Part shown: one piece after another, positions 1 through 64,000 of the stretch
Position numbering within the stretch: position 1 is the stretch's first letter
Layout: every line of letters begins with the position of its first letter
NCBI GenBank assembly: GCA_903840355.1
Contig: CAIMFJ010000007.1
Coordinates: 124,001-188,000 of the forward strand
Length of the DNA stretch: 64,000 nucleotides
Origin: an uncultured Opitutia bacterium
Lineage (GTDB): Bacteria > Verrucomicrobiota > Verrucomicrobiia > Opitutales > UBA953
Direction of reading: 5' to 3'
Program-made: the position numbers and the translations under genes
Notes under the pieces: generated by a model
Told to the model about the DNA's origin: nothing
The model's database searches: none
What the model saw: the letters and a program-made list of their open reading frames with translations, nothing else

Positions 1-237
1 AAGTCCAAATTGGCTTCGGGCTGCATGCAGGTGCAATTTGATTTACGCAACGGTTCGTACTTAGGCCAAACCGTCAACGTGAGCTTTGAATGGCTCGGTG
101 CTGATGGTTCGATCACTGAACGCCAAGGGAATTGGATGACCACTCCTTTGGAGCCTGGCGCCCTCACGACCATCACCGCCGTGGCCTTAAAGCCTGAATC
201 CACGGAATGCCGCCTCCGCGTCCTCGCTTCCCGCTAA
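1..237 (+). CDS. YcfL-like (DUF1425) lipoprotein, 5' end cut off
   Basis: Only the last 78 codons are inside the window; the frame is open to base 1, so the true start lies upstream. The fragment has the pattern of the DUF1425/YcfL family: a beta-rich domain with an Asp-Leu-Arg-Asn strand, a Phe-Glu-Trp turn and a C-terminal Leu-Arg-Val-Leu strand. YcfL proteins are small periplasmic lipoproteins of unknown function. The stop is 10 bases before lpoB, the same neighbour ycfL has in Escherichia coli, which supports the call. The family call is by motif and context, without a profile search. Confidence 0.7.
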   Translation, partial: KSKLASGCMQVQFDLRNGSYLGQTVNVSFEWLGADGSITERQGNWMTTPLEPGALTTITAVALKPESTECRLRVLASR

Positions 238-247
238 TTACTTCTCT

Positions 248-793
248 ATGAAAAACACGTTCACTGCTCTTGCTCTTGCTGCCATTCTCGTGGGTTGCGA
301 TACGCCTGCGACCTACAAGGACGCCGATGGTCGCCAATTGGTCGTCAGCCTTGATAAGGTTGATATCCAAGATTTCGCCACCGCGGGTTCGACGATGTTG
401 CAGTCGATGGTCACGTCGCCTGCCTTTAACCGTGCGGGTGCGAACCCGGTGCTTCAAGTGGGCCAAATCACCAATGATACGGGCACGAATTTCGACACGA
501 GCATGTTGCTGGTGAAGATTACCTCGCCTCTCGTGAATGCCGGTCGCGTTCGCTTGCTGGAGAGCGACCCCGTTGCTACGGCAGCCCGCAATAACACGCC
601 TGGAGCCAGCGTGCCCGTGGCAGACTTCGTGCTTAAGGGTAAGATTTTAGAAGACCGCGCCAAGTCGGGTTCCACGAAGCAATCTTCGTTCGTCTTCCAA
701 TTAACCTTGGTTGAAGTGAAGACCAGCCTCGCCGTCTGGCAGCAAGAGAAGATTGTGACTAAGCAAGGCACGATGAACTCAATCGGTTTCTGA
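248..793 (+). CDS. lpoB: LpoB-like penicillin-binding protein activator lipoprotein
   Basis: A 181-aa protein with a lipoprotein signal ending in the lipobox Leu-Val-Gly-Cys (Cys17), so it is probably an outer-membrane lipoprotein facing the periplasm. The rest matches the LpoB fold: a strand giving Val-Gly-Gln-Ile-Thr-Asn-Asp-Thr, a following Asp-Thr-Ser-Met-Leu segment and a C-terminal Val-Trp-Gln-Gln-Glu strand. In E. coli LpoB stimulates the peptidoglycan synthase PBP1b. Here the gene follows a YcfL-like gene by 10 bases, which looks like an operon. It is followed by a strong hairpin at 824-858. No Shine-Dalgarno is visible. Family assignment is firm; the partner synthase in this organism is inferred. 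Confidence 0.85.
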   Translation: MKNTFTALALAAILVGCDTPATYKDADGRQLVVSLDKVDIQDFATAGSTMLQSMVTSPAFNRAGANPVLQVGQITNDTGTNFDTSMLLVKITSPLVNAGRVRLLESDPVATAARNNTPGASVPVADFVLKGKILEDRAKSGSTKQSSFVFQLTLVEVKTSLAVWQQEKIVTKQGTMNSIGF

Positions 794-823
794 TATACCC
801 TCGCCAGTCTAACGGTTTTAACC

Positions 824-858
824 CAACCTGCATTTTAACGAATGCAGGTTGATTTTTT
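824..858 (+). terminator. Perfect hairpin plus T-run, overlapping the next start codon
   Basis: An 11-bp perfect inverted repeat, CAACCTGCATT (824-834) and AATGCAGGTTG (841-851), with a 6-base loop, is followed by A and six T (853-858). This is the form of an intrinsic terminator for lpoB. The ATG of the next gene (842-844) lies in the 3' arm, and the T-run is made of that gene's own codons 4 to 6. Confidence 0.8.
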
Positions 859-1888
859 AATCGTGGGACAAGGACTCGCAGGCACGCTGTTGGCTCAAGC
901 CTGTCGTACCCGAGGAGCTCGGGTGGTCGTAGTGGATAATCGGTGGCGTTCCGCTGCCTCACAAGTAGCCGCGGGCTTGATGACTCCGCTCACGGGCAAG
1001 CGGTTTACCCTGACGCCCGATTACCCACGTTTGTTTCAAAAAGCCCAAGCTGCGTTTTCTAACTTGGGAGTCTTTCAGCTGCAGGACGTTTACCGTCTAT
1101 TTGTCGATGCCGAGCAACGTCAGCGGGCCCAGCGACGCATGACGGAGCCTGACTGTCAGCCTTTCTTGGCTGCTTGGGGTGAGCCAGGCTACCAGCAGGC
1201 TCGCGGGCTCACGGATCAATGGGGTGGGGTGATGTTGCGGGGGGCTTGGGTGCAGTTGCCCAAATTCTTAGCCGAAGCCCGGGCTCAACTCTTAGCGGCA
1301 GACGCGCTGGTTGAGGACGATTTTTCAGTGGAGCAAATGACGTTGGAGAACGGTGCGGTGAGTTGGCGCGGTCTCCGGGCTCGGGGGATTGTGTTCTGTG
1401 ATGGCTACCAGTCTGCGCAGCGTGGCCCGTTTAAATATTTACCTTGGCAGCCCGCCAAAGGTGAAGCCCTCGACGTGATTGCTGATTTTCCCCAGCCACC
1501 TTTCATTCTTAATCGCGATGGCTGGGCTTTGCCGCTCGGTGGTCAACGTTGGCGCACGGGTACCAATTGGGCTTGGAATGAACTCAATGAAATCCCCACC
1601 GAGGTGCAGCGGGAGAAGTTATTGGGACGTTTCCGTGGTTTCTTTGGCAGCGCCGGGAAGGTTGAAGTCACGGCCCACGTCGCCGGCGTTCGACCCTGTA
1701 CGGCCGATAATCACCCGTTCCTGGGCACGCACCCTCAGCACTCGCCCGTGCATTTATTCAATGGCTTAGGCCCACGTGGAACCGTCTGGGCACCCGCTTT
1801 AGCGGAGCAGATGGCGGAGTATTTATTAAAACAGCAGCCGCTAGATGCCGCCTTGGACTTGCAGCGCTTTAACGCGACTTCTTTTTAG
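842..1888 (+). CDS. FAD-dependent oxidoreductase of the D-amino-acid oxidase (DAO) fold
   Basis: A 348-aa protein with an N-terminal dinucleotide-binding motif Gly-Gln-Gly-Leu-Ala-Gly at residues 9-14 and an acidic residue at the end of strand 2 (Val-Val-Asp-Asn). Near the C terminus are the DAO-family elements Gly-Val-Arg-Pro-Cys-Thr-Ala-Asp-Asn-His-Pro and Asn-Gly-Leu-Gly-Pro-Arg-Gly. The family includes glycine oxidase (ThiO) and D-amino-acid dehydrogenases; the substrate is not clear. The start at 842 is forced, because strand 1 begins at residue 3, yet this ATG is buried in a terminator-like hairpin and has no Shine-Dalgarno. The 3' end overlaps the convergent aroQ by 20 bases. Confidence 0.8.
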   Translation: MQVDFLIVGQGLAGTLLAQACRTRGARVVVVDNRWRSAASQVAAGLMTPLTGKRFTLTPDYPRLFQKAQAAFSNLGVFQLQDVYRLFVDAEQRQRAQRRMTEPDCQPFLAAWGEPGYQQARGLTDQWGGVMLRGAWVQLPKFLAEARAQLLAADALVEDDFSVEQMTLENGAVSWRGLRARGIVFCDGYQSAQRGPFKYLPWQPAKGEALDVIADFPQPPFILNRDGWALPLGGQRWRTGTNWAWNELNEIPTEVQREKLLGRFRGFFGSAGKVEVTAHVAGVRPCTADNHPFLGTHPQHSPVHLFNGLGPRGTVWAPALAEQMAEYLLKQQPLDAALDLQRFNATSF

Positions 1889-2345
1889 CCGGCTTTTTGC
1901 TGGGCTTGGCGGGCTGAAAGCGGCTCACCAAATAGTCAACGGCCAGCAGGTAGCCCGAGAACCCTAAACCCGTGATGACGCCCTCGCAGGCCGAAGCGGT
2001 GACAGATTTGTGGCGGAACTCTTCGCGCTTATAAATATTTGAAATATGAACTTCGACCACCTTGGCCCCGCTGCCCGCCAAGCAATCGCGTAAGGCGACG
2101 CTCACGTGCGTGTGCCCCCCGGGGTTGATGACGAGGAATTTCACACCCTCGTCGGCCCACTTGGCGATGGTATCAATCAGTTTACCTTCGTGGTTAGATT
2201 GGAAGAAGCGGGTTTTTACCCCGGCCGCCCGGGCATGGTTGGCGATCAACTTTTCGAGGTCGGCTAAGGTTTCATGGCCGTACACTTCCGGCTCGCGCTT
2301 GCCGAGACGATCGAGGTTGGGTCCATTGATGATGCCGATTTCCAT
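1869..2345 (-). CDS. aroQ: Type II 3-dehydroquinate dehydratase
   Basis: A 158-aa protein catalysing the third step of the shikimate pathway in the cytoplasm. Diagnostic motifs are all present: Asn-Gly-Pro-Asn-Leu at residues 7-11, the Pro-Glu-Val-Tyr-Gly segment with the catalytic Tyr, Asn-Pro-Gly-Gly-His-Thr-His, and Val-His-Ile-Ser-Asn followed by Arg-Glu-Glu-Phe-Arg. Length is close to the usual 145-150 aa; the excess is a Lys/Pro-rich tail of about 14 residues. The 3' end overlaps the end of the convergent oxidoreductase gene. A single-gene unit; no SD upstream of the ATG. Confidence 0.95.
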   Translation of the reverse strand: MEIGIINGPNLDRLGKREPEVYGHETLADLEKLIANHARAAGVKTRFFQSNHEGKLIDTIAKWADEGVKFLVINPGGHTHVSVALRDCLAGSGAKVVEVHISNIYKREEFRHKSVTASACEGVITGLGFSGYLLAVDYLVSRFQPAKPSKKPAKKKSR

Positions 2346-2450
2346 GTAGCAGGATTAAACGCTGGGCCGACGGGGGCAAGATGGAATCCGCCTTCGGCGG
2401 GCCGGGCGTGGATGTTTTGACAGGTGAGATTTGCAGATTTTAATGGGTCT

Positions 2451-2840
2451 ATGCTTTACCTCATGGCTTGGTGTTGGGCGATTTTAGGAGCTACGGAACC
2501 GGCGCCTTTACGCGTGGTTTTACCTTCAGATCAAGTGGTCAAAGTAACGACCGGCGAAACTTTCGAAGTGGTTTTAGAGGGTAACATCACGACGGGGTAT
2601 GCTTGGTCGGTGACGCACTTGCCCAAGGGTCTTGTGCAAGTGGGCGAAGTGAAATATTTAAACCCAACGGCAACTCCTGGGGAGCCCCGGCGAGTGGGTC
2701 GAGGGGGTCAGTTTGTATTTACCTTTCAGGCTAAACTGGCGACGCAGGGTGCGGTTAAATTTGCGTACGCTCGCCCTTGGGAGAAAGACGTACCACCCGC
2801 CGCCACGGCAGTCTTAAATTTTATAAGCTCTGAAAAATAA
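2451..2840 (+). CDS. Chagasin-type (I42) cysteine-protease inhibitor, exported
   Basis: Starting at ATG 2451 gives 129 aa with a short hydrophobic signal; an in-frame GTG at 2424 would add nine residues. The three loops that define chagasin/I42 inhibitors are visible: Asn-Ile-Thr-Thr-Gly-Tyr (residues 45-50, usual form NPTTGY/F), Gly-Arg-Gly-Gly (83-86, usual GxGG) and Arg-Pro-Trp (108-110). In known members these loops plug the active site of papain-family proteases. The small Ig-like size also fits. No papain-type protease is in this window, so its target (own, prey or host enzyme) is unknown. It stands alone between aroQ and a terminator. Confidence 0.8.
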   Translation: MLYLMAWCWAILGATEPAPLRVVLPSDQVVKVTTGETFEVVLEGNITTGYAWSVTHLPKGLVQVGEVKYLNPTATPGEPRRVGRGGQFVFTFQAKLATQGAVKFAYARPWEKDVPPAATAVLNFISSEK

Positions 2841-2871
2841 AAACCCTCCGCAGGGTTGCTGCCGAGGGTTT
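2841..2871. terminator. Bidirectional intrinsic terminator between convergent genes
   Basis: Arms AAACCCTC (2841-2848) and GAGGGTTT (2864-2871) flank a 15-base loop. The A-rich left flank gives a T-run on the minus strand, so it best serves the aconitase gene; it can also end the inhibitor transcript. Confidence 0.75.
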
Positions 2872-2893
2872 GTTTCTGACGCCAGGGGGCGTC

Positions 2894-5587
2894 TTACTTG
2901 AGAATCTGACGTAAGACGTAGGGCAGGATACCGCCGTGACGGTAGTACTCGCCTTCGATGGCGGTATCGATGCGGGCCACGAGGGGTATGCGATCAACGC
3001 TACCATTAGCACGGTGAACAACGAGCGTTACGGGAGTCTTGGGCTTGATGGGGTCGGCGAGGCCTTCGAGGTCGAAGGTTTCCGTGCCGGTGATTTGGTA
3101 GCTCGCGGCGTTCTTGCCGTCGGTGAATTCCAGGGGCAACACGCCCATGCCGATTAAGTTCGAGCGGTGAATGCGTTCGAAGGATTGGGCCACCACGGCT
3201 TTGATGCCGAGTAGTGCCGTGCCTTTTGCCGCCCAGTCGCGCGATGAGCCCATACCGTAGTCGATGCCACCAAAGACGATGAGGCCTTCTTGGCGTTGAG
3301 CGTAGGTTTGGCAGGCATCGTAGATGGCCTCGATTTTACCTTCGGGTTGTACCGCGGTAAAGCCGCCTTCTTTGCCACCAGCCATAGCGTTCTTCACTTG
3401 CGTGTTCGCAAACGTCCCGCGCGTCATGATGCGGTCATTACCGCGACGCGAGCCGTAGGAGTTGAAGTCCTTCTTGGCCACGCCCGCATTAAGCAGGAAT
3501 TTACCAGCAGGGGTGTCTTCTTTGAACGAACCCGCGGGCGAGATGTGGTCGGTCGTGACGGAGTCGCCCAAGATAGCCAACGGACGCAGTTTGCGCAACG
3601 AGGGCACTGGGGGAGGCGTCATCGAGAAGTTCTTAAAGAACGGAGGCTCTTGAATGTACGTCGACGAATCTTTCCACGAGAACCGGGCCCCCGTGCCGCC
3701 TTGGACGCCTTTCCACTCGGCGGTGGCGTTGGCGAGCGATTCGCTGGCGTATTTCGATTTGAACATCTCGGGCTTCAAGCCGCGAGCCACGTGCTCGGCG
3801 ATTTCGGCTTGGGTGGGCCAAATGTCTTTCAGGAAAACAGGCTTACCATCCTTGCCTTGTCCGATGGGCTCTTGGTCGAGGTTGATGTCAACGCGACCCG
3901 CGAGGGCGAAAGCCACGACGAGGGGAGGCGACATCAAGAAGTTCGCTTTGACTGCCCCGTGAACGCGGGCTTCGAAGTTGCGATTGCCCGAGAGGACTGA
4001 GGCCGTGACGAGGTCGCCTTGCTTGATGGCGGCTTCGAGGTCTTGGTCGAGCGGACCGGAGTTGCCGATACAGGTCGTGCAACCATAGCCCACGAGGTTG
4101 AAGCCGAGTTGATCGAGGTAAGGCGTCAACTTGGTTTCGTTTAAGTAATCCGTTACCACTCGCGAGCCAGGGGCCAGCGAGCACTTCACATTCGCATTCA
4201 CTTTGAGGCCCTTCTCGATGGCCTTCTTGGCGACTAAACCTGCCGCCACCATGACGGAAGGATTCGAGGTGTTGGTGCAAGAGGTGATAGCCGCAATCAC
4301 GATAGAACCGTGGGCTAAGCTACGGTCGGTGTTGGCGATTTTGGCCGTGGCGCTGCGATCAGCAGCCGTTTTACCAAAACCATTTTTCTCCTTGGGAGCC
4401 GTGAAGAGTTGGTTGAAGGAATCTTTCAGCTGAGGCAGGTCGATGCGGTCTTGCGGGCGCTTGGGACCCGACACGCAAGGCACCACCGTGCCGATATCGA
4501 GGTCGATGGTTTGCGTGTAATCGATGCTTCCAGCCTTCGGGATGCCGAAGAGACCTTGAGCCTTGAAGTATTCGCGAACGAGCTCGATGTGCTTTTCGTC
4601 GCGGCCCGTTTGGCGTAAGTAGTCGAGCGACTTGTCGTCGAGCGGGAAGAAGCCCATCGTGGCGCCGTATTCGGGGGCCATGTTGGCAATCGTGGCTCGG
4701 TCGGCTAACGAGAGCGCTTCGGTGCCTTCGCCGAAGAACTCCACGAATTTACCGACGACTTTCGCCTTACGCAGAATCTCCGTTAAGCGCAGGGTTAAGT
4801 CGGTGGCCGTGACGCCTTCTTTGAGGCGGCCGGTTAAGTGGACGCCGATGACTTCAGGCGTTTGGAAGTAGACGGGCTGACCGAGCATCCCCGCTTCAGC
4901 TTCAATGCCGCCCACGCCCCAACCCACCACGCCGATACCATTAATCATGGTCGTGTGGGAGTCCGTGCCGACGAGGGTGTCAGGGTAGAACACGCCGTCT
5001 TTCTTGAAGACTAATTTAGCCAAGTGCTCCAAGTTGACTTGGTGCACAATGCCGATGGCGGGAGGTACCACGCCGAAAGTCTTGAACGCTTGCATGCCCC
5101 ACTTGAGGAATTCATAGCGCTCGGTGTTGCGGCCGAATTCTTCGCGTAAGTTTTCGAGGAACGAAGACGCCGTGCCTGCACGGTCAACTTGCACCGAGTG
5201 GTCGACGACTAAGTCGACGGGAACGAGCGGCTCAATGACCGCGCTGTCTTTGCCCAATTTAGCAACCGCTTCGCGCATTGCTGCAAGGTCGACCAAGAGC
5301 GGTACGCCCGTGAAGTCTTGTAACACGATGCGGGCCACGACGAAGGGGATTTCCGTGTCGACGGGCTTGGCTGCACGCCATTGTGCCAACGTCTTCACAT
5401 CTTCTTCCGTCACCGCAACCCCATCGCAATTCCGCAGTACGGATTCGAGTACGAGGCGGATGGAAACGGGCAGACGGGAGATTTTTCCGAGCCCCGCTTG
5501 TTCTAGGGCAGGCAGCGAGTAGAGCAGACCAGTTTGACCACCGGCCGAGAACGGACGCAGGGCTTTGAAGGGATCGTGAGCGGGCAT
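2894..5587 (-). CDS. acnA: Aconitate hydratase A (aconitase)
   Basis: An 897-aa enzyme from the ATG at 5587 (Met-Pro-Ala-His-Asp); the open frame continues 36 codons upstream, but that stretch does not resemble the family. It converts citrate to isocitrate in the TCA cycle. The three 4Fe-4S ligand cysteines lie in Ser-Cys-Thr-Asn-Thr-Ser (about residue 437) and Gly-Cys-Thr-Thr-Cys-Ile-Gly (about 502-506). The N-terminal VGTDSHTT motif and the C-terminal swivel-domain Ser-Tyr-Gly-Ser-Arg-Arg-Gly-Asn are intact. Length is normal for AcnA/IRP-type aconitases. It is monocistronic, with a terminator on each side and no SD. Confidence 0.97.
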
Positions 5588-5689
5588 AGGTAAAAGGGAG
5601 TTAAACGAAGGAGGGGAGGAGTGGAATAGCCAAAAACAAACTAAGGCAGAGGGGCAAGGCAGATGATGGATTTCACGGGTAGTAAAATA

Positions 5690-5717
5690 AAACAAAAACC
5701 CCGCCAGAGCGGGGTTT
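5690..5717 (-). terminator. Intrinsic terminator of the peroxiredoxin gene
   Basis: Arms AAACCCCGC (5696-5704) and GCGGGGTTT (5709-5717) with a 4-base loop. On the minus strand the stem is followed by a T-rich tract (complement of 5684-5698). It separates the peroxiredoxin gene from aconitase. Confidence 0.85.
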
Positions 5718-5739
5718 GAGGAGACGGTAAGAACCAGTC

Positions 5740-6225
5740 TTAGCCTTCGACGGCTTTACGAATCTTAGCGAAGTTCGGCAAGGTCGAGGGGTCGCGCTTT
5801 ACTTCGGAGTGGACAACGTTACCGGCCTTATCGACCACAAACACCGAACGCTTAGCGACATTTAAGAAGCCCAACTTTTCAGGGATAACGCGGGTGTCCT
5901 TAACTTTGAAGGCTTTAACGGCCACGCGGTTGAAGTCCGAAACAAGCGTCACCTGGATGTTATTGGCTTTAGCCCAAGCTTCTTGAGCGAAGGGGCTATC
6001 GACCGAAATCGCGATGACATCGGCGCCGAGGGCCTTGTAGTCGTTGAGGTTACCCGTGACTTTGCAAAGTTCTTCCGTGCAGGTACCCGTGAAAGCGAGG
6101 GGGAAGAACAAAATGATGGTCTTACCCTTGCCGACATTGCGACGCAGCGAGACGTCGACTAAGCCAGCTTCGGTTTTTTGTTTCAGGGTGATGTCCGGGA
6201 TGGGGAGGCCGACTTTGAGGGGCAT
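5740..6225 (-). CDS. Peroxiredoxin, BCP-like atypical 2-Cys type
   Basis: A 161-aa thiol peroxidase from the ATG at 6225; the longer open frame adds 13 residues unlike the family. It has the peroxiredoxin signature Pro42-x3-Thr46-x2-Cys49, where Cys49 is the peroxidatic residue. A second cysteine sits five residues later (Cys54), the spacing used for resolution in BCP/PrxQ proteins. It should reduce hydrogen peroxide or organic peroxides with thioredoxin as donor, in the cytoplasm since no signal is present. Monocistronic, followed by its own terminator. Other subfamilies (AhpE, Tpx) are possible but fit the cysteine spacing less well. Confidence 0.9.
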
Positions 6226-6365
6226 AGTGTTAGGGTTGAGGGTTAGACCCTTAAAAATGCCCACTTTTTAGGTGAGGGCAAGATTGGAGGCGTGAAATTT
6301 GCCTTATTTAACCATTTTGCCATGGTTCGACCTCGAAAATCGGACTTTTTAGGTCTTAAACCTGC

Positions 6366-7247
6366 CTAAAATTGTCCTAATCCCAGTCTCTTAAACCATT
6401 TCCGCTGTTTGCGCACCAAGGCCCAGGTATCGAGGTTAATCCGTTCTGCTAGGCCCTCCAAGGCCACTTGGCGCCCCGATAGGAGCCAGTCCATGGTGGC
6501 ACGGTAGCCGACCGCCCGGGCTGAAGGCAGTTCAGGGTCGAGGTTGAGGCTCAGCAAGTGCTCGGCTTCCTGGATTAGACCGTGCTGGAGCATTTGGGAC
6601 GTCCGTAAGGCGATCCGCTGTTTCAGTTCTTCATCTGGTCGCTCAATCACTTCGTGGGTGACGGTAAAGTTCGCGAACGGGCTGCTCCGCTGCAGAAAGT
6701 CCTCCCGTAAACTGTCGAGGCTACGTCCCGAGGCCATTCGCCGTTCGAGGGCCTTAACCACGCGAATGGGGTTTTGGGTGTCGAGCCAAGCCGGAAGGGG
6801 GGCGGCTTCGAGGGATTGTAGTCGAGCGAGCACGGCCGCTGGGCCTGCTTGCTGGAGGCGCCGCACTTCTTCAATCACCGCATCGCTTACGGGCAGGTCG
6901 TCCGTGACTGGACCAAAAAAAGCTGCGAGGTAAAATCCACTACCGCCCGTGATCACCACGCGCTTACCGCGTGCGTGCACGTCAGCGATGACCGTTTGGG
7001 CCATCTGGATGTATTGCTGGACCGAGTAGCGCTGCGAGGGGGCGACTAAATCGATGCCGTGGTGCTTAACCAGTCGCTGTTCCGCGGCGGTAGGCTTGGC
7101 CGTGCCCACATCCATCCCGCGATACACACAGACCGAGTCACACGACAAAACCTCGGCATCATGTGCATGCGCCCACGCGATGGCTTGAGCGGTCTTGCCG
7201 ACGGCGGTGGGCCCGGTGATGACATGTAAGGCCGGGACGGCTGACAT
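6366..7247 (-). CDS. miaA: tRNA dimethylallyltransferase
   Basis: A 293-aa enzyme that adds the dimethylallyl group to A37 of tRNAs reading UNN codons. The P-loop Gly-Pro-Thr-Ala-Val-Gly-Lys-Thr is at residues 12-19, followed by Asp-Ser-Val-Cys-Val-Tyr-Arg-Gly-Met-Asp-Val-Gly-Thr-Ala-Lys-Pro. The family usually has Gln where Cys stands here, a small deviation. The Gly-Gly-Ser-Gly-Phe-Tyr segment and the basic C-terminal Arg-Lys-Gln-Arg-Lys-Trp-Phe motif are present. It is the last gene of the ten-gene run, starting two bases after the cdsA stop. Confidence 0.95.
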   Translation of the reverse strand: MSAVPALHVITGPTAVGKTAQAIAWAHAHDAEVLSCDSVCVYRGMDVGTAKPTAAEQRLVKHHGIDLVAPSQRYSVQQYIQMAQTVIADVHARGKRVVITGGSGFYLAAFFGPVTDDLPVSDAVIEEVRRLQQAGPAAVLARLQSLEAAPLPAWLDTQNPIRVVKALERRMASGRSLDSLREDFLQRSSPFANFTVTHEVIERPDEELKQRIALRTSQMLQHGLIQEAEHLLSLNLDPELPSARAVGYRATMDWLLSGRQVALEGLAERINLDTWALVRKQRKWFKRLGLGQF

Positions 7248-7249
7248 GG

Positions 7250-8095
7250 TTAAGACTGAAAAATCAGGTAACCAATCGGGGCGACTAAAATCAACGAGTC
7301 CACTAAGTCTAAGGCTCCGCCGATGCCCGGGATGCTTTGGCCGGAGTCTTTGATGTCTGCCCGACGCTTTAAATAGGATTCTACTAGGTCAGAGGGGATG
7401 CTGAGCAAGGCCAGGGGAATCGCCCAGCAAGCTGCACGGAGCGGACTCATGAAGGGGAGACCCGCGGCTTGAAACGCCCACGCTAGCCCAGCCGCCACCA
7501 GCATCGAGAAGCCGAGGCCGCCGATGCAACCCTCTACGCTTTTTGCCGGGCTGACTTGCGGGGCAATCTTATGTTTTCCAAAGGGAATCCCGATGACTAA
7601 GCCACCTACATCGGTGAATTTGGTTACCGCTACAATCCATACGGCCTCCCAAAGCCCTTTGAGTGGCTCTAAAACTTGATTTTTATCATGAAAGGGCGTC
7701 AGGGCTAAGAAAAAACTCAGCATCAACGGTACGTAGAGCACGCCAAACAGCGTGGAAAAACGCAGGATCCAAGTTGGGGTATAGGTAGGACGAAAGAGCA
7801 GGCTGATTAAGCCTACGGCCCACAGGATAGCTAAGTAAGTAAAGTTGAGGCTGAAGTGGATATAGTTGAAAAATACCGCCACCATCAGAGCAGCGCCGAG
7901 GAATAATCCCAGCCCCTTGCGGGGGGTCGCCCCTGCTTTTTGTAGAATGTTATAAAGCTCGCTCTGTGCTAGCAAGGTGAGGGCGAGTAGCATGAGGAAA
8001 CCACCGAGCGGGGCTTCGTGCCAATGATTAAAACCAGCGAGGATGATTCCCACCATTAACCAAAGACCCAAGGTGCTGAGGGCACGTGTTTTCAT
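7250..8095 (-). CDS. cdsA: Phosphatidate cytidylyltransferase (CDP-diglyceride synthase)
   Basis: A 281-aa integral membrane enzyme with about eight hydrophobic segments that makes CDP-diacylglycerol for phospholipid synthesis. The C-terminal half carries the family signature: Lys-Phe-Thr-Asp-Val-Gly-Gly, then Gly-Lys-His-Lys-Ile-Ala-Pro, Ser-Pro-Ala-Lys-Ser-Val-Glu-Gly, and Asp-Ser-Gly near Pro-Gly-Ile-Gly-Gly with Asp-x2-Asp-Ser. Its start overlaps the uppS stop by four bases (ATGA), so translation is probably coupled. The uppS-cdsA pairing is common across bacteria. Confidence 0.95.
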   Translation of the reverse strand: MKTRALSTLGLWLMVGIILAGFNHWHEAPLGGFLMLLALTLLAQSELYNILQKAGATPRKGLGLFLGAALMVAVFFNYIHFSLNFTYLAILWAVGLISLLFRPTYTPTWILRFSTLFGVLYVPLMLSFFLALTPFHDKNQVLEPLKGLWEAVWIVAVTKFTDVGGLVIGIPFGKHKIAPQVSPAKSVEGCIGGLGFSMLVAAGLAWAFQAAGLPFMSPLRAACWAIPLALLSIPSDLVESYLKRRADIKDSGQSIPGIGGALDLVDSLILVAPIGYLIFQS

Positions 8096-8853
8096 GGGGT
8101 GGGAGGCGTTTGCAGTTGCTCGGGGGTTTGGCCAAAACGTCGTTCACGTTTGGCGTACTCGGCCAAGGCGAGGTGAAGTTGTTCCTTGGTAAAGTCAGGC
8201 CAATGGACGGAGGCAAATACAATTTCTGCGTAGGCCGATTGTAGAAGCAGAAAGTTGCTTAGCCGGTGTTCACCAGAAGTTCGAATGATTAAGTCGGGAT
8301 CAGGGAGTCCCTTGGTTTCAAGGTGCTCCGCAAAACTCGCCCAATTAATTTCCGCGGCGTTTAATTTTCCTTCGGCGGCTTTCTGGACCATCGCCTGTAC
8401 GGCTTGGAGCGTTTCTTGGCGGGCCCCATAGTTTAAAGCTACCACCAGCGTGAGGCCGGTATTCTTCGCACTTGCGAGGATGGCGTCTTGGAGGGGGAGG
8501 CGTACAAAATCTGGCATCGCCTTTAAATCTCCGATGACGCGCAGTTTGACATTGCGACGTTCCAGGCGCGAGAGGTGGGCTCGCAGAATCCATTCACCGA
8601 GTTTGAAGAGCCCGCTGATTTCATCGGCGGGGCGTTTCCAGTTTTCCGCTGAAAAAGCGAAGACGGTCAGGGTGGAGATGCCGAGGTCGACACACGCATC
8701 AACGATTTCAATCAGTCGTTCGGCGCCGCGACGATGCCCTTCGAGTCGTGGTAAACTGCGCGAGGCGGCCCAGCGTCCATTGCCGTCCATGATAATCCCG
8801 ATGTGCCGCGGTAAGGCAGACGAAAGGGCGGATGGTGGGGTAGGCGAGGACAC
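8092..8853 (-). CDS. uppS: Undecaprenyl diphosphate synthase
   Basis: A 253-aa cis-prenyltransferase that makes the C55 lipid carrier for peptidoglycan and surface polysaccharides. Motifs: Met-Asp-Gly-Asn-Gly-Arg-Trp-Ala (catalytic Asp23), Phe-Ser-Ala-Glu-Asn-Trp-Lys-Arg-Pro, and Arg-Thr-Ser-Gly-Glu-His-Arg-Leu-Ser-Asn-Phe. The start is a GTG; no ATG lies between it and the conserved core. It overlaps cdsA downstream by four bases and is 44 bases after the TolR-like gene. Confidence 0.96.
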   Translation of the reverse strand: MSSPTPPSALSSALPRHIGIIMDGNGRWAASRSLPRLEGHRRGAERLIEIVDACVDLGISTLTVFAFSAENWKRPADEISGLFKLGEWILRAHLSRLERRNVKLRVIGDLKAMPDFVRLPLQDAILASAKNTGLTLVVALNYGARQETLQAVQAMVQKAAEGKLNAAEINWASFAEHLETKGLPDPDLIIRTSGEHRLSNFLLLQSAYAEIVFASVHWPDFTKEQLHLALAEYAKRERRFGQTPEQLQTPPTP

Positions 8854-8897
8854 CGGGGGCAGAATGTCTTACGGTCTAGAACTCTGGCAATCGCGAA

Positions 8898-9359
8898 TCA
8901 ACGTTCGTCGGCCGCAATCAACACGCCAGGGAAGCCGGCTAAACGAGCGATTTCGCACACTTCAATAAAGACCTGCATCGTTAAAGAACTATCGGCCTTA
9001 ATTAAAACGGGTCGACTCGCCCCACCAGCCGCGGCCACGCGACGGAGTTCGGCGCTTAGTCCGCTGCGATCCACGACGCGTCCTGCGACCACAAACACAC
9101 CTGATCCGCGGGCGGATACCAAGGTGACACTGGTAGAGGTGCGTGCAAGGTCGCCGACATTGGTTTTGGGCATTTGAGGTTTGCGGCTCACCGCGGCTAA
9201 ACGCTCATTGAACCCCACATACAGTCCTGGGGCGTAAACAAATTCCGAAGCCATCACCGCCAAAAGTCCGGCACACACCAACGTCAGGGCGACGGGTAAG
9301 AAATCTAAACCACGTTCCGCGGGGCGAACTTTTTCGAGTAATCCGAGCGGGGTGCGCAT
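8898..9359 (-). CDS. TolR/ExbD-family protein
   Basis: A 153-aa protein with one N-terminal membrane helix (about residues 20-40) and a periplasmic domain ending in the ExbD/TolR pattern Val-Leu-Ile-Lys-Ala-Asp, a helix, then Gly-Phe-Pro-Gly-Val. With TolQ/ExbB it would form a proton-driven stator-like motor in the inner membrane. The helix entrance is unusual: the common Thr-Pro-x-x-Asp motif is not seen, and Asp19, three residues before Pro22, is the only acidic residue that could serve. Its start abuts the TolQ-like stop with no gap. No TonB, TolA or TolB gene is in the window. Confidence 0.8.
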   Translation of the reverse strand: MRTPLGLLEKVRPAERGLDFLPVALTLVCAGLLAVMASEFVYAPGLYVGFNERLAAVSRKPQMPKTNVGDLARTSTSVTLVSARGSGVFVVAGRVVDRSGLSAELRRVAAAGGASRPVLIKADSSLTMQVFIEVCEIARLAGFPGVLIAADER

Positions 9360-10001
9360 TTAGGCCATCGGGGTTTTTTCTTCGGGCAACTCGTGGCTGA
9401 CGAAGGTGATGATCGAATGCGTTGCGATTTCCATTTCCATGACGATGGAACGCACGCGTCCAACGAGGAAGTGGTGGCTGAGCGAGCAAGCGGCCGCGAT
9501 GAAGAGGCCGAATCCTGCCGTCGCTAGCGCCGCTTGCACATCGCTTAAGAGCCAATCGGCTGAAGCGTAAACACTCCCTTCACGCAGGGCGGTGGCGAGG
9601 TGGAAGCCCGAGAACAACGCACCCGTGAGGGCGAGTAAGGGGGCGACGCGTCCGATGGCGGAGATGGTGCCGAGGCGACGTTCCAGCACCGGCAATTCGA
9701 GTAAGCCTGCTTCGATGGCTGCGGCTCGCATGGCGGCTTCGCCTTGGGCTGTGCGTAAAAGAGCGGCTTTGACCACGCGAGGCACGGGACCAGGCGATTC
9801 TTCGCAAGCGGCGAGGGCTTCGAGGGGGCGACCGGCCCGCAAATTATTGCGCACGCCTTCAATGAAGTCGGAAGATAGCACTAAGCCGCGATGCAGGAAA
9901 ATCGCCCGTTCGACCACGAAGACGAGGGCCAAGAACGAGAGCAGCAGGAGCAACCAAATGAAAGGGCCTGCGTCGAGAGGGAAGGAGAAGGCTCGGTTCA
10001 T
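9360..10001 (-). CDS. MotA/TolQ/ExbB proton-channel family protein
   Basis: A 213-aa inner-membrane protein with an N-terminal helix (about residues 13-31), a cytoplasmic helical part, then two further helices. The family core Leu-x3-Gly-x-Ile-Ser-Ala-Ile-Gly-x-Val-Ala-Pro-Leu-Leu-x-Leu-x-Gly lies near residues 110-128, and an Ala-Leu-Ala-Thr-Ala-Gly-Phe-Gly-Leu helix follows. It is the channel partner of the TolR-like protein directly downstream. Upstream by nine bases is a large exported TPR protein, which may be the periplasmic partner. Whether it serves Tol-type envelope constriction or Exb-type uptake cannot be told. Confidence 0.85.
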   Translation of the reverse strand: MNRAFSFPLDAGPFIWLLLLLSFLALVFVVERAIFLHRGLVLSSDFIEGVRNNLRAGRPLEALAACEESPGPVPRVVKAALLRTAQGEAAMRAAAIEAGLLELPVLERRLGTISAIGRVAPLLALTGALFSGFHLATALREGSVYASADWLLSDVQAALATAGFGLFIAAACSLSHHFLVGRVRSIVMEMEIATHSIITFVSHELPEEKTPMA

Positions 10002-10010
10002 AGGCGTGAT

Positions 10011-12767
10011 TTATTTGGTGGCGGAGAGTCGCAAGGACGCAAGTTTGCTTTCAGCGGTGGTTTGGCCGGGGAGGCGAGCTTCGCCGCTAGGTAAGTTGCG
10101 GTTTAATTCAGGAATTAATTTATAAGCGGCAATGGCTTCTTCGCGGTCGCCGTCTTGTTCGCAGGTTTGGCCCAAGAGAAGGATGGTGCGTGCGAGCCAA
10201 ATTCGCCCATCTGAACCCAAGTGACTGAGCTTATTCGTTTGTTGGCGGATGAAGCCCAAAGAGCGCACGAGAACGAGGCGTGCTTCTTTACGCGTGGCTA
10301 GCATCTCGCTGTTTGATTCGGTTTTGGCCCGTTCAAGCAAAGCCGAGGCCCACCCGTATTGGGCTTCGAGGTGCAAGTCTTCGGAATCTTTGGACCAAGC
10401 TTCCGAGACGCGTTCATAAGCCGCGGCCGCCCGGGCCACGCGTTGGCGATCGAGCTGGCCATTGCGGTCGCGCCGTAATTCAGCCAAGCCCAGTAAGGCC
10501 CCAGCCCGAGCAATCTCGGCTTGCGGACGCGAGGGATCGGAGGGTTTGTCGCGGATTAAACCTTCGAGCACTAAGAGCGCTTTATCGAAATCGCCCAACT
10601 GTTGCAGGATTTCCGCGCGCTTCATCGCCACGCGAAAGAGCAAGGGACTTTGCGGGTAGGCTTCCGTGAAATTCTCTAAGAGTTCTACCGCATCCTTGAG
10701 TTTACTTTCCCCGTCCGTGGCCGCTTGTAGGGCCGCTTCTTCGGCGGCTTCGTAAAGTCCCAGCTGGGCAAAGTCGGCGAGTTTGGGGTCGTCCTGGAAT
10801 TCTTTGGCGAGGGCTTGGAAACGGGCTTGGGCTTCGGCGTGTTTGCCCATGCTGGCGAGGTAACGACCTTCGACTAAGTAGGAGGCTGCGGTGGCAGGAG
10901 TTTTACCGTATTTTTTCCGGATGTTGGCTAACTCTTCAATCCCTTGAGGTGAACCTACGCCTAAGGCTGTACGGGCTTTCAGTAAGGCCACGTGTCCGCG
11001 CAATTCGGGGATGCTCGCTTGCAGTTCGGCGGAGGCCTCGCTGGATGGTTTTTCGAGTCGGTTGGCAATGCTGTCTGCGAGTTTGGCGGCTTGAATGGGA
11101 CGGTGGTTGGCGAGTTCGATGAGGGCGTGTTGCCAGTCGAAGCGCAGGGCGTAATCGAACTTCGCATCGGCAGTGATAGAAATCAGGCGCACGTAAAGCA
11201 GTTCGGCTTCGGGGGCTTGATTGGCTTTGCGAGCCGCTTCGATCAAGTTCCACGTCGCTTCCCATAAGCGCTCGCGGGGGATGGGTTTGGCTTGGTGGGC
11301 GGCCGCTTCAATCGTTTGGGCCGTCCGCGTCCAGATGGCCACTTGATCGCCTTGTTCGAGTAAGCAGTGGATGCGTTGGTGGAAAGCGGTGGCGGCGATG
11401 TCGGGAGCCGAGGTTTCGTTTTGAATGGTGGCGTAAGCTTTTTCAGCGAGGACGTAGTCTTTCGCTAAAAACAAACAATCCGCCGCCACGGTGCGCAGGA
11501 CGTCGCGTCGTCCATCGGTCGTGCCTTCCGCCAGCGTGGTCAGGTAAGTCGCTGCCAGACGATAAGCTCCATCACCCCAAGCCGCGAGGGCGAGCGTGCG
11601 AGTGGCTTCGCGGGCGAGCGGGCTGGCGGGGACGTCGTGCAAGAGGTCTTCGGCGGCCTTCCGAGCTTTTTCGCGGCTACCAGCAATGAGCATCAGTTGA
11701 GCTCGTGCGAGGTGAATGGCGTCGAGCACATTGGGGTCACGCGGACAAACGTACGAGAGTTGTCCCTCGTTTTGGCGCATCAAGAAATCGTAGAAGTCAT
11801 TGGCCAAAGCTTTCGCTTGAGCCGGGTCGGGCAGTTTGGCTTCCAGGGGGGCCGCGGCGGTGGCGACGAGGGCGCGCAGGGCCGTGAGTCGGATGGCGGC
11901 GTTAGCTGGATTTTGGGCCGCCTTTTTCAGTGCTCGAATGCCGTTCGGAGAGTTTTGTCCTAAAATCAGACCAGTTAATAAATCAGCTTCGGCCTGGTGA
12001 TTGGGCGAAAGGGGAGTGCACTCCGCAAGTACTCTGGCTGCTTCGTCCGGCTTTTTCAATTGGGCGTAAGCGAGGGCTAAGTTGCGGGCGTAAGCAAAAG
12101 CTAACGGTGAATTTTTATACTGTTGGGCTAAGTCGGTTAGGGCGTTCAGCGTGCGATCTTCCACGCGTCCTGCGATGATGGATGCCCGGTAGCCTAAGAT
12201 TTCGATGCGTTGCCGTTGTTCTTCCGACACCGCCGTTTTGGTGGCGGCTTCTAAGCTGAGGTTGATGGCTAAGTTGTCGCCCTTGGCGGTTGCAATCATC
12301 CACTTCAAGGCGTGTCCCCAGGCTACTTCCTGCGCCGGCAATTGTTCGGGTTCGAAGCGAGCCGTCGCTTCCGTCGCGGCGGTGATATTATTTTCTAAAA
12401 GAGCGACCATCCCTTCGCGCAGTGCTTTGCGTGGGGAGTCGGGGATGAACTTGAGCGCAGCGGCGGCTTCGGCGGAGCGGGTGCGTTCGATGTAAGCCGC
12501 GGTTAAGCCCAAGGCGGCGTGTTCCCGGTCTTTGGCTCCCAATTTGGGGTCAGCGAGGATTTCGCTGTAGAGTTGGGCCGCGGTCGAGCAAAGTCCGGCC
12601 GCTAAAGCTTCATCCCCTAATTCTAAAGTCGTTCGCTTCGAGGGGACTTCGCCTGCAGGCAGTTCGGGACTGCGATTCAGGACGGTGGGAGGCAGGTCTT
12701 GGGCCAACGAAGTGCTTGCGGCGCAAACCGCTAAGCAAAAGGAGGTGACCCAGAAAAGCCGAAGCAT
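10011..12767 (-). CDS. Large exported tetratricopeptide-repeat protein
   Basis: A 918-aa protein from the ATG at 12767, which puts a clean signal peptide (Met-Leu-Arg-Leu-Phe-Trp ... Ser-Leu-Ala-Gln) at the N terminus; the longer frame starts at a weak TTG. Nearly the whole chain is Ala/Leu-rich helical hairpins of TPR type, with repeated Tyr-Ala-x-Ala and Leu-x3-Tyr-Pro-x-Ser-Pro patterns, as in YbgF/CpoB and BamD-like scaffolds. No enzymatic motif is visible. It lies 9 bases before the TolQ-like gene and 47 bases after lysC. TPR plus TolQ plus TolR suggests an envelope complex in which this protein is the periplasmic part. That role is inferred. Confidence 0.8.
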   Translation of the reverse strand: MLRLFWVTSFCLAVCAASTSLAQDLPPTVLNRSPELPAGEVPSKRTTLELGDEALAAGLCSTAAQLYSEILADPKLGAKDREHAALGLTAAYIERTRSAEAAAALKFIPDSPRKALREGMVALLENNITAATEATARFEPEQLPAQEVAWGHALKWMIATAKGDNLAINLSLEAATKTAVSEEQRQRIEILGYRASIIAGRVEDRTLNALTDLAQQYKNSPLAFAYARNLALAYAQLKKPDEAARVLAECTPLSPNHQAEADLLTGLILGQNSPNGIRALKKAAQNPANAAIRLTALRALVATAAAPLEAKLPDPAQAKALANDFYDFLMRQNEGQLSYVCPRDPNVLDAIHLARAQLMLIAGSREKARKAAEDLLHDVPASPLAREATRTLALAAWGDGAYRLAATYLTTLAEGTTDGRRDVLRTVAADCLFLAKDYVLAEKAYATIQNETSAPDIAATAFHQRIHCLLEQGDQVAIWTRTAQTIEAAAHQAKPIPRERLWEATWNLIEAARKANQAPEAELLYVRLISITADAKFDYALRFDWQHALIELANHRPIQAAKLADSIANRLEKPSSEASAELQASIPELRGHVALLKARTALGVGSPQGIEELANIRKKYGKTPATAASYLVEGRYLASMGKHAEAQARFQALAKEFQDDPKLADFAQLGLYEAAEEAALQAATDGESKLKDAVELLENFTEAYPQSPLLFRVAMKRAEILQQLGDFDKALLVLEGLIRDKPSDPSRPQAEIARAGALLGLAELRRDRNGQLDRQRVARAAAAYERVSEAWSKDSEDLHLEAQYGWASALLERAKTESNSEMLATRKEARLVLVRSLGFIRQQTNKLSHLGSDGRIWLARTILLLGQTCEQDGDREEAIAAYKLIPELNRNLPSGEARLPGQTTAESKLASLRLSATK

Positions 12768-12814
12768 CAGTCGCAGTGTGACTGGACTGACCAAACGGGC
12801 AAGAATCGAGTGCC

Positions 12815-14032
12815 TTACTTTTTGTCGAGGCCGAAGGCGCGGTGGACGGCACGGACGGCTTCGTCGGCCTTAGCGGGGTCGAGCGCCACGGAGATTTTAA
12901 TTTCCGAGGTCGTGATCAATTCGCTATTCACGCCTACTTCGGAGAGGGCCTTGAAGAGGGTGCCCGCGACGCCGGGGTGCGAAATCATGCCAACGCCCAC
13001 GATGGAGAGTTTGGAGATTTCACCTGCCGAGCGGACCGTGCCCGAGCCGAGGCGCTTGAGGGTTTCGCCCACGACTTTTTCGACGCGCGAAAATTGGTCG
13101 GTGGTCACCGAGAAAGTTAGGTTCGATTTACCCTCTTTCCCGAGGTTCTTGATGATCATGTCGACGCTTAGGCCCGCTTCTCCGAGGTCGTCGAAGAGGG
13201 TTGCAAAGGCCTGAGGGTTGTCAGGCAGATCATTGACCGTCACGCGCGTTTGGAGGCGGTCAAGGGCAACGCCAGCGATGGCGGCGTCTTCGAGGGTTTT
13301 GGCGATGGCTTTCACAATGGTTCCGGGTTGGTCGTTAAAGGAGGAGCGTACTTCAAAGGGTACGTTGTATTTTTGGGCGAATTCGACGGAGCGCGATTGC
13401 ATGACCTTCGAGCCGCTCGAGGCGAGCTCGAGCATTTCCTCGTAGGAGATTTCAGGCAACTTGCGGGCGTTAAGGACGATGCGAGGGTCGGCGGTGTAGA
13501 CGCCGTCGACATCGGTAAAGATTTGGCAGAGGTCGGCTTTAATGGACGCCGCAACGGCGATGGCGGTAAGGTCCGAGCCGCCACGACCGAGCGTGGTGAC
13601 TTCACCTTCTTCGCTGAGGCCTTGGAAACCGGCCACGACGACCACTTTGCCTTCTTGCAGGCGAGCATGGAGGTCGCCACCGGTGATTTTAGTAATCCGT
13701 GCCCGCGTGTGCAGGTTGTCGGTGAAGATACCCGCTTGGGCGCCGGTACGAGATACCGCAGGAACGCCAATCGCATGGAGGGCCATGGTCGTGAGGGCGA
13801 TGGTTTCTTGTTCTCCTACGGCCATCAGCACGTCCATCTCGCGCTCATCAGGCAATTTTTGCAAAGCCTTGGCGCGGGCAATCAATTCGTTGGTCACACC
13901 GCTTCGGGCAGAAACGACCACGACCATTTGGTTCCCCTTGGACCATTGTTCTTTAATTTTGGCGGCAACGTTTTGGATGCGGTCGACATTGCCGACCGAC
14001 GTACCGCCGTATTTTTGCACAATTAAAGCCAT
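12815..14032 (-). CDS. lysC: Aspartate kinase
   Basis: A 405-aa enzyme phosphorylating aspartate, the first step toward lysine, threonine and methionine. The catalytic motif Lys-Tyr-Gly-Gly-Thr-Ser is at residues 7-12, with Gly-Arg-Gly-Gly-Ser-Asp and Phe-Thr-Asp-Val-Asp-Gly-Val-Tyr-Thr-Ala-Asp-Pro-Arg further on. Two C-terminal ACT domains (about 265-400) indicate feedback control by an end-product amino acid. It follows hom by three bases. No leader hairpin or lysine riboswitch is present, as expected for an internal operon gene. Confidence 0.97.
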   Translation of the reverse strand: MALIVQKYGGTSVGNVDRIQNVAAKIKEQWSKGNQMVVVVSARSGVTNELIARAKALQKLPDEREMDVLMAVGEQETIALTTMALHAIGVPAVSRTGAQAGIFTDNLHTRARITKITGGDLHARLQEGKVVVVAGFQGLSEEGEVTTLGRGGSDLTAIAVAASIKADLCQIFTDVDGVYTADPRIVLNARKLPEISYEEMLELASSGSKVMQSRSVEFAQKYNVPFEVRSSFNDQPGTIVKAIAKTLEDAAIAGVALDRLQTRVTVNDLPDNPQAFATLFDDLGEAGLSVDMIIKNLGKEGKSNLTFSVTTDQFSRVEKVVGETLKRLGSGTVRSAGEISKLSIVGVGMISHPGVAGTLFKALSEVGVNSELITTSEIKISVALDPAKADEAVRAVHRAFGLDKK

Positions 14033-14035
14033 ACT

Positions 14036-15367
14036 TTAGGTTTCGGGAGAGAAGATGCGTAGGACCACCGGTTCTTCGAGGACGGTTTTCAGGCTCTTAA
14101 GACCCTTGAGGACTTTAGCCATTTTCGCTTCGCTGACCGGGTAGGTGGAAAGGGTGACCGTACCGCGACCTTGGTTCGGGTGTTCGTATTGAATCACGCG
14201 AGCAATGGAGACTTTGTACTTCGAGAAGATGCGGTAGATACCTTCGGAGACGCCGGCTTTGTCGAGCAAGGACAAGCGCAGGTAGAAGGGGGAAATGATT
14301 TCGTCGAGATCGCCCATCCGCACCGATTTACCCAGACGTTCGCGTGAGGCGAGGTCATCGCTTGAAAGCCCTTGGCGCGCCCCGCTCGTGAGAGCTGCAA
14401 TGGCATCGACAATGTCGCCGATGACCGCTGAAGCCGTGGCGTCGCCACCCGCTCCGCGGCCCGCTAAAGTAGTTGCACCCACCACATCGCCGCGCAGGGT
14501 GATGCCGTTGTTGACGCCCGAGACGCGTGCGAGGATTTCGCGATTGGGTACTAGGGCAGGGTAAACTCCCACCGTCATCCAACCGGCATTGAAGTCGCGA
14601 CGAATCACGGCGAGGTGTTTCAAGGCCAAGCCGAAGCGCCGTGCAAAATCAATGTCCGCAGGACCGATGTTGCGGATGCCTTCCACGAGGGCACGTTGCC
14701 GGGGTGCCCACTTGCCGTGAGCGAGCCAAGCGAGGATGGACGCTTTATGGAAAGCATCGATGCCTTCGACGTCTAAGGTCGGGTTGGCTTCGGCATAGCC
14801 GAGGGCTTGGGCTTCTTTCAGGGCATCGGCAAACGAAAGACCATCTTCGCCCATGCGGGTTAAGATGTGATTACACGTGCCATTGAGGATGCCGACGATG
14901 AGGTCGAAGCGATTAGCCACGAGGCCTTCACGCAGGGCTTTGATGATGGGAACGCCCCCAGCGACGCTGGCTTCGAAGAGGAACTGACCGCCATGCTTAC
15001 GCACCGCCGCAAAGATTTCGGGGCCGTGTTCACAGAGCAGCGCCTTGTTAGCGGAGACAACGACTTTACCCAAGCGCAGGGCTCGGAGCGTTAATTCACG
15101 GGCTTTCGTGGTGCCACCGATTAATTCGCAAACCACATGCACCTTGGGGTCATCAATGACCTCGTAAGGATCGAGGGTGATTTTGTTTTTGGGGATTTTA
15201 ACCGAACGAGCTTTACGCAGGTTGCGAACGGCCGCCCGACGCAGGTCGAGGTTGACGCCCAAGCGCGAAGCGAGGTCGTTTTGTTTTTCGCTCAGGTGTT
15301 TCCACACGCCTTGTCCTACGGTGCCAAGTCCGAGAAGTCCGATGCCGATGGTGCGGGGAGAAGTCAT
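14036..15367 (-). CDS. hom: Homoserine dehydrogenase
   Basis: A 443-aa NAD(P)-dependent enzyme reducing aspartate semialdehyde to homoserine. The N-terminal Rossmann motif Gly-Leu-Gly-Thr-Val-Gly is at residues 13-18. The catalytic-domain signature (Gly-Ile-Leu-Asn-Gly-Thr-Cys-Asn-Ile/His, then Ala-Asn-Pro-Thr-x-Asp-Val-Glu-Gly-x-Asp) is complete. A C-terminal ACT domain (about 365-440) suggests threonine feedback. The spacing to plsY (upstream) and lysC (downstream) is only three to five bases, so the aspartate-pathway genes are co-transcribed. Confidence 0.97.
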   Translation of the reverse strand: MTSPRTIGIGLLGLGTVGQGVWKHLSEKQNDLASRLGVNLDLRRAAVRNLRKARSVKIPKNKITLDPYEVIDDPKVHVVCELIGGTTKARELTLRALRLGKVVVSANKALLCEHGPEIFAAVRKHGGQFLFEASVAGGVPIIKALREGLVANRFDLIVGILNGTCNHILTRMGEDGLSFADALKEAQALGYAEANPTLDVEGIDAFHKASILAWLAHGKWAPRQRALVEGIRNIGPADIDFARRFGLALKHLAVIRRDFNAGWMTVGVYPALVPNREILARVSGVNNGITLRGDVVGATTLAGRGAGGDATASAVIGDIVDAIAALTSGARQGLSSDDLASRERLGKSVRMGDLDEIISPFYLRLSLLDKAGVSEGIYRIFSKYKVSIARVIQYEHPNQGRGTVTLSTYPVSEAKMAKVLKGLKSLKTVLEEPVVLRIFSPET

Positions 15368-15372
15368 GAAAA

Positions 15373-16062
15373 TTATTTTTTACTGAAACGATTTTCTTCA
15401 CCTCGGAGGAGCCGTTGCAGATTGGAACGGTGCGTCCAGAGGTTAAAGGCCGCAAGGGCTGCGGCTAAAACGAACTTAGGTTGGGGGAGTTTTAGCAGCC
15501 AGCAGCTCACGGGTAACGAGAACCCGAGGGCTAAGGAGGCGAGCGAGACGTAACGCGTTAAGAAAAAGACGATGGCCCAGAGGACGGCGCCGATTGCAAT
15601 CGGCGAGGGCAGGAGCACGAGTAGACCTCCGATGGTTGAAGCCACCCCTTTGCCGCCCCGGAATTTTAGGAAAATCGAGAAGCAGTGCCCCAGCAACGTA
15701 CCCACGAAACTGGCCATCAAGAGGTAGAAGTCTTCCGGCTTGGTGCCGTCTTTGAGGATTTGCAGAACCGTCGAGTGTTCGCCGGAGCAATAACTCTGGA
15801 GCGAAGCGCCCAGCCCACCATGTCCCACCCAATTGATGATGAACAGCGGCAGGATGGTACCCCAGATGCCTTTCATCACATCGAGTGCAAAGACCAAGGT
15901 GCCAGGCCCTTTGCCGAGGACGCGTTTAACATTCGTCGCTCCAGGGTTACCGGAGCCCGCTTTCAAAATGTCGACGTCGTGCTGACGTGCGATGATGACA
16001 GCAAAGTTAACGGAACCGAGCAGGTACCCGAGCAGGCCGCAGATGCTCAACTCCCATCCCAT
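15373..16062 (-). CDS. plsY: Acyl-phosphate:glycerol-3-phosphate acyltransferase
   Basis: A 229-aa inner-membrane enzyme that starts phospholipid synthesis using acyl-phosphate. The three PlsY motifs are visible: Leu-Gly-Ser-Val-Asn-Phe-Ala near the N terminus with Ser-Gly-Asn-Pro-Gly-Ala-Thr-Asn, then Gly-His-Cys-Phe-Ser-Ile-Phe-Leu-Lys-Phe-Arg-Gly-Gly-Lys-Gly-Val-Ala. The chain is somewhat longer than usual (about 200 aa) because of an added loop around residues 80-110. It sits between serA and hom with gaps of three and five bases. Placing a lipid gene inside an amino-acid operon is odd but the identification is firm. Confidence 0.95.
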   Translation of the reverse strand: MGWELSICGLLGYLLGSVNFAVIIARQHDVDILKAGSGNPGATNVKRVLGKGPGTLVFALDVMKGIWGTILPLFIINWVGHGGLGASLQSYCSGEHSTVLQILKDGTKPEDFYLLMASFVGTLLGHCFSIFLKFRGGKGVASTIGGLLVLLPSPIAIGAVLWAIVFFLTRYVSLASLALGFSLPVSCWLLKLPQPKFVLAAALAAFNLWTHRSNLQRLLRGEENRFSKK

Positions 16063-16065
16063 GTC

Positions 16066-17655
16066 TTAGGCGTCGATCAGTTTAGCACTGACAATCGCTG
16101 GATTGCGCAAGATTTCGGCTAAAGCCGCAGCGCCAGGAGCGGTGTCGAGTTGGTAAACAGCGAGGGCGTAATTTCCACCCGTGCGGCTCAGTGCCATGTT
16201 GGCAATGTTCACGCGCTCTTGCGAGAGCAGGGTGCCGAGAGCGCCGATGATGCCAGGCTGGTCATGATTTTCAATCAGCAGCAACTTGCCTTCGGGAACG
16301 AATTCCAAGGTGCGACCATTGATGGAAACGATACGAGGCGATTGGGCCTTACCCAAGACCGTACCGGCGACGGAGACCGACTTGCCGCCTGCGAGTTGGG
16401 CTTCGACCAAAATTAATTCTTTGTAGTCCGCTTCGGCCGACGAGCGCACCGATTGGATTTCCACGCCTAGTGCTTTCAACTTGCTGGGAGCGTTGACGTC
16501 ATTGACGGCTTCGCTGATGCCGCGCAAGTAACCGCGTTGAATCGAGCGCGAAATCGCCGAGGCACCTTGTTCGGAGCCTGCCCCAAAAGTCGTGAGACGC
16601 AGGGATTCCACGCGACCGGGGGCCGCGAGTTGACGAGCGATCGAGCCTAACTTTTCAGCCAAGCTTAAGAAGGGACGAATCGAGGCTAAGGTTTGCGAAT
16701 CAACCGAGGGAAGATTCACCGCATTGGCTGGCGAGCCACCGCTGAGCACCGTGATGGTGGCTTCGGCGACTTCGACGCCAACATTTTCTTGGGCTTCAGC
16801 CGTCGACGCACCGAGGTGGGGCGAGAGGTGAGCTTTGGGGAAAGCGCGTAAGGGGTGGTCTTTAGCGAGGGGCTCTTCGACGAAGACGTCAAAACCGCAA
16901 CCACCGCACTTGCCCGAGGCCAAGGCGTCGGCGAGGGCTTTTTCATCGACGATGCCACCGCGAGCACAGTTCACAATCTTTACGCCCTTCTTCATCTTCG
17001 CAAACGCTGCGGCATTGACCATCCCTTCGGTTTGTTCGGTCAGGGGCATGTGTACCGTGATATAGTCAGCGAGTACAAAAATTTCATCGAGCGTGGCCAT
17101 CGTCACGCCGAGCGCTTTAGCACGAGCTTCCGTGAGGTAGGGGTCGTAAGCCGAGACTTTCATCCCGAAGGCGAGGGCGCGCTTAGCGACTTCGGCACCG
17201 ATACGACCGAGGCCGAGGATGCCGAGGGTTTTGCCAAACAACTCCGTACCCGAAAGGGTTTTGCGATCCCACTTACCTTCGCGCATCGATTGCACCGCTT
17301 CAGGAACGGGACGAGCGAGTGAGAGCAGGTGTGTGAAAGTTAATTCCGCCGTGGCAATCGTGTTGCCCGAAGGCGTGTTCATCACGATGACCCCGCGATC
17401 CGTGGCGGCATCGACATCGATGTTATCGACGCCTACGCCCGCACGACCCACGCAGACGAGGCGGTGGGCGTTGCTCAGGACTTCCTTGGTGATTTGGGTC
17501 TCCGAGCGAACTAAGATAGCGTCAACATCGCTAACCAGTTTCAGGACTTGTTCCGGCGTAGAGCCGTAAGCCTCAATGACTTCATAGCCTGGTTGGGCTT
17601 TGAGCAGGGCGACCCCGCTGGGAGAAATTTTGTCGGCGACGAGTACCTTAGGCAT
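16066..17655 (-). CDS. serA: D-3-phosphoglycerate dehydrogenase, long type
   Basis: A 529-aa enzyme from the ATG at 17655 (Met-Pro-Lys-Val-Leu-Val-Ala-Asp); the open frame runs 19 codons further without family resemblance. It opens serine biosynthesis. Seen in order: the substrate-binding half, NAD motif Gly-Leu-Gly-Arg-Ile-Gly, catalytic Arg in Cys-Ala-Arg-Gly-Gly-Ile-Val-Asp, catalytic His in Ser-Pro-His-Leu-Gly-Ala-Ser-Thr, an intervening ASB domain, and a C-terminal ACT domain (His-Asp-Gln-Pro-Gly-Ile-Ile-Gly) for serine feedback. This length is the usual type I form. It is the first gene of the ten-gene run. Confidence 0.97.
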   Translation of the reverse strand: MPKVLVADKISPSGVALLKAQPGYEVIEAYGSTPEQVLKLVSDVDAILVRSETQITKEVLSNAHRLVCVGRAGVGVDNIDVDAATDRGVIVMNTPSGNTIATAELTFTHLLSLARPVPEAVQSMREGKWDRKTLSGTELFGKTLGILGLGRIGAEVAKRALAFGMKVSAYDPYLTEARAKALGVTMATLDEIFVLADYITVHMPLTEQTEGMVNAAAFAKMKKGVKIVNCARGGIVDEKALADALASGKCGGCGFDVFVEEPLAKDHPLRAFPKAHLSPHLGASTAEAQENVGVEVAEATITVLSGGSPANAVNLPSVDSQTLASIRPFLSLAEKLGSIARQLAAPGRVESLRLTTFGAGSEQGASAISRSIQRGYLRGISEAVNDVNAPSKLKALGVEIQSVRSSAEADYKELILVEAQLAGGKSVSVAGTVLGKAQSPRIVSINGRTLEFVPEGKLLLIENHDQPGIIGALGTLLSQERVNIANMALSRTGGNYALAVYQLDTAPGAAALAEILRNPAIVSAKLIDA

Positions 17656-17682
17656 AGTGGTGACGTATAAACACTGTTTTGA

Positions 17683-17712
17683 GTCATAAAGAGGTACGCT
17701 TGGCAATGGCAA
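17683..17712 (-). promoter_or_regulatory. Possible sigma-70-type promoter for the serA run
   Basis: Read on the minus strand, TTGCCA (17712-17707) and TATGAC (17688-17683) are separated by 18 bases, with the -10 box 27 bases before the serA ATG. The match to consensus is partial, and TTGCCA occurs twice in tandem. It is the only reasonable candidate in the 91-base gap. Confidence 0.3.
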
Positions 17713-17746
17713 GCCACTACCCCTAATCTTGTGTCATAAGGACACA

Positions 17747-19801
17747 TTATAGCCGCCTGTGGGTGTAATTCACCAATTCGTAGCAATCTGGGCTCATTTC
17801 CTCCAAAAATCGACAGGGGTCGAGCGGTCGGTAGCCTTCGCCCGAAGCTGCAAAACTGGGTGAAAAGAGGAATAGGTGGTTCTTGGCCCGGGTGCAGGCG
17901 ACGTAAAAGAGTCGGCGCTCTTCCTCGACATCACCTTCTTCGATGGCTCGGGTGAGGGGGAGTAGCCCATCGGCCACACCTAGTAAAAAGACGACCGGGA
18001 ATTCCAAGCCCTTGGACTGGTGGATGGTCGTGAGGCGCAGCATGTCCTCCTCAGGTTCAGCTTTTTTATCCGAAGACTCACCGTTGAGCAGGGCGACTTG
18101 GGCGACGAGTTCGCCGATGTCATTAAACTTAGCGGCAAAGCCAATCAGCCCCGTCAGGTCTTGCTCACGATCCCGCCAATCGGGGAAAAGCGTTTTAAGA
18201 TGCGAGCCGTACCAACCCTCTACGCAGACGCGCACGGTTTCGGCGGGCGTGCGGGCGACCTTGGTGTCGTTCGAGGCTGGGCTCGGCGTGAATAAATCCT
18301 CCGCCGGCGCAGGGGCGGGCGGCTTTTTCATCTGCGCCGCTTCCATGCCATCGAGCATATCTTCGAGCGTGATGGTTAAATCATTAAAATCGTCTTTGGC
18401 CGTCTCGGGTACTTTCTTGAGCACAGACGGATGGCGTAGGGCGCGCACCATGTCGATGGATTGGGCCGCTACAATCTCTTGGGCGGCCGCGGTGATGCGA
18501 TTGGCCGCCACGGGGCCGACTTTCGGTAAGAGGCACAAGAGGCGGGATAGCGCCACTTGATCCAACGGATTATGCACAAAGCGCAGGTGTGCGAGGATGT
18601 CTTTGACGTGGATGAGGTCGAAGAATTTATGCCCACTGGTGATGACGAACGGAATGCCTAACGCATTTAGTTCCATTTGTAATTCGAGCGATTGGTAGTG
18701 AGCTCGATACAAAATATGCATGTCCGATAACGGCACGCCTTCGTGGTGCAGTTGGAGGATTTTGCGACCGACTAATTTTGCTTGTTGGGAAGTATCAGCG
18801 ACCTTGAAGACCTTGGGTAACTCACCGCTGGAACGCACCGCTTTCAGGTGCCGGTTAAAGCCCTCGACCCGTGGGCGGTGACGCAAGATTTCATTAGCAA
18901 AATCAAGGATTTCAGGCGTCGAGCGGTAATTCGTATCGATGTGGTGGAATTGCGTATCGGGGTGACGTTGGGGGAACGTGACAATATTCTCCCAGTCGGC
19001 CCCGCGCCACGTGTAGATGCATTGTGCATCGTCGCCCACGGCCATGATTTGATGCTCGCTGGCGAGCAGGTCGATGATGCGACTTTGCAAACGATTCGTA
19101 TCCTGAAACTCATCGACTAAAATGTGACGGAAACGTTGGCGGAAATGATTTAACGCCGTTGGGTCTTTTTCTAAAATCGTTAACCACAGCACCAGCAAGT
19201 CATCGAAGTCGCACAGGTTGCGTTCTAATTTTGCTTTCTCGTAGTGCTCGCAAAACTTCAGTAATTTTTCGGGGCCGCCTTTCATCCAATCCAGCCGCTC
19301 CGCTAAAACTTCGGGCAGGGGGCGCAGGGTGTTGCGGGCATGGGAGTAGGCGTCGAGGATGACCGGGGCTTTGGGGTTGGTTTTATCTTTAATAAAAACC
19401 GGCTCGAGGTCCTTGAGGACTTCCGAGAAAAGTTGTTCCGACTCCTTTTGATCGATGATGGTGAAGTCGGGGTTGCGACTGGCGACCGTCGCGTAACGGC
19501 GCAGGATGCGTTGACCGATGGAGTGAAAGGTCCCGCCCCAGAATTGACCGCGGGGGATGCCGGTGAGGTCTTCGACCCGCTCGAGCATTTCCTTGGCGGA
19601 TTTATTGGTGAAAGTGAGCAGGAGGATGTCCCAGGGGCGGGCGCCTTGGTGGAGGAGCCAAGCGACGCGGTAAGTGAGGGTGCGCGTTTTACCTGAACCA
19701 GCTCCGGCGAGCACGAGGGCTGGGCCAGGCGGTGAGGTGACCGCAGCGAACTGCTCGTCGTTTAATTCCGCCCGAAAATCGATAGGTGGCAGGCCGTCCA
19801 C
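17747..19801 (-). CDS. UvrD/PcrA/Rep-family ATP-dependent DNA helicase
   Basis: A 684-aa superfamily 1A 3'-5' helicase. Walker A Ala-Gly-Ala-Gly-Ser-Gly-Lys-Thr is at residues 32-39, followed by motif Ia (Thr-Phe-Thr-Asn-Lys-Ser-Ala), Walker B Val-Asp-Glu-Phe-Gln-Asp-Thr-Asn, Gly-Asp-Asp-Ala-Gln-Cys-Ile-Tyr and a C-terminal Val-Ala-x-Thr-Arg-Ala-Lys segment. Such enzymes act in nucleotide excision or mismatch repair and replication restart. It is slightly shorter than E. coli UvrD (720 aa) and lacks the long C-terminal tail. It is the last gene of the yej-exosortase-glgA-lipA run, six bases after lipA. Which of UvrD, PcrA or Rep it represents is not resolved. Confidence 0.93.
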   Translation of the reverse strand: MDGLPPIDFRAELNDEQFAAVTSPPGPALVLAGAGSGKTRTLTYRVAWLLHQGARPWDILLLTFTNKSAKEMLERVEDLTGIPRGQFWGGTFHSIGQRILRRYATVASRNPDFTIIDQKESEQLFSEVLKDLEPVFIKDKTNPKAPVILDAYSHARNTLRPLPEVLAERLDWMKGGPEKLLKFCEHYEKAKLERNLCDFDDLLVLWLTILEKDPTALNHFRQRFRHILVDEFQDTNRLQSRIIDLLASEHQIMAVGDDAQCIYTWRGADWENIVTFPQRHPDTQFHHIDTNYRSTPEILDFANEILRHRPRVEGFNRHLKAVRSSGELPKVFKVADTSQQAKLVGRKILQLHHEGVPLSDMHILYRAHYQSLELQMELNALGIPFVITSGHKFFDLIHVKDILAHLRFVHNPLDQVALSRLLCLLPKVGPVAANRITAAAQEIVAAQSIDMVRALRHPSVLKKVPETAKDDFNDLTITLEDMLDGMEAAQMKKPPAPAPAEDLFTPSPASNDTKVARTPAETVRVCVEGWYGSHLKTLFPDWRDREQDLTGLIGFAAKFNDIGELVAQVALLNGESSDKKAEPEEDMLRLTTIHQSKGLEFPVVFLLGVADGLLPLTRAIEEGDVEEERRLFYVACTRAKNHLFLFSPSFAASGEGYRPLDPCRFLEEMSPDCYELVNYTHRRL

Positions 19802-19807
19802 GGTGGC

Positions 19808-20695
19808 TTACGACAGGCTCTTAGGCCGGCGGCCGAGGAGGTCGAATTTCACGGCTTGCTCATCGGCTCGGTAGGATGAGCGAACCAGCGGACCCGACTC
19901 GACGTGCTTCACGCCGGCTTCCAGGGCGAAGGCCTTCCAGCGGGCAAATTCATCGGGGTGCACCCAGCGATCAATCGGCGTGTGTTCTTTGCTAGGGGCG
20001 AGGTATTGGCCGATGGTCAAGATGTCGACTTGAGCCGCCGCGATGTCTTTGAGCAATTGGGCGACTTCGTCTTGTTGTTCGCCGATGCCGAGCATGATGC
20101 CCGTCTTCGTAATAAAACCACGCGACTTAGCATGTTTAAGCACCCAGAAGGAGCGGTCGTAGCGTGCGGTCTTGCGCACGGGGCGTTGCAAGCGTTCGAC
20201 GGTTTCTAAATTGTGGTTGAGGATGTCAGGGTAGGCATCCAGCAAGGTGTCGAGGTGCTCTTGTTCGCCCCGGAAGTCGGCGGGCAGCACTTCAATGGTG
20301 GTCGTGGGGTTGCGATGGCGGGTGGCTCGAATGGTCGCGGCCCAAACCGCAGCCCCGCCGTCTTTTAAGTCATCGCGGGCCACCGAAGTGATCACCACGT
20401 GACGTAGACGCATCTTTGAAATCGAATCGGCCACGCGGGCGGGTTCGCCTAAGTCCAGCTCGCTGGGGCGTCCGGATTGGACGGCGCAAAAGGTGCAGGA
20501 CCGGGTGCAGACATTCCCTAAAATCATCACCGTCGCATTACCTTGCGACCAGCACTCTCCCATATTGGGGCATTGGGCTGATTGGCAAACGGTGTGCAGC
20601 CGATGCTCGTCCACGTTTTTCTTGGTTTCGAGAAAATCGGGACCGGTCGGTAACTTGGCACGGAGCCAGTCAGGTTTGCGTGCAGACTCAATCAT
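19808..20695 (-). CDS. lipA: Lipoyl synthase
   Basis: A 295-aa radical-SAM enzyme inserting the two sulfur atoms of lipoate into octanoyl proteins. Both iron-sulfur clusters are readable: the auxiliary cluster Cys37-x4-Cys42-x5-Cys48 and the radical-SAM Cys63-x3-Cys67-x2-Cys70. The C-terminal Arg-Ser-Ser-Tyr-Arg-Ala-Asp carries the serine that ligates the auxiliary cluster. Length is normal. No lipB lies next to it. It is 73 bases after glgA and six before the helicase. Confidence 0.97.
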   Translation of the reverse strand: MIESARKPDWLRAKLPTGPDFLETKKNVDEHRLHTVCQSAQCPNMGECWSQGNATVMILGNVCTRSCTFCAVQSGRPSELDLGEPARVADSISKMRLRHVVITSVARDDLKDGGAAVWAATIRATRHRNPTTTIEVLPADFRGEQEHLDTLLDAYPDILNHNLETVERLQRPVRKTARYDRSFWVLKHAKSRGFITKTGIMLGIGEQQDEVAQLLKDIAAAQVDILTIGQYLAPSKEHTPIDRWVHPDEFARWKAFALEAGVKHVESGPLVRSSYRADEQAVKFDLLGRRPKSLS

Positions 20696-20768
20696 CGGTA
20701 GCGGTATACCATTACGCTCTTTACCGATTTTTCAACCTAACAAAGGAAAGAGTGAAAAACTAAAGCCT

Positions 20769-22229
20769 TTACCGTGTGGCCGAGCTGGTGGGTTGCCGTT
20801 GTTTTTTGACTAATTCGTAGCAGACCACATGTCGCTGGGCCGCTTGGACCCAATCGAACTGGGCCGCCATACCGCGCTTCTGGACAGCTTGGTACTCGGC
20901 ACTTTGCTGGTAGAGTTGTACCGCCCGCTCCAAGGCCCAAGAAATTCCGCCGACGTCGGCATCTTTAAAGACAATCCCCGTGCCTTGATTTTTTTGCCAA
21001 GGACTGACCGTGTCAGCCAAGCCCCCCGTGGCCCGCACGATGGGGACGGTGCCATAAGCCATGGAGTAAAGTTGATTGAGGCCGCAGGGTTCAAAGCGAC
21101 TCGGCATTAAGAAGAAGTCGGCGCCAGCTTCAATTTGGTGCGAGAGCTCATGGTTGTAGCCAATCTGCACTGCGCAATCGTTGGGGAAATCGTGGGCTAA
21201 CTTCCGAAACTCTTGTTCTAAGATCGGGTCGCCACTGCCGAGTAAAACGAATTGAATTTTTCTCTGACGAAGCAACGCGGGTAGTGCTTGGGCTGCTAAA
21301 TCAAGGCCTTTTTGTTCCCAGAGGCGCGAAATCACGCCCACGAGCGGACCCTTGGCTTTCGGATCAAGTTTCATCTTTGCTTGCAGGGCACTCTTACAGG
21401 CCGCTTTGCCTTGTAGTTTAGTCTTAGAGAATTTTTCCGCGATGAGGGGATCGGTTTGCGGATTCCATTCTTCGGTGTCTACGCCGTTGAGAATACCTTC
21501 TAAGTCTTGTTGGCGGAGGCGCACGACATCATCGAGCCCGAAGCCAAACTCGGGCGTGAGGATTTCTTGGGCGTAAGTTGGGCTGACGGTGATGATGCGG
21601 TCGGCAAAGAGGATGCCGCCTTTGAGGAAGTTCACCGCCCCGAGGCATTCCAAGGCTTGCGCATTCCAAAGATTTTCCGGCAAGCCTAAGTAACTGAGCA
21701 AACGTTGGGGCTGTAGGCCTTGGTGTTGCAGGTTGTGAATGGTCAGGACCGTTGGACATTGCCCCAGCGGGGAGTTTTTTAGTGTCGTCTTGAGCAGCAC
21801 GGGCACCAACCCCACCGTCCAGTCGTGGCAATGAATCACGTCGGGAATCCAGCCGGTAGCGAGGCAAGCATCGAGCGTCGCCCGGGCAAAAAAAGCCGCC
21901 CGTTCTCCCGCATCTTCACGGGGTGGGTAGACTTCGCGGGCACCATAAAAGTATTCGTGTTCGATGAACCAGATCTTGGCCTTGGGACCTAGTTCGTGTT
22001 GACGCACGCGGCATGCGGCGGCGCGGGGGTCGCCATGCACCCCGACTTGCAGGCTCGGAATGGCTATCTCCATCTTGTCGCGCCCTGGAATCCCGCCGTA
22101 GAGCGGAGTCCCCACCCGAATTTCGTGTCCCAGTAAAGCCAGGTTTTTAACCAGAGCTGCTGCCGCATCGCCTAACCCGCCCGCTTTGGACCAGGGTGCA
22201 ATTTCCGGAGTGAGGTGAAGGATTCTCAT
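20769..22229 (-). CDS. glgA: Glycogen synthase (ADP-glucose type)
   Basis: A 486-aa GT5 glycosyltransferase extending alpha-1,4-glucan from ADP-glucose. The N-terminal Lys-Ala-Gly-Gly-Leu-Gly-Asp at residues 15-21 is the sugar-nucleotide loop. The C-terminal Pro-Ser-Arg-Phe-Glu-Pro-Cys-Gly-Leu-Asn-Gln and Thr-Gly-Gly-Leu-Ala-Asp motifs are intact. The start overlaps the exosortase stop by four bases (ATGA), implying coupled translation. Glycogen phosphorylase is encoded about 9.6 kb away on the other strand; no branching enzyme or ADP-glucose pyrophosphorylase is in the window. Confidence 0.96.
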   Translation of the reverse strand: MRILHLTPEIAPWSKAGGLGDAAAALVKNLALLGHEIRVGTPLYGGIPGRDKMEIAIPSLQVGVHGDPRAAACRVRQHELGPKAKIWFIEHEYFYGAREVYPPREDAGERAAFFARATLDACLATGWIPDVIHCHDWTVGLVPVLLKTTLKNSPLGQCPTVLTIHNLQHQGLQPQRLLSYLGLPENLWNAQALECLGAVNFLKGGILFADRIITVSPTYAQEILTPEFGFGLDDVVRLRQQDLEGILNGVDTEEWNPQTDPLIAEKFSKTKLQGKAACKSALQAKMKLDPKAKGPLVGVISRLWEQKGLDLAAQALPALLRQRKIQFVLLGSGDPILEQEFRKLAHDFPNDCAVQIGYNHELSHQIEAGADFFLMPSRFEPCGLNQLYSMAYGTVPIVRATGGLADTVSPWQKNQGTGIVFKDADVGGISWALERAVQLYQQSAEYQAVQKRGMAAQFDWVQAAQRHVVCYELVKKQRQPTSSATR

Positions 22230-23254
22230 GCAACAGGTTCGGAGGAGGATTTACCAAGCCGGTTCAGTAAGGGCACGCAAGCCACCAATAAAACAACGGC
22301 TAAAAACATCGCAACATTTCCGGCGAAATCATGCACCGAACCTAAGAAAGAGAAGCCCGGTTGGTGCATTTCGACACCGTTAAAGTCTTTTTCTAAGGCT
22401 CGCGAGCCGTGTTGCATCGCGTAGTAAGCCAGGAAGGTGTTGCGTCCAATATTAAGCAACAACGCGGTGACAGCGGCGAAAACAATGAGCCCCGTGCGAC
22501 GTACGTAGCGCCCGAAGGTGCTGCCTTCGAGGAAGACCGCACCGAGGAAGGCTCCGGCGAAGATGCAGGCGGACAGGGAACGAATGCCCGAGCAAGCGTC
22601 GGCAACGCCGACCGCGTCGCCGTTCGGAAAGACGATGGTGTTGCCGCGCAAGTGGACGTTTTGTTCGCTCACGCGCAAAATACCGGTGACGATTTCAGTC
22701 ACGTTCGTGAGGAGTTCCACTTTGATGCGGTTATCAACCAAGTAGAGGAACGGGCCGGAGATTAACCAGACGCCTGCGGGGAAAATCATGAGGTGAACGG
22801 CTTGCCAGCGAGCAGCGGAGCTGGGAGCGAGGTCTGCAGGGCCTTTGACGGATAAGAAGGTGAAGGCCAAGGCACTGCCGAATAAACCAAAAGCGATGAA
22901 GAGAGTAGGGCTGGCGCCGGTGCCGTAAATGGCGCGTCCAGCGACGCCTAGACTGAAAATGAATAACGCCAGTAGTCCTAGGATTTCTACGGTCCTCAAT
23001 AGCCATGAAGGCGTCGGTACCCCTAGATTAGTCGGTGCCGTGGTGAGCAACGGGCGCAGTGTTTCCCAGCGATCCCAAAAAACGTAAGCACAGAAAAAGG
23101 GCACTAAGTAACCGAAGGTGTAATCTTCTTTGGTGCTCCAAATGGCCCATTGATCCCACGTCGTCAGTAGGGCCATACCCAATAATAACCCGCCGTACCC
23201 GAGCGTCACCTGGTCGAGTCGCGTCGGCTTAGAGTTCTCAACCGTTGCGTCCAT
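22226..23254 (-). CDS. Exosortase (EpsH family transpeptidase)
   Basis: A 342-aa polytopic membrane protein. The exosortase catalytic triad is readable: Cys221 in Asp-Ala-Cys-Ser-Gly-Ile-Arg, Arg271 in Asn-Ile-Gly-Arg-Asn, and His308 in Val-His-Asp-Phe-Ala-Gly. Known members cleave PEP-CTERM-like C-terminal sorting tails and pass the proteins on to the surface. No protein in the window has a PEP-CTERM tail, so its substrates lie elsewhere. Unusually, it sits between a peptide ABC transporter (two-base gap) and glgA (four-base overlap), not beside exopolysaccharide genes. Confidence 0.9.
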   Translation of the reverse strand: MDATVENSKPTRLDQVTLGYGGLLLGMALLTTWDQWAIWSTKEDYTFGYLVPFFCAYVFWDRWETLRPLLTTAPTNLGVPTPSWLLRTVEILGLLALFIFSLGVAGRAIYGTGASPTLFIAFGLFGSALAFTFLSVKGPADLAPSSAARWQAVHLMIFPAGVWLISGPFLYLVDNRIKVELLTNVTEIVTGILRVSEQNVHLRGNTIVFPNGDAVGVADACSGIRSLSACIFAGAFLGAVFLEGSTFGRYVRRTGLIVFAAVTALLLNIGRNTFLAYYAMQHGSRALEKDFNGVEMHQPGFSFLGSVHDFAGNVAMFLAVVLLVACVPLLNRLGKSSSEPVA

Positions 23255-23256
23255 CC

Positions 23257-24057
23257 CTAGAACTTGGGCACAGCGGCCAAGAGGGTTTGGGTGTAGGGGT
23301 GCGTGGGGTGGTGTAAGATTTGGTCAGGCGTACCGCGTTCAACAATTTGGCCTTTGGACATGACCAGAATGTAGTCGCTGACGTGTTCGACCACTGCGAG
23401 GTCATGGCCGATGAAGAGGTAGGTTAAGCCCAGTTGAGCTTGGAGATCTTGTAGCAAGTTAATCACTTCGGCTTGCACGGAAACGTCTAAGGCCGATACG
23501 GGCTCATCGCAGATAATTAATTCGGGCTCGACCGCTAAGGCCCGGGCGATACCGATGCGTTGGCGTTGTCCGCCCGAGAGTTCGTGGGGGTGGCGACGCA
23601 GGTAGTTCTCAGGTTTTAATTCCACACTTTGCAGGAGCTGAGCGCAACGGGCTTCGCGGTCAGCGGCACTTAGGTGGGGAAAGTGGATTTCCAGTGGCTC
23701 CGACAGGATGCCTAAAATATCGGAACGAGGGTTCAGCGAATTATAGGGATCTTGGAAAATCATTTGGATTTTCTTACGATAAGGTTTGAACGCCGATGTC
23801 GATAGCGGTGCGAGGTTCACGCCCTCATAAAAGATTTCTCCTGTAGTGACAGGAGCTAGACGCACAATCGCTTTACCAGTGGTGCTTTTGCCCGACCCCG
23901 ATTCACCGACTAAACTCACGGTTTTGCCGCGAGGGATGCTGAAGGAAATATTCGCCACCGCTTTCTTCGGTTCTGGCTTTTGGAAGAACCACTTAGCTCG
24001 TCCGGGGTAATGCACGGATAAGTCGCGAACTTCTAAGAGAGGCGCTGCAGAACTCAT
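23257..24057 (-). CDS. Peptide ABC transporter ATP-binding protein, OppF-like (second Yej ATPase)
   Basis: A 266-aa ATPase with Walker A Gly-Glu-Ser-Gly-Ser-Gly-Lys-Ser-Thr (about residues 50-58), the signature Leu-Ser-Gly-Gly-Gln-Arg-Gln-Arg and Walker B Leu-Ile-Ile-Cys-Asp-Glu-Pro. The C-terminal His-Pro-Thr-His-Pro-Tyr-Thr is typical of OppD/OppF proteins. With the ATPase upstream it would power YejB/YejE. In E. coli YejF both ATPases are fused in one chain; here they are separate genes overlapping by four bases. It is two bases before the exosortase. Confidence 0.93.
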   Translation of the reverse strand: MSSAAPLLEVRDLSVHYPGRAKWFFQKPEPKKAVANISFSIPRGKTVSLVGESGSGKSTTGKAIVRLAPVTTGEIFYEGVNLAPLSTSAFKPYRKKIQMIFQDPYNSLNPRSDILGILSEPLEIHFPHLSAADREARCAQLLQSVELKPENYLRRHPHELSGGQRQRIGIARALAVEPELIICDEPVSALDVSVQAEVINLLQDLQAQLGLTYLFIGHDLAVVEHVSDYILVMSKGQIVERGTPDQILHHPTHPYTQTLLAAVPKF

Positions 24058-24896
24058 GAGGCTTTCAATTCGTCTTTAAGGGTCGTGAGGCGACGGCGCC
24101 GTTGGCCCAGTCGCGGGATACACGCAATTAAGCCCTTCGTATAAGGGTGTTGCGGTTGGTTCATCACCTGTTCGGCTGGCCCTTGTTCTACGATGTGGCC
24201 GGAACGCATCACTTGGACTAAGTCGGCGAAATGGGCCACGATGCCGAAATTGTGGGTGATGAGGATGATGCTCATGCCGCGTTCCACTCGTAAGCGGGAC
24301 AGGAGATCCATAATTTCTTTTTGAATCGTCACGTCGAGGGCCGTGGTGGGTTCATCCGCGACTAAAATCTTGGGGTTGCACGCTAAAGCCATCGCAATCA
24401 TGACGCGTTGCTGCATGCCGCCCGAAAGTTCGTGCGGGTATTGTTGGGCCACGCGGGCGGGCTCTTTAATGTGAACCGCTTCGAGCGAGTGGATGACTTC
24501 GGCGGATACATCCGTCACTTCGGGACGGTGGAGTCTAATGGCTTCGCCAATTTGGTAGGCGATGGAGTAGACGGGGTTGAGCGAGGTGCCAGGATCTTGG
24601 AAGATGTAGGCAATCTCCCGCCCCCGCACCTGAGTTAGTTCAGCTTCACTCAACTTTAGGAGATCGCGACCGTTTAAAAGTACTTCGCCTTGAATCACGC
24701 AATTAGGCTCTGGGGGGAGCAGTCGGGTCAGCGCCATCGCCGAAACCGATTTGCCAGACCCTGATTCACCGACGACTGCCAGAACCTGCCCAGCTTTTAA
24801 TTCGAAGTTAACGTCCTGCGAGGCCACGGTAACGCGGTCGCCCGTGCGAAAGGTGACCCCGAGACCTCGAACTTTGAGCAGCGGTTCTGCGGACAT
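24054..24896 (-). CDS. Peptide ABC transporter ATP-binding protein, OppD-like (first Yej ATPase)
   Basis: A 280-aa ATPase from the ATG at 24896 (Met-Ser-Ala-Glu-Pro-Leu-Leu); the open frame extends 46 codons upstream into the yejA end, without family resemblance. Walker A Gly-Glu-Ser-Gly-Ser-Gly-Lys-Ser, signature Leu-Ser-Gly-Gly-Met-Gln-Gln-Arg, Walker B Ile-Leu-Val-Ala-Asp-Glu-Pro and the C-terminal His-Pro-Tyr-Thr-Lys-Gly-Leu tail are all present. The Met-Gln-Gln form of the signature is typical of OppD/DppD. It follows yejA by 46 bases. Confidence 0.93.
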   Translation of the reverse strand: MSAEPLLKVRGLGVTFRTGDRVTVASQDVNFELKAGQVLAVVGESGSGKSVSAMALTRLLPPEPNCVIQGEVLLNGRDLLKLSEAELTQVRGREIAYIFQDPGTSLNPVYSIAYQIGEAIRLHRPEVTDVSAEVIHSLEAVHIKEPARVAQQYPHELSGGMQQRVMIAMALACNPKILVADEPTTALDVTIQKEIMDLLSRLRVERGMSIILITHNFGIVAHFADLVQVMRSGHIVEQGPAEQVMNQPQHPYTKGLIACIPRLGQRRRRLTTLKDELKAS

Positions 24897-24942
24897 GGTT
24901 GACGGCAAGATAGGTGTAAGGAGCGAGGGAGGAAAGGAAGAA

Positions 24943-26829
24943 TCACTCGGAGCGCCAAGTGTCCTGGATGATAGCCCTTGGGGGACCTTTGACCTTGCCA
25001 CTGCGGAAGTCGGCCAAGGATTTTTCGCGTTCACTCGGATTTAGCCAAAAAAGCCCATAAGCCGTAGGTTCGTCCGCCGACCGCACATCAAACCAAGCTG
25101 GGAATTTTACCCAATTCCAGTAGCCCATGCGGTAGCCTGGGACGCGCCATCCTGGAATGAAGTCGGCTTCTTCATGGATGAGGTGCTGGATGCGGTAGGA
25201 GAGTTGGATGAGTTGTTCTTCTTCGGTGCCTTCTCGGAACTCATCAATGAGTTTGGAAAGCTCAGGGTTATCAATGCCGGTGATATTATTAGTCTGCCGC
25301 TTGGTCACCTGGCGACCATCGGGTAAAGTTTCGACGGCATTGTCGCGGTGGTGCGATTCCCAGAAAGCGGGGAAGCGGCTGGAGACCGACCAAGCCCAGA
25401 AACAAATGTCATGATTTTTCTCCATTACTTTGCGGTACATCGTGGTGTGCTCGAGTGTTTCGGGCACGTATTCAAGTCCGCACCGTCGAGCTGATTCAAT
25501 GAGCGTGGCCAGCATCTTGCGTCGATCGCTGGTGTCAAAAGTGAGTCGGAACGACAGGCGTTGGCCTTGTGCATTGACGAGAATACCGTCGCTACCGGCT
25601 TGGGTGAAACCAGCTTTGGCAAAGTATTGGCGGGCGAGTTCGGGAGAGTAGACGCGTGCCCGTATTGAGCGATCGGTGTAGCGTCCTAAGCCTTCGCTGA
25701 ATTGATTGAGCCGTTCGTAGTCGCCGCGGTAGAAACCATCAATCACGCGTTGAAAGTCGGTGGCGTGCTGTAAGCCGAGTCGCACATTGCGATCCGAGAG
25801 CAAAGGTTTTTGGGTGTTAATGTAGAGTCCGTAAGGTGGGCGGGGGACGTCGTTGAAGAATTGGGTCTTAGTGAGGTAGCCCAACTGGTAAGCGGGTTTG
25901 TCATTCGCTCCATACCAATAGCGGGGTAGCCCCATGAGCATGAAGTCGAGGTCGCCGTTCATCAGCGATTCGTAGGCACTGTCGTATTCGCGGATGACGG
26001 TGTATTGAATGGCGTCGGGGTTATAGCGGTAACGGTAGAAGCGACGTTCATCGCCCCACCAATGTGCTACCCGACGCAGGGTGACGCTTTTATTGCGCTC
26101 AAAATCGCCGCTACGAATTTCGTAAGCCCCCGTGGTGGGCGAGAAGCGGTCATTGTAAAGCTGTTCAAAGTTAGGTCCGAATTCCTTATAGAATTGTCGC
26201 GGTATGGGGCGGAGGTCGCCGAGCCAGCTGATTTGCTCGGGGCGCTTATGTGGGGCGTGCACGGCGAGGGTGTGGTCATCGTATTTTGTAATCCCCGCAA
26301 ATTCCTTGCTGTAGAAATCGCTGTACCAAGGTGCATTGCACAATGGCGAGCGGTGGAAGTAGAAGGTGTAAAAGAAATCGTCCGTCGTGACTAATTGCCC
26401 ATCCGTGAAGCGGGCGTTGGGATCGAGTTGGAAGTAGGCGGTGAGGCCGTCCGCCGACATCGCCCAACGGAGGGCGAGGGCGGGAATGGGGTGGTCGGTG
26501 TTGGGGTGGGCCGCGAGGAGTCCAAAGTCGTTGTTGTCGTAGAATTCACCACGCAACCCGTTGTTAGAATTAGGCCCCACCCGTCGTAAGGTCGGTGGCG
26601 TGCTGGGGATGAATTGGTGTAAAACGCCCCCGCGCACGGCTTGGGGGTCAGCGAATTCGGCTTCCTGGGAGCCGTCCTGCCATTGGAGGTTGGTTGGCAG
26701 GTCTTGCGGTTTGGCGAAGTGGAAGAACTTAGGGTATTGCTGATAAAACGCTTCGGCCCGAGGGTCTTGAAACACTTCGGCGGCGGGCAGTAAGCTCCAG
26801 CAAAATAGGCTGATTAAAAGAAGTCTCAT
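24943..26829 (-). CDS. yejA: Peptide-binding protein, YejA/OppA family (SBP_bac_5)
   Basis: A 628-aa periplasmic binding protein with a signal peptide ending near Leu-Leu-Pro-Ala-Ala-Glu. The cluster-C solute-binding pattern is clear: an Ala-Asp-Gly-Leu-Thr-Ala-Tyr-Phe strand with Asp-Gly-x-x-Val-Thr-x-Asp-Asp-Phe, and the later Tyr-Glu-Ser-Leu-Met-Asn-Gly-Asp-Leu-Asp-Phe. Aromatic-rich C-terminal parts fit YejA, which binds oligopeptides and microcin C in E. coli. It overlaps yejE upstream by four bases. The ligand is unknown; peptides from the cell wall or outside are both plausible. Confidence 0.88.
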   Translation of the reverse strand: MRLLLISLFCWSLLPAAEVFQDPRAEAFYQQYPKFFHFAKPQDLPTNLQWQDGSQEAEFADPQAVRGGVLHQFIPSTPPTLRRVGPNSNNGLRGEFYDNNDFGLLAAHPNTDHPIPALALRWAMSADGLTAYFQLDPNARFTDGQLVTTDDFFYTFYFHRSPLCNAPWYSDFYSKEFAGITKYDDHTLAVHAPHKRPEQISWLGDLRPIPRQFYKEFGPNFEQLYNDRFSPTTGAYEIRSGDFERNKSVTLRRVAHWWGDERRFYRYRYNPDAIQYTVIREYDSAYESLMNGDLDFMLMGLPRYWYGANDKPAYQLGYLTKTQFFNDVPRPPYGLYINTQKPLLSDRNVRLGLQHATDFQRVIDGFYRGDYERLNQFSEGLGRYTDRSIRARVYSPELARQYFAKAGFTQAGSDGILVNAQGQRLSFRLTFDTSDRRKMLATLIESARRCGLEYVPETLEHTTMYRKVMEKNHDICFWAWSVSSRFPAFWESHHRDNAVETLPDGRQVTKRQTNNITGIDNPELSKLIDEFREGTEEEQLIQLSYRIQHLIHEEADFIPGWRVPGYRMGYWNWVKFPAWFDVRSADEPTAYGLFWLNPSEREKSLADFRSGKVKGPPRAIIQDTWRSE

Positions 26830-28118
26830 TTTTGGGCGCGTTTTAAATCAAAGGCATCCTGTAGGGCATCGCCCATCGAGTTCATCATGATCATCAAGCC
26901 CACGAGACAGGTGAGCGAGGGGACTAAAATCCACCAGGCATCCCAATTCTCTTTAGCTTGGTGTAAGAGGTCGCCCCACGAAGGTTCGGTGGGAGGCAGG
27001 CCGAAGCCGAGGTAATCGAGGGCCGAGAGTGAAAAGACCAAGCCGTGGAGGCTGAAGGGTAGGGTGGTTAAAATTACCGTGGTGCAATTGGGTAAGATGT
27101 GCCGCCAGATGATGCGCCAATGTCCGGCACCTAAGGTTTTCGAAGCGAGCACGTAATCGCGGGCGGCGACTTGATAAGCGGAGGCGCGTAGTTGCTGGGC
27201 CAATCCCATCCACGAGAAAGCCACTAAAATCAAAATCAGAATTTTTAAGGACGGTTCGAGTAAGCTCGATAGGAAGATGATGGCGTAGAGGAAGGGGATG
27301 TTGGACCAAATTTCCATCACGCGTTGGCAGACGATATCAAACCAACCTCCGAAATAACCCATGGCGGCACCCAGGACCAAGCCGATGCCATAGACGACGG
27401 GGAGGTAGAGGAGTGAAGCGAGGAGTAAGATGCGAAATCCCCCATAAAGACGGGCTAAAACATCATGTCCGGATTCGTCGGTGCCCAGCCAATGACCATC
27501 GAGTCCAGGCGGGCAGGGCGAGGAAATCATGGTGTATAAGTTGCCGCGTGCCGTCCAATCTTGGGAGGTAGTGGCTGGGAAAGTGCCGACGAGCTTACCA
27601 TCGAGGAATTTGGCCCGTGCCACGGTGTTGCCTTGGTTGATGATTTTGGCGTCTCCATTTAAGTCGCCATTCACAATACTCCAAGTGCGTTGCCGCGTGC
27701 CGTCGGGGTTTAGGATGAAAATTCGGCCCTCGGCGATGACACCACGTGGGTCGCACCACTTACCTTGGGCGTTGGCCCTGACGCTGGGGATGACTTCGCA
27801 GACCTCATCGGGTGCAAACGGGATGAGGGGCATGACGACCCATCCTCGATCCTCAACCGCGAGTTGTTGTTGCAGTAAGCGATACTTCGGCTCCGCCTCA
27901 CCTTTAAGTCCTAAATCTTGAGCGGAGTAATAGCCGTGAAAGACGGGGAAATACCAATGCCCATCCACCTTCATCGCTAAGGGGCGTGGTCCGACTAAGA
28001 GTGGCCCCAGTGCGGCTAAACCAATGAAGATAACGAGGGTGACGAACGAGTACCAACCTAAGCGATGAGCTTGGAAACGTTGCCAGCGCCGTGCAGAGAG
28101 GGAGGAGGTGGCGTTCAT
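26826..28118 (-). CDS. yejE: Peptide ABC transporter permease, YejE-like, with a large insert
   Basis: A 430-aa permease. After the first membrane helix come His-Trp-Tyr-Phe-Pro and Gly-Trp-Val-Val-Met-Pro-Leu-Ile-Pro-Phe, matching YejE, then a stretch of about 95 residues I do not know from E. coli YejE, then Trp-Leu-Gly-Thr-Asp-Glu-Ser-Gly-His-Asp-Val-Leu-Ala-Arg and the five-helix core with the EAA-type loop. The insert faces the periplasm and carries two cysteines (Lys-Trp-Cys-Asp-Pro and Ser-Pro-Cys-Pro-Pro) that could pair. It overlaps both neighbours by four bases. Confidence 0.88.
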   Translation of the reverse strand: MNATSSLSARRWQRFQAHRLGWYSFVTLVIFIGLAALGPLLVGPRPLAMKVDGHWYFPVFHGYYSAQDLGLKGEAEPKYRLLQQQLAVEDRGWVVMPLIPFAPDEVCEVIPSVRANAQGKWCDPRGVIAEGRIFILNPDGTRQRTWSIVNGDLNGDAKIINQGNTVARAKFLDGKLVGTFPATTSQDWTARGNLYTMISSPCPPGLDGHWLGTDESGHDVLARLYGGFRILLLASLLYLPVVYGIGLVLGAAMGYFGGWFDIVCQRVMEIWSNIPFLYAIIFLSSLLEPSLKILILILVAFSWMGLAQQLRASAYQVAARDYVLASKTLGAGHWRIIWRHILPNCTTVILTTLPFSLHGLVFSLSALDYLGFGLPPTEPSWGDLLHQAKENWDAWWILVPSLTCLVGLMIMMNSMGDALQDAFDLKRAQK

Positions 28119-29383
28119 GAGGGTCGATCGAAGCGGATGCGTGGGTCCGCCATGGCCACGCAGAAATCAGAGACGACGTTGCCTACCAACATGGCGAGGC
28201 TCGACAGCGTGAGGAGTCCTAAAAAGACCGGGAAATTACGGTGCATCAAAGCATCATAACCTAGTAGGCCCATGCCCGGGATGTTGAAGGTGACTTCAAT
28301 TAAGAAAGAGCCGGTGAGGAAGAAGCCGAGGTTGTGGCCAAACGTAGCGGCCAGGGGGATGAGGGAGTTGCGGAGAGCGTGAACAAAAATAATGCGCATC
28401 GGTTTAACGCCTTTGGCTCGAGCGGTGCGGACGTAATCGGCTCCGAGGCTTTCCAGTAAACCGTTACGCGTAAATAGAGTGAGGGCTGTGAAAGCTCCGA
28501 GCGTATTGCAAATCAACGGCATCGTGGTGTAGCGTATCCGTTCCGCCCACGTGAGGTGATTCCAGTCAAAGCCCTTGGTCGGAAACCATCCGAGTTTATA
28601 ACAGAAGAACTGGAGAAAGGCGACGGCCAGCACGTAACTCGGGACGGAATAGAATAGGAAAAGGATTTGCGAGGTGATGGTATCGAAGGCGCTGTCCCGC
28701 TTTAAGGCCTTAAATACTCCGAGGGGAATCGAGATCGCGTAGGCGAGGAATAAGGCCCAAAAGCCGAACCAGATTGAAAGCGGGAGACGGCTTTTAATTT
28801 CTTCCCAGACGGGTTTGTCGCTCTCGGTCGAGGCACCGAGGTTTAATTGGAGTAGGCCTGAGAATGTTGGATGGTAAACCACGACCCGTGGCGCTTTTTC
28901 AGGGTCGTCGGGCAAGGGTGCCCGCTCGGCTACCCAGCCAGCTCGTGGCAAATGACTGGGGCCAAGGACGACAAGTCCCGTGGGGCTGTCTTCAACGGTT
29001 AATTTTACCGTGGGCGGTTCAGAAGTTAGACTGTTCGCCTTGGTGTCATCGGCGACTTCTACTTCGGCCCGATTGTGTTGATCGAGACGGGCGATGGCCC
29101 AACTGTCTGGTCCTGGCATGACTCCGAGCCAAATCGCATAAGCCTCGTAGAGGGGTTTATCGAAGCCGTAGTGACGCTTTAAATTATCTAACTCTTCAGG
29201 CGACGCTGGACCTGTGGGGCGGGCGTGGGTATTCGTGCGTTTTTGGTCGGCCTGTTGTCGCTCCATCATCGCCTGTTCAATCGGGCCGCCGGGGACAAAG
29301 CGCGTGAAGCAAAAGGCGACAAACGTGATGCCGATGAAGGTCAACGGAATCAGCATCAACCGCTTGAGGATATACTCGCGCAT
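28115..29383 (-). CDS. yejB: Peptide ABC transporter permease, YejB-like, with an insert
   Basis: A 422-aa permease that heads the operon. The N-terminal Phe-Val-Pro-Gly-Gly-Pro-Ile-Glu-Gln and Tyr-Gly-Phe-Asp-Lys-Pro segments match YejB. About 85 additional residues (roughly 100-185) sit in the first periplasmic loop before the Leu-Gly-Ala-Ser element. The core then runs normally to Ala-Arg-Ala-Lys-Gly-Val (EAA loop) and a C-terminal Asp-Pro-Arg-Ile. The start at 29383 is 83 bases from the divergent acyltransferase gene, so promoters for both must lie in that gap, which holds the inverted repeat TCAGGG/CCCTGA at 29414-29430. Confidence 0.88.
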   Translation of the reverse strand: MREYILKRLMLIPLTFIGITFVAFCFTRFVPGGPIEQAMMERQQADQKRTNTHARPTGPASPEELDNLKRHYGFDKPLYEAYAIWLGVMPGPDSWAIARLDQHNRAEVEVADDTKANSLTSEPPTVKLTVEDSPTGLVVLGPSHLPRAGWVAERAPLPDDPEKAPRVVVYHPTFSGLLQLNLGASTESDKPVWEEIKSRLPLSIWFGFWALFLAYAISIPLGVFKALKRDSAFDTITSQILFLFYSVPSYVLAVAFLQFFCYKLGWFPTKGFDWNHLTWAERIRYTTMPLICNTLGAFTALTLFTRNGLLESLGADYVRTARAKGVKPMRIIFVHALRNSLIPLAATFGHNLGFFLTGSFLIEVTFNIPGMGLLGYDALMHRNFPVFLGLLTLSSLAMLVGNVVSDFCVAMADPRIRFDRPS

Positions 29384-29466
29384 TGGGGTGTCGTTAAGGG
29401 CAAGCAGATGGGCTCAGGGGTCAACCCTGAAAGGACTCGGCTTGCACCCCGAGCTAACTTTACTTC

Positions 29467-31797
29467 ATGCTCCAGCCTGTGAGTCTCCTCGCCTTCCTTC
29501 ACATGATTGCCATCGGTCTATTATGGATCGTCGGTAGTGCGGGGGTTCTTTTCGGGATACTTTACGCCTACCGTTATTGGCGCCGTGATCCCTCGATGGG
29601 GCCCGGCTATTTGGCGGTACAAACGTTGTGCCTTATTTTTGTCCGGTGTTTTTACCGGGTGCGGGCGAAGGGGTTGGAAAACATTCCGGCAACTGGCGGT
29701 GCCTTGATCGTCGCTAACCACGTTTCGTATGTCGACGTGGTGATTTTGGGAGTCTTGAGTCGGCGCCCGATTCGCAATTTATCGTGGGAAGGTTTTGAAC
29801 GGGTGAAGGGATTGCGACTGATCATGCGGATGATGGGGACGATTCCGGTCGCCGAAGATAAAGCTAAGGAGGCGATTCAGCGTTCGGTGGAAGTATTGAA
29901 GCGCGGGGAATTGGTATGCATTTTTCCGGAAGGGAGTTTGACGCGTAATGGTGGGGTGATGGAACTGCGCAAGGGCTTTGAATTAATCGCACGTCGGGCT
30001 GGCGTGCCGATTGTCCCCGTCGCCGTGGATGGCCTATGGGGGTCGATGTTTAGTTTTAGCGGCGGAAAATTCTTTTGGAAATGGCCCAAGCATTTTCCTC
30101 GTCCAGTACAAGTGGTCGTGGGTACTTCGTTTGGAGCCGCTGAACACGCGACGACGCGTTTGCGTTTATTAGAGCACGCGGCCGAAGCGTTTGCGATGCG
30201 TCCAGCTTTGGCTGGTCATCTCGGGCGGGAAGTGGCTATCGGCTTGGCGAAGAAGGGTGGGCGGCCGGCGATGGTGGATCGTACGGGGGCACGCCTCGAG
30301 TGCTCGGGCGATTTATTGCTAGCACTGGGATGGCTGTTTGCAAAATACTTGCGACAACGAACCTCGCGTCAGCGCGTGGCGATTATTTTGCCTCCGGGAT
30401 TAGCGGCCACGGTTGCTAACTTGGGTTGTCTCTGGGCACAGAAGGTGCCGGTGAATCTTAATTTCACGTTAGGTCGCGAGCAGATTCTTTCTGGTCTGCG
30501 TCGGGCAGAAGTGGATGTGGTCATCACAGCCGCAGCCTTCCAAGCCAAGGTCCAGGAGCGGGTGCCGGATTTTCCGTGGGGCGATCAGGTTTGCGATGTG
30601 GGCGCCTTCTTAACTCAACTTTCTAAAGCCAAGGTCATGGCCGCGCTCGCCATGCTTAAAGTGACCCCTGCTTTCTTGGTGCCGACTCTATGCGGGATTA
30701 CAGGGCAGGGTGGGGATGCGGAAGCGGCGTTGTTGTTTACGAGTGGGAGTTCGGGCGAACCGAAGGGGGTCGTGCTCACTCATCGCAACTTGCTAGCGAA
30801 CTTGCGGCAGATTGAGGACGCGGATATTTTACCCGAGGATGCAGTGCTGCTTTCGAGTCTGCCCGTTTTTCATAGTTTTGGGTTTACGATTGGGCTTTGG
30901 TATGCGCTTTCACGTCCCGTATTATTAGTCACCTTGCCTTCGCCGCTAGATAGTGCGGCCGCGGTGAAAGCCATTCGCGAAGAAAAAGTCACCGTGACGG
31001 TGGGCACGCCCACGTTCTTACGTCCCTATTTAAAACGAGCCACCGCGGAAGACCTAGCGACCTTAGAGTGGGCGGTGGTGGGCGCGGAGAAATGTCCTGA
31101 AGATCTTCGCACCGCTTTCTTAGATCAACTCGACACTAAAATGCTAGAAGGCTATGGCATCACGGAGACGAGTCCGGTGTTGTCGGTGAATTTGCCGAAC
31201 CGTCAAGATGCCGAGGCTTCAGGCGGCGTATGGGTGGGCACGAAGCCTGGTTCGGTGGGGCGTCCTGTGATGGGCGTGGCGGTGCGTTTTCGCGATGTCG
31301 AAACAGGGGTTTTGCTGCCCGTGGGCCAGACGGGATTGTTGGAAGTTTGGGGCACGAATATTTTCGATCGCTATCTACATGATCCCGAACGCACGGCTGA
31401 AGTGAAGTCTGAGGGCTGGTATCGTACTGGCGACTTAGCTCATCTGGATGAAGCTGGCTTCTTGCACCTGAGCGGCCGCTTATCGCGATTTTCGAAAATC
31501 GGTGGGGAGATGGTGCCGCATGTGACTATCGAGGAGCTTCTCCGTAAAATTTTAGGCTTAACGATGGTGGCAGAATTAAAAATTGCCGTGAGCAGTATGA
31601 GCGATGCAGTCAAGGGGGAGCAATTAGTGGTCTTGCATACCGAAGACCTTGATGTGGAGGCGATACGAGCGGCTTTGGCGGCCGAGGGGGTTTCGAATTT
31701 GTGGATTCCTAAAGTGTTTAAGAAAATACCCGCCGTGCCTATTTTAGGGACGGGGAAGCTAGATTTACACAAACTCCGCGAATTGGCACAGGGCTAA
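29467..31797 (+). CDS. Bifunctional acyltransferase / acyl-ACP (or acyl-CoA) ligase, Aas-like
   Basis: A 776-aa fusion. After an N-terminal membrane helix (about 8-35) comes a PlsC-type acyltransferase domain with Asn84-His-Val-Ser-Tyr-Val-Asp90 and Phe-Pro-Glu-Gly-Ser at 153-157. A short linker leads to an AMP-forming ligase with Thr-Ser-Gly-Ser-Ser-Gly-Glu-Pro-Lys-Gly near 425-434, Gly-Tyr-Gly-Ile-Thr-Glu, Tyr-Arg-Thr-Gly-Asp, and the C-terminal catalytic Lys in Gly-Thr-Gly-Lys-Leu-Asp. E. coli Aas has this layout and re-acylates lysophospholipids. It is divergent from the yej operon; the glgP start follows after 52 bases. Acyl acceptor and donor are inferred. Confidence 0.88.
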   Translation: MLQPVSLLAFLHMIAIGLLWIVGSAGVLFGILYAYRYWRRDPSMGPGYLAVQTLCLIFVRCFYRVRAKGLENIPATGGALIVANHVSYVDVVILGVLSRRPIRNLSWEGFERVKGLRLIMRMMGTIPVAEDKAKEAIQRSVEVLKRGELVCIFPEGSLTRNGGVMELRKGFELIARRAGVPIVPVAVDGLWGSMFSFSGGKFFWKWPKHFPRPVQVVVGTSFGAAEHATTRLRLLEHAAEAFAMRPALAGHLGREVAIGLAKKGGRPAMVDRTGARLECSGDLLLALGWLFAKYLRQRTSRQRVAIILPPGLAATVANLGCLWAQKVPVNLNFTLGREQILSGLRRAEVDVVITAAAFQAKVQERVPDFPWGDQVCDVGAFLTQLSKAKVMAALAMLKVTPAFLVPTLCGITGQGGDAEAALLFTSGSSGEPKGVVLTHRNLLANLRQIEDADILPEDAVLLSSLPVFHSFGFTIGLWYALSRPVLLVTLPSPLDSAAAVKAIREEKVTVTVGTPTFLRPYLKRATAEDLATLEWAVVGAEKCPEDLRTAFLDQLDTKMLEGYGITETSPVLSVNLPNRQDAEASGGVWVGTKPGSVGRPVMGVAVRFRDVETGVLLPVGQTGLLEVWGTNIFDRYLHDPERTAEVKSEGWYRTGDLAHLDEAGFLHLSGRLSRFSKIGGEMVPHVTIEELLRKILGLTMVAELKIAVSSMSDAVKGEQLVVLHTEDLDVEAIRAALAAEGVSNLWIPKVFKKIPAVPILGTGKLDLHKLRELAQG

Positions 31798-31818
31798 AGC
31801 GGTTTTGGCTCGCTTGTC

Positions 31819-31842
31819 GCTTAAGAGCCTTTGTCCTTAAGC
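31819..31842 (+). promoter_or_regulatory. Inverted repeat just upstream of glgP
   Basis: GCTTAAG (31819-31825) and CTTAAGC (31836-31842) are separated by 10 bases and end 7 bases before the glgP ATG. Each arm contains the palindrome CTTAAG, so the unit is also a direct repeat with 17-base centre spacing. It could be an operator or an mRNA hairpin; no function is shown. Confidence 0.3.
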
Positions 31843-31849
31843 CATCTTT

Positions 31850-34372
31850 ATGTCCAAGAAGAAAACCACTTCTAAGAAGTCTCCCGTCGTTAAGAAGCAG
31901 TCGCCCCGGCCGACCGCGGTGAAAGGCCCCTCCGCCGCTGCGGTGAAATCTTTTCGCGAGGCCATCTTGCGTCACCTCAAGAGCACCTTTGCCCGCGACC
32001 CTGTCACGGCTACCCGCAATGATTGGTGGTTGGCCACGTGTATGGCGACGCGTGATCAGATTCTAGAGCGCTACATTGCGACGCAAGGGCAGCACGCCAG
32101 CAAGAACGTCCGCCGAGTTTATTATTTATCCTTAGAATATTTGATGGGCCGGGTGCTGACCAATAACTTGGTGAATTTGAAAATCCGTGAAGTGGCCGCG
32201 AGTGCCTTGGCAGGCTTGGGTCAAAACCTGGAAGCCATCGCGGATGAAGAGGCCGATATGGGCTTGGGCAATGGCGGCTTGGGTCGCTTGGCCGCTTGTT
32301 TCTTGGATTCCTTGGCCACCATGGATATCCCCGCGATTGGCTACGGCATCCATTATGAGTTCGGACTTTTCCGCCAAACTTTCACGCAAGGGCGTCAGGT
32401 GGAAGTCGCTGATAATTGGTTGGCGAACAATAACCCTTGGCTGATTCGTCGTCCGAACTATCGCGTGACGGTGCCGCTCTATGGTCGCGTGGTGCATAGC
32501 ACCGATGATCGCGGCAATTATTGTGCTGAATTAGTAGAAACTAAAGATTTACACGGGATGCCCTGGGATATCCCCATTGCCGGCTTCAATGCGAGCAGTG
32601 TGAATTTCCTCCGTCTCTGGGAGTCTAAGGCGGCTTCGGAGTTCGATTTCCGGGCCTTCGATCGCGGGAGTTACGTGGATGCGGTGAGCGAGCGCGATAC
32701 TAGCGAAACGGTTTCGAAAGTGCTCTATCCGAATGATAGCACGGAAAGCGGTAAGGAACTACGCCTCGTGCAACAAATCTTCTTCGTCTCCTGTTCCTTG
32801 CAGGATATTTTACGTCGCCACCTTCGCCTGAATCCCTGTCTGCAAAACTTGCCCGAGAAGGTCGCGGTGCAGTTGAACGACACGCACCCCGCGATTGGTG
32901 TCGCGGAAATGATGCGCCTCTTGGTCGATGTGCAGCGCTTACCTTGGGATGAGGCTTGGTCGTTGTGCACGCGTATTTTCAGTTATACGAACCACACCCT
33001 GTTGCCTGAAGCCTTAGAAACTTGGTCGGTGCCGTTGTTTGAAAAAGTCTTACCACGTCACTTGGAGATCATTTACGAAATCAACCGCCGTCACTTGGAG
33101 GAAGTCGCCCAGCATTGGCCCGATGATCCGGCCCGTCAGGCGGAGCTTTCGATTATTCAAGAAGGCTCACCGAAACGCGTGCGCATGGCGCACTTGGCCG
33201 TCGTTGGTTCCCACCACGTGAATGGTGTGGCTGAACTTCACACCCGTTTGCTCAAGGCCCACCTTTTCCCCGGCTTTAATGAACTTTGGCCTCAAAAGTT
33301 GGTGAATGTAACTAACGGGGTGACCCCGCGCCGCTGGGTGCGCGGTTGCAATCCTGCCTTGGGAGCGTTGTGCGATGAAGTCGTTGACGCTGGTTGGGAA
33401 GCGGATTTAACCCGCCTGCAGAAATTAGAAGCGCATGCTGACAAGCCCGTTTTCCAGAAGCGCTTTTTAGCCATTAAACACGAGAACAAGGTTAAGTTGG
33501 CTCAGTTAATCAAGCAACTCGTCGGCGTCGAAGTTTCGCCCGATGCCTTATTCGATGTCCAGATTAAGCGGTTACACGAGTATAAGCGTCAGCACCTAAA
33601 CTTGCTGCACATTCTCTACCTCTACCGCCGGATTCTGAATAACCCGCAGGAGAACTTTACGCCGCGGGTCTGTATTTTTGGGGCTAAGGCGGCTCCAGGC
33701 TACACGCTGGCCAAGCACATCATCCATGCGATTAATCGCGTGGCGGCGGTGATTAATACGGATAGTCGCGTCCGCGGTTTACTTAAAGTCGTGTTCTTGC
33801 CCGACTACCGCGTGAGTTTGGCGGAGCGTATTATTCCAGCGGCCGATCTTTCGGAGCAAATCTCCACCGCCGGCAAGGAAGCGTCGGGTACGGGTAATAT
33901 GAAATTAGCCCTGAATGGCGCTTTGACGATTGGGACCCTCGATGGTGCTAACGTGGAAATTAAGGAAGAAGTAGGGGATGATAATATTTTCATCTTTGGT
34001 TTGCAGGTTGAAGAGGTCGCGGAGCTTTGGGCCAAGGGGTATAACCCACGCCACGTTTTAGCAGCTGATGCTGAATTGGCCTCGTTGCTCGAATGGCTCC
34101 GTTCGGAAACCTTCACGCCCGAGCAACCTGGAGCGCTCTCGCCGGTGGTGGATTCGCTGATTGATGGCGGCGACCCTTACCTCGTCTTGGCCGATTTCCG
34201 TAGTTACGTCGCCGCTCAAGCCCGCGTGGAAAGTGCTTATTTGGATCAGAAAAAGTGGGCCGCGATGGCGATTCGCAACGTCGCTCGTTGTGCGAAATTC
34301 TCGTCCGACCGTTCGATTGCCGACTACGCCAAACTCATTTGGAAGACCAAATCCGCCGCGATTCCCCGATAA
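31850..34372 (+). CDS. glgP: Glycogen/starch phosphorylase
   Basis: An 840-aa GT35 enzyme releasing glucose-1-phosphate from alpha-1,4-glucan. The pyridoxal-phosphate lysine is Lys685 in Gly-Thr-Gly-Asn-Met-Lys-Leu-Ala. Other family hallmarks: [11 protein letters not shown], Gly-Asn-Gly-Gly-Leu-Gly-Arg-Leu-Ala, and Gln-Leu-Asn-Asp-Thr-His-Pro. The first 25 residues are a Lys/Ser/Pro-rich extension outside the family domain. Upstream is a 52-base gap with an inverted repeat; no SD. A 19-base imperfect palindrome (34396-34414) follows the stop. Confidence 0.97.
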
Positions 34373-34415
34373 CTCAGGGTTGAGATTGGCTTTAAACCTC
34401 TCTAGTAGTGAGGTC

Positions 34416-35288
34416 TTGAAGTCGTACCTTGCTATCATCGTTGCATGCCTCGTGGGGCTGTTGCCGTCGGCTTCGGCACAGCAAGCCCCACGTTTGACTG
34501 GTTACACGATTACGGTTGAGGGTGGCATTGAGGGTAAGCAGGAGGTGCAGTATGACCAGAATGGTAAGCCCATCGGGGGGAATTTGCCGTTTCCGGTTGA
34601 TAGCACGATGAAGTCTTCGACGACGCCTTTGAATCCAGCCGCTGCTAACAGAGTGACGAACACGCCAGCGGCTGGAGCGCCGGCCGATGCAGCTCCAGTC
34701 GTGAAGTCGATGTATACGGAGGATGGACGACGGCTGCCGTTCTACCTCGAGGGCAAAGGTCCCAATCGCAAGATGGTCGATAACAATGTCGACTTCGATG
34801 CGAGTTTGAAAAGCACCACGAAGTTAAGTGATCTCACCCAGCAACGCTACGATACGAAGATGGCACCCGTGACGCGCGACTCCGTGTATGGTCGCGAGAA
34901 CATGATGACTTTTGATACTTGGAATCGCCAGTTTGACACTTTTGGCCGTCGCAAAGCAGACGTAGAGTTGAAAGACACGCTGGGTGCCTCGGTTCGCCAA
35001 AAAGATTTAGTGGAAGTGAAGTCGGTCGAGCTCGGGAATTCACCGTGGTCGCGCCAAACTTCTAATATGAGTAAATTAGATGAACGGATGACGACCGAGA
35101 AAAACAGTTCTTATAATGTCACCCCGCTTTTAGCCGCTGACCGCTCCAAGCCTAAATCCGTCGATCAATTGTCCATGCAGGACATCAATCGCTATCAATT
35201 CCGTCGAAACCGCTCAGATGCCCCCGGTTTGCCCTTCGTTCGCCCTGGTTCTGATAATGTCCAAACGACGGGTTCTAATCCTAAGTAG
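34416..35288 (+). CDS. Secreted protein of unknown function
   Basis: I do not recognise this 290-aa protein. The frame is open back into glgP, but TTG at 34416 gives a textbook signal peptide (Met-Lys-Ser-Tyr-Leu-Ala-Ile-Ile-Val ... Ser-Ala-Ser-Ala-Gln), so I chose it. The mature part is polar, low in cysteine and apparently low-complexity: an N-terminal strand-rich piece (Thr-Gly-Tyr-Thr-Ile-Thr-Val-Glu-Gly), an Ala/Pro/Thr-rich linker, then charged segments with several Gln-x-Arg-Tyr-Asp and Trp-Asn-Arg-Gln-Phe-Asp patterns. It is 43 bases after glgP. A structural or envelope-associated role is possible; there is no catalytic motif. Confidence 0.6.
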   Translation: MKSYLAIIVACLVGLLPSASAQQAPRLTGYTITVEGGIEGKQEVQYDQNGKPIGGNLPFPVDSTMKSSTTPLNPAAANRVTNTPAAGAPADAAPVVKSMYTEDGRRLPFYLEGKGPNRKMVDNNVDFDASLKSTTKLSDLTQQRYDTKMAPVTRDSVYGRENMMTFDTWNRQFDTFGRRKADVELKDTLGASVRQKDLVEVKSVELGNSPWSRQTSNMSKLDERMTTEKNSSYNVTPLLAADRSKPKSVDQLSMQDINRYQFRRNRSDAPGLPFVRPGSDNVQTTGSNPK

Positions 35289-35345
35289 AGGCTTTTTCGA
35301 CTCGCCGACAGGTGGGGCGTTGTCTAGGTATCAAGGTTTGATTGT

Positions 35346-36548
35346 ATGAGCGATGTCCCCGCCCGCAGCACCCCGAATGGCATCACTGACCTTGAGGTCA
35401 AAGATGGGCAGATTATTTTTGACGCTGTTTGGTCGAGTTTGGAGCGGGAGTTTGGACGTAACAAACTGGCCTTTCCGCGGGAAATTTTTTGGCTGAACGG
35501 CGCCCCAGGGGCCGGCAAGGGCACGAATACCCAATTTATCCTCCAATACCGCGATTACGCCGCCGAGCCGATTGTGGTCAGTGATTTGCTTTCGAGCCCA
35601 GAGGCGAAGAAGCGCATTGATGCCGGGATGTTGGTGGGCGATCGCGAAGTGGTGGAAATCCTCTTCCGTAAGTTGCTGGAGCCCCAGTATGTCTCGGGGG
35701 CCATTGTAGACGGTTTTCCCAGATCCATGGTGCAGGTGGAGTGTTTAAAACACCTCTTCGCCCGGTTGAACGATTTACGCCAAGAGTTCCGGCACACCGC
35801 CGACGGGGTGCGTTTTCCTAAGCCGCATTTCCATATCTTAGTTTTATTCGTCGATGAAAATGAGTCCGTGCAACGTCAGCTAAAGCGCGGTAAGGAAGCC
35901 TTGGAGGCTAACGAGCGCTTGAAGCGTGATGGCGGGGCCAGCGTTGAAGTGCGCAAGACGGACCTAAGTGCCGAGGCGGCTCGCAATCGTTACCGCGTCT
36001 TCAAAGAGCGGACCTACGAGCCCTTGCAGTCGCTCCGGGATATTTTCCACTACCACTTTATTAATGCCCATGGGTCGCTGCCCGAAGTGCAGGCCCGTAT
36101 TATTAAGGAATTACAGTATCAGAGCTCCCTCGAACTCGCCGAAGAGACCTACGATTTAATTTCGCCGATTCCCTTATCGTCCCAGATTATCCAGCATGCG
36201 CGACAAGACTTAGTGCGTCGTTTGGATGATTACGCCGAGCGCCACACGGTACTATTCCGGCGAGTGATTGAACTGATTCAGGAAAAGTTTTTAGCCATCA
36301 TCAAGGCCCACGCCATTTCGGGGCAGGCTCACGTGAACATCGAAACACCGGTGTTTGATGATCCGTTGGCAATTTCGATGTTCATCGATATCTTTTCGGA
36401 GCGCGGCTTCCATGCGGTGGTTGATTTACACCGCATTGAGATTCCGGAAGGCTTTGATTTAACCACGGGCCGGATTACGACCCGGGTGAAGAAAGTTTGG
36501 CGGGTTTCGATTCGCTTTGAAGGCTCAGAAATCCGCCGCGGTTCTTAA
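35346..36548 (+). CDS. Adenylate-kinase-like nucleoside monophosphate kinase with extra C-terminal domain
   Basis: A 400-aa protein. Residues about 43-245 form an adenylate-kinase fold with P-loop Gly52-Ala-Pro-Gly-Ala-Gly-Lys-Gly-Thr60 and the NMP-binding Asp122-Gly-Phe-Pro-Arg-Ser127. The lid region (Lys-Arg-Asp-Gly-Gly ... Arg-Lys-Thr-Asp) is shorter and diverged, and lacks zinc-lid cysteines. Residues about 260-400 are a separate alpha/beta domain I cannot name, ending in strands rich in Arg and Ile. It is too large to be the housekeeping Adk (about 215 aa). The stop shares TTAA with the convergent esterase. The nucleotide specificity is unknown. Confidence 0.8.
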
Positions 36549-37426
36549 CGCTTCACCGCGGTTGGGTTGAGGAAGCCCGAAGTCTCCATCCATTCGGCAG
36601 CACGTTGCGTCCAGCTATCGACGGGGAACTTGGTTTGGTGTGTGCCAAAGCCATGGCCCCCGCGGGAGTAGATGTGTAACTCGGCGGGAAGGTTTTGGCG
36701 TTTATAGGCGAGGTAAAGCTCGGCCGCTTCGATGGGGTTAGTCTTATCATCGTGGGCTACCACGAAGAAAGCGGGTGGGGCGTCGGCTGGGACTTGAAAT
36801 CCTTCGCGCCAAGCGGTTTTGGCATCATTCATAAACCCACCTCCGTAGACAAAGATCGTGAAGTCAGGGCCGCGGGGCAGGTCGACTTCGGGCTTTTGAG
36901 CGTAGGTTCGTGGCGTCCGATCCCAAGAGGCGTGACCGACCAAGTTAGCACCGGCCGAGAAGCCAATGACGCCGACGCGATGGGGGTCGATTTTCCACTG
37001 TTCGGCTTGGTGACGTACTAAGCCCAGCGCACGTTGCAAATCTTGCACGGGATAGTTGAAAGGTTGGGATTCGTCCGCCGTGGGGGTTCGGTACCGCAAC
37101 AGGATTGCGGTCACGCCTAAACGGTTGAGCCAATCGCAGACCCCGGTACCTTCGTTAACGGTAGAGAGGAACCAATAGCCACCGCCGGGGCAGACAATCA
37201 CGGCGGCTCCGTTAGGTTTTTCCGCAGGGTAAATCGTGAGCGTTGGATTGGTAATATTAGATTCGTGGCCCAGTTTGCTGGGGCCCCCTTGGGCGATCCG
37301 CTTTTGCGTGGCTTCGGAAGTCGGCACGCGCGGTCCCATCTCGCCCTCGGTCCAAAGTGGTAACGTGGTTTCAGCCCAGACGCTGACGGCACTTATTAAT
37401 AGAATGCTAAAAGAAGAAGTTTTCAT
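36545..37426 (-). CDS. Exported alpha/beta-hydrolase (acetyl-xylan-esterase-like)
   Basis: A 293-aa protein with a signal peptide (Met-Lys-Thr-Ser-Ser-Phe ... Val-Trp-Ala-Glu). The hydrolase fold shows an oxyanion loop Cys-Pro-Gly-Gly-Gly-Tyr (79-84), the nucleophile Ser157 in Gly-Phe-Ser-Ala-Gly-Ala-Asn, an Asp in His-Asp-Asp-Lys-Thr, and the catalytic His in Gly-Gly-His-Gly-Phe-Gly. This pattern is common in carbohydrate esterases of planctomycetes and verrucomicrobia that deacetylate plant or algal polymers. The substrate is inferred. It stands alone; its stop codon shares TTAA with the adenylate-kinase-like gene. Confidence 0.85.
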
Positions 37427-37526
37427 AGGGTGGAAATGGTTATGACACGAAACCAGGCCAAGTCACGCGGGTTCAATTTGCGCGGGGTGCTAAATCGGGT
37501 AGAGTAGCTTATATTCATTTAATCTT

Positions 37527-38285
37527 ATGCGCTATTACCTCAAAAAAGACGATAATAACACTCCCACGGCCCTAATTCGCTACGATGGCGAGGAGATGAT
37601 TGAGCAGTATTGGGATCGTGCTGACAAAAAGTGGGAAAACACCGCGGCCATGACCAGCACCTGGATTCGCGGGGGTGACACCTTTGATCTTTGTACCCTC
37701 GAAGAAGCCAAAGCGTTTTGCTTAGATCCTTTTTTAATTGAAGAACGGCAGTTGCAAGCGCGCCGCGAGGCCGAGGCGTTAATCGCGCAAACCCTGGCGA
37801 CCGACCCGACTGCTCCCGCCGAGGCTAAGCAAGTACTGAACACTGCCTTGGAGTTAGCTTTTCAAGCACACCTGACGCAGTTCCGACGTGATAATCAAAC
37901 CCCCTATATTGTTCACCCGGTCGAGGTGGCCAAGCGGGTGCAAGGTTGGCAAGCGGTTGCCGTAGCCTTTTTGCATGATGTGATGGAAGATAATGCGGCT
38001 TACACGGAAGCGGTTTTAGCGCAGCAAGGGATTCCAACTCAAATCATCGCGGCCACTGCTGCTTTAACGCATCATCGTACGCCCGAGCAGGTAGAGCGTT
38101 TTGCGCAGTATCCTGAAGAAGGCCAACTCGAATACCTCGATTACGTTCGTCGCCAAGTACTCCCCAATCCTCTCGCCCGAGTGGTGAAGATCGCAGATAT
38201 TCAATGCAATCTGGCCGGCACGCCGACCAAGGAGCAAGTACAACGCTACGAGAAGGCACTACTCCTGTTGCAAGGCCAAGCTTAG
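37527..38285 (+). CDS. SpoT/MESH1-like HD-domain hydrolase
   Basis: A 252-aa protein. Residues about 105-250 form an HD domain with the RelA/SpoT hydrolase pattern: Ala-His115-x2-Gln-x-Arg, Pro-Tyr-Ile-Val-His130-Pro, Phe-Leu-His150-Asp151-Val-Met-Glu-Asp and Val-Lys-Ile-Ala-Asp-Ile-x2-Asn. This resembles small alarmone hydrolases (MESH1), which cleave (p)ppGpp or related nucleotides. No synthetase domain is present. The first 95 residues form an unrecognised domain with several Trp and Tyr. It is monocistronic and ends at a strong bidirectional terminator. Alarmone hydrolysis is inferred. Confidence 0.75.
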   Translation: MRYYLKKDDNNTPTALIRYDGEEMIEQYWDRADKKWENTAAMTSTWIRGGDTFDLCTLEEAKAFCLDPFLIEERQLQARREAEALIAQTLATDPTAPAEAKQVLNTALELAFQAHLTQFRRDNQTPYIVHPVEVAKRVQGWQAVAVAFLHDVMEDNAAYTEAVLAQQGIPTQIIAATAALTHHRTPEQVERFAQYPEEGQLEYLDYVRRQVLPNPLARVVKIADIQCNLAGTPTKEQVQRYEKALLLLQGQA

Positions 38286-38303
38286 TTGCAACAGACGTTA
38301 ATA

Positions 38304-38335
38304 AACAAGCCAGGATGAGCACATCCTGGCTTGTT
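38304..38335. terminator. Bidirectional hairpin terminator
   Basis: A perfect 14-bp inverted repeat, AACAAGCCAGGATG (38304-38317) and CATCCTGGCTTGTT (38322-38335), with a 4-base loop lies between two convergent genes. T-rich flanks on both strands are short. Confidence 0.8.
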
Positions 38336-38355
38336 GTTGGCAGTTGCCGCTGGCT

Positions 38356-39090
38356 TTAAGCGGTCGCTTTAACGTACAACTCGTTGGCCTTCTTCCAGTC
38401 GACAATCTTCCAGAAGGCATCGACGTAGTTGGGGCGCAAGTTTTGGTACTTCAAGTAGTAGGCGTGTTCCCAGACGTCGAGGGCGAGGATGGGGGTGCCG
38501 TTCACTTCAGCGATGCCCTTCATCAAGGGGCTGTCTTGGTTAGGGGTCGAGGTCACCGCGAGGGTCTTGTCGGCTTTGACGATTAACCAAGCCCAACCCG
38601 AGCCGAAGCGCGTGGTGGCAGCGGTTTTGAATTTAGCCTTCAAACCATTTTCACCTTCGAGTCCGCCAAAGGCTTGTTGAATTGCCGCAGCGAGGGCGCC
38701 CACGGGTTCACCCCCACCATTAGGCGAGAGGATGTTCCAGAAGAACGTGTGGTTGGCATGACCACCACCGTTGTTGCGGACTGCCATGCGGATGCTTTCG
38801 GGGACTTTGGACAAATCAGCAATGAGTTGGTTGATGTCCGTGCCGCCATTGAAGCCAGCCTCTTTGGCGAGGGCGGCGTTCAGGTTCGTCACGTAAGCAT
38901 TGTGGTGCTTGCCGTGGTGAATCTCCATCGTCAGTTGATCGATGTGAGGCTCGAGGGCTTCTTTAGCGTAAGGCAGGGGGGGGAGGGTGTAGCTCATGTT
39001 GGATTGGGAAGGAGAGGTTGCGGCGCCTAGTGAGGACGTCAGTGCGGCGGCGGCGAGAGAAGTGTTTTTAATGAATTGGCGTCGTTGCAT
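38356..39090 (-). CDS. Fe/Mn superoxide dismutase with twin-arginine signal
   Basis: A 244-aa enzyme from the ATG at 39090. The first 25 residues are a twin-arginine signal (Arg3-Arg4-Gln-Phe-Ile-Lys, then an Ala-rich stretch), so it is exported folded. Metal ligands are in Glu-Ile-His58-His, Gly-His-Ala-Asn-His and Asp-Val-Trp-Glu-His. Gly-Ser-Gly-Trp-Ala-Trp-Leu and the Gln in Asn-Gln-Asp-Ser-Pro-Leu are the manganese-type pattern. Usual cytoplasmic SODs are about 200 aa; the extra length is the signal. It follows tadA by 29 bases. Confidence 0.93.
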
Positions 39091-39119
39091 AGTATTAGTT
39101 TGGGAGAAATGGGGGAGGG

Positions 39120-39665
39120 TCAAGTCGCCGTGCCAGATTCACGCTGACGCTTCTGGGCAAAATAGGCTTGGATGATTTCGCGACAAGGGGCTTCCAATAC
39201 GCCGCCTTGAGCGGTCAATCGGTGGTTTAACTGAGGCAAACCATGAAGCGGGGTGGCACCTCCGAGGCACCCCATCTTGGGGTCGCCCCAGCCAAAGACC
39301 ACGCGCCCTAGGCGGCTCATAATCGAGGCCCCCGAGCACATTGGGCAGGGTTCTTTGGTGACGTAGAGGGTGCAGTCGTTCAGACGCCAATCGCCGATTT
39401 TTTTAGCGGCCTGAGTGATGGCTAGCATTTCGGCGTGGGCGGTGGGGTCGTTGGCCCGCTCCACTTCATTGTGGGCTGCGGCGATGGCTTCGCCCCCACG
39501 GATGATAATCGCCCCGATGGGCACTTCATCGACCCGCCAGGCGTCCACGGCTAGGTTAAAGGCCAAGGACATGAAGAAGTTGTCATCGCGGACTAACTGC
39601 GACGGACGCAGCTTCTCAAAAGGGCAGGTAAGGCCGGCTCGTTGGCTGGGATAGTCGCTGTTCAC
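39120..39665 (-). CDS. tadA: tRNA-specific adenosine deaminase
   Basis: A zinc deaminase converting A34 to inosine in tRNA-Arg. The zinc and catalytic residues are in His-Ala-Glu and Pro-Cys-Pro-Met-Cys. The family core starts around residue 32 (Met-Ser-Leu-Ala-Phe-Asn-Leu-Ala), so the ATG at 39572 would give a standard 150-aa enzyme. The listed GTG start gives 181 aa with an extra N-terminal arm; the true start is undecided. It lies upstream of the SOD gene with a 29-base gap. Confidence 0.9.
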
Positions 39666-39763
39666 TTAGGAGGAATTACCCGCCTTTATTTCTTAGGCAA
39701 TAACGTAGGGTTAGGTGATTGACTCTAATTTTTAATAGTTATGGAATGCCGACCTACTCTTGC

Positions 39764-40024
39764 ATGGCTGAAGAACCCGTTATCGAACTCGAAGGCAAAA
39801 TCCTCCAAGTCCTTCCCGGAACGATGTTCCGCATTGAATTACCTAATAAGCACGTTGTTTTAGGCCGGATTTCGGGTCGTCTCCGCAAAAACTTTATCCG
39901 TATCAACCCTGGCGACCGCGTCCGTGTTGAAATGAGCCCCTCGGACTTGAGCCAAGCTCGGATCGTATTTCGACTCCGGGATGCCCCTCGTTCGATGCCG
40001 CCTCCCGGCGCTGGTCGCGGTTAA
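39764..40024 (+). CDS. infA: Translation initiation factor IF-1
   Basis: An 86-aa OB-fold protein starting at ATG 39764 ([11 protein letters not shown]). IF-1 hallmarks: [10 protein letters not shown], [13 protein letters not shown] and Gly-Asp-Arg-Val-Arg-Val-Glu. It blocks the ribosomal A site during initiation. It has about 14 extra C-terminal residues, Pro/Gly/Arg-rich, beyond the usual 72. In-frame alternatives at 39746 and 39719 are possible but make atypical N termini. No SD precedes the start. Confidence 0.93.
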
Positions 40025-40085
40025 GCCTCGGTTTAGGGTAGGGGTTTAATTTTTACTTGCTAGGGCTGGCGGTTAATCTATTAAA

Positions 40086-40096
40086 GATTACTAAAT
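40086..40096 (+). promoter_or_regulatory. Possible shared control motif upstream of cysK
   Basis: GATTACTAAAT starts 29 bases before the cysK ATG. GATTACTTAAA, 10 of 11 bases identical, starts 30 bases before the cobA ATG at 59555-59565. Both are sulfur-assimilation genes. The sequence is AT-rich and could equally be part of a promoter. Confidence 0.25.
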
Positions 40097-40114
40097 TACT
40101 AAACATTAAACACC

Positions 40115-41092
40115 ATGGCTATCTACAAAAGCATTCTAGACACGGTTGGTCGCACTCCACTCGTTCGCTTGAACAAAGTGACCGAAGGTTCTCGTGCTGA
40201 AGTTTTGGTGAAGCTCGAATTTTTCAACCCGCTCTCGAGCGTGAAAGATCGTATCGGTCGCGCGATGGTTGAAGCCGCTGAACGCGATGGTCGCCTGAAG
40301 CCAGGTGGCACGATTGTTGAGCCCACGTCGGGCAACACGGGCATCGCCTTAGCCTTTGTGGCCGCAGCTCGTGGCTACCGTTGCATTTTGACGATGCCTG
40401 AGACGATGTCGATTGAGCGCCGCGTGTTGCTCCGTCTCTTGGGTGCCGAAATCGTTTTAACCCCTGGTGCCAAGGGCATGCGTGGTGCGATTGAACGTGC
40501 GACGCAAATTCGCGACGAACAAGGAGCGAATGCTTTCATGCCGATGCAGTTTGATAATCCGGCTAATCCAGAAGTGCATCGTCGCACGACTGCTGAAGAA
40601 ATTTGGGCCGACACCGAAGGTAACGTTGACGCGATTGTTTCCGGCGTAGGTACGGGTGGTACGATCACGGGCGTGGCTTCGGTCATCAAGAGCCGCAACG
40701 CTAAGTTCCGCGCCATTGCCGTGGAGCCTACGGCTTCCCCTGTGATCACCCAAACCATGGCCGGTCAGCCCGTGCAACCTGGTCCTCACAAGATCCAAGG
40801 CATCGGTGCTGGTTTCGTGCCCAAGAATTGCGATGTGTCGTTGATTGATGAAGTGGTGCAAGTGACGAACGAAGACGCTTTTGCTACGGCCCAAGATGTT
40901 TCGGTACGCGAAGGTTTGGCAGTCGGGATTTCTTCCGGCGCCAACATCTGGGCGGCCTTACAATTGGCCAAGCGTCCGGAGTACGCAGGTAAGCGCATCG
41001 TGACGATCGCTTGCAGCCCAAGCGAACGCTACCTCTCGACGGCCTTGGCTGAAAAGGTGCGTGCGGAAGTGACGGCTTTGACCGCTTCCTAA
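40115..41092 (+). CDS. cysK: Cysteine synthase A (O-acetylserine sulfhydrylase)
   Basis: A 325-aa pyridoxal-phosphate enzyme joining sulfide to O-acetylserine. The cofactor lysine is Lys44 in Ser-Ser-Val-Lys-Asp-Arg. The substrate loop Thr-Ser-Gly-Asn-Thr-Gly-Ile and the phosphate-binding Gly-Thr-Gly-Gly-Thr are intact. Length is normal. It uses the sulfide made by the CysI enzyme encoded 17 kb away. It is monocistronic, with a 90-base upstream gap that is AT-rich near the start, and an intrinsic terminator after it. CysM-type activity cannot be excluded. Confidence 0.96.
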
Positions 41093-41115
41093 GATTGCCC
41101 TCCAGTGGCGAAACG

Positions 41116-41141
41116 GGCGCTCTGCAAGGAGCGCCTTTTTT
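41116..41141 (+). terminator. Intrinsic terminator of cysK
   Basis: GGCGCTC (41116-41122), loop TGCAAG, GAGCGCC (41129-41135), then six T (41136-41141). Confidence 0.9.
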
Positions 41142-41201
41142 GTGCCTGTGATTCAAGCACTTAGGCTGCGGTGCAATTCGCTTGAAAGGGCGGGCAAGTA
41201 G

Positions 41202-41215
41202 TGAACACTTGTTCA
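41202..41215 (+). promoter_or_regulatory. LexA-like palindrome upstream of umuC
   Basis: TGAACACTTGTTCA: six-base arms TGAACA/TGTTCA with a 2-base centre, 46 bases before the umuC ATG. It fits GAAC-N4-GTTC, the core of the Gram-positive-type SOS box. The motif I recall for Verrucomicrobia, TGTTC-N4-GAACA, uses the same half-sites in the opposite order. Placement before a DNA-damage polymerase supports SOS control. Confidence 0.55.
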
Positions 41216-41261
41216 TATTACTCCCAATTCCTCTTGCTGCCTTTAACGACTTCCTGTGCCG

Positions 41262-42554
41262 ATGCTGCGCGCCCTTGCTGATTGTAATAATTTTTACGCG
41301 TCGTGTGAACGGGCCTTGAACCCTGCTTTACGTGGGGTGCCCATTGTTGTCCTGTCCAACAACGATGGCTGCGTCATCGCTCGTTCTGCTGAATCGAAGG
41401 CTTTGGGGATTCCCATGGGGGCGCCGTATTTTCAAGTACGCCGGGTTTGCGAAGCACACGGTGTAAAAGTTTTTTCGTCGAACTTCGCGGCCTACGGAGA
41501 TTTCTCCGCTCGCGTCATGGCGGTCCTGCAAGAGCAAGCTCGCGACTTGGAAGTGTATTCGGTCGACGAGGCGTTCTTGGGTTTTCCGGATATGCCCGAA
41601 GCCGATGCGGCCCTTTTAGGCCAACGGATTAAAGCTGCGGTGTGGGAGCAGACGGGCATCCCGATTTCTTTGGGCATGGGGCCGACGAAGGTTTGGTGCA
41701 AATTAGCGAATGAGTATGCTAAAAATCATCCCCACACGGGCGGAGTGTTTGTGGTGCCGTATGCAGAAGCCGCTCGTCTAGAATTTTTAAAACACGTCGC
41801 GGTCGAAGATTTATGGGGCGTGGGGGAGGGCTTAGGGGCTCGGTTGCGATCGCATGGAATGGTCCTGGCAAGTGATTTAGCGACGGCGGATCCCAGCTAT
41901 GTTCGAAAATTTGCCGGGGTGGTCGGCGAGCGTCTGGCCTTAGAGATTCGGGGGATTTCGTGTTACGAAGTGGATGAGAAACCTGTGACACGTCAGTCGA
42001 TTCTCGTGTCGCGTTCGTTTGGGCGTCCGGTGCAGGATTTGACGGATTTAACGGAAGCGATTGCCACACATGCGATGCGGGCGGCCGAAAAATTGCGCGA
42101 AGATCATTTAATGGCGAAAGCGATTGTGGTGATGTTGCGCACCAATCGTCATCGACAAGATCAGGCTCAATATCGCGCGGATGAAGTGGAAGTCTTGGAA
42201 ACTTATACCGATGATGCGCGGTTGCTATGTGCCGCCGCCACGCGGGCGTTAGAGCGGATTTATCGTCCCGGTTTTATTTATAAAAAAGCGGGCGTGTACT
42301 TGTCGGACATTCAAACCGCCCACACGGTACAACCCATTTTGCCGGGGCTAGGGACGACGCCAGAAGGTACTCGTCCTGGGCTGATGAAGGTGGTGGATCG
42401 GCTGAATGAGATGTTAGGTCCAGATACAATTCGCTTGGCTAGTACGGGCTTTGAACGTTCCTGGAAAGGGCAGTCAGCGCAACCCTCGAAGGCCACGTTG
42501 CCTTGGGCGAAACCAGCCGCTGGTCCGAAGTCGCGGCTACGTTTTCACGAATGA
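41262..42554 (+). CDS. umuC: Y-family DNA polymerase, UmuC type
   Basis: A 430-aa translesion polymerase from ATG 41262; an in-frame GTG lies six bases before. The catalytic motif Asp-Cys-Asn-Asn-Phe-Tyr-Ala-Ser-Cys-Glu is at the N terminus, with Ser-Asn-Asn-Asp-Gly-Cys-Val-Ile-Ala-Arg-Ser, Tyr-Ser-Val-Asp-Glu-Ala-Phe-Leu (catalytic Asp-Glu) and the helix-hairpin-helix region Asp-Leu-Trp-Gly-Val-Gly. The C-terminal half matches UmuC rather than DinB, with Ser-Phe-Gly-Arg-Pro and Tyr-Lys-Lys-Ala-Gly-Val. No umuD lies beside it; in E. coli UmuD' is needed for activity. A LexA-like palindrome sits upstream. Confidence 0.93.
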   Translation: MLRALADCNNFYASCERALNPALRGVPIVVLSNNDGCVIARSAESKALGIPMGAPYFQVRRVCEAHGVKVFSSNFAAYGDFSARVMAVLQEQARDLEVYSVDEAFLGFPDMPEADAALLGQRIKAAVWEQTGIPISLGMGPTKVWCKLANEYAKNHPHTGGVFVVPYAEAARLEFLKHVAVEDLWGVGEGLGARLRSHGMVLASDLATADPSYVRKFAGVVGERLALEIRGISCYEVDEKPVTRQSILVSRSFGRPVQDLTDLTEAIATHAMRAAEKLREDHLMAKAIVVMLRTNRHRQDQAQYRADEVEVLETYTDDARLLCAAATRALERIYRPGFIYKKAGVYLSDIQTAHTVQPILPGLGTTPEGTRPGLMKVVDRLNEMLGPDTIRLASTGFERSWKGQSAQPSKATLPWAKPAAGPKSRLRFHE

Positions 42555-42604
42555 ATCTGCAGTTGCAGTTTTAGGGAATTTCCTTCCCGCTTAGACTTTC
42601 CGCA

Positions 42605-43498
42605 GTGAATCCAACCCTCGCGACCTGCCTCCCTTTAGCTTCGGCCTTCGGCTATGCCGTGGCTGCCTTGATTTTAAAGCGAGCCACGGAGGGTGGGGCG
42701 GGACCGTGGCGCATTGGCTTTGTGGTGAACCTGGTCATGGCCCTGCTCTTTCAGTGCTTTTGGTTTTTCAGCCCTGGCGGCCGACCGATTGAACTGCTTG
42801 ATGTCGGTTACGCCTGTTTGGTTGGAGCGATTTTCTTCACGGGACAATTTTTCACGTTCTTGGCTTTGAGTAAGGGGGATGTTTCCGTGACGACTCCAGT
42901 GCTCGGAGCCAAGGTGCTGTTCGTCGCCTTCTTTGCCGCCCTCATCTTGCACCAACCCTTGGATTCATCGTTATGGATTGCGACCATCATGACCTGTGTC
43001 GCTATGGCGTTGTTGGGCGGGGAATGGCGGACGGATCGTGAGCGGGTCTTGCCGAGTTTGGTCTACGGTGGCTTGAGTGCCCTGTCGTTTGCGACTTCGG
43101 ATATTTTACTTAAGAACTGGGTTGGCGGGATTGGGATGACGCGGTTCGCCCCGATTACTTTCGGTTCGATGGCCGTGTATTCGCTCTTACTCCGCGGCCG
43201 CTTCAGTGCGCCCTTGTCTGCCCTGGGGACGCGTACCTTGGCGTGGGCCATGGCCGGCGGGGCACTGCTCTGGTTGCAGTGTGCGGGCATGGTCTTGGCC
43301 ATTTCCCTGGCGAATGAAGTCACGCGTACCAACATCCTTTATAACACGCGGGGTATTTGGAGCGTTTTGCTGGTCTGGGCGATTGGTCCCTGGTTTGGGA
43401 ATCAAGAACGCACCGTCGGTCGGAAAATCATGTTCCTGCGTTTATTAGGAGCCATTCTCTTGCTCGCCGCGGTGTTTTTAGCCCCCTCGCGGAACTAG
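42605..43498 (+). CDS. EamA/DMT-family transporter
   Basis: A 297-aa inner-membrane protein with about ten hydrophobic helices in two repeats, the drug/metabolite transporter layout. Start GTG at 42605 gives a first helix beginning at about residue 8; no ATG is better placed. Features are a conserved Lys-Gly-Asp-Val-Ser near the end of repeat one and a final helix followed by a very short tail. Substrates of the family are diverse (amino acids, nucleotides, metabolites) and cannot be predicted. It is 50 bases after umuC. Confidence 0.85.
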   Translation: MNPTLATCLPLASAFGYAVAALILKRATEGGAGPWRIGFVVNLVMALLFQCFWFFSPGGRPIELLDVGYACLVGAIFFTGQFFTFLALSKGDVSVTTPVLGAKVLFVAFFAALILHQPLDSSLWIATIMTCVAMALLGGEWRTDRERVLPSLVYGGLSALSFATSDILLKNWVGGIGMTRFAPITFGSMAVYSLLLRGRFSAPLSALGTRTLAWAMAGGALLWLQCAGMVLAISLANEVTRTNILYNTRGIWSVLLVWAIGPWFGNQERTVGRKIMFLRLLGAILLLAAVFLAPSRN

Positions 43499-43521
43499 TC
43501 TTGAAGCGCGGAGCGGACTTT

Positions 43522-43539
43522 GTAGTAAGTTTTTACTAC
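43522..43539 (+). promoter_or_regulatory. Palindrome abutting the Gfo/Idh start codon
   Basis: GTAGTAA (43522-43528), spacer GTTT, TTACTAC (43533-43539): a perfect 7-bp inverted repeat ending four bases before the ATG at 43544. It occupies the ribosome-binding region. There is no T-run, so a terminator is unlikely; an operator or mRNA structure fits better. Confidence 0.45.
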
Positions 43540-43543
43540 TCCG

Positions 43544-44644
43544 ATGAACCCCACTCCCACGCGTCGTGATTTCTTAGGAACGATGGGCGGTATGACCTTA
43601 GGTCTCGCCTGTGCTTCGGTCTTACGAGCCGAGGAGCCTCCGCCCCGCAAATTAGGTTTAGCCCTGTGTGGCTTAGGCCGTTATGCCCTGAATGAATTAG
43701 CGCCCGCTCTATTAGAAACGAAGCACGTTCGTTTGGTGGGGGCCGTCACTGGCACCGCCGCGAAAGGCCAGGCCTTGGCGAAGCAGCACGGCTTTAGCGA
43801 AAAATCTGTGTACAGTTACGCGGATATGGGTCGATTGGCCGACAATCCTGAAATCGACCTCGTGTATGTGGTGTCGCCTCCTGGTATTCATGCGCAAAAC
43901 ACCATCGCCGCTTTTGCTGCTGGGAAGCATGTGATCTGTGAAAAGCCCATGGCGAATACCGTGGCCGAGTGCGATGCCATGATTGCCGCAGCTCAAAAAG
44001 CCCAGCGCCAATTAGCGATTGGTTATCGTTTGCACTTTGACCCTTACACCCAGGAACTCATTCGCATGGCACAAGCGGGCGAATTAGGAACGGTGAAGAA
44101 ACTCCGCGGTGACAACGGCTTTAAATTGAAGAGCAAAGTTTGGCGCATTGATAAGAAAATCGGCGGCGGTGGTCCCTTGATGGACATGGGCATTTACCCC
44201 GTGCATGAAGCATGCTTGGCGATGCAGGCCAATCCGATCGCCGTGGTGGCGAAGGAACATCCTAAGACTCGTCCCGAATTCTTTACCGAAGTGGAAGAAG
44301 GCTTGGATATTCAACTCGAGTTCCCCGGCGGTTTAGTGGCGGAGATTTGGACGAGCTACAATGAAGGCCGAGCCCATTTCCGCGTCGACGGCGATAAGGG
44401 CTGGTTTGAGGGTGGTCCGATCTTCACTTACCGTGGGTTGAAAGCGGCGACGTCGGCCAAAGGAGCCTTGAGCTTCCCGCCGCTACGTCAGCAGCAACGC
44501 CATATGGATGCCGTGGCGGCAGCCTTAATCGCCGGACAGCCCGTGCCAACGCCTGGCACCTTGGGGCGACGCGACATGGTCATTATTGAAGGGATTTATA
44601 AGTCAGCCAGCACCGGCCAACGCGTCGAACTGAAGTATACCTAA
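43544..44644 (+). CDS. Gfo/Idh/MocA-family oxidoreductase, Tat-exported
   Basis: A 366-aa protein with a twin-arginine signal (Arg7-Arg8-Asp-Phe-Leu-Gly, then Gly/Ala-rich to about residue 29), so it works in the periplasm with bound NAD(P), as glucose-fructose oxidoreductase does. After the signal come the Rossmann motif Cys-Gly-Leu-Gly-Arg-Tyr-Ala and Cys-Glu-Lys-Pro (about 130-133). The C-terminal domain has Asp-Met-Gly-Ile-Tyr-Pro-Val-His-Glu, close to glucose-fructose oxidoreductase. Substrates are probably sugars, inferred. It ends two bases from the convergent azoreductase. Confidence 0.9.
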   Translation: MNPTPTRRDFLGTMGGMTLGLACASVLRAEEPPPRKLGLALCGLGRYALNELAPALLETKHVRLVGAVTGTAAKGQALAKQHGFSEKSVYSYADMGRLADNPEIDLVYVVSPPGIHAQNTIAAFAAGKHVICEKPMANTVAECDAMIAAAQKAQRQLAIGYRLHFDPYTQELIRMAQAGELGTVKKLRGDNGFKLKSKVWRIDKKIGGGGPLMDMGIYPVHEACLAMQANPIAVVAKEHPKTRPEFFTEVEEGLDIQLEFPGGLVAEIWTSYNEGRAHFRVDGDKGWFEGGPIFTYRGLKAATSAKGALSFPPLRQQQRHMDAVAAALIAGQPVPTPGTLGRRDMVIIEGIYKSASTGQRVELKYT

Positions 44645-44646
44645 CC

Positions 44647-45255
44647 TTACCAAGTTTTGGCGAGGTTGAGCAGGTCGAAGGAGGCTTTGGTCATCGCTTC
44701 CTCGCGTTCTTTTTCACCCTGGTTCACACCTTCGGCGTGGATGAACGTGATGTCCCTGATGCCGATGAAATTCAGAATCTTCCGCAGGTAAGTTTCTTGG
44801 AAATCATAATCCGTGCCAGCCACGTAGCCCCCGCGGGAGGTGATGACCAAGGCTTTCTTCCCCAGGACGAGAGGTTCGACGTCACCGCTTTCGTTGATTT
44901 TAAAAGTCATCCCCGCACGGACTACTTGGTCAATCCATGCTTTCAGCGAGGCCGACACGGTGAAGTTGTGCATCGGCGAGGCAATTAACAGCGTGTCGCA
45001 GTTCAGTAATTCATTCGCTAACTCGTCCGAGTGGTGCAGGACGCCTTTCATGGCTGGATCATGTTGATCGGCGGGGGAGAAGGCAGCTCCCACCCAAGCA
45101 TCAGAGATGAAGGGTGGAGGGTGATGCCCCACGTCGCGGTGCGTCACGCGAAGTCCGGGGTATTTAAGTCGGAGAGCTTGAACAAAGCCCGAAGATAACT
45201 TGCGCGTCACCGAGCGTACCGTTCTCGGCGAGGCATCGATGTGCAGGAGCTTCAT
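44647..45255 (-). CDS. azoR: FMN-dependent NADH-azoreductase
   Basis: A 202-aa flavodoxin-like quinone/azo reductase. FMN-phosphate loop Ile-Asp-Ala-Ser-Pro-Arg (6-11) near the N terminus, the flavin-binding Ser-Pro-Met-His-Asn-Phe and the later Ser-Arg-Gly-Gly-Tyr are intact. Members reduce quinones and azo compounds in the cytoplasm and protect against electrophiles. It is a single gene between the convergent Gfo/Idh gene and the sulfatase, 65 bases downstream of the sulfatase stop. Confidence 0.92.
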   Translation of the reverse strand: MKLLHIDASPRTVRSVTRKLSSGFVQALRLKYPGLRVTHRDVGHHPPPFISDAWVGAAFSPADQHDPAMKGVLHHSDELANELLNCDTLLIASPMHNFTVSASLKAWIDQVVRAGMTFKINESGDVEPLVLGKKALVITSRGGYVAGTDYDFQETYLRKILNFIGIRDITFIHAEGVNQGEKEREEAMTKASFDLLNLAKTW

Positions 45256-45320
45256 AGGCTTAACGTAGCCTGATTGTAGCAGAAGTCAAAGGACACTCCC
45301 ACTATCTGCGTGGCGCAGTT

Positions 45321-46745
45321 TTAGTTGCTTTGTTTTAACAAAAGGAGGTGTAAAACTTTGCAAACCTCACTGAAATGGCTGTCTGCGGCTAGATTATGCA
45401 ATTCCTGTTGGTCTTGGCGGTGGTCGTAAAGTTCTACTCCATCTTTGCCCATATTCCACTCGGTGTAGCGGTAGTCATCGGTGCGGACGCTGCGGCCAAT
45501 TGTTACCCCGCTTTTTTTATTTTCATAACGAACTTGGGTAAACGCCGCTCGGGTTACGTGAGTATTGGGTTGAGCCATGATGGAACACAGGCTTCGACCT
45601 TCTAATTGCGCTGGAGCCGTGACTCCGCAGAGTTCGGTGATGGTGGGGTAGAGATCGACGAGTTCGGTAATGCTCTGAGTGCTTCCAGGTTGGAGTCCAG
45701 GGGCCCGGATAATTAATGGGACCCGCGTTGATTCTTCAAAAAGGGAGCGTTTTTGCCAAAGGCCATGTTCGCCGAGGTGGTAACCATGATCACTTAAGAA
45801 GATTACGACGGTATTTTTCGCCAGCCCTTGTTTTTCGAGTTCGGCAAGGACGAGTCCAAATTGGGCATCCATGAAACTTGTCGAAGCTAGGTAGGCCTGT
45901 GTGACCGTGCGTTGTACTTCGGTGTCCATGCCATAGTTGGCCTGCGGGGTGCTCATTAAAGCTCCTTTGGGTTTGGTTTCACGATTCCCAAGAGGTTCTT
46001 GGGGGAGACTAATCTGCGCCCGCGGGTATAACTCAAAATAATGTTTCGGGGCTACGTAGGGTGTGTGAGGTCGGAAGAAGCCCACGGCGAGAAAGAAGGG
46101 TTTGGCGTGCTTCTCTTGTAGAAATTTAACAGCTTGTGCTGCAATTTTACCATCGGTTTGTTCGCTGTCGGTGCCTTCGGCTGCCAGCCAGCTTAAGGTT
46201 GCACCGTAATTGCGAGTCCCTTTTTGAATGGTGGCGGGGTTTTGCCCTTGGCCCGCGAGGATGCTGTAAATTTCATCTTCGTCATCGCAGTCGCGCCCGC
46301 GCGGATTCCAAATTAATTCCCACGATTGTGGGTCATCGAGTCCATTGGTTCCAATTTGTTTAGGGACATCATAATGATACAGTTTGCCGATACGGGCTAC
46401 GGTGTAGTCCAGTTGTTTAAAAAGTTGGGGCAGCGTAACAACGTTCGGGACATTTTGCCGAAACTGAGTCGCATTATCGTAAACTTGAGTGGTGTCAGGT
46501 CTTAGGCCGGTAAGAAACGAGGCACGACTCGGATTACACAGGGCATATTGGCAGTAGGTTCTTTGGAAGGAGAAACCTTCCCGGGCCAGTTGATCGATGT
46601 GCGGGGTGAGGGCTGGACCGCCCAAACATCCCATGGACGCACGGCAGTCATCCGAAACGAGTAGTAGCACGTTGCGTCGCTCAGCGGCGGGGAGGGTGCT
46701 GGTTATAATAAAAAATAAAAAAACAGTAAGTTGGGCGGGCGACAT
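45321..46745 (-). CDS. Exported type I sulfatase (iduronate-2-sulfatase-like)
   Basis: A 474-aa protein from the ATG at 46745, which gives a signal peptide ending Leu-Pro-Ala-Ala-Glu. Metal-binding Asp32-Asp33 and the sulfatase signature Cys70-Asn-Pro-Ser-Arg74 followed by Ala-Ser-Phe-Leu-Thr-Gly are present. Cys70 would be converted to formylglycine by a sulfatase-modifying enzyme encoded elsewhere. Gly-Tyr-His-Leu-Gly-Glu-His and Asp-Leu-Tyr-Pro-Thr resemble iduronate-2-sulfatases, suggesting a sulfated polysaccharide target, but the substrate is inferred. It is 184 bases after the DUF1552 gene, so it may have its own promoter. Confidence 0.92.
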   Translation of the reverse strand: MSPAQLTVFLFFIITSTLPAAERRNVLLLVSDDCRASMGCLGGPALTPHIDQLAREGFSFQRTYCQYALCNPSRASFLTGLRPDTTQVYDNATQFRQNVPNVVTLPQLFKQLDYTVARIGKLYHYDVPKQIGTNGLDDPQSWELIWNPRGRDCDDEDEIYSILAGQGQNPATIQKGTRNYGATLSWLAAEGTDSEQTDGKIAAQAVKFLQEKHAKPFFLAVGFFRPHTPYVAPKHYFELYPRAQISLPQEPLGNRETKPKGALMSTPQANYGMDTEVQRTVTQAYLASTSFMDAQFGLVLAELEKQGLAKNTVVIFLSDHGYHLGEHGLWQKRSLFEESTRVPLIIRAPGLQPGSTQSITELVDLYPTITELCGVTAPAQLEGRSLCSIMAQPNTHVTRAAFTQVRYENKKSGVTIGRSVRTDDYRYTEWNMGKDGVELYDHRQDQQELHNLAADSHFSEVCKVLHLLLLKQSN

Positions 46746-46929
46746 GGGGTAGCCAGTAAGGTAAAGGCTTTGAAGCAAGCCCTCAAGCCCTACTCATCTG
46801 CACCAAGTCTAAATGGGGATACGCGGGCCAACGGCCTGTGATTGCTTTAGATTGGGATGTCTTAAGAAACGGGCTTGGTCGCCTTTAAACTGAGGGGGTA
46901 GTGTTTAGCCAAAGTGTTTAATTCACTAT

Positions 46930-48165
46930 TTATGAATGAAGCCCTCGAAGAGCTCCCGTGCTCGTAGAGAATTTATCCGTCTCAACCCCAAAGTTTTGGA
47001 GCATATTCACGTAGAGGTTTGCTAAGGGCGTATTATTTACCGGGTCGAAGGTTAGGTGTTGGCCGTGACGGAAGCCTCCGCCCGCGAGGAGAATCGGGAG
47101 GTTTTGGTTGCTGTGTGAATTGGCGTTACCGAGGCAACTACCATAAAGCACTTGAGTCCGATCGAGCAGATTTCCTCCTGTTTCTCGGGTGTCACGGAAC
47201 GCAGCCAGCATCTCTGCAAAAACGGACAGTTGGGCTTCCTCGATTTTGCGTAGTTCGGCAATTTTATCGGGTTCGTTGCCATGGTGGGTTAGCCCATGCG
47301 TTTCATTTTTAACTCCTGCGACGTGTGGGACGACCGAGAAGGTGCTGAGAGACAGGGTCACGACCCGGGTGCTATCGGTTTGGAGTGCGAGCCGGATGAG
47401 GTCGAACATCAGACGAGAACGGGCGATGACTTCATTAGCATCAGCAATATCCTTGGGCATGGGATAATCGACGGTGGGTTTGGGACGATTTTCCCAAGCT
47501 AGGTTACGTTGCAGACGTGTTTCTAGTTCGCGAATGCTCTCAAAGTATTGATCAATCCGACCCCTATCTTGAGCATCTGAGTTACGCGCGAGTTGTTTAG
47601 TTTTTTCGAGTAACAAATCTAGGATACTCCCTCCGGCGGCGATACGTCGCATGGTAGCCGCTTTTTCTTCAGGTGTGCCAGCGACGAAAAGTCTACGATA
47701 GAGACGTTCGGCGCTGGTTTCCGCAGGCAGAATAACCCCGGAATGTGAGACTGCAATTGAGTCGGCATAATGTTCACCTTGGCGGACTGAGATAGCGAGC
47801 GAAGGAAAACGGGTGTCATTGCCGATTTTTTCAGCTAAGAATTGATCGAGGGAGAGGGTGTTACGGAAAGTTGGTTGCCCAGGGTGGGGTGCACCTGAGA
47901 GAAAACATTGTCCAGCGTGGTGATTGCCATCGACTCCAGGATGAGAGAGCCCCGCAAACGTGGTGATGTAATTACCATGTGAGGATAGTAAATCAAGGTA
48001 GGGACTTGAGGATTCCCCAGTCTTAGGAAAGAAATAATATGGCATCATGCCCAACGGTACATGAATGGCGACGAGGCGCTTGGGTGGGAGTTTTTCTGCC
48101 TCCCGACCTAGGGCGGGAAGGGCTAGGCAAGCGCCCGCAGCAAAGAGGAAGTTTCGACGATTCAT
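46930..48165 (-). CDS. DUF1552 protein with twin-arginine signal
   Basis: A 411-aa protein. The N terminus Arg3-Arg4-Asn-Phe-Leu-Phe-Ala-Ala-Gly is a Tat signal, so it is exported folded. The rest follows the DUF1552 pattern: Gly-Met-Met-Pro-Tyr-Tyr-Phe-Phe-Pro, His-Pro-Gly-Val-Asp-Gly-Asn-His-His-Ala-Gly, Ser-Leu-Asp-Gln-Phe, a His-Gly-Leu-Thr-His-His-Gly segment and a C-terminal Ala-Asn-Leu-Tyr-Val-Asn-Met-Leu. Its function is unknown; in planctomycetes and verrucomicrobia it is nearly always encoded beside the DUF1592-group cytochrome, as here (13-base gap). The conserved His clusters suggest a metal site. Confidence 0.9.
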   Translation of the reverse strand: MNRRNFLFAAGACLALPALGREAEKLPPKRLVAIHVPLGMMPYYFFPKTGESSSPYLDLLSSHGNYITTFAGLSHPGVDGNHHAGQCFLSGAPHPGQPTFRNTLSLDQFLAEKIGNDTRFPSLAISVRQGEHYADSIAVSHSGVILPAETSAERLYRRLFVAGTPEEKAATMRRIAAGGSILDLLLEKTKQLARNSDAQDRGRIDQYFESIRELETRLQRNLAWENRPKPTVDYPMPKDIADANEVIARSRLMFDLIRLALQTDSTRVVTLSLSTFSVVPHVAGVKNETHGLTHHGNEPDKIAELRKIEEAQLSVFAEMLAAFRDTRETGGNLLDRTQVLYGSCLGNANSHSNQNLPILLAGGGFRHGQHLTFDPVNNTPLANLYVNMLQNFGVETDKFSTSTGALRGLHS

Positions 48166-48178
48166 AACTAGGTTATCG

Positions 48179-50797
48179 TTAGTTGGGGAGAAAGAGGGGG
48201 CTTTGAGCTAGGGCGTGAATCAGTGAGCGTAGCCCATAGCGTTCCTTTTTAGTCTCCATTACAATTCGATGAATCTCAGCCCGATCTGCGAAGTTGATAT
48301 CGGAGCCAGTGGCATAACGTGCGAGATGACCAACAAACGCTTGGGCGATGGTTACATCGTCCGCGGCAAGTAGGTCAATGAATTGAGCGGTGTCCTTGAA
48401 GGTGCGCCCATCTCGGAGTTCGCCCGAGGCGTTCACTATTTTACCAATTTTGTATTCAATTTTCCAATTAGTATGACCTTTTTCTGGAGGGGTATCTCCT
48501 TGGCCATTGGAGCGGTAGTTTAATCTTTGCCCGCCGATGGGGTCAAAGGATTCGAGGGCGAAACCGGGTGCATCGATTTTGGCGTGGCACGCGATACAGT
48601 TGGGATTGTTGCGGTGCTTGGAAAGTTGCTCCCGAATGGTTGTCGCCCCGCGTGTATCGGGGTCGACTGCAGAGACACCAGGTGGGGGTGGTGGGGGAGG
48701 TCTATCGAGCAGACGATCGGAAACCCAGACTCCACGTTTCACTGGTGAGGTGGTAGTGCCGTTGGCAGTCAGTTTATGGATGGCAGCTTGTCCTAGTAGT
48801 CCACCGCGGAGACTGTTAGGGGGAAGTGGAACTTTGCGTATTTCAACCCCAGTGACGCCTGAGATTCCATAGTGCTCAGCTAAACGTTGCGTGAGCATGG
48901 CGAAGTCTGGCTTGAGAAGCGAACCCGCAGGTTGGTTGTGCATGATAAGTTCCCGGAGAAAGGCGGGCGTTTCGGCAGCGACCCCCTGTCCGAGTAGGTA
49001 GCTGTATTCGGGGTAGAGGAGGGGGTCAGGGTTGGTCTCGTCAAGTCGGTGAAGTTCGAGCCACTGCTTGGCGAAGTCCTGAATGAAGCGCTCAGCTCTC
49101 GGATCCCCGAGTAGTCGGTCTACTTGGGTGCGGAGCACTTCTGGTCGGTGTAGCGTATGGTTACGGGCTGTTGCGAGCAAAGCCTCATCGGGAGGGCCGT
49201 CCCACAACCAATAGGCGAGACGGCTTGCGAGAGCATTGTCGTCGGTCAATCTGGGAAGAAAGAGGAACTCAGGGGAGGTTAGTATGGCGACATAGACACG
49301 TCGCATTGCATCTTCAAAGCAGTCGTTGGCCTCGAGCCGGGTCTGGAGTAATTTGAGATAGGGTTCGATTTCTGATTCAGTGACGTCGCGACGGAACGCT
49401 TGCGGCAGGAAAGCGACAAGTAGGTCATGGGCATCTTTGACGGGATTTTCAGATTGGACTGTTTCCAACTTGGGTTCACGTTCAGCGGGTGTAAGGTCAA
49501 AGTAGATACTGGGTAGGTAGCCAGGGATACTCCGGATTTTTTCGCGCCGTGGAGGGATGACGGTCGTGCCATTGGCCAGAGTTTTTATCGGCAGTTTGCC
49601 GAAGAGACGTGTATGGCTCGTCGGCGGCCAGATAGGGTTGAGGGGGCCTTCGATCTCAAACCAGTCAAGGGCCACGCCAGGACCGATGTGCTTGATAGCA
49701 CGCCCTGCGATTTGGCCGATGCGTAATCCGTTCCACGGGACCGAAACCGGATCGAAGACGATGGATTCATGGGCGTCGAGCCAGGCCACAATCTCGCCTT
49801 CCTTCGATTCCATGGACGGTGCTGTGAATGTGGAGAGGGGTCGGCCGCCTTCTTGCTGTTTGCCTTCCTCATGCGCGCGTAAGACCCCCGCTTGCGGGGC
49901 ATCGCTGGAGTTCGGGTGTCCATTGGCCCAGCGGAAGCCCCAGATCGAGAGACGCAGGCGATAATTACCGGCGTAGATTGGCGAGACATTCATTGCCGCC
50001 TCATAGCCAGCGAGGTTGGGGTTGAGAAGTCCGACCGCACTTTGGCTTTGGGCGACCGCAGGGCTTTTGACTAACTGTCCCCGCCCAGCCAAGTCAGGTC
50101 CCTCATCTCCGACGTATCCCTTCTTATCCTCAAATCCACCGCGGACGGGCAACGCGGGGTCGGGCTGCTTATCTTTTAATAGGACGAATTGTCCTTGGGC
50201 GAGATTGCCACCAAACTTAAAGAGACCCGCAGGATAAATCCGCTTATGATAGACTCGTGGTGGCGTGCTCTGCGTAGCAATTGCGAGGTCCAAAGCTTTT
50301 TCTACCGCCTCCTGATAAGCGGCGAGGTGTCCGGGGGAAAGATCGAGTCCGTTGCCGATTTTATCGTATCCAGCTACGCGTCCGTCGGCAGGGAGTAAGG
50401 AGATGATATCTAGGTGCGGCAGTGCGAGCAGGTCTTTGAGCGAGTTCTCGAATTCTTGGCGCGTCAGTCGACGTAGACCCATGCGATGTGGGTGGGTGGA
50501 CGTGATGTCATTCGCTAGCTGAGTTCTGAGTTCGGTGACGAAGGCATCGCGTTCGACCGCCGACGGGTGCAACTTTTTTTTGGCTGGGGGCATCTCCCCG
50601 TCCGCGATGGCATCATACACCTGAATCCATTTTTCAGGCTTGGCGGCGTCGTAGTGCAGCGCGGTCAGATCGAGTCCGCCTTTCCTTGTTTCCGTATCAT
50701 GGCATTCGAAGCAGTATTTCTCAAAGAAGGCATGAGTATCCAAGGCGGACACATTGCCACAGATTAGAAATAATAGGATAGCGAGCCGCCCGAACAT
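48179..50797 (-). CDS. DUF1587/1592/1588/1585 cytochrome-c-like protein
   Basis: An 872-aa exported protein from the ATG at 50797; the open frame has a TTG ten codons earlier. Haem-binding Cys29-Phe-Glu-Cys-His33 follows the signal peptide, in a cytochrome-c-like domain. The DUF1587 part (Arg-Arg-Leu-Thr-Arg-x-Glu-Phe-Glu-Asn) comes next. DUF1592 (Ser-Arg-Leu-Ala-Tyr-Trp-Leu-Trp-Asp) and DUF1588 with a run of seven prolines follow. A second Cys-Ile-Ala-Cys-His lies near residue 735, and DUF1585 ends the chain. A unique-looking middle part (about 190-400) may bind a ligand. Its role, perhaps electron transfer tied to polymer oxidation, is unproven. The start is one base after the upstream stop. 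Confidence 0.9.
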   Translation of the reverse strand: MFGRLAILLFLICGNVSALDTHAFFEKYCFECHDTETRKGGLDLTALHYDAAKPEKWIQVYDAIADGEMPPAKKKLHPSAVERDAFVTELRTQLANDITSTHPHRMGLRRLTRQEFENSLKDLLALPHLDIISLLPADGRVAGYDKIGNGLDLSPGHLAAYQEAVEKALDLAIATQSTPPRVYHKRIYPAGLFKFGGNLAQGQFVLLKDKQPDPALPVRGGFEDKKGYVGDEGPDLAGRGQLVKSPAVAQSQSAVGLLNPNLAGYEAAMNVSPIYAGNYRLRLSIWGFRWANGHPNSSDAPQAGVLRAHEEGKQQEGGRPLSTFTAPSMESKEGEIVAWLDAHESIVFDPVSVPWNGLRIGQIAGRAIKHIGPGVALDWFEIEGPLNPIWPPTSHTRLFGKLPIKTLANGTTVIPPRREKIRSIPGYLPSIYFDLTPAEREPKLETVQSENPVKDAHDLLVAFLPQAFRRDVTESEIEPYLKLLQTRLEANDCFEDAMRRVYVAILTSPEFLFLPRLTDDNALASRLAYWLWDGPPDEALLATARNHTLHRPEVLRTQVDRLLGDPRAERFIQDFAKQWLELHRLDETNPDPLLYPEYSYLLGQGVAAETPAFLRELIMHNQPAGSLLKPDFAMLTQRLAEHYGISGVTGVEIRKVPLPPNSLRGGLLGQAAIHKLTANGTTTSPVKRGVWVSDRLLDRPPPPPPPGVSAVDPDTRGATTIREQLSKHRNNPNCIACHAKIDAPGFALESFDPIGGQRLNYRSNGQGDTPPEKGHTNWKIEYKIGKIVNASGELRDGRTFKDTAQFIDLLAADDVTIAQAFVGHLARYATGSDINFADRAEIHRIVMETKKERYGLRSLIHALAQSPLFLPN

Positions 50798-50798
50798 G

Positions 50799-52622
50799 TT
50801 AACGTTTAAGAGCCGAATCGACGGCAATCTTTAGCTTGGCGGCAAAGATTTCGTAGCCGTTGAGGTTCAGATGCAGGTACTTATCGGAGTAAAGTTCACT
50901 TTTCAGAGTGCCGTCGGCGTGCGTGAAGGCGTCACCTAGGTCGAGGACGCGAACTTGGGGGTCGGCTTCCAATTTTAAACTATCGAGGGCCGCATTCACT
51001 TCGCGCACCTTGGCGCCGACTTCCTTGCTGGGATCGAAGGCCGGTAAGATTTTTACGAGGATGACTTGTGACTTCGGGCAGCGGAGGCGGAGGTTTGCGA
51101 CGCACAACTTGATGCCTTGAGTCGCTGCACTGACGGGAACGCCATTGGCTTGGATGAGTGGTGCGTTATTCACGCCAATCATCAACACGATGATCTTGGG
51201 CGAGGCACCGTTGAGGGCACCGTGGTCGAGGCGCCAGAGGATGTGTTCCATGCGGTCGCCCCCGATTCCGAGGTTCACGGACTTTAGTCCTCCAAAGTAT
51301 TTTTGCCAGGCCGCATTGAATGGTGTACCATCAAAACCCCCGCCCCAACCTTGGGTGATACTGTCGCCAAGCAATGCAATATCGATGGCACCGGCGGCCT
51401 GGACATTGGCAATGTTGGTGGCGTGATGGGCAAGCCAGGCGTTGCCGTAGGTTGCATCCTTTTCACTCCAGTGTCCTGCCGTGGGTGTCACGAACCACAT
51501 TTCCGGCAAATGCTTATTGACCTCATGGCCCGGTTTGCGGGTGTATTCCTCTTTGTTGACCCAAATCGTTTCGGCTTCGGTCAGTGGCCAGCCTGTCAGT
51601 TGTGAGTCGAGTTTGCCTAAATTATAAGGGGCGTAGGGGTAAAGCAGGGACTTTCCGTCTGGAGTCTTGGGGGTTGGTCCGCTGGTCGTGGTGTGGCTGG
51701 ACTCGGATACTGCAATTGGCTTGGCCAAAGCATCTTGGTTCGGGAGCACGACGGCGGTTCCTAACCCCTTACCACCGAGCGTTGGATCCAGCAGTGGCTT
51801 TAGTCGGGAGGCGTAGACAGCATACCCTGCGAGCGATAGGTGGATGTTATCGTGCGAGAATAAATTTTGTTTAATCGTACCGTCGGCGTTCAGGAAATCT
51901 TGGGTCAGGTCGAGTACCTTAACCTTGGAATCTGAGTCTAACTTGAGTTTATCAATCTCGAGGTTTGTTAGCAGGATGTCTTGGTAGAAACGAACCTTGG
52001 GGTTATGACAGGGTAGAATCTTCGCGACAACAATGGATGCTTCAGGGAATTTTTCACGCAGGTTAGCAAGGCAGGCTCGCACCCCTTGGGCGGCAGCGGA
52101 GACGCCCGTTTCAGGCGTGAAGAACATGTTGTTATTACCAATCATCAGGACGATAGCACGGGGTTTAAGACCTTCGACGCCCCCGTGGTCGAGACGCCAG
52201 AGGACATTCTGAGTCTTGTCTCCGCCAATGCCGATGTTGATGGTCTTGGCATTGGGAAAGGCCTTCAGCCAAGCGTCGTTGAGGATTCCTTTGTCCAGCG
52301 GGCTACCCCATTGCTGGGTGATGGAGTCGCCGACCAGTAGAACATCGCATGGTCCGGGGTTTCTTTGCACGTAAGTAACCAACTTTGCATGTGTATCCAC
52401 CCAACTTGTACCACCCCAAGTTCCTGCCGACGGCACTTCTGGCCATAGGTGAGGTAGGTGCTGGTTTAGTTCGCGTCCTGGCCGGCGTTCGTATTCGGGT
52501 TTTGCAATGAATGCGGTTTCCTCGGGCGTGAGTGGCCATCCCGTTGGTTGCGGATCCGCTGGCTGGTGGGCATAGTCGAGGGCGAGAAGTGGAGTGGCAA
52601 TGAGGATGAATAAACGTCTCAT
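50799..52622 (-). CDS. Tandem SGNH/GDSL hydrolase, two copies in one chain
   Basis: A 607-aa exported protein made of two homologous halves (about 20-290 and 335-607). Each half starts with Thr-Gly-Trp-Pro-Leu-Thr and a Pro-Gly-x-Glu-x-Asn-x-His-Leu-Pro arm, followed by an SGNH domain. Block I Gly-Asp-Ser-Ile-Thr holds Ser100 and Ser421; block III is Gly-Asn-Asn-Asn and Gly-Val-Asn-Asn. Block V is Asp258-x2-His261 in the first half. In the second half, Asp580 and His584 are four apart, with Lys at the usual Asp place. Such enzymes de-esterify carbohydrates or lipids. It lies between the anti-sigma-like gene (21 bases) and the cytochrome gene. Confidence 0.9.
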   Translation of the reverse strand: MRRLFILIATPLLALDYAHQPADPQPTGWPLTPEETAFIAKPEYERRPGRELNQHLPHLWPEVPSAGTWGGTSWVDTHAKLVTYVQRNPGPCDVLLVGDSITQQWGSPLDKGILNDAWLKAFPNAKTINIGIGGDKTQNVLWRLDHGGVEGLKPRAIVLMIGNNNMFFTPETGVSAAAQGVRACLANLREKFPEASIVVAKILPCHNPKVRFYQDILLTNLEIDKLKLDSDSKVKVLDLTQDFLNADGTIKQNLFSHDNIHLSLAGYAVYASRLKPLLDPTLGGKGLGTAVVLPNQDALAKPIAVSESSHTTTSGPTPKTPDGKSLLYPYAPYNLGKLDSQLTGWPLTEAETIWVNKEEYTRKPGHEVNKHLPEMWFVTPTAGHWSEKDATYGNAWLAHHATNIANVQAAGAIDIALLGDSITQGWGGGFDGTPFNAAWQKYFGGLKSVNLGIGGDRMEHILWRLDHGALNGASPKIIVLMIGVNNAPLIQANGVPVSAATQGIKLCVANLRLRCPKSQVILVKILPAFDPSKEVGAKVREVNAALDSLKLEADPQVRVLDLGDAFTHADGTLKSELYSDKYLHLNLNGYEIFAAKLKIAVDSALKR

Positions 52623-52643
52623 AGGGTGATGGCGTAAAAGATT

Positions 52644-53585
52644 TTAGCGGCTGGCCACCTCGCCCTTATTTTGCCGTGTGTGCAGAATTAGCCGAATATC
52701 AGTAGCGAATTGCTCGCCAAGTTTAGGTGATGCTTGTCCAGGTTGCCCAGCACTGCCAGCGCCAAGATGGACGACGAGGAATCCTGCGGTGGGAGGGAGT
52801 ACGCAGCGCGACGTGATTCGTTGCCATGCTTGTGGTTTGGCTCCAGAACTGACGTAGAATTTAGCGCCGCTGGCTAAGATTTGATCTTCTTGGGGTGGCC
52901 AGTGCTTAGCGATACTTTCAGGTGCCCCCTCGAACGTATAGACTTTTACAATAAAGCGAATCGGTTCCCCCTTAACACTGCGGTTGTCTAGCAGGTTGGC
53001 TTGGAGTTCGACGTAAGCTTCGCTTGAGGCTAGGAGTTGATCGCGTACCGAACTGAGGTCGATAATTTGAAAAACGTCGCAAGATTGGTGAGGGCTATTG
53101 GGGATGTTGGGTTCGCCGGCTGCTTCCAAAAAACGCAGAGCGGTCGCATGTCCTGATGCTGAGGCAATTTCACTGGGATCACCACCCCATTTAAAGGTCT
53201 CGGTGGGAAAGCCCTCGGGCAGGTGCCCTTTTAGTATTTGGAAGTTACCATCATGAATCCCTAGAGGTTTAATCTCAAGGTGTTCAGCTTGGGCGGCCAT
53301 CAGCCAACTGAGTGAGACTAAGGTTAGGCCTATGGCGAGTAATACGGCTGTAATTCTTAATTTTTGATTCCGTTCGACCAAAATCGAAGGTTGGGCACTG
53401 GCTTGTTCAAGGTTCAGCTCATCGAGTGTCGTATGCAGTTGTCCATGGAAGCTTGCCTCAGTGCGGAAGTAAGCGAGGGCTTCATGGTTCGAGCGAAGTA
53501 ATTCGCTAAGCTCGGCAGCCTCGCTGGGAGTTAGGCGAGACTCCGACCAAGCTTCAAAAAGAGTATCAAGGCGTTTTTGATTCAT
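52644..53585 (-). CDS. Membrane-anchored anti-sigma-factor-like (FecR-like) protein
   Basis: A 313-aa protein directly after the sigma gene (four-base gap). The N-terminal cytoplasmic 75 residues (Leu-x2-Ala-Trp-x-Glu-Ser-Arg-Leu-Thr-Pro-x-Glu-Ala, then Leu-Leu-Arg-Ser-Asn-x-Glu-Ala) match the region before the membrane helix in planctomycete/verrucomicrobial FecR-like proteins. One transmembrane helix spans about 77-97, and a roughly 210-residue periplasmic beta-rich domain follows. No zinc-type anti-sigma motif (His-x3-Cys-x2-Cys) is present. Inference: it holds the sigma factor until an envelope signal arrives. Gene order sigma, anti-sigma supports this. Confidence 0.75.
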   Translation of the reverse strand: MNQKRLDTLFEAWSESRLTPSEAAELSELLRSNHEALAYFRTEASFHGQLHTTLDELNLEQASAQPSILVERNQKLRITAVLLAIGLTLVSLSWLMAAQAEHLEIKPLGIHDGNFQILKGHLPEGFPTETFKWGGDPSEIASASGHATALRFLEAAGEPNIPNSPHQSCDVFQIIDLSSVRDQLLASSEAYVELQANLLDNRSVKGEPIRFIVKVYTFEGAPESIAKHWPPQEDQILASGAKFYVSSGAKPQAWQRITSRCVLPPTAGFLVVHLGAGSAGQPGQASPKLGEQFATDIRLILHTRQNKGEVASR

Positions 53586-53589
53586 AAAT

Positions 53590-54120
53590 TTAGGAATTAC
53601 TCATGGTCCGATCAACACAGGTACGAAGGCTTTGGCGGGCACGAGTGAGTGCAACCCGGACTGCACTAGGTGTCCAACCGATGCGCTCAGCAATCATCTC
53701 CGGCATCTCTCCGAGATGGTAGCGGCGACGAATCAGTTCTGCCGCTTTGGGCGCAAGTTTTCCAAGGCACTTTTTAAGGGCCTCGGTCCGTGGGCCAAGT
53801 ATTTCGGGTTTAGGATCCTCGGTGCCATAGAGCATCTCCATCACATCGTCGTCCAGACGTGCCTCACTTTTAGCACGAGAACGTTGGAATTGCAGGGCTT
53901 GATATCGAGCAACCGTACAAGCCCAAGCAGGGAAATTAGTGCCGAGAGTGTAGGTCGCCGCCTTATGACTAATGGTGAGAAAGGTTTCTTGGACGATGTC
54001 CTGTGCGTTGCCCAGATTAGGCTCAATCGTTAGGACGTAATACAGCACCACCTGTTGGTGCTGTACGAAAAGTCGTTGAACCTGCAGGGTGTGTTCGGAG
54101 GGGTCGGGGGAGTTTCCCAT
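53590..54120 (-). CDS. ECF sigma factor, Rhodopirellula/Verrucomicrobium family
   Basis: A 176-aa sigma-70 family regulator. Region 2 (about 14-80) carries Asn-Ala-Gln-Asp-Ile-Val-Gln-Glu-Thr-Phe and Phe-Pro-Ala-Trp-Ala-Cys-Thr-Val-Ala-Arg-Tyr. Region 4 (about 115-170) ends in the helix-turn-helix Ala-Glu-Arg-Ile-Gly-Trp-Thr-Pro-Ser-Ala-Val-Arg-Val-Ala-Leu-Thr-Arg-Ala-Arg. The long acidic linker and the pattern of region 2 match the family typical of planctomycetes and verrucomicrobia. It heads the anti-sigma/SGNH/cytochrome/DUF1552 run; autoregulation from the 216-base upstream gap is likely but no promoter is certain. Confidence 0.93.
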   Translation of the reverse strand: MGNSPDPSEHTLQVQRLFVQHQQVVLYYVLTIEPNLGNAQDIVQETFLTISHKAATYTLGTNFPAWACTVARYQALQFQRSRAKSEARLDDDVMEMLYGTEDPKPEILGPRTEALKKCLGKLAPKAAELIRRRYHLGEMPEMIAERIGWTPSAVRVALTRARQSLRTCVDRTMSNS

Positions 54121-54336
54121 GCCTAAGATACCGCAATTTGGGCGATGACGTTAGCAATTTACCTTAGAAATTTTTTTTAGATAAGTCTAATTTCGCAATA
54201 TATACGGCTTAAAAGATTACAATAGGGGTTAAGGTGCCCCTTAAAATTTAGTTCTTTTTAGCCAAAACCAACCCAAGCCGCGATGAGAATCGCAGCCAGT
54301 AGCACTCAGGTTGCCTAATTTTACCTTTTACGACCC

Positions 54337-56229
54337 TTACACTTCCCAGTCTTCGCCTTTGCCCTGGAGGACGCGGTCGATGGCTTGGAGGACGAGTTCG
54401 ATGCCTTGCTCAGTGGTCGTTTGATCGGTGCGAATATGCACATCGGGCGACTCCGGAGCTTCGTAAGGCGAGGAGATGCCTGTGAACTCCGCAATTTCCC
54501 CACGGCGTGCTTTGGCGTAGAGGCCTTTCACGTCGCGCGATTCGCAGACAGCGAGCGGAGCATCGACAAACACTTCAATGAAGGGATGGTTGGCTAAGAG
54601 CGCCCGAGCCTTTTCACGGTCAGCACTTAAAGGTGCGATGAGCGTGACGAGGGCAATGTTGCCACTGTTGGCAAATAAACCTGCCACGGCGGAGGCCCGG
54701 CGAACGCTTTCGGCCCGATCGGCGGCACTGAAGCCTAAATCACGATTAAGGGACGCACGGAGGTCGTCGCCATCGACGCGTACCACTTGGCGGCCCGCAT
54801 CAAACAGACGGCGTTCAACGCCTTCGGCGATGGTGGACTTACCCGAACCCGAGAGTCCGGTGAACCAGACCACTGCAGGAGCGTGACCCGAGCGAGCGGC
54901 GCGTTCGCTGGTGGTGACTTTACCCGAGAGGTTCTGCGCTTTCGATTTGGCTTCGAGGATAATACCTCCGCCGTGAATCCGACCGTGGTCTTCGAGGGCG
55001 AAACGACCCGTGATAGCACACTCTTGGTGCAAGTCGAAGGCGAGCGGGCGGGTGGTGCGTACCAGCACTTCACCGATGTGATCACGCGGGATGCTGTCGG
55101 ATTTGATTTCCGCAAGCGTGTTCGCGTCGGTGATTTTTTCTACTGAGGTAATCACTGCTTCGACGTTTTGCGTCAATAAGCGGAGGCGGTAAGTCTTTTT
55201 CGTTACCAAGGGTTCTTTTCCTAGCCAGAAGATGCGGGCACGGAATTCACTGCCAACGCGCGGTTGGTGTGCTGGGTGCGAGGCGATTTGCCCGCGTTCG
55301 ACGAAGATTTGTTCGCTGAGGGTGACGCTGGCGGATTCCCCCGTGACGACGACGGAACGCGAGGGGCCGGGCCAATCTTCAAAGGTCTTAACCGTGCTGC
55401 GGCGACCACCAGGTTGGAAAATCAATTCATCTTCGGGCTTGATCGAACCTGCTTCAACGCGACCAGCGACGATACGACGGTGGTCAAAACGGTAGATGTC
55501 TGAAACCGGCAGGCGCAGGGGCAACCCGGTTAAATCGTCCTCATGCTTAAAGGCATCAAGGGCTTCGGTGACCGTGGGACCTTTCCACCAAGGCGTGTTG
55601 GCAGAACGTTGGACGATGTTTTCACCATGCTTGGCGGCGATGGGGATGAAGTTGACGGCGGTCAGTCCGAGCGAACGCAGGAAGGTTGTATATTCCGCAC
55701 GGATCTTTTCGTACGTGCTTTCGGAGTATTGCACCAAGTCCATCTTATTGACCAAGACGACCAGCTGTTTCACCCCGAGGAGCGAGAGGAGGAAGGCGTG
55801 GCGACGTGATTGATCCATGACGCCTTCATGGGCATCAATGAGCAGTAAGGCCGCGGAGGCACTCGCCGCGCCCGTGACCATGTTCTTCAAGAACTCTTTA
55901 TGACCTGGCGCATCGATGATGGCATAGGCCCGTTGCTTCGTGCGGAAGAAAATCCGCGTGGTATCAATAGTGATGTTCTGTTCTTGTTCTTCGAGGAGTG
56001 CGTCGAGCAAGAAGGCGTATTCGAAGTCCATGCCTTCGGCGGCACAGTTGCGACGCACTTGTTCGATTTTGCCGTTGGGCAAGGAATCGGTATCGTGCAG
56101 TAAGCGACCTACAAAGGTCGATTTACCGTGGTCGACGTGGCCGACGACTACCACGTGCATCTTGCGTAGGTCTTCGGAATCTAAGTGAGCGTCCATGACG
56201 GTACAATGATGAGGTTCGGCTGTGGACAT
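54337..56229 (-). CDS. cysNC: Sulfate adenylyltransferase large subunit fused to APS kinase
   Basis: A 630-aa fusion. Residues about 20-430 are CysN, an EF-Tu-like GTPase, with Gly-His-Val-Asp-His-Gly-Lys-Ser at 30-37, Asp-Ala-Pro-Gly-His and Asn-Lys-Met-Asp. From about 440 is CysC, APS kinase, with P-loop Gly-Leu-Ser-Gly-Ser-Gly-Lys-Ser, Asp-Gly-Asp-Asp-Leu-Arg and Phe-Val-Asp-Ala-Pro-Leu. CysN and CysD form ATP sulfurylase; the kinase part makes PAPS. It follows cysD by four bases. The start at 56229 leaves a 20-residue arm; Met24 would be too close to the first strand. Confidence 0.96.
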
Positions 56230-56233
56230 AAGA

Positions 56234-57055
56234 TTACATGAAACCCTTCGCGCGGAGGGCTTGCATGGAGTTGCGACCCACGTGGTCTTGGGCGCGACCT
56301 GCGCGTTCGCTTACGCGGGTGAGTTTTAATTCCGCAATCACTTCGTCGATGTTGCTCGCGTTGCTGTCGACAGGGTGGGTGATGGGGTGGCAACCGAGGG
56401 AGCGGAAACGCTTCCCTTGACGAGCGTAGTACAGCGTGGGGTTAGGAATGTTTTCGCGACGGATGTATTCCCAGATGTCGAGCTCGGTCCACTCTAAGAG
56501 CGGTTGCACGCGGACGTGACCACCTTCGGGGGCGGTACTCGCAAATTGACCCCAGAACTCTGGTGGCTGATCTTTATAATCCCACACCCCTTCGGCGGAG
56601 CGGGGCGAGAACCAGCGTTCTTTGGCGCGCGTGGGATCTTCGTCGCGACGAATCCCCGTCACCAACGCATCCCATTTAAATTCATCAATGGCCGCTTTGA
56701 GGGCGACGGTTTTTAATTCGTGCGTCACCGTGACGGGGTCGTGGGTCGCGTAACTAATGCCGCGTTTAATGGCGTCTTCGTTGATGCGTACGATGAGGTC
56801 AATGCCGTGCAGTGCCTTCGCTTTTTCCCGGAATTCATACATCTCGGGGAATTCGTACGTCGTATCGATGTGCAGGAGCGGGAAAGGGATTTTGCCGCAG
56901 AAAGCTTTGCGGGCTAACCAGATGAGGACGTTGGAGTCCTTACCCATCGACCAGGGCATGCACACCGAGCGGAAATTGGCAAAGGCCTCACGGAAGATGT
57001 GAATCGACGTCTGTTCGAGTCGGGTAAGGTGATCTTGCTGAGCGTTTCGAGACAT
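56234..57055 (-). CDS. cysD: Sulfate adenylyltransferase small subunit
   Basis: A 273-aa enzyme from the ATG at 57055; the open frame runs 45 codons further without resemblance. It makes adenosine phosphosulfate (APS) from sulfate and ATP with CysN. The ATP loop Ser-Met-Gly-Lys-Asp-Ser is normal for CysD, and Arg-x-Asp-Glu-Asp-Pro-x-Arg-Ala-Lys-Glu and the C-terminal Ile-Asp-Glu-Val-Ile-Ala-Glu-Leu plus Ser-Glu-Arg-Ala-Gly-Arg-Ala-Gln-Asp match the family, with some deviations. It is 7 bases after cysH and 4 before cysNC. Confidence 0.95.
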
Positions 57056-57062
57056 AGGGAAA

Positions 57063-57770
57063 TTATTGCGGGCGGGGGCGATTGTGGAGTCCGCATTCCG
57101 TTTTATTAAATCCAACCCAGCGACCGCTCCGCTCGTCATCCGACGTCGGGAGGGCGGTACAAGGGGCACAACCAATGGAACGGAAGCCACGGTCGTGGAG
57201 TACGTTATAAGGGATTTGGTGGCTTCTAATATAATCCCAAACTTGCTCGCGGCTCCAATCGACGAGCGGGTTGAGTTTGACCAGTTCAGTGTGGTTGGGA
57301 CGGGCGACTAAACTTACTAACGGCGTGACCGAGCGTTCTTGAGACTGATCGCGGCGCACGCCCGTAATCCATAAATCGAGGGCGAAAAGTTTTTGATCCA
57401 GCACGGCTACTTTGCGGAGGCCGCAGCATTTTTCAGGATCGCGCTTCCAGAGTTCGGGGCCGTGCGTGACGGCTTGTTCGGCGACCGTTTGTGCTGGTTG
57501 CAGGTCTTCGATGGTAATCCCCAGGTGCTTTTCCAGTTGGGCTTTAAGTTCTAAAGTTTCGGGAAAAAGCAGTCCGGTGTTTAACGTGAAAGCGGGTAGG
57601 TTTAAGCCTAGGCTCTTAGCTAAGTGCAGGATGACGATGCCCGCAGGTTGGAAACTGGTGCCGATACCCGCCCGTGCCCCAAACGTTTCGGCGGCCCAAC
57701 GCAAACGATCGCCAGCACTTAAAGCCGTGAGGCGAGCGTCGAGCGCAGGAATGTCCGAGGCTGAGGGCAC
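57063..57770 (-). CDS. cysH: Iron-sulfur APS reductase (phosphoadenylyl-sulfate reductase family)
   Basis: A 235-aa enzyme, GTG start at 57770. The four cysteines of the 4Fe-4S cluster are Cys115-Cys116 and Cys201-x2-Cys204, the mark of APS rather than PAPS reductases. Ser39-Phe-Gln/Pro is the usual substrate loop, and the C-terminal Glu-Cys226-Gly-Leu-His carries the catalytic cysteine. It reduces APS to sulfite with thioredoxin as donor. It lies 15 bases after cysI. Since this enzyme uses APS, the CysC kinase in the same operon is not needed for reduction. Confidence 0.93.
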   Translation of the reverse strand: MPSASDIPALDARLTALSAGDRLRWAAETFGARAGIGTSFQPAGIVILHLAKSLGLNLPAFTLNTGLLFPETLELKAQLEKHLGITIEDLQPAQTVAEQAVTHGPELWKRDPEKCCGLRKVAVLDQKLFALDLWITGVRRDQSQERSVTPLVSLVARPNHTELVKLNPLVDWSREQVWDYIRSHQIPYNVLHDRGFRSIGCAPCTALPTSDDERSGRWVGFNKTECGLHNRPRPQ

Positions 57771-57785
57771 GCGAACGAAACCAGA

Positions 57786-59528
57786 TTAAGCCGTGGGCCA
57801 GATCGCCGCTTGGTCGGCCCAATCGCCAAACGCTTGGCCGGGACGACGTTCCTTGGCATATTGTTGATATAACCCGCCCACGAGCACGGGGATTTCATCC
57901 GTGGGGACCGATTCTTTCCAAATGCGAGCGAGGCGCGTACCTTCACGGTTACCACCGAGCATCAAATTGTATTTGCCGGGAGCCTTGCCCACTAAGCCGA
58001 TTTCGGCGTTGTAGGGGCGAGCGCAACCATTGGGGCAGCCCGTCATCCGGACTACTAATTCTTCGCCAGCGACGCCAGCGGCTGCTTGACTCGCTTCGAT
58101 TTTAGCCAGCAAAGCTGGGAAGACGCGTTCCGATTCAGCCAAGGCTAGGCCACACGTGGGGAGAGCAGGGCAAGCCATGCCACGGCCTTTGATGAGACCA
58201 GGGTTGAAGACGATGCTGCAACCACGGTCGTGCAGGATTTTTTCGATGGCCGCTTTGTCGGCGGTCTTGATGTCCGAGAGGATTAAATTTTGCGTCGCCG
58301 TTAAGCGGAACGTCGGAGCGAACTGCGTGGCAATTTCACGCAGTGCGGTTTTGAGCAAGTAGGTACCCGCATCTTTAACGCGACCCGTTTCCACGAACAG
58401 TCCCAAGAACCATTCGCCGTTGTTTTGTTGGAACCAACCAAAGGCATCACCTTGACCCTTGAAGAGGAAAGGCTTGGCTGCGGGAAGTGCTTGGCCGAGG
58501 CGTTGAGCGAGCTCTTGTTGGAACCAAGCCACGCCTTTTTCTTCTAGCACATACTTGATGCGAGCGTGCTTGCGGTCGGTGCGATCACCCCAATCGCGGT
58601 GGATGCTGACAACCGCTTCGCCAACGGCGACGAGTTGGTCGCGCGTGAGGAAACCGATGACGTCCGCTAAGCGAGGGAAGGTGAGTTTATTGCCGTGCGA
58701 GGTGCCGAGACCGCCACCAACGAGTAAGTTGTAGCCTAAGAGTTTACCGTTTTCGACAATGGCCACGAAGCCCATGTCATTGGTGAAAATATCCGTGTCG
58801 TTATTGGGCGGAATGGCGAAGCCGGTTTTGAATTTCCGCGGCAAATAAGTTTTTCCGTAAAGTTTATCAATCGGGGCACCGCTCTCATCGAGGTCCGCGG
58901 GTGGAGGGAGGTAGGGGTTGGATTGATCGCCGCTGGTGCGGGCTTTGACGATTTTTTCTCCCAGGCCTAAATCGACTTGTACGCCGTCTACCCAAATCGA
59001 GTGGTAAGCGGTGGTGCGAGGTAAGAGGGCGCGCGTGATGGCGAAAGCATCTTCTTCCACCGCAGCGCTCACGGCATCAATCGGAGGGTTCGTGGGAGCC
59101 GTGACATTGCGATTCACGTCACCGCACGTCGCTAAGGTCGAGCTGAGCGATTCGTTGATCGATTTAATTAAAGGACCAACGCCTTTTTGGATGACGCCGT
59201 GGAATTGGAAAGTTTGGCGCGAGGTGATGCGCAGGGTGCCATTGGCGAAGCGGCCGGACAGTTCGTCGTAAACCAAGTACTGGGCGGCGGGGACGATGCC
59301 ACCCGTTTGGCGCGTGCGCACCATGACGGAGTATTCTTTGCCCATCTTGCGCTTATCGCGGTCGTCTTGTTGGTAAATCCCGTGGAATTTGATGAATTGT
59401 TCGTCATCCCCGCTGAAGCGATCGGCTTCGGGGTTGGCGAGGGTTTCGCGAATATTGCCCGAAAGGTCTGGCTTTTCGGCTTTTAGGAATTCATTCTTCG
59501 TCAGTGGCTTTTCAGAGGGCTTATCCAT
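57786..59528 (-). CDS. cysI: Assimilatory sulfite reductase haemoprotein
   Basis: A 580-aa siroheme enzyme reducing sulfite to sulfide. Two nitrite/sulfite reductase repeats are visible, with Thr-Ser-Arg-Gln-Thr-Phe-Gln in the first half and Thr-Ala-Thr-Gln-Asn in the second. The 4Fe-4S/siroheme cysteines are in Ala-Cys-Pro-Ala-Leu-Pro-Thr-Cys-Gly and Gly-Cys-Pro-Asn-Gly-Cys. The electron donor, NADPH flavoprotein or ferredoxin, is unknown; no CysJ is in the window. It heads the cys operon and is divergent from the uroporphyrinogen methyltransferase gene across 56 bases containing a palindrome. Confidence 0.96.
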   Translation of the reverse strand: MDKPSEKPLTKNEFLKAEKPDLSGNIRETLANPEADRFSGDDEQFIKFHGIYQQDDRDKRKMGKEYSVMVRTRQTGGIVPAAQYLVYDELSGRFANGTLRITSRQTFQFHGVIQKGVGPLIKSINESLSSTLATCGDVNRNVTAPTNPPIDAVSAAVEEDAFAITRALLPRTTAYHSIWVDGVQVDLGLGEKIVKARTSGDQSNPYLPPPADLDESGAPIDKLYGKTYLPRKFKTGFAIPPNNDTDIFTNDMGFVAIVENGKLLGYNLLVGGGLGTSHGNKLTFPRLADVIGFLTRDQLVAVGEAVVSIHRDWGDRTDRKHARIKYVLEEKGVAWFQQELAQRLGQALPAAKPFLFKGQGDAFGWFQQNNGEWFLGLFVETGRVKDAGTYLLKTALREIATQFAPTFRLTATQNLILSDIKTADKAAIEKILHDRGCSIVFNPGLIKGRGMACPALPTCGLALAESERVFPALLAKIEASQAAAGVAGEELVVRMTGCPNGCARPYNAEIGLVGKAPGKYNLMLGGNREGTRLARIWKESVPTDEIPVLVGGLYQQYAKERRPGQAFGDWADQAAIWPTA

Positions 59529-59532
59529 AATT

Positions 59533-59549
59533 TAAACTTGTTAAGTTTA
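59533..59549. promoter_or_regulatory. Palindrome between cysI and cobA
   Basis: TAAACTT (59533-59539), spacer GTT, AAGTTTA (59543-59549): a perfect 7-bp inverted repeat in the 56-base divergent region, five bases from the cysI start on one side. It could be an operator controlling both sulfur genes. The region also holds the motif GATTACTTAAA at 59555-59565. Confidence 0.5.
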
Positions 59550-59584
59550 CTTATGATTACTTAAATAGAGGTCAAGGTCAAATC

Positions 59585-60352
59585 ATGGTCAACATTTCAC
59601 ATGGCAGGGTAGTGTTTGTCGGTGCCGGTCCCGGCGCCGCCGATCTCATTACTGTCCGGGGTTGGCGCCTGCTCAAAGCTGCCGACGTCGTGATTCATGA
59701 TGCTTTGCCTGGCGATGCCTTATTGGCCGAGATTTCCCCCTCCGCTCGCGTCATTGCCGTGGGGAAGCGCTGTGGGGTTCACTCGAAGACGCAGGATGAG
59801 ATTAATGCAATTTTGCTGGAAGAGGCCCAAAAGGCCGCACTCGTTGTCCGATTAAAAGGCGGCGACCCGGGGGTGTTCGGACGCTTGGGCGAGGAAATGG
59901 ATTTTTTAGCCAACCAAGGCATTTCGTTTGAAGTCGTGCCTGGCGTCACCGCTGCCACGGCTGCGGGTGCTGAAGCGGGCTTTCCGTTGACGCAACGTGG
60001 CAAGGCCACGGCGGTAACTTTTTTAACCGGACACTGCGCGGATGGTTCGGAGCAAGATTGGGCGGCACACGTGCAAACGGGAGCCACGCTCTGTCTTTAC
60101 ATGGGGACGAAGTCGTTGCCCTCAGTCGCGCAAAAACTCATTCAAGTGGGAGCCTCGCCAGATTTGCCCATTCGTTTGTTAGCCAAGATTTCGCAACCTG
60201 GTGCGGAAGATGTTTTGACGACTTTGCGTGGCTTGGCGGCGGAAGAATTAGACATCACGGCTTTACCGACGCCCTTGTTAGCCGTGGTCGGTGCTGTTGT
60301 GGCTCCACCGCGCATCTCCGGATTGTTGGGCCGCGTGGCCGCGCTGGTTTAA
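59585..60352 (+). CDS. cobA: Uroporphyrinogen-III C-methyltransferase
   Basis: A 255-aa S-adenosylmethionine enzyme making precorrin-2, the first step to siroheme. The motif Gly-Ala-Gly-Pro-Gly-Ala-Ala-Asp-Leu-Ile-Thr-Val-Arg-Gly begins at residue 13. Later come Val-Arg-Leu-Lys-Gly-Gly-Asp-Pro-Gly-Val-Phe-Gly-Arg and Val-Pro-Gly-Val-Thr-Ala-Ala. It is the single-domain type, without the CysG dehydrogenase/chelatase half. Divergent from cysI, it should supply the cofactor of that enzyme; the last four bases (TTAA) are shared with the convergent chelatase gene. Confidence 0.95.
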   Translation: MVNISHGRVVFVGAGPGAADLITVRGWRLLKAADVVIHDALPGDALLAEISPSARVIAVGKRCGVHSKTQDEINAILLEEAQKAALVVRLKGGDPGVFGRLGEEMDFLANQGISFEVVPGVTAATAAGAEAGFPLTQRGKATAVTFLTGHCADGSEQDWAAHVQTGATLCLYMGTKSLPSVAQKLIQVGASPDLPIRLLAKISQPGAEDVLTTLRGLAAEELDITALPTPLLAVVGAVVAPPRISGLLGRVAALV

Positions 60353-61146
60353 CTGATTTTACGGGCCTGTTCGTAACGCGTTGCTAAAAGCTTGGGCAGT
60401 GCTGGGTGGGTTCCAATCAGCGGACTCATTTGCCAATGCGTGCCAGCCTGAGCGGCTTGGGTGGCGATTTGGGCCACGTCCCCGTCGGGTCCTGCATGAC
60501 GTCCCGGCAGCAAAAATTGCATTAAGATAATCACGTTGCCCTGCAGGCGCCCTAGGGCGTGGGCGAGTAAGGGCTCGTTGAAGTCATACGAAGGCTCAGG
60601 GCGTCGCTCCATTGAGCAAGCGATGAGGTCGGCTTCCGAAATTTGGAGTGCAGTCCGGAGTTCTTGCGCCAAGGCATTGCGCACGGCGGTGACGGATGGT
60701 TGCGGCGAGCCGTGATCGCAGAGTAATACCCGGTGCTGACCGCGTTGCCACCCCGCGGCCTGGAGTTGGTCTAAAAGCATGTTTCTTAAAGCACCGCTCT
60801 CATCGTAAAGAGGTGGAGCTATGGTTAGTCGCATCGTCGCCGGTGCCTGAGCCGCGAATTCCTGTGGAAGAAATTCGGTAATCGCCAAGCTCGGCCCCAT
60901 GAAAAGGGGAAGCACGATGAGATCGGTGACACCCTCGCTAGCCGCCGCTTGTACGGCTTGGTGAAAAATAACCGCCGGTTGATTATTTAAGACTTCGGCG
61001 GGGATTTTGTGTGAATGCAGGACCGAGACTGGGTGGACAGTGGCCCCGATTAATTGACCGACTTCTACCGAAAGTTTCCGCAAGGCCAGCGTGGCTTCCG
61101 GTCTAAGCGAGCCGTTATCCACCAGCAGGATGCGAGTTAGAGCCAT
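60349..61146 (-). CDS. Two-domain CbiX/SirB-like chelatase, N half degenerate
   Basis: A 265-aa protein of two related halves. The C-terminal half has His145 in Leu-Cys-Asp-His-Gly-Ser and the second metal/substrate region Phe-Leu-Leu-Pro-Gly-Arg-His217-Ala-Gly-Pro-Asp, the usual class II chelatase pair. The N-terminal half has Asn11 in the same loop (Val-Asp-Asn-Gly-Ser) and no equivalent His, so it is likely structural. It is convergent with cobA and probably inserts iron into sirohydrochlorin for CysI; cobalt chelation cannot be excluded. No precorrin-2 dehydrogenase gene is in the window. Confidence 0.85.
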   Translation of the reverse strand: MALTRILLVDNGSLRPEATLALRKLSVEVGQLIGATVHPVSVLHSHKIPAEVLNNQPAVIFHQAVQAAASEGVTDLIVLPLFMGPSLAITEFLPQEFAAQAPATMRLTIAPPLYDESGALRNMLLDQLQAAGWQRGQHRVLLCDHGSPQPSVTAVRNALAQELRTALQISEADLIACSMERRPEPSYDFNEPLLAHALGRLQGNVIILMQFLLPGRHAGPDGDVAQIATQAAQAGTHWQMSPLIGTHPALPKLLATRYEQARKIS

Positions 61147-61222
61147 GTTTCTTTAAGAAAGTAGGGGTTGTGGTCGGATGGCAATGTCGAGTTTGTGGTT
61201 TGCCAAAAGCTCCAGAATGGGC

Positions 61223-61226
61223 GGAG
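61223..61226 (+). promoter_or_regulatory. Shine-Dalgarno element that decides a start
   Basis: GGAG at 61223-61226 is eight bases before ATG 61235. It is one of the few clear Shine-Dalgarno elements in this window and supports that start over the open frame's 61178. Confidence 0.55.
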
Positions 61227-61234
61227 ATGGAGGG

Positions 61235-62050
61235 ATGCAATACCCCGTACGTTTGGGCCTTGTGGCTCTGGTTTGGCTGTCTTCATTGGTCAGTTTATCG
61301 GCTGCCGAGAAATGGCTCACTGATCTTGAGGAGGCCAAGAAGGTCGCCCAAGCGGAGAAGAAAGATATTCTCGTCGACTTCACCGGCAGCGATTGGTGCG
61401 TGTGGTGTCAGCGCCTGAAGGCAGAGGTTTTTGATAAGCCAGAGTTCGCGGCTGCCTCCAAAGATTTCGTCTTGGTTGAACTAGATTTCCCTCGTGCCAA
61501 AAAACTCGCTCCTGGCGTGAAGGAAAAGAATGAGGCTTTGGCGAAGCAGTTTAATATCAGTGGCTTCCCTACGGTGTTACTCTTGGACTCGAAGGGCGAA
61601 CTCTTTGCCCAAACGGGTTACGCTGAAGGTGGTGCCGTGAAATACCTCGCCAGTTTGGCGGAACTGCGGAAGCAAAACACGCCCGAGGGCAAAAAGGCCT
61701 TAGCCGAAAGCATGAAGCAAGAGGCGTTGGTGGAAGAATTGAGCCAAGGTCTCGAAGCCATTCTCGATCCCTTACTCGAAAAGAAAGATGAAGCAGCGGC
61801 CGAAGCGGCCCTCCAGAAATTCTTGAAAGACAAGGATGTGAAGGGTGATTTACGCCTTCGCTTAACGGCGCAAAGCCGCGTGGGAATGCTGATTAATTGC
61901 CATCCGGGCGATCATAACGCCGTCATCAAGATGTTGGATGATTTATTAAAAGATCAGGCCGATTCGCCTACGGTGAAAGAGTTAAAAGAACTCCGTGAGC
62001 GGGTGGTCAAAGTCCGCGACACCGAAACCGCTCAAGGCAAAACTAAGTAA
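61235..62050 (+). CDS. Exported thioredoxin-fold protein (first paralogue)
   Basis: A 271-aa protein from ATG 61235, which gives a signal peptide (Met-Gln-Tyr-Pro-Val-Arg-Leu ... Leu-Ser-Ala-Ala-Glu). The thioredoxin-like domain has Gly-Ser-Asp-Trp-Cys-Val-Trp-Cys and the cis-proline Gly-Phe-Pro-Thr. A Lys-Gly-Glu-Leu turn ends the fold. About 130 C-terminal residues form an alpha-helical tail with a coiled-coil-like Lys/Glu/Leu pattern. This is a DUF255/thioredoxin_7-type periplasmic disulfide reductase or isomerase by family; its partners are unknown. It is followed by a close paralogue after 14 bases. Confidence 0.88.
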   Translation: MQYPVRLGLVALVWLSSLVSLSAAEKWLTDLEEAKKVAQAEKKDILVDFTGSDWCVWCQRLKAEVFDKPEFAAASKDFVLVELDFPRAKKLAPGVKEKNEALAKQFNISGFPTVLLLDSKGELFAQTGYAEGGAVKYLASLAELRKQNTPEGKKALAESMKQEALVEELSQGLEAILDPLLEKKDEAAAEAALQKFLKDKDVKGDLRLRLTAQSRVGMLINCHPGDHNAVIKMLDDLLKDQADSPTVKELKELRERVVKVRDTETAQGKTK

Positions 62051-62064
62051 TTTTTAAACGAACC

Positions 62065-62925
62065 ATGAAACCCTCCTCTCGTTTGCTAGCCCTAACCTTA
62101 TGGGCTCTTTCCACGGCTGCAGCTTGTGCGGCTCCTGTCTGGTTGACCGACTTGGATGAAGCCAAGAAAGTCGCTACCAAGGAAAATAAGCCTATCTTAG
62201 TCGACTTCACCGGTAGCGATTGGTGTGGTTATTGCATTAAGTTACACGCGGAAGTTTTCGATAAACCAGAGTTTGAAGCCTTTGCGAAGGACTACGTCTT
62301 GGTCGAATTGGATTTTCCTAATAAGAAGCCTCAACCAGCGGACGTGAAGGCTAAGAATCGCGAGATTCAGCAGAAGTTTGCCGTGACCGGTTTCCCGACG
62401 ATTTTGCTCATCGATGCGAAATCGGGAGAAGCCTATGGCCGCGAAAGCGGTTATGGTCCAGGCACCGGTCCTAAGGCTTATTTAGAGAAATTGAATGCTT
62501 TTAAGAATACGCCCGAAGCGCGTAAGACTTTAGCGGATGAATCTAAAAAGTCTGCCGAAGTGAATTCTAAACGCGCTGCTTTATCGACGAAGATTAAGGC
62601 CGCGATTGACGCTAAGGACTTTGACGCGGCCTCGGCTGCTTACGACGAAATGTATAAGGATGCGACTGGTGCGAACAAAGCCATTGCCTCGATTAATAAG
62701 GCTTTAGTGTCTCAGCGCATTGACCCGGCGAACAAAGATCGTGCCCTGCAGTATGCGGATGAAGCGATCACGTTGGCCGCAGGCAATGACCGCCTCTTGA
62801 AGGCTTTCACTGAGATGCGCGATCGCATCGCGAAGGGTGAGAATTTGACCCAGCCTCGCGGGGTGGCTCCTGCCGCTCCTACCACGCCTAAAGTTCCCGC
62901 TAAGAAGGTCGACCAAGGCGCTTAA
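62065..62925 (+). CDS. Exported thioredoxin-fold protein (second paralogue)
   Basis: A 286-aa protein with a signal peptide (Met-Lys-Pro-Ser-Ser-Arg ... Ala-Cys-Ala-Ala-Pro). The thioredoxin fold has Gly-Ser-Asp-Trp-Cys-Gly-Tyr-Cys and cis-Pro Gly-Phe-Pro-Thr. It shares Trp-Leu-Thr-Asp-Leu-Asp/Glu-Glu-Ala-Lys-Lys-Val and Phe-Asp-Lys-Pro-Glu-Phe with the gene before it, so the pair arose by duplication. The Cys-Cys loop residues differ (Gly-Tyr versus Val-Trp), suggesting different redox potentials or clients. The C-terminal helical tail (about 150 residues) is diverged and ends Pro/Ala/Lys-rich. A terminator follows. Confidence 0.88.
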   Translation: MKPSSRLLALTLWALSTAAACAAPVWLTDLDEAKKVATKENKPILVDFTGSDWCGYCIKLHAEVFDKPEFEAFAKDYVLVELDFPNKKPQPADVKAKNREIQQKFAVTGFPTILLIDAKSGEAYGRESGYGPGTGPKAYLEKLNAFKNTPEARKTLADESKKSAEVNSKRAALSTKIKAAIDAKDFDAASAAYDEMYKDATGANKAIASINKALVSQRIDPANKDRALQYADEAITLAAGNDRLLKAFTEMRDRIAKGENLTQPRGVAPAAPTTPKVPAKKVDQGA

Positions 62926-62949
62926 GCCCAGTTCTAAAGACTTCCTGAT

Positions 62950-62983
62950 AAAAGGGCGTGATTCATTTCACGCCCTTTTTCTT
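62950..62983. terminator. Intrinsic terminator after the thioredoxin pair
   Basis: AAAAGGGCGTGA (62950-62961) and TCACGCCCTTTT (62968-62979) form a perfect 12-bp stem with a 6-base loop, followed by T-rich sequence on the plus strand. The reverse strand also ends in a T-rich flank, so it can serve gluQ from the other side. Confidence 0.88.
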
Positions 62984-63002
62984 TTAGCGAACCGTTGCGC
63001 CT

Positions 63003-63854
63003 TTACCAAAGCGACGCGATTGGGGCCGTGAGAACTTCCTGCGGTGTTTTGCCGCGGGCTCGCAGGGTTTGCAGGGATAAGCCATCATGGCGTTTAGCTA
63101 GTCGCTGTCCTTGCGCGTCTAAAATTAAGGATGCATGAGCCCACGCCGGTGCGTCCCAGCCGAGGGCGCGGTAGATGAGTTTTTGGCGCGCCGTCGAGAG
63201 CAGGAGGTCGGCTCCGCGTACGACTTCAGTGATGCCCATGGCGTGATCATCGGCGACGACGGCCAATTCGTAGGCTGGAAAGCCATCTTTGCGCCATACG
63301 AGGAAATCGCCAAAATCTTTGCCCGCCGTGAAGGCTTGGGGTCCTTGTAGTTGATCCTGAAAAGTAATCACTTCGCCGTCGGGCACACGGAAACGCCAAT
63401 TGGTTTTTCCGGGGTCGGTGGCACCAAGGTGTGCGTCTAATGCGGGTCGAAGGGCCGCCGGGAAAATCGGCTCACGGTCGTCCTCGGCATGGGGGGCTTG
63501 TAAGCTACGTGCTACGTCCTGACGCGATTTATCACAGGGGTAGAGGTGTCCGGTGGCGTGGAGTTGTTTCCAAATCGAGAGGTAAAACTCCAGTCTGGCG
63601 GATTGCTGGTAGGGTGCATGGGGGCCACCGATGTCAGGGCCTTCTTGCCACTCAATCCCCAGCCAGTGCAGGTCGTCTTGGGCCGCGAGCGTAAAGGCCT
63701 GCTGACAACGGGCTTGGTCGAGGTCCTCGGTGCGGTAAATCAGCTGTCCATGGGCTGCTCGGCAGCGTTGTGCCGCCAAGGCGAAGGTGCGAGCATGGCC
63801 GAGGTGTAGTCGACCCGTAGGCGTGGGGGCGAGTCGACCGCGGTATGAAGCCAT
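63003..63854 (-). CDS. gluQ: Glutamyl-Q tRNA(Asp) synthetase
   Basis: A 283-aa protein from ATG 63854, two codons inside a GTG alternative. It is a shortened glutamyl-tRNA synthetase with HIGH-type motif Pro-Thr-Gly-Arg-Leu-His-Leu-Gly-His-Ala-Arg and KMSKS-type Leu-Ala-Lys-Arg-His-Asp-Gly-Leu-Ser. It lacks the anticodon-binding domain, so it fits GluQRS, which attaches glutamate to queuosine in tRNA-Asp. The Arg-Gly-Ala-Asp-Leu-Leu segment near residue 205 is also typical. The zinc site seen in some members is incomplete here: only one cysteine is obvious. It starts 14 bases after the next gene's stop. Confidence 0.92.
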   Translation of the reverse strand: MASYRGRLAPTPTGRLHLGHARTFALAAQRCRAAHGQLIYRTEDLDQARCQQAFTLAAQDDLHWLGIEWQEGPDIGGPHAPYQQSARLEFYLSIWKQLHATGHLYPCDKSRQDVARSLQAPHAEDDREPIFPAALRPALDAHLGATDPGKTNWRFRVPDGEVITFQDQLQGPQAFTAGKDFGDFLVWRKDGFPAYELAVVADDHAMGITEVVRGADLLLSTARQKLIYRALGWDAPAWAHASLILDAQGQRLAKRHDGLSLQTLRARGKTPQEVLTAPIASLW

Positions 63855-63868
63855 CGCCACAGGATACG

Positions 63869-64000
63869 TTACAGCGGGTTAGCCGTGTCGATGAATTCCC
63901 ACGGCAACTGGAATTCTTGGGCTACGGCCATGGCGAGTGCTTTGACGCCCCAAGTTTCGGTAGCGTAGTGACCGCACGGATACAAGTTCCAGCCTTGTTC
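63869..64000 (-). CDS. NIF3/YbgI-family protein, C-terminal fragment
   Basis: The last 43 codons of a gene that begins beyond the window. The sequence Gly-His-Tyr-Ala-Thr-Glu followed by Gly-Val-Lys-Ala-Leu-Ala and a C-terminal Glu-Phe-Ile-Asp-x-Ala-Asn-Pro is the C-terminal signature of NIF3-like dinuclear metal-centre proteins; the His and Glu are metal ligands in known structures. The true function of the family is unresolved (some members were called GTP cyclohydrolase-like). It lies just upstream of gluQ, probably in one operon. Confidence 0.85.
   Translation of the reverse strand, partial: EQGWNLYPCGHYATETWGVKALAMAVAQEFQLPWEFIDTANPL

Follow-up and report, generated by a model that had tools for sequence, protein, structure and literature searches.

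A putative LexA operator with GAAC-first half-sites upstream of umuC in a Verrucomicrobiota genome

LexA motifs differ widely among bacterial groups, and the motif of Verrucomicrobia is reportedly TGTTC-N4-GAACA, which Erill et al. are said to have described in 2016. LexA dimers bind palindromes at promoters, as a part of PMC8565304 describes, and LexA cleaves itself autocatalytically after damage, according to a part of PMC7739468. The LexA operator of B. subtilis and S. aureus is listed as CGAAC-N4-GTTCG in Table 1 of PMC9578287, and a model for the change of LexA motifs via duplication of lexA is given in section 20 of PMC8565304, which cites Erill 2016. Leaving Erill 2016 aside, no title among the literature matches listed indicated an earlier report of a GAAC-first motif in Opitutae.

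The box upstream of umuC and its company in the genome

The window, by which we mean the whole stretch of 64,000 nucleotides that was analysed, is part of contig C7 of a 2.27-Mb genome. The original prediction was that a LexA-like box of GAAC-N4-GTTC geometry stands before umuC, and such a box is indeed present there. The features of this region are listed below.

40115-41092: cysK, upstream of the umuC promoter region
41115..41136, plus strand: terminator-like hairpin, 3' of cysK and before the umuC promoter region (1 found, 0.3 expected)
41182..41187, plus strand: possible -35 element TTGAAA, 20 bp 5' of the box, from sequence
41199..41222, plus strand: extended block TAGTGAACACTTGTTCATATTACT, with 22/24 bases the same as in the genome's own recA operator region (pairwise comparison)
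41202..41215, no strand assigned: box TGAACACTTGTTCA, palindrome GAAC-N4-GTTC, putative LexA operator (SOS box)
41262..42554, plus strand: umuC-type Y-family DNA polymerase, 430 aa from the ATG at 41262, without umuD in front

The gap between box and umuC is 46 bp when counted to the ATG at 41262, and the list of open reading frames also gives an alternative in-frame GTG start at 41256. The product of umuC carries the Pfam domains IMS, IMS_C and DUF4113, all above cut-off, while its best NCBIfam model, UmuC NF002955, scored 336.6 bits and stayed below its own cut-off of 431 bits. A umuD partner was not found in the window genome, where no S24 protein except LexA was detected. Apart from umuC there was no second match to a Y-family polymerase (IMS domain) in the genome, so there was no imuAB promoter to compare.

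Counting analysis showed that the motif is not rare by itself. In the window, 2 sites of TGAAC-N4-GTTCA with at most one mismatch were counted where 1.61 were expected, a number reached by 50 of 100 shuffles. In the genome there were 42 sites of GAAC-N4-GTTC and 44 of the reversed control, and the 10-base form with at most one mismatch gave 53 sites against 42 in the control. Count alone therefore does not put the box above chance, and its significance lies in its position and its company. The exact TGAAC-N4-GTTCA occurs 7 times in the genome, of which 4 copies fall within ORFs (by crude ORF calling), and the only 3 exact sites outside ORFs stand directly 5' of lexA, recA and umuC. The box of recA is TGAACATTTGTTCA at C8:237947, and that of lexA is TGAACATCCGTTCA, whose end lies 2 bp before the ATG. 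So one and the same genome has GAAC-N4-GTTC upstream of lexA, of recA and of a translesion polymerase gene; by simple arithmetic, with uniform placement assumed, three specified promoters of 150 bp would receive 3 of 7 sites with a probability of about 3e-10. The original prediction had been staked on the recA and lexA promoters of this genome, and both of them carry the box. All three sites have T..A as their outer base pair, and the C..G pair of the Gram-positive type was found in none of them. The mirror motif TGTTC-N4-GAACA had 0 exact copies genome-wide and 23 one-mismatch sites against 33 in the control, and its best copy at lexA had 3 mismatches.

The likeness between the boxes of recA and umuC extends beyond the palindrome, and their common stretch is TAGTGAACAnTTGTTCATnTTACT, in which 22/24 bases are alike. 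A TTGACA stands 22 bp 5' of the genome's own lexA box, and a TTGAAG stands 21 bp 5' of the umuDC box in relative L263. Since TTGAAA, TTGACA and TTGAAG all sit 20-22 bp 5' of the boxes, the -10 region may lie under the box, in a pattern that is not uniform among relatives: a -35-like element is absent upstream of the box in relative L276. The recA promoter has its box upstream of a CTTGC element, unlike the layout at umuC and lexA. A generic promoter scan of 41080-41300 returned no promoter of the sigma-70 type.

Conservation in close relatives and the mirror motif in sister families

The LexA of the window genome is 74-83% identical to the LexAs of 42 loci (L022-L063). Their titles are mostly Opitutae, Opitutales, Opitutia, Opitutus or Verrucomicrobia(ota); L062 is titled Akkermansia muciniphila and was taken as a misnamed bin. 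We accordingly place the host in the phylum Verrucomicrobiota and the class Opitutae, and probably in the order Opitutales. The named close relatives are given our own working label f1, and the families compared with them are numbered from f2 onward. The search for recA covered 23 close relatives and one genome of the Akkermansiaceae, 24 genomes in all; relative G248 yielded no recA. The exact motif was present at recA of close relatives in 22/22 loci read, and the mirror motif within one mismatch in 0/22. At lexA, 40/40 relatives had the motif at one mismatch and 36/42 had the core GAAC-N4-GTTC; the short or edge loci L046, L059 and L061 were left out of the upstream count, and L067 was read for the core count only. 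A shuffled lexA upstream region of 126 bp has about 0.3% chance of a match with at most one mismatch. The lexA motif sits inside the block CTTGACAGTGAACAAgtTTTCATaGAACATcCGTTCACTATG (consensus of 41 sequences, including the window genome), in which two sites lie next to each other at a distance of 15 bp.

UmuC was present in 19/23 close relatives and in 0/15 other genomes searched (E 1e-40 or better), and the box stood before umuDC or umuC in all 19, of which 17 were exact and 2 had one mismatch. A umuD-like ORF lies between box and umuC in 12/19 relatives, as recognised by the pattern of its catalytic motif, and one of these 12 was confirmed by Pfam (S24). The box is directly 5' of umuC, as in the window, in 6/19 (L269, L272, L273, L274, L278 and L279). 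In L281 (1/19) the distance between box and umuC is compatible with umuD, the ORF itself not having been read.

Two genomes of the window's family, G146 and G172 (98% complete), gave no LexA match and no UmuC match. Their recA promoters (L216 and L215, respectively) had neither motif within one mismatch, which is as expected if the box serves LexA. This control is weak, because it has n=2 and because 5/8 fetched genomes of f3, f7 and f9 that do have LexA are likewise without a recA box.

The clean motif at all three genes belongs to the window's close group, while sister families have it at lexA only and f2 is ambiguous. The GAAC-first motif within one mismatch was found at lexA in f2 (6/7), f5 (3/3) and f6 (2/2), all of the same order as the window. 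Three results speak against a clean picture. The recA promoters of f2, f5 and f6 had the GAAC-first motif within one mismatch in 0/8 fetched cases, with the left half GTGAACA kept in 8/8 and the right half different; lexA of f4, also of the same order, had it in 0/3; and 4/7 lexA loci of f2 match the mirror motif too, within one mismatch. The recA promoter set of 50 loci was compiled without L244, L245 and L251.

The original prediction set the box against TGTTC-N4-GAACA as the motif of Verrucomicrobium. That motif is present at lexA of further families from the window's order and class, so the interpretation as a mirror order stands for this phylum. With at most one mismatch it was found at 18/24 lexA loci, namely f3 (9/13), which belongs to the same order as the window, and f7 (4/4), f9 (2/2) and f11 (3/5), which belong to the same class; the 24 loci include the paralogues L118 and L241. 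Both registers are carried by 2/13 lexA loci of f3. Of 8 recA promoters fetched from f3, f7 and f9 genomes with LexA, 3 had the mirror motif within one mismatch, and one of these, G234, matches both motifs. The lexA loci of f8 and f12 (same class, one locus each) had neither motif, and the lexA loci of families of the phylum outside the class fitted neither; among the Akkermansiaceae, the lexA locus L064 has the mirror motif at 2 mismatches.

Some other promoters had arrangements of their own. In the recA promoter of L210 (G207, f6), the site of the operator is taken by TGAACAAAAGAACA, a direct GAAC-N4-GAAC repeat that stands between both palindromic orders. The lexA promoter of L240 (G220, f3) carries TAGTGTTCATGAACACTA, with half-sites in mirror order and a spacer of just two bases. 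In f14, a distant family of the phylum, 4/7 recA promoters read have a weak one-mismatch TGAAC-N4-GTTCA, for example GGAACGGATGTTCA (L144 of G006, L145 of G205, L257 of G061 and L262 of G150). These f14 sites are possibly an independent case.

The LexA protein and a possible route of motif change

The LexA of the window genome matched TIGR00498 with 152 bits (cut-off 110.95) and has the LexA HTH domain PF01726 and the S24 domain PF00717. It is the single LexA detected in the genome, and no other S24 protein was found. Elsewhere, some f3 and f11 genomes have two or more LexA-like proteins, some of them very divergent; examples are L118 with L236 (G091), L201 with L241 (G099), G066 and G184. In a tree of 60 LexAs, the window's group together with f2, f4, f5 and f6 stood on one side of a branch with support 100/99, and the motif label changed once on the tree; labels were assigned by family, f4 included, 13 named close relatives were used, and L118 and L241 were among the rows. 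This tree has a long-branch warning for outside rows and contains no Gram-positive LexA. A tree without the DNA-binding domain gave the same split (83/99). The main f3 LexAs grouped with LexAs from other orders (90/93, not starred). Against a single LexA clade for the order, p-AU was 0.043 for the whole protein and 0.076 without the DNA-binding domain, which is marginal, and the tree is unrooted; the trees of the AU test were made without the paralogues L118 and L241.

Recognition-helix residues face the DNA in E. coli LexA. Inspection of this helix, which the original prediction had proposed, showed that the two groups of LexA differ at positions 40, 41 and 45. Here A-type means the LexAs of the window's clade, B-type means those of the mirror-motif families, and the numbering is that of E. 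coli; A-group rows were counted if longer than 200 residues, and the paralogues L118 and L241 were not counted. The helix of the window's clade reads S-T-N-A-V-F/M/V-G-H, and all 46 distinct A-type domains have T40, N41, V43 and G45. The 23 B-type domains have Q, P or S at 40, T or F at 41 (N in 2 of them), A (17) or V (6) at 43, and S, R, Q or N at 45. Positions 40, 41 and 45 thus split the 46 A-type from the 23 B-type domains almost completely. V43 and G45 presumably stand in B. subtilis LexA as well. Because positions 19, 24, 25, 28, 62 and 70 likewise separate both types, the helix is a likely but not the sole candidate for the motif difference.

The lexA promoters themselves suggest how the motif could flip, for some of them hold arrays in which both registers are present. 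An array was defined as three half-sites with at most one mismatch in all, and L118 and L241 were left out. GAAC-GTTC-GAAC arrays were present at lexA in 35/40 close relatives (0.000 in shuffles). The opposite phase, GTTC-GAAC-GTTC, was present in f3 (4/11), f7 (4/4) and f11 (2/5), again with 0.000 in shuffles, and an array of either phase was present in f3 (5/11), f7 (4/4), f11 (2/5) and f2 (1/7). In L200 and L201 of f3, both registers are perfect.

We therefore put forward, tentatively and at rather less than even chances, that the motif flipped by way of these half-sites arrayed in tandem at the lexA promoter: LexA, perhaps one of two duplicates, would have changed register and then taken over recA and umuDC. 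GAAC and GTTC half-sites that alternate about every 8 bp put both registers side by side, which would let LexA pass from one register to the other. Such arrays are common in close relatives and also occur in f3, f7 and f11, L200 and L201 have both registers perfect, and lexA of f2 has the two registers together with N4 spacing. In addition, the mirror motif occurs in f3, a family of the same order whose main LexAs go with LexAs from other orders, as they would after duplication and differential loss, or after transfer. On the other hand, the printed array spacings of the window's group leave N3, not N4, for an in-between mirror box; the array in the window genome appears at two mismatches only; and the lexA promoters of f4 and f5 have no half-site array. 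The AU test is marginal, the direction is unrooted, and the window genome keeps no duplicate lexA. A fuller version would give the order's ancestor a pair of LexAs that read the two registers of one lexA array; in the window's group the GAAC-first copy would have survived and the operators of recA and umuDC would have been rebuilt, and in f3 the mirror copy would have survived. We consider this version doubtful. If true, it would mean that a LexA motif has been fully inverted while the bridging arrays can still be seen on both sides, and that this took few changes in the helix (positions 40, 41, 43 and 45) that are partly convergent with Gram-positive LexA.

Explanations of the box and comparison with known systems

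TGAACACTTGTTCA is very probably a LexA operator of the SOS response, because the same box stands at lexA, recA and umuC and is conserved in relatives. LexA dimers would bind TGAAC-N4-GTTCA and so shut off umuC. Upon DNA damage, RecA filaments would trigger self-cleavage of LexA, and umuC would then be expressed together with recA and lexA, which have this box too. The differences in the recognition helix would cause the difference in motif. We hold the LexA-operator explanation as a whole, including a LexA clade whose helix is distinct from that of the mirror-motif families, with high confidence.

The original prediction had also allowed for another regulator. Its site would then share its palindrome with Gram-positive LexA by coincidence. 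An identification by sequence leaves some room for this reading, but the box precedes lexA itself, recA and the umu genes in relatives as well as in the window genome, where the search for S24 proteins turned up LexA alone. Another regulator is therefore disfavoured, and we regard it as very improbable. A chance palindrome would agree with the frequency of the pattern in the window alone, which is at chance level. However, three SOS promoters of one genome share the motif and it is conserved across relatives, which leaves coincidence with a negligible probability.

The predicted LexA operator is ordinary in function, unusual for the phylum in the order of its half-sites, and part of a lineage-wide difference. 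One order holds two mirror motifs that have the same half-sites, with limited fixed differences in the DNA-binding domain and with promoters that carry both registers. The window's group is well suited to a study of how an SOS switch site changes, since the Gram-positive order is found here and the mirror order in cousins of the same order and class, and the route of the change is testable there.

Compared with the operator of B. subtilis and S. aureus, the box has the same GAAC-N4-GTTC core, spacing and palindrome, and the window genome places this Gram-positive-like core before lexA, before recA and before a gene for a Y-family polymerase, but the outer pair is T..A here and C..G there. The host belongs to Verrucomicrobiota and its LexA groups with other Verrucomicrobiota LexAs (in a tree without Gram-positive LexA), so the likeness to the Gram-positive operator is taken as convergent. 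With the Verrucomicrobia motif TGTTC-N4-GAACA it shares the half-sites, the length of the spacer, the phylum, the lexA target and the tandem sites at lexA, whereas the order of the half-sites is reversed and the window genome has no exact copy of that motif. The duplication model agrees with the grouping of the main f3 LexAs with LexAs from other orders, on a marginal test and with transfer as an alternative. As in that model, the motif changed and the core genes remained the same. Unlike in the model, the order of the half-sites was exchanged, there are arrays with both registers, and the window genome is without a duplicate lexA. A change of motif through duplication of lexA has been published before, and the present case is a variant of this known phenomenon.
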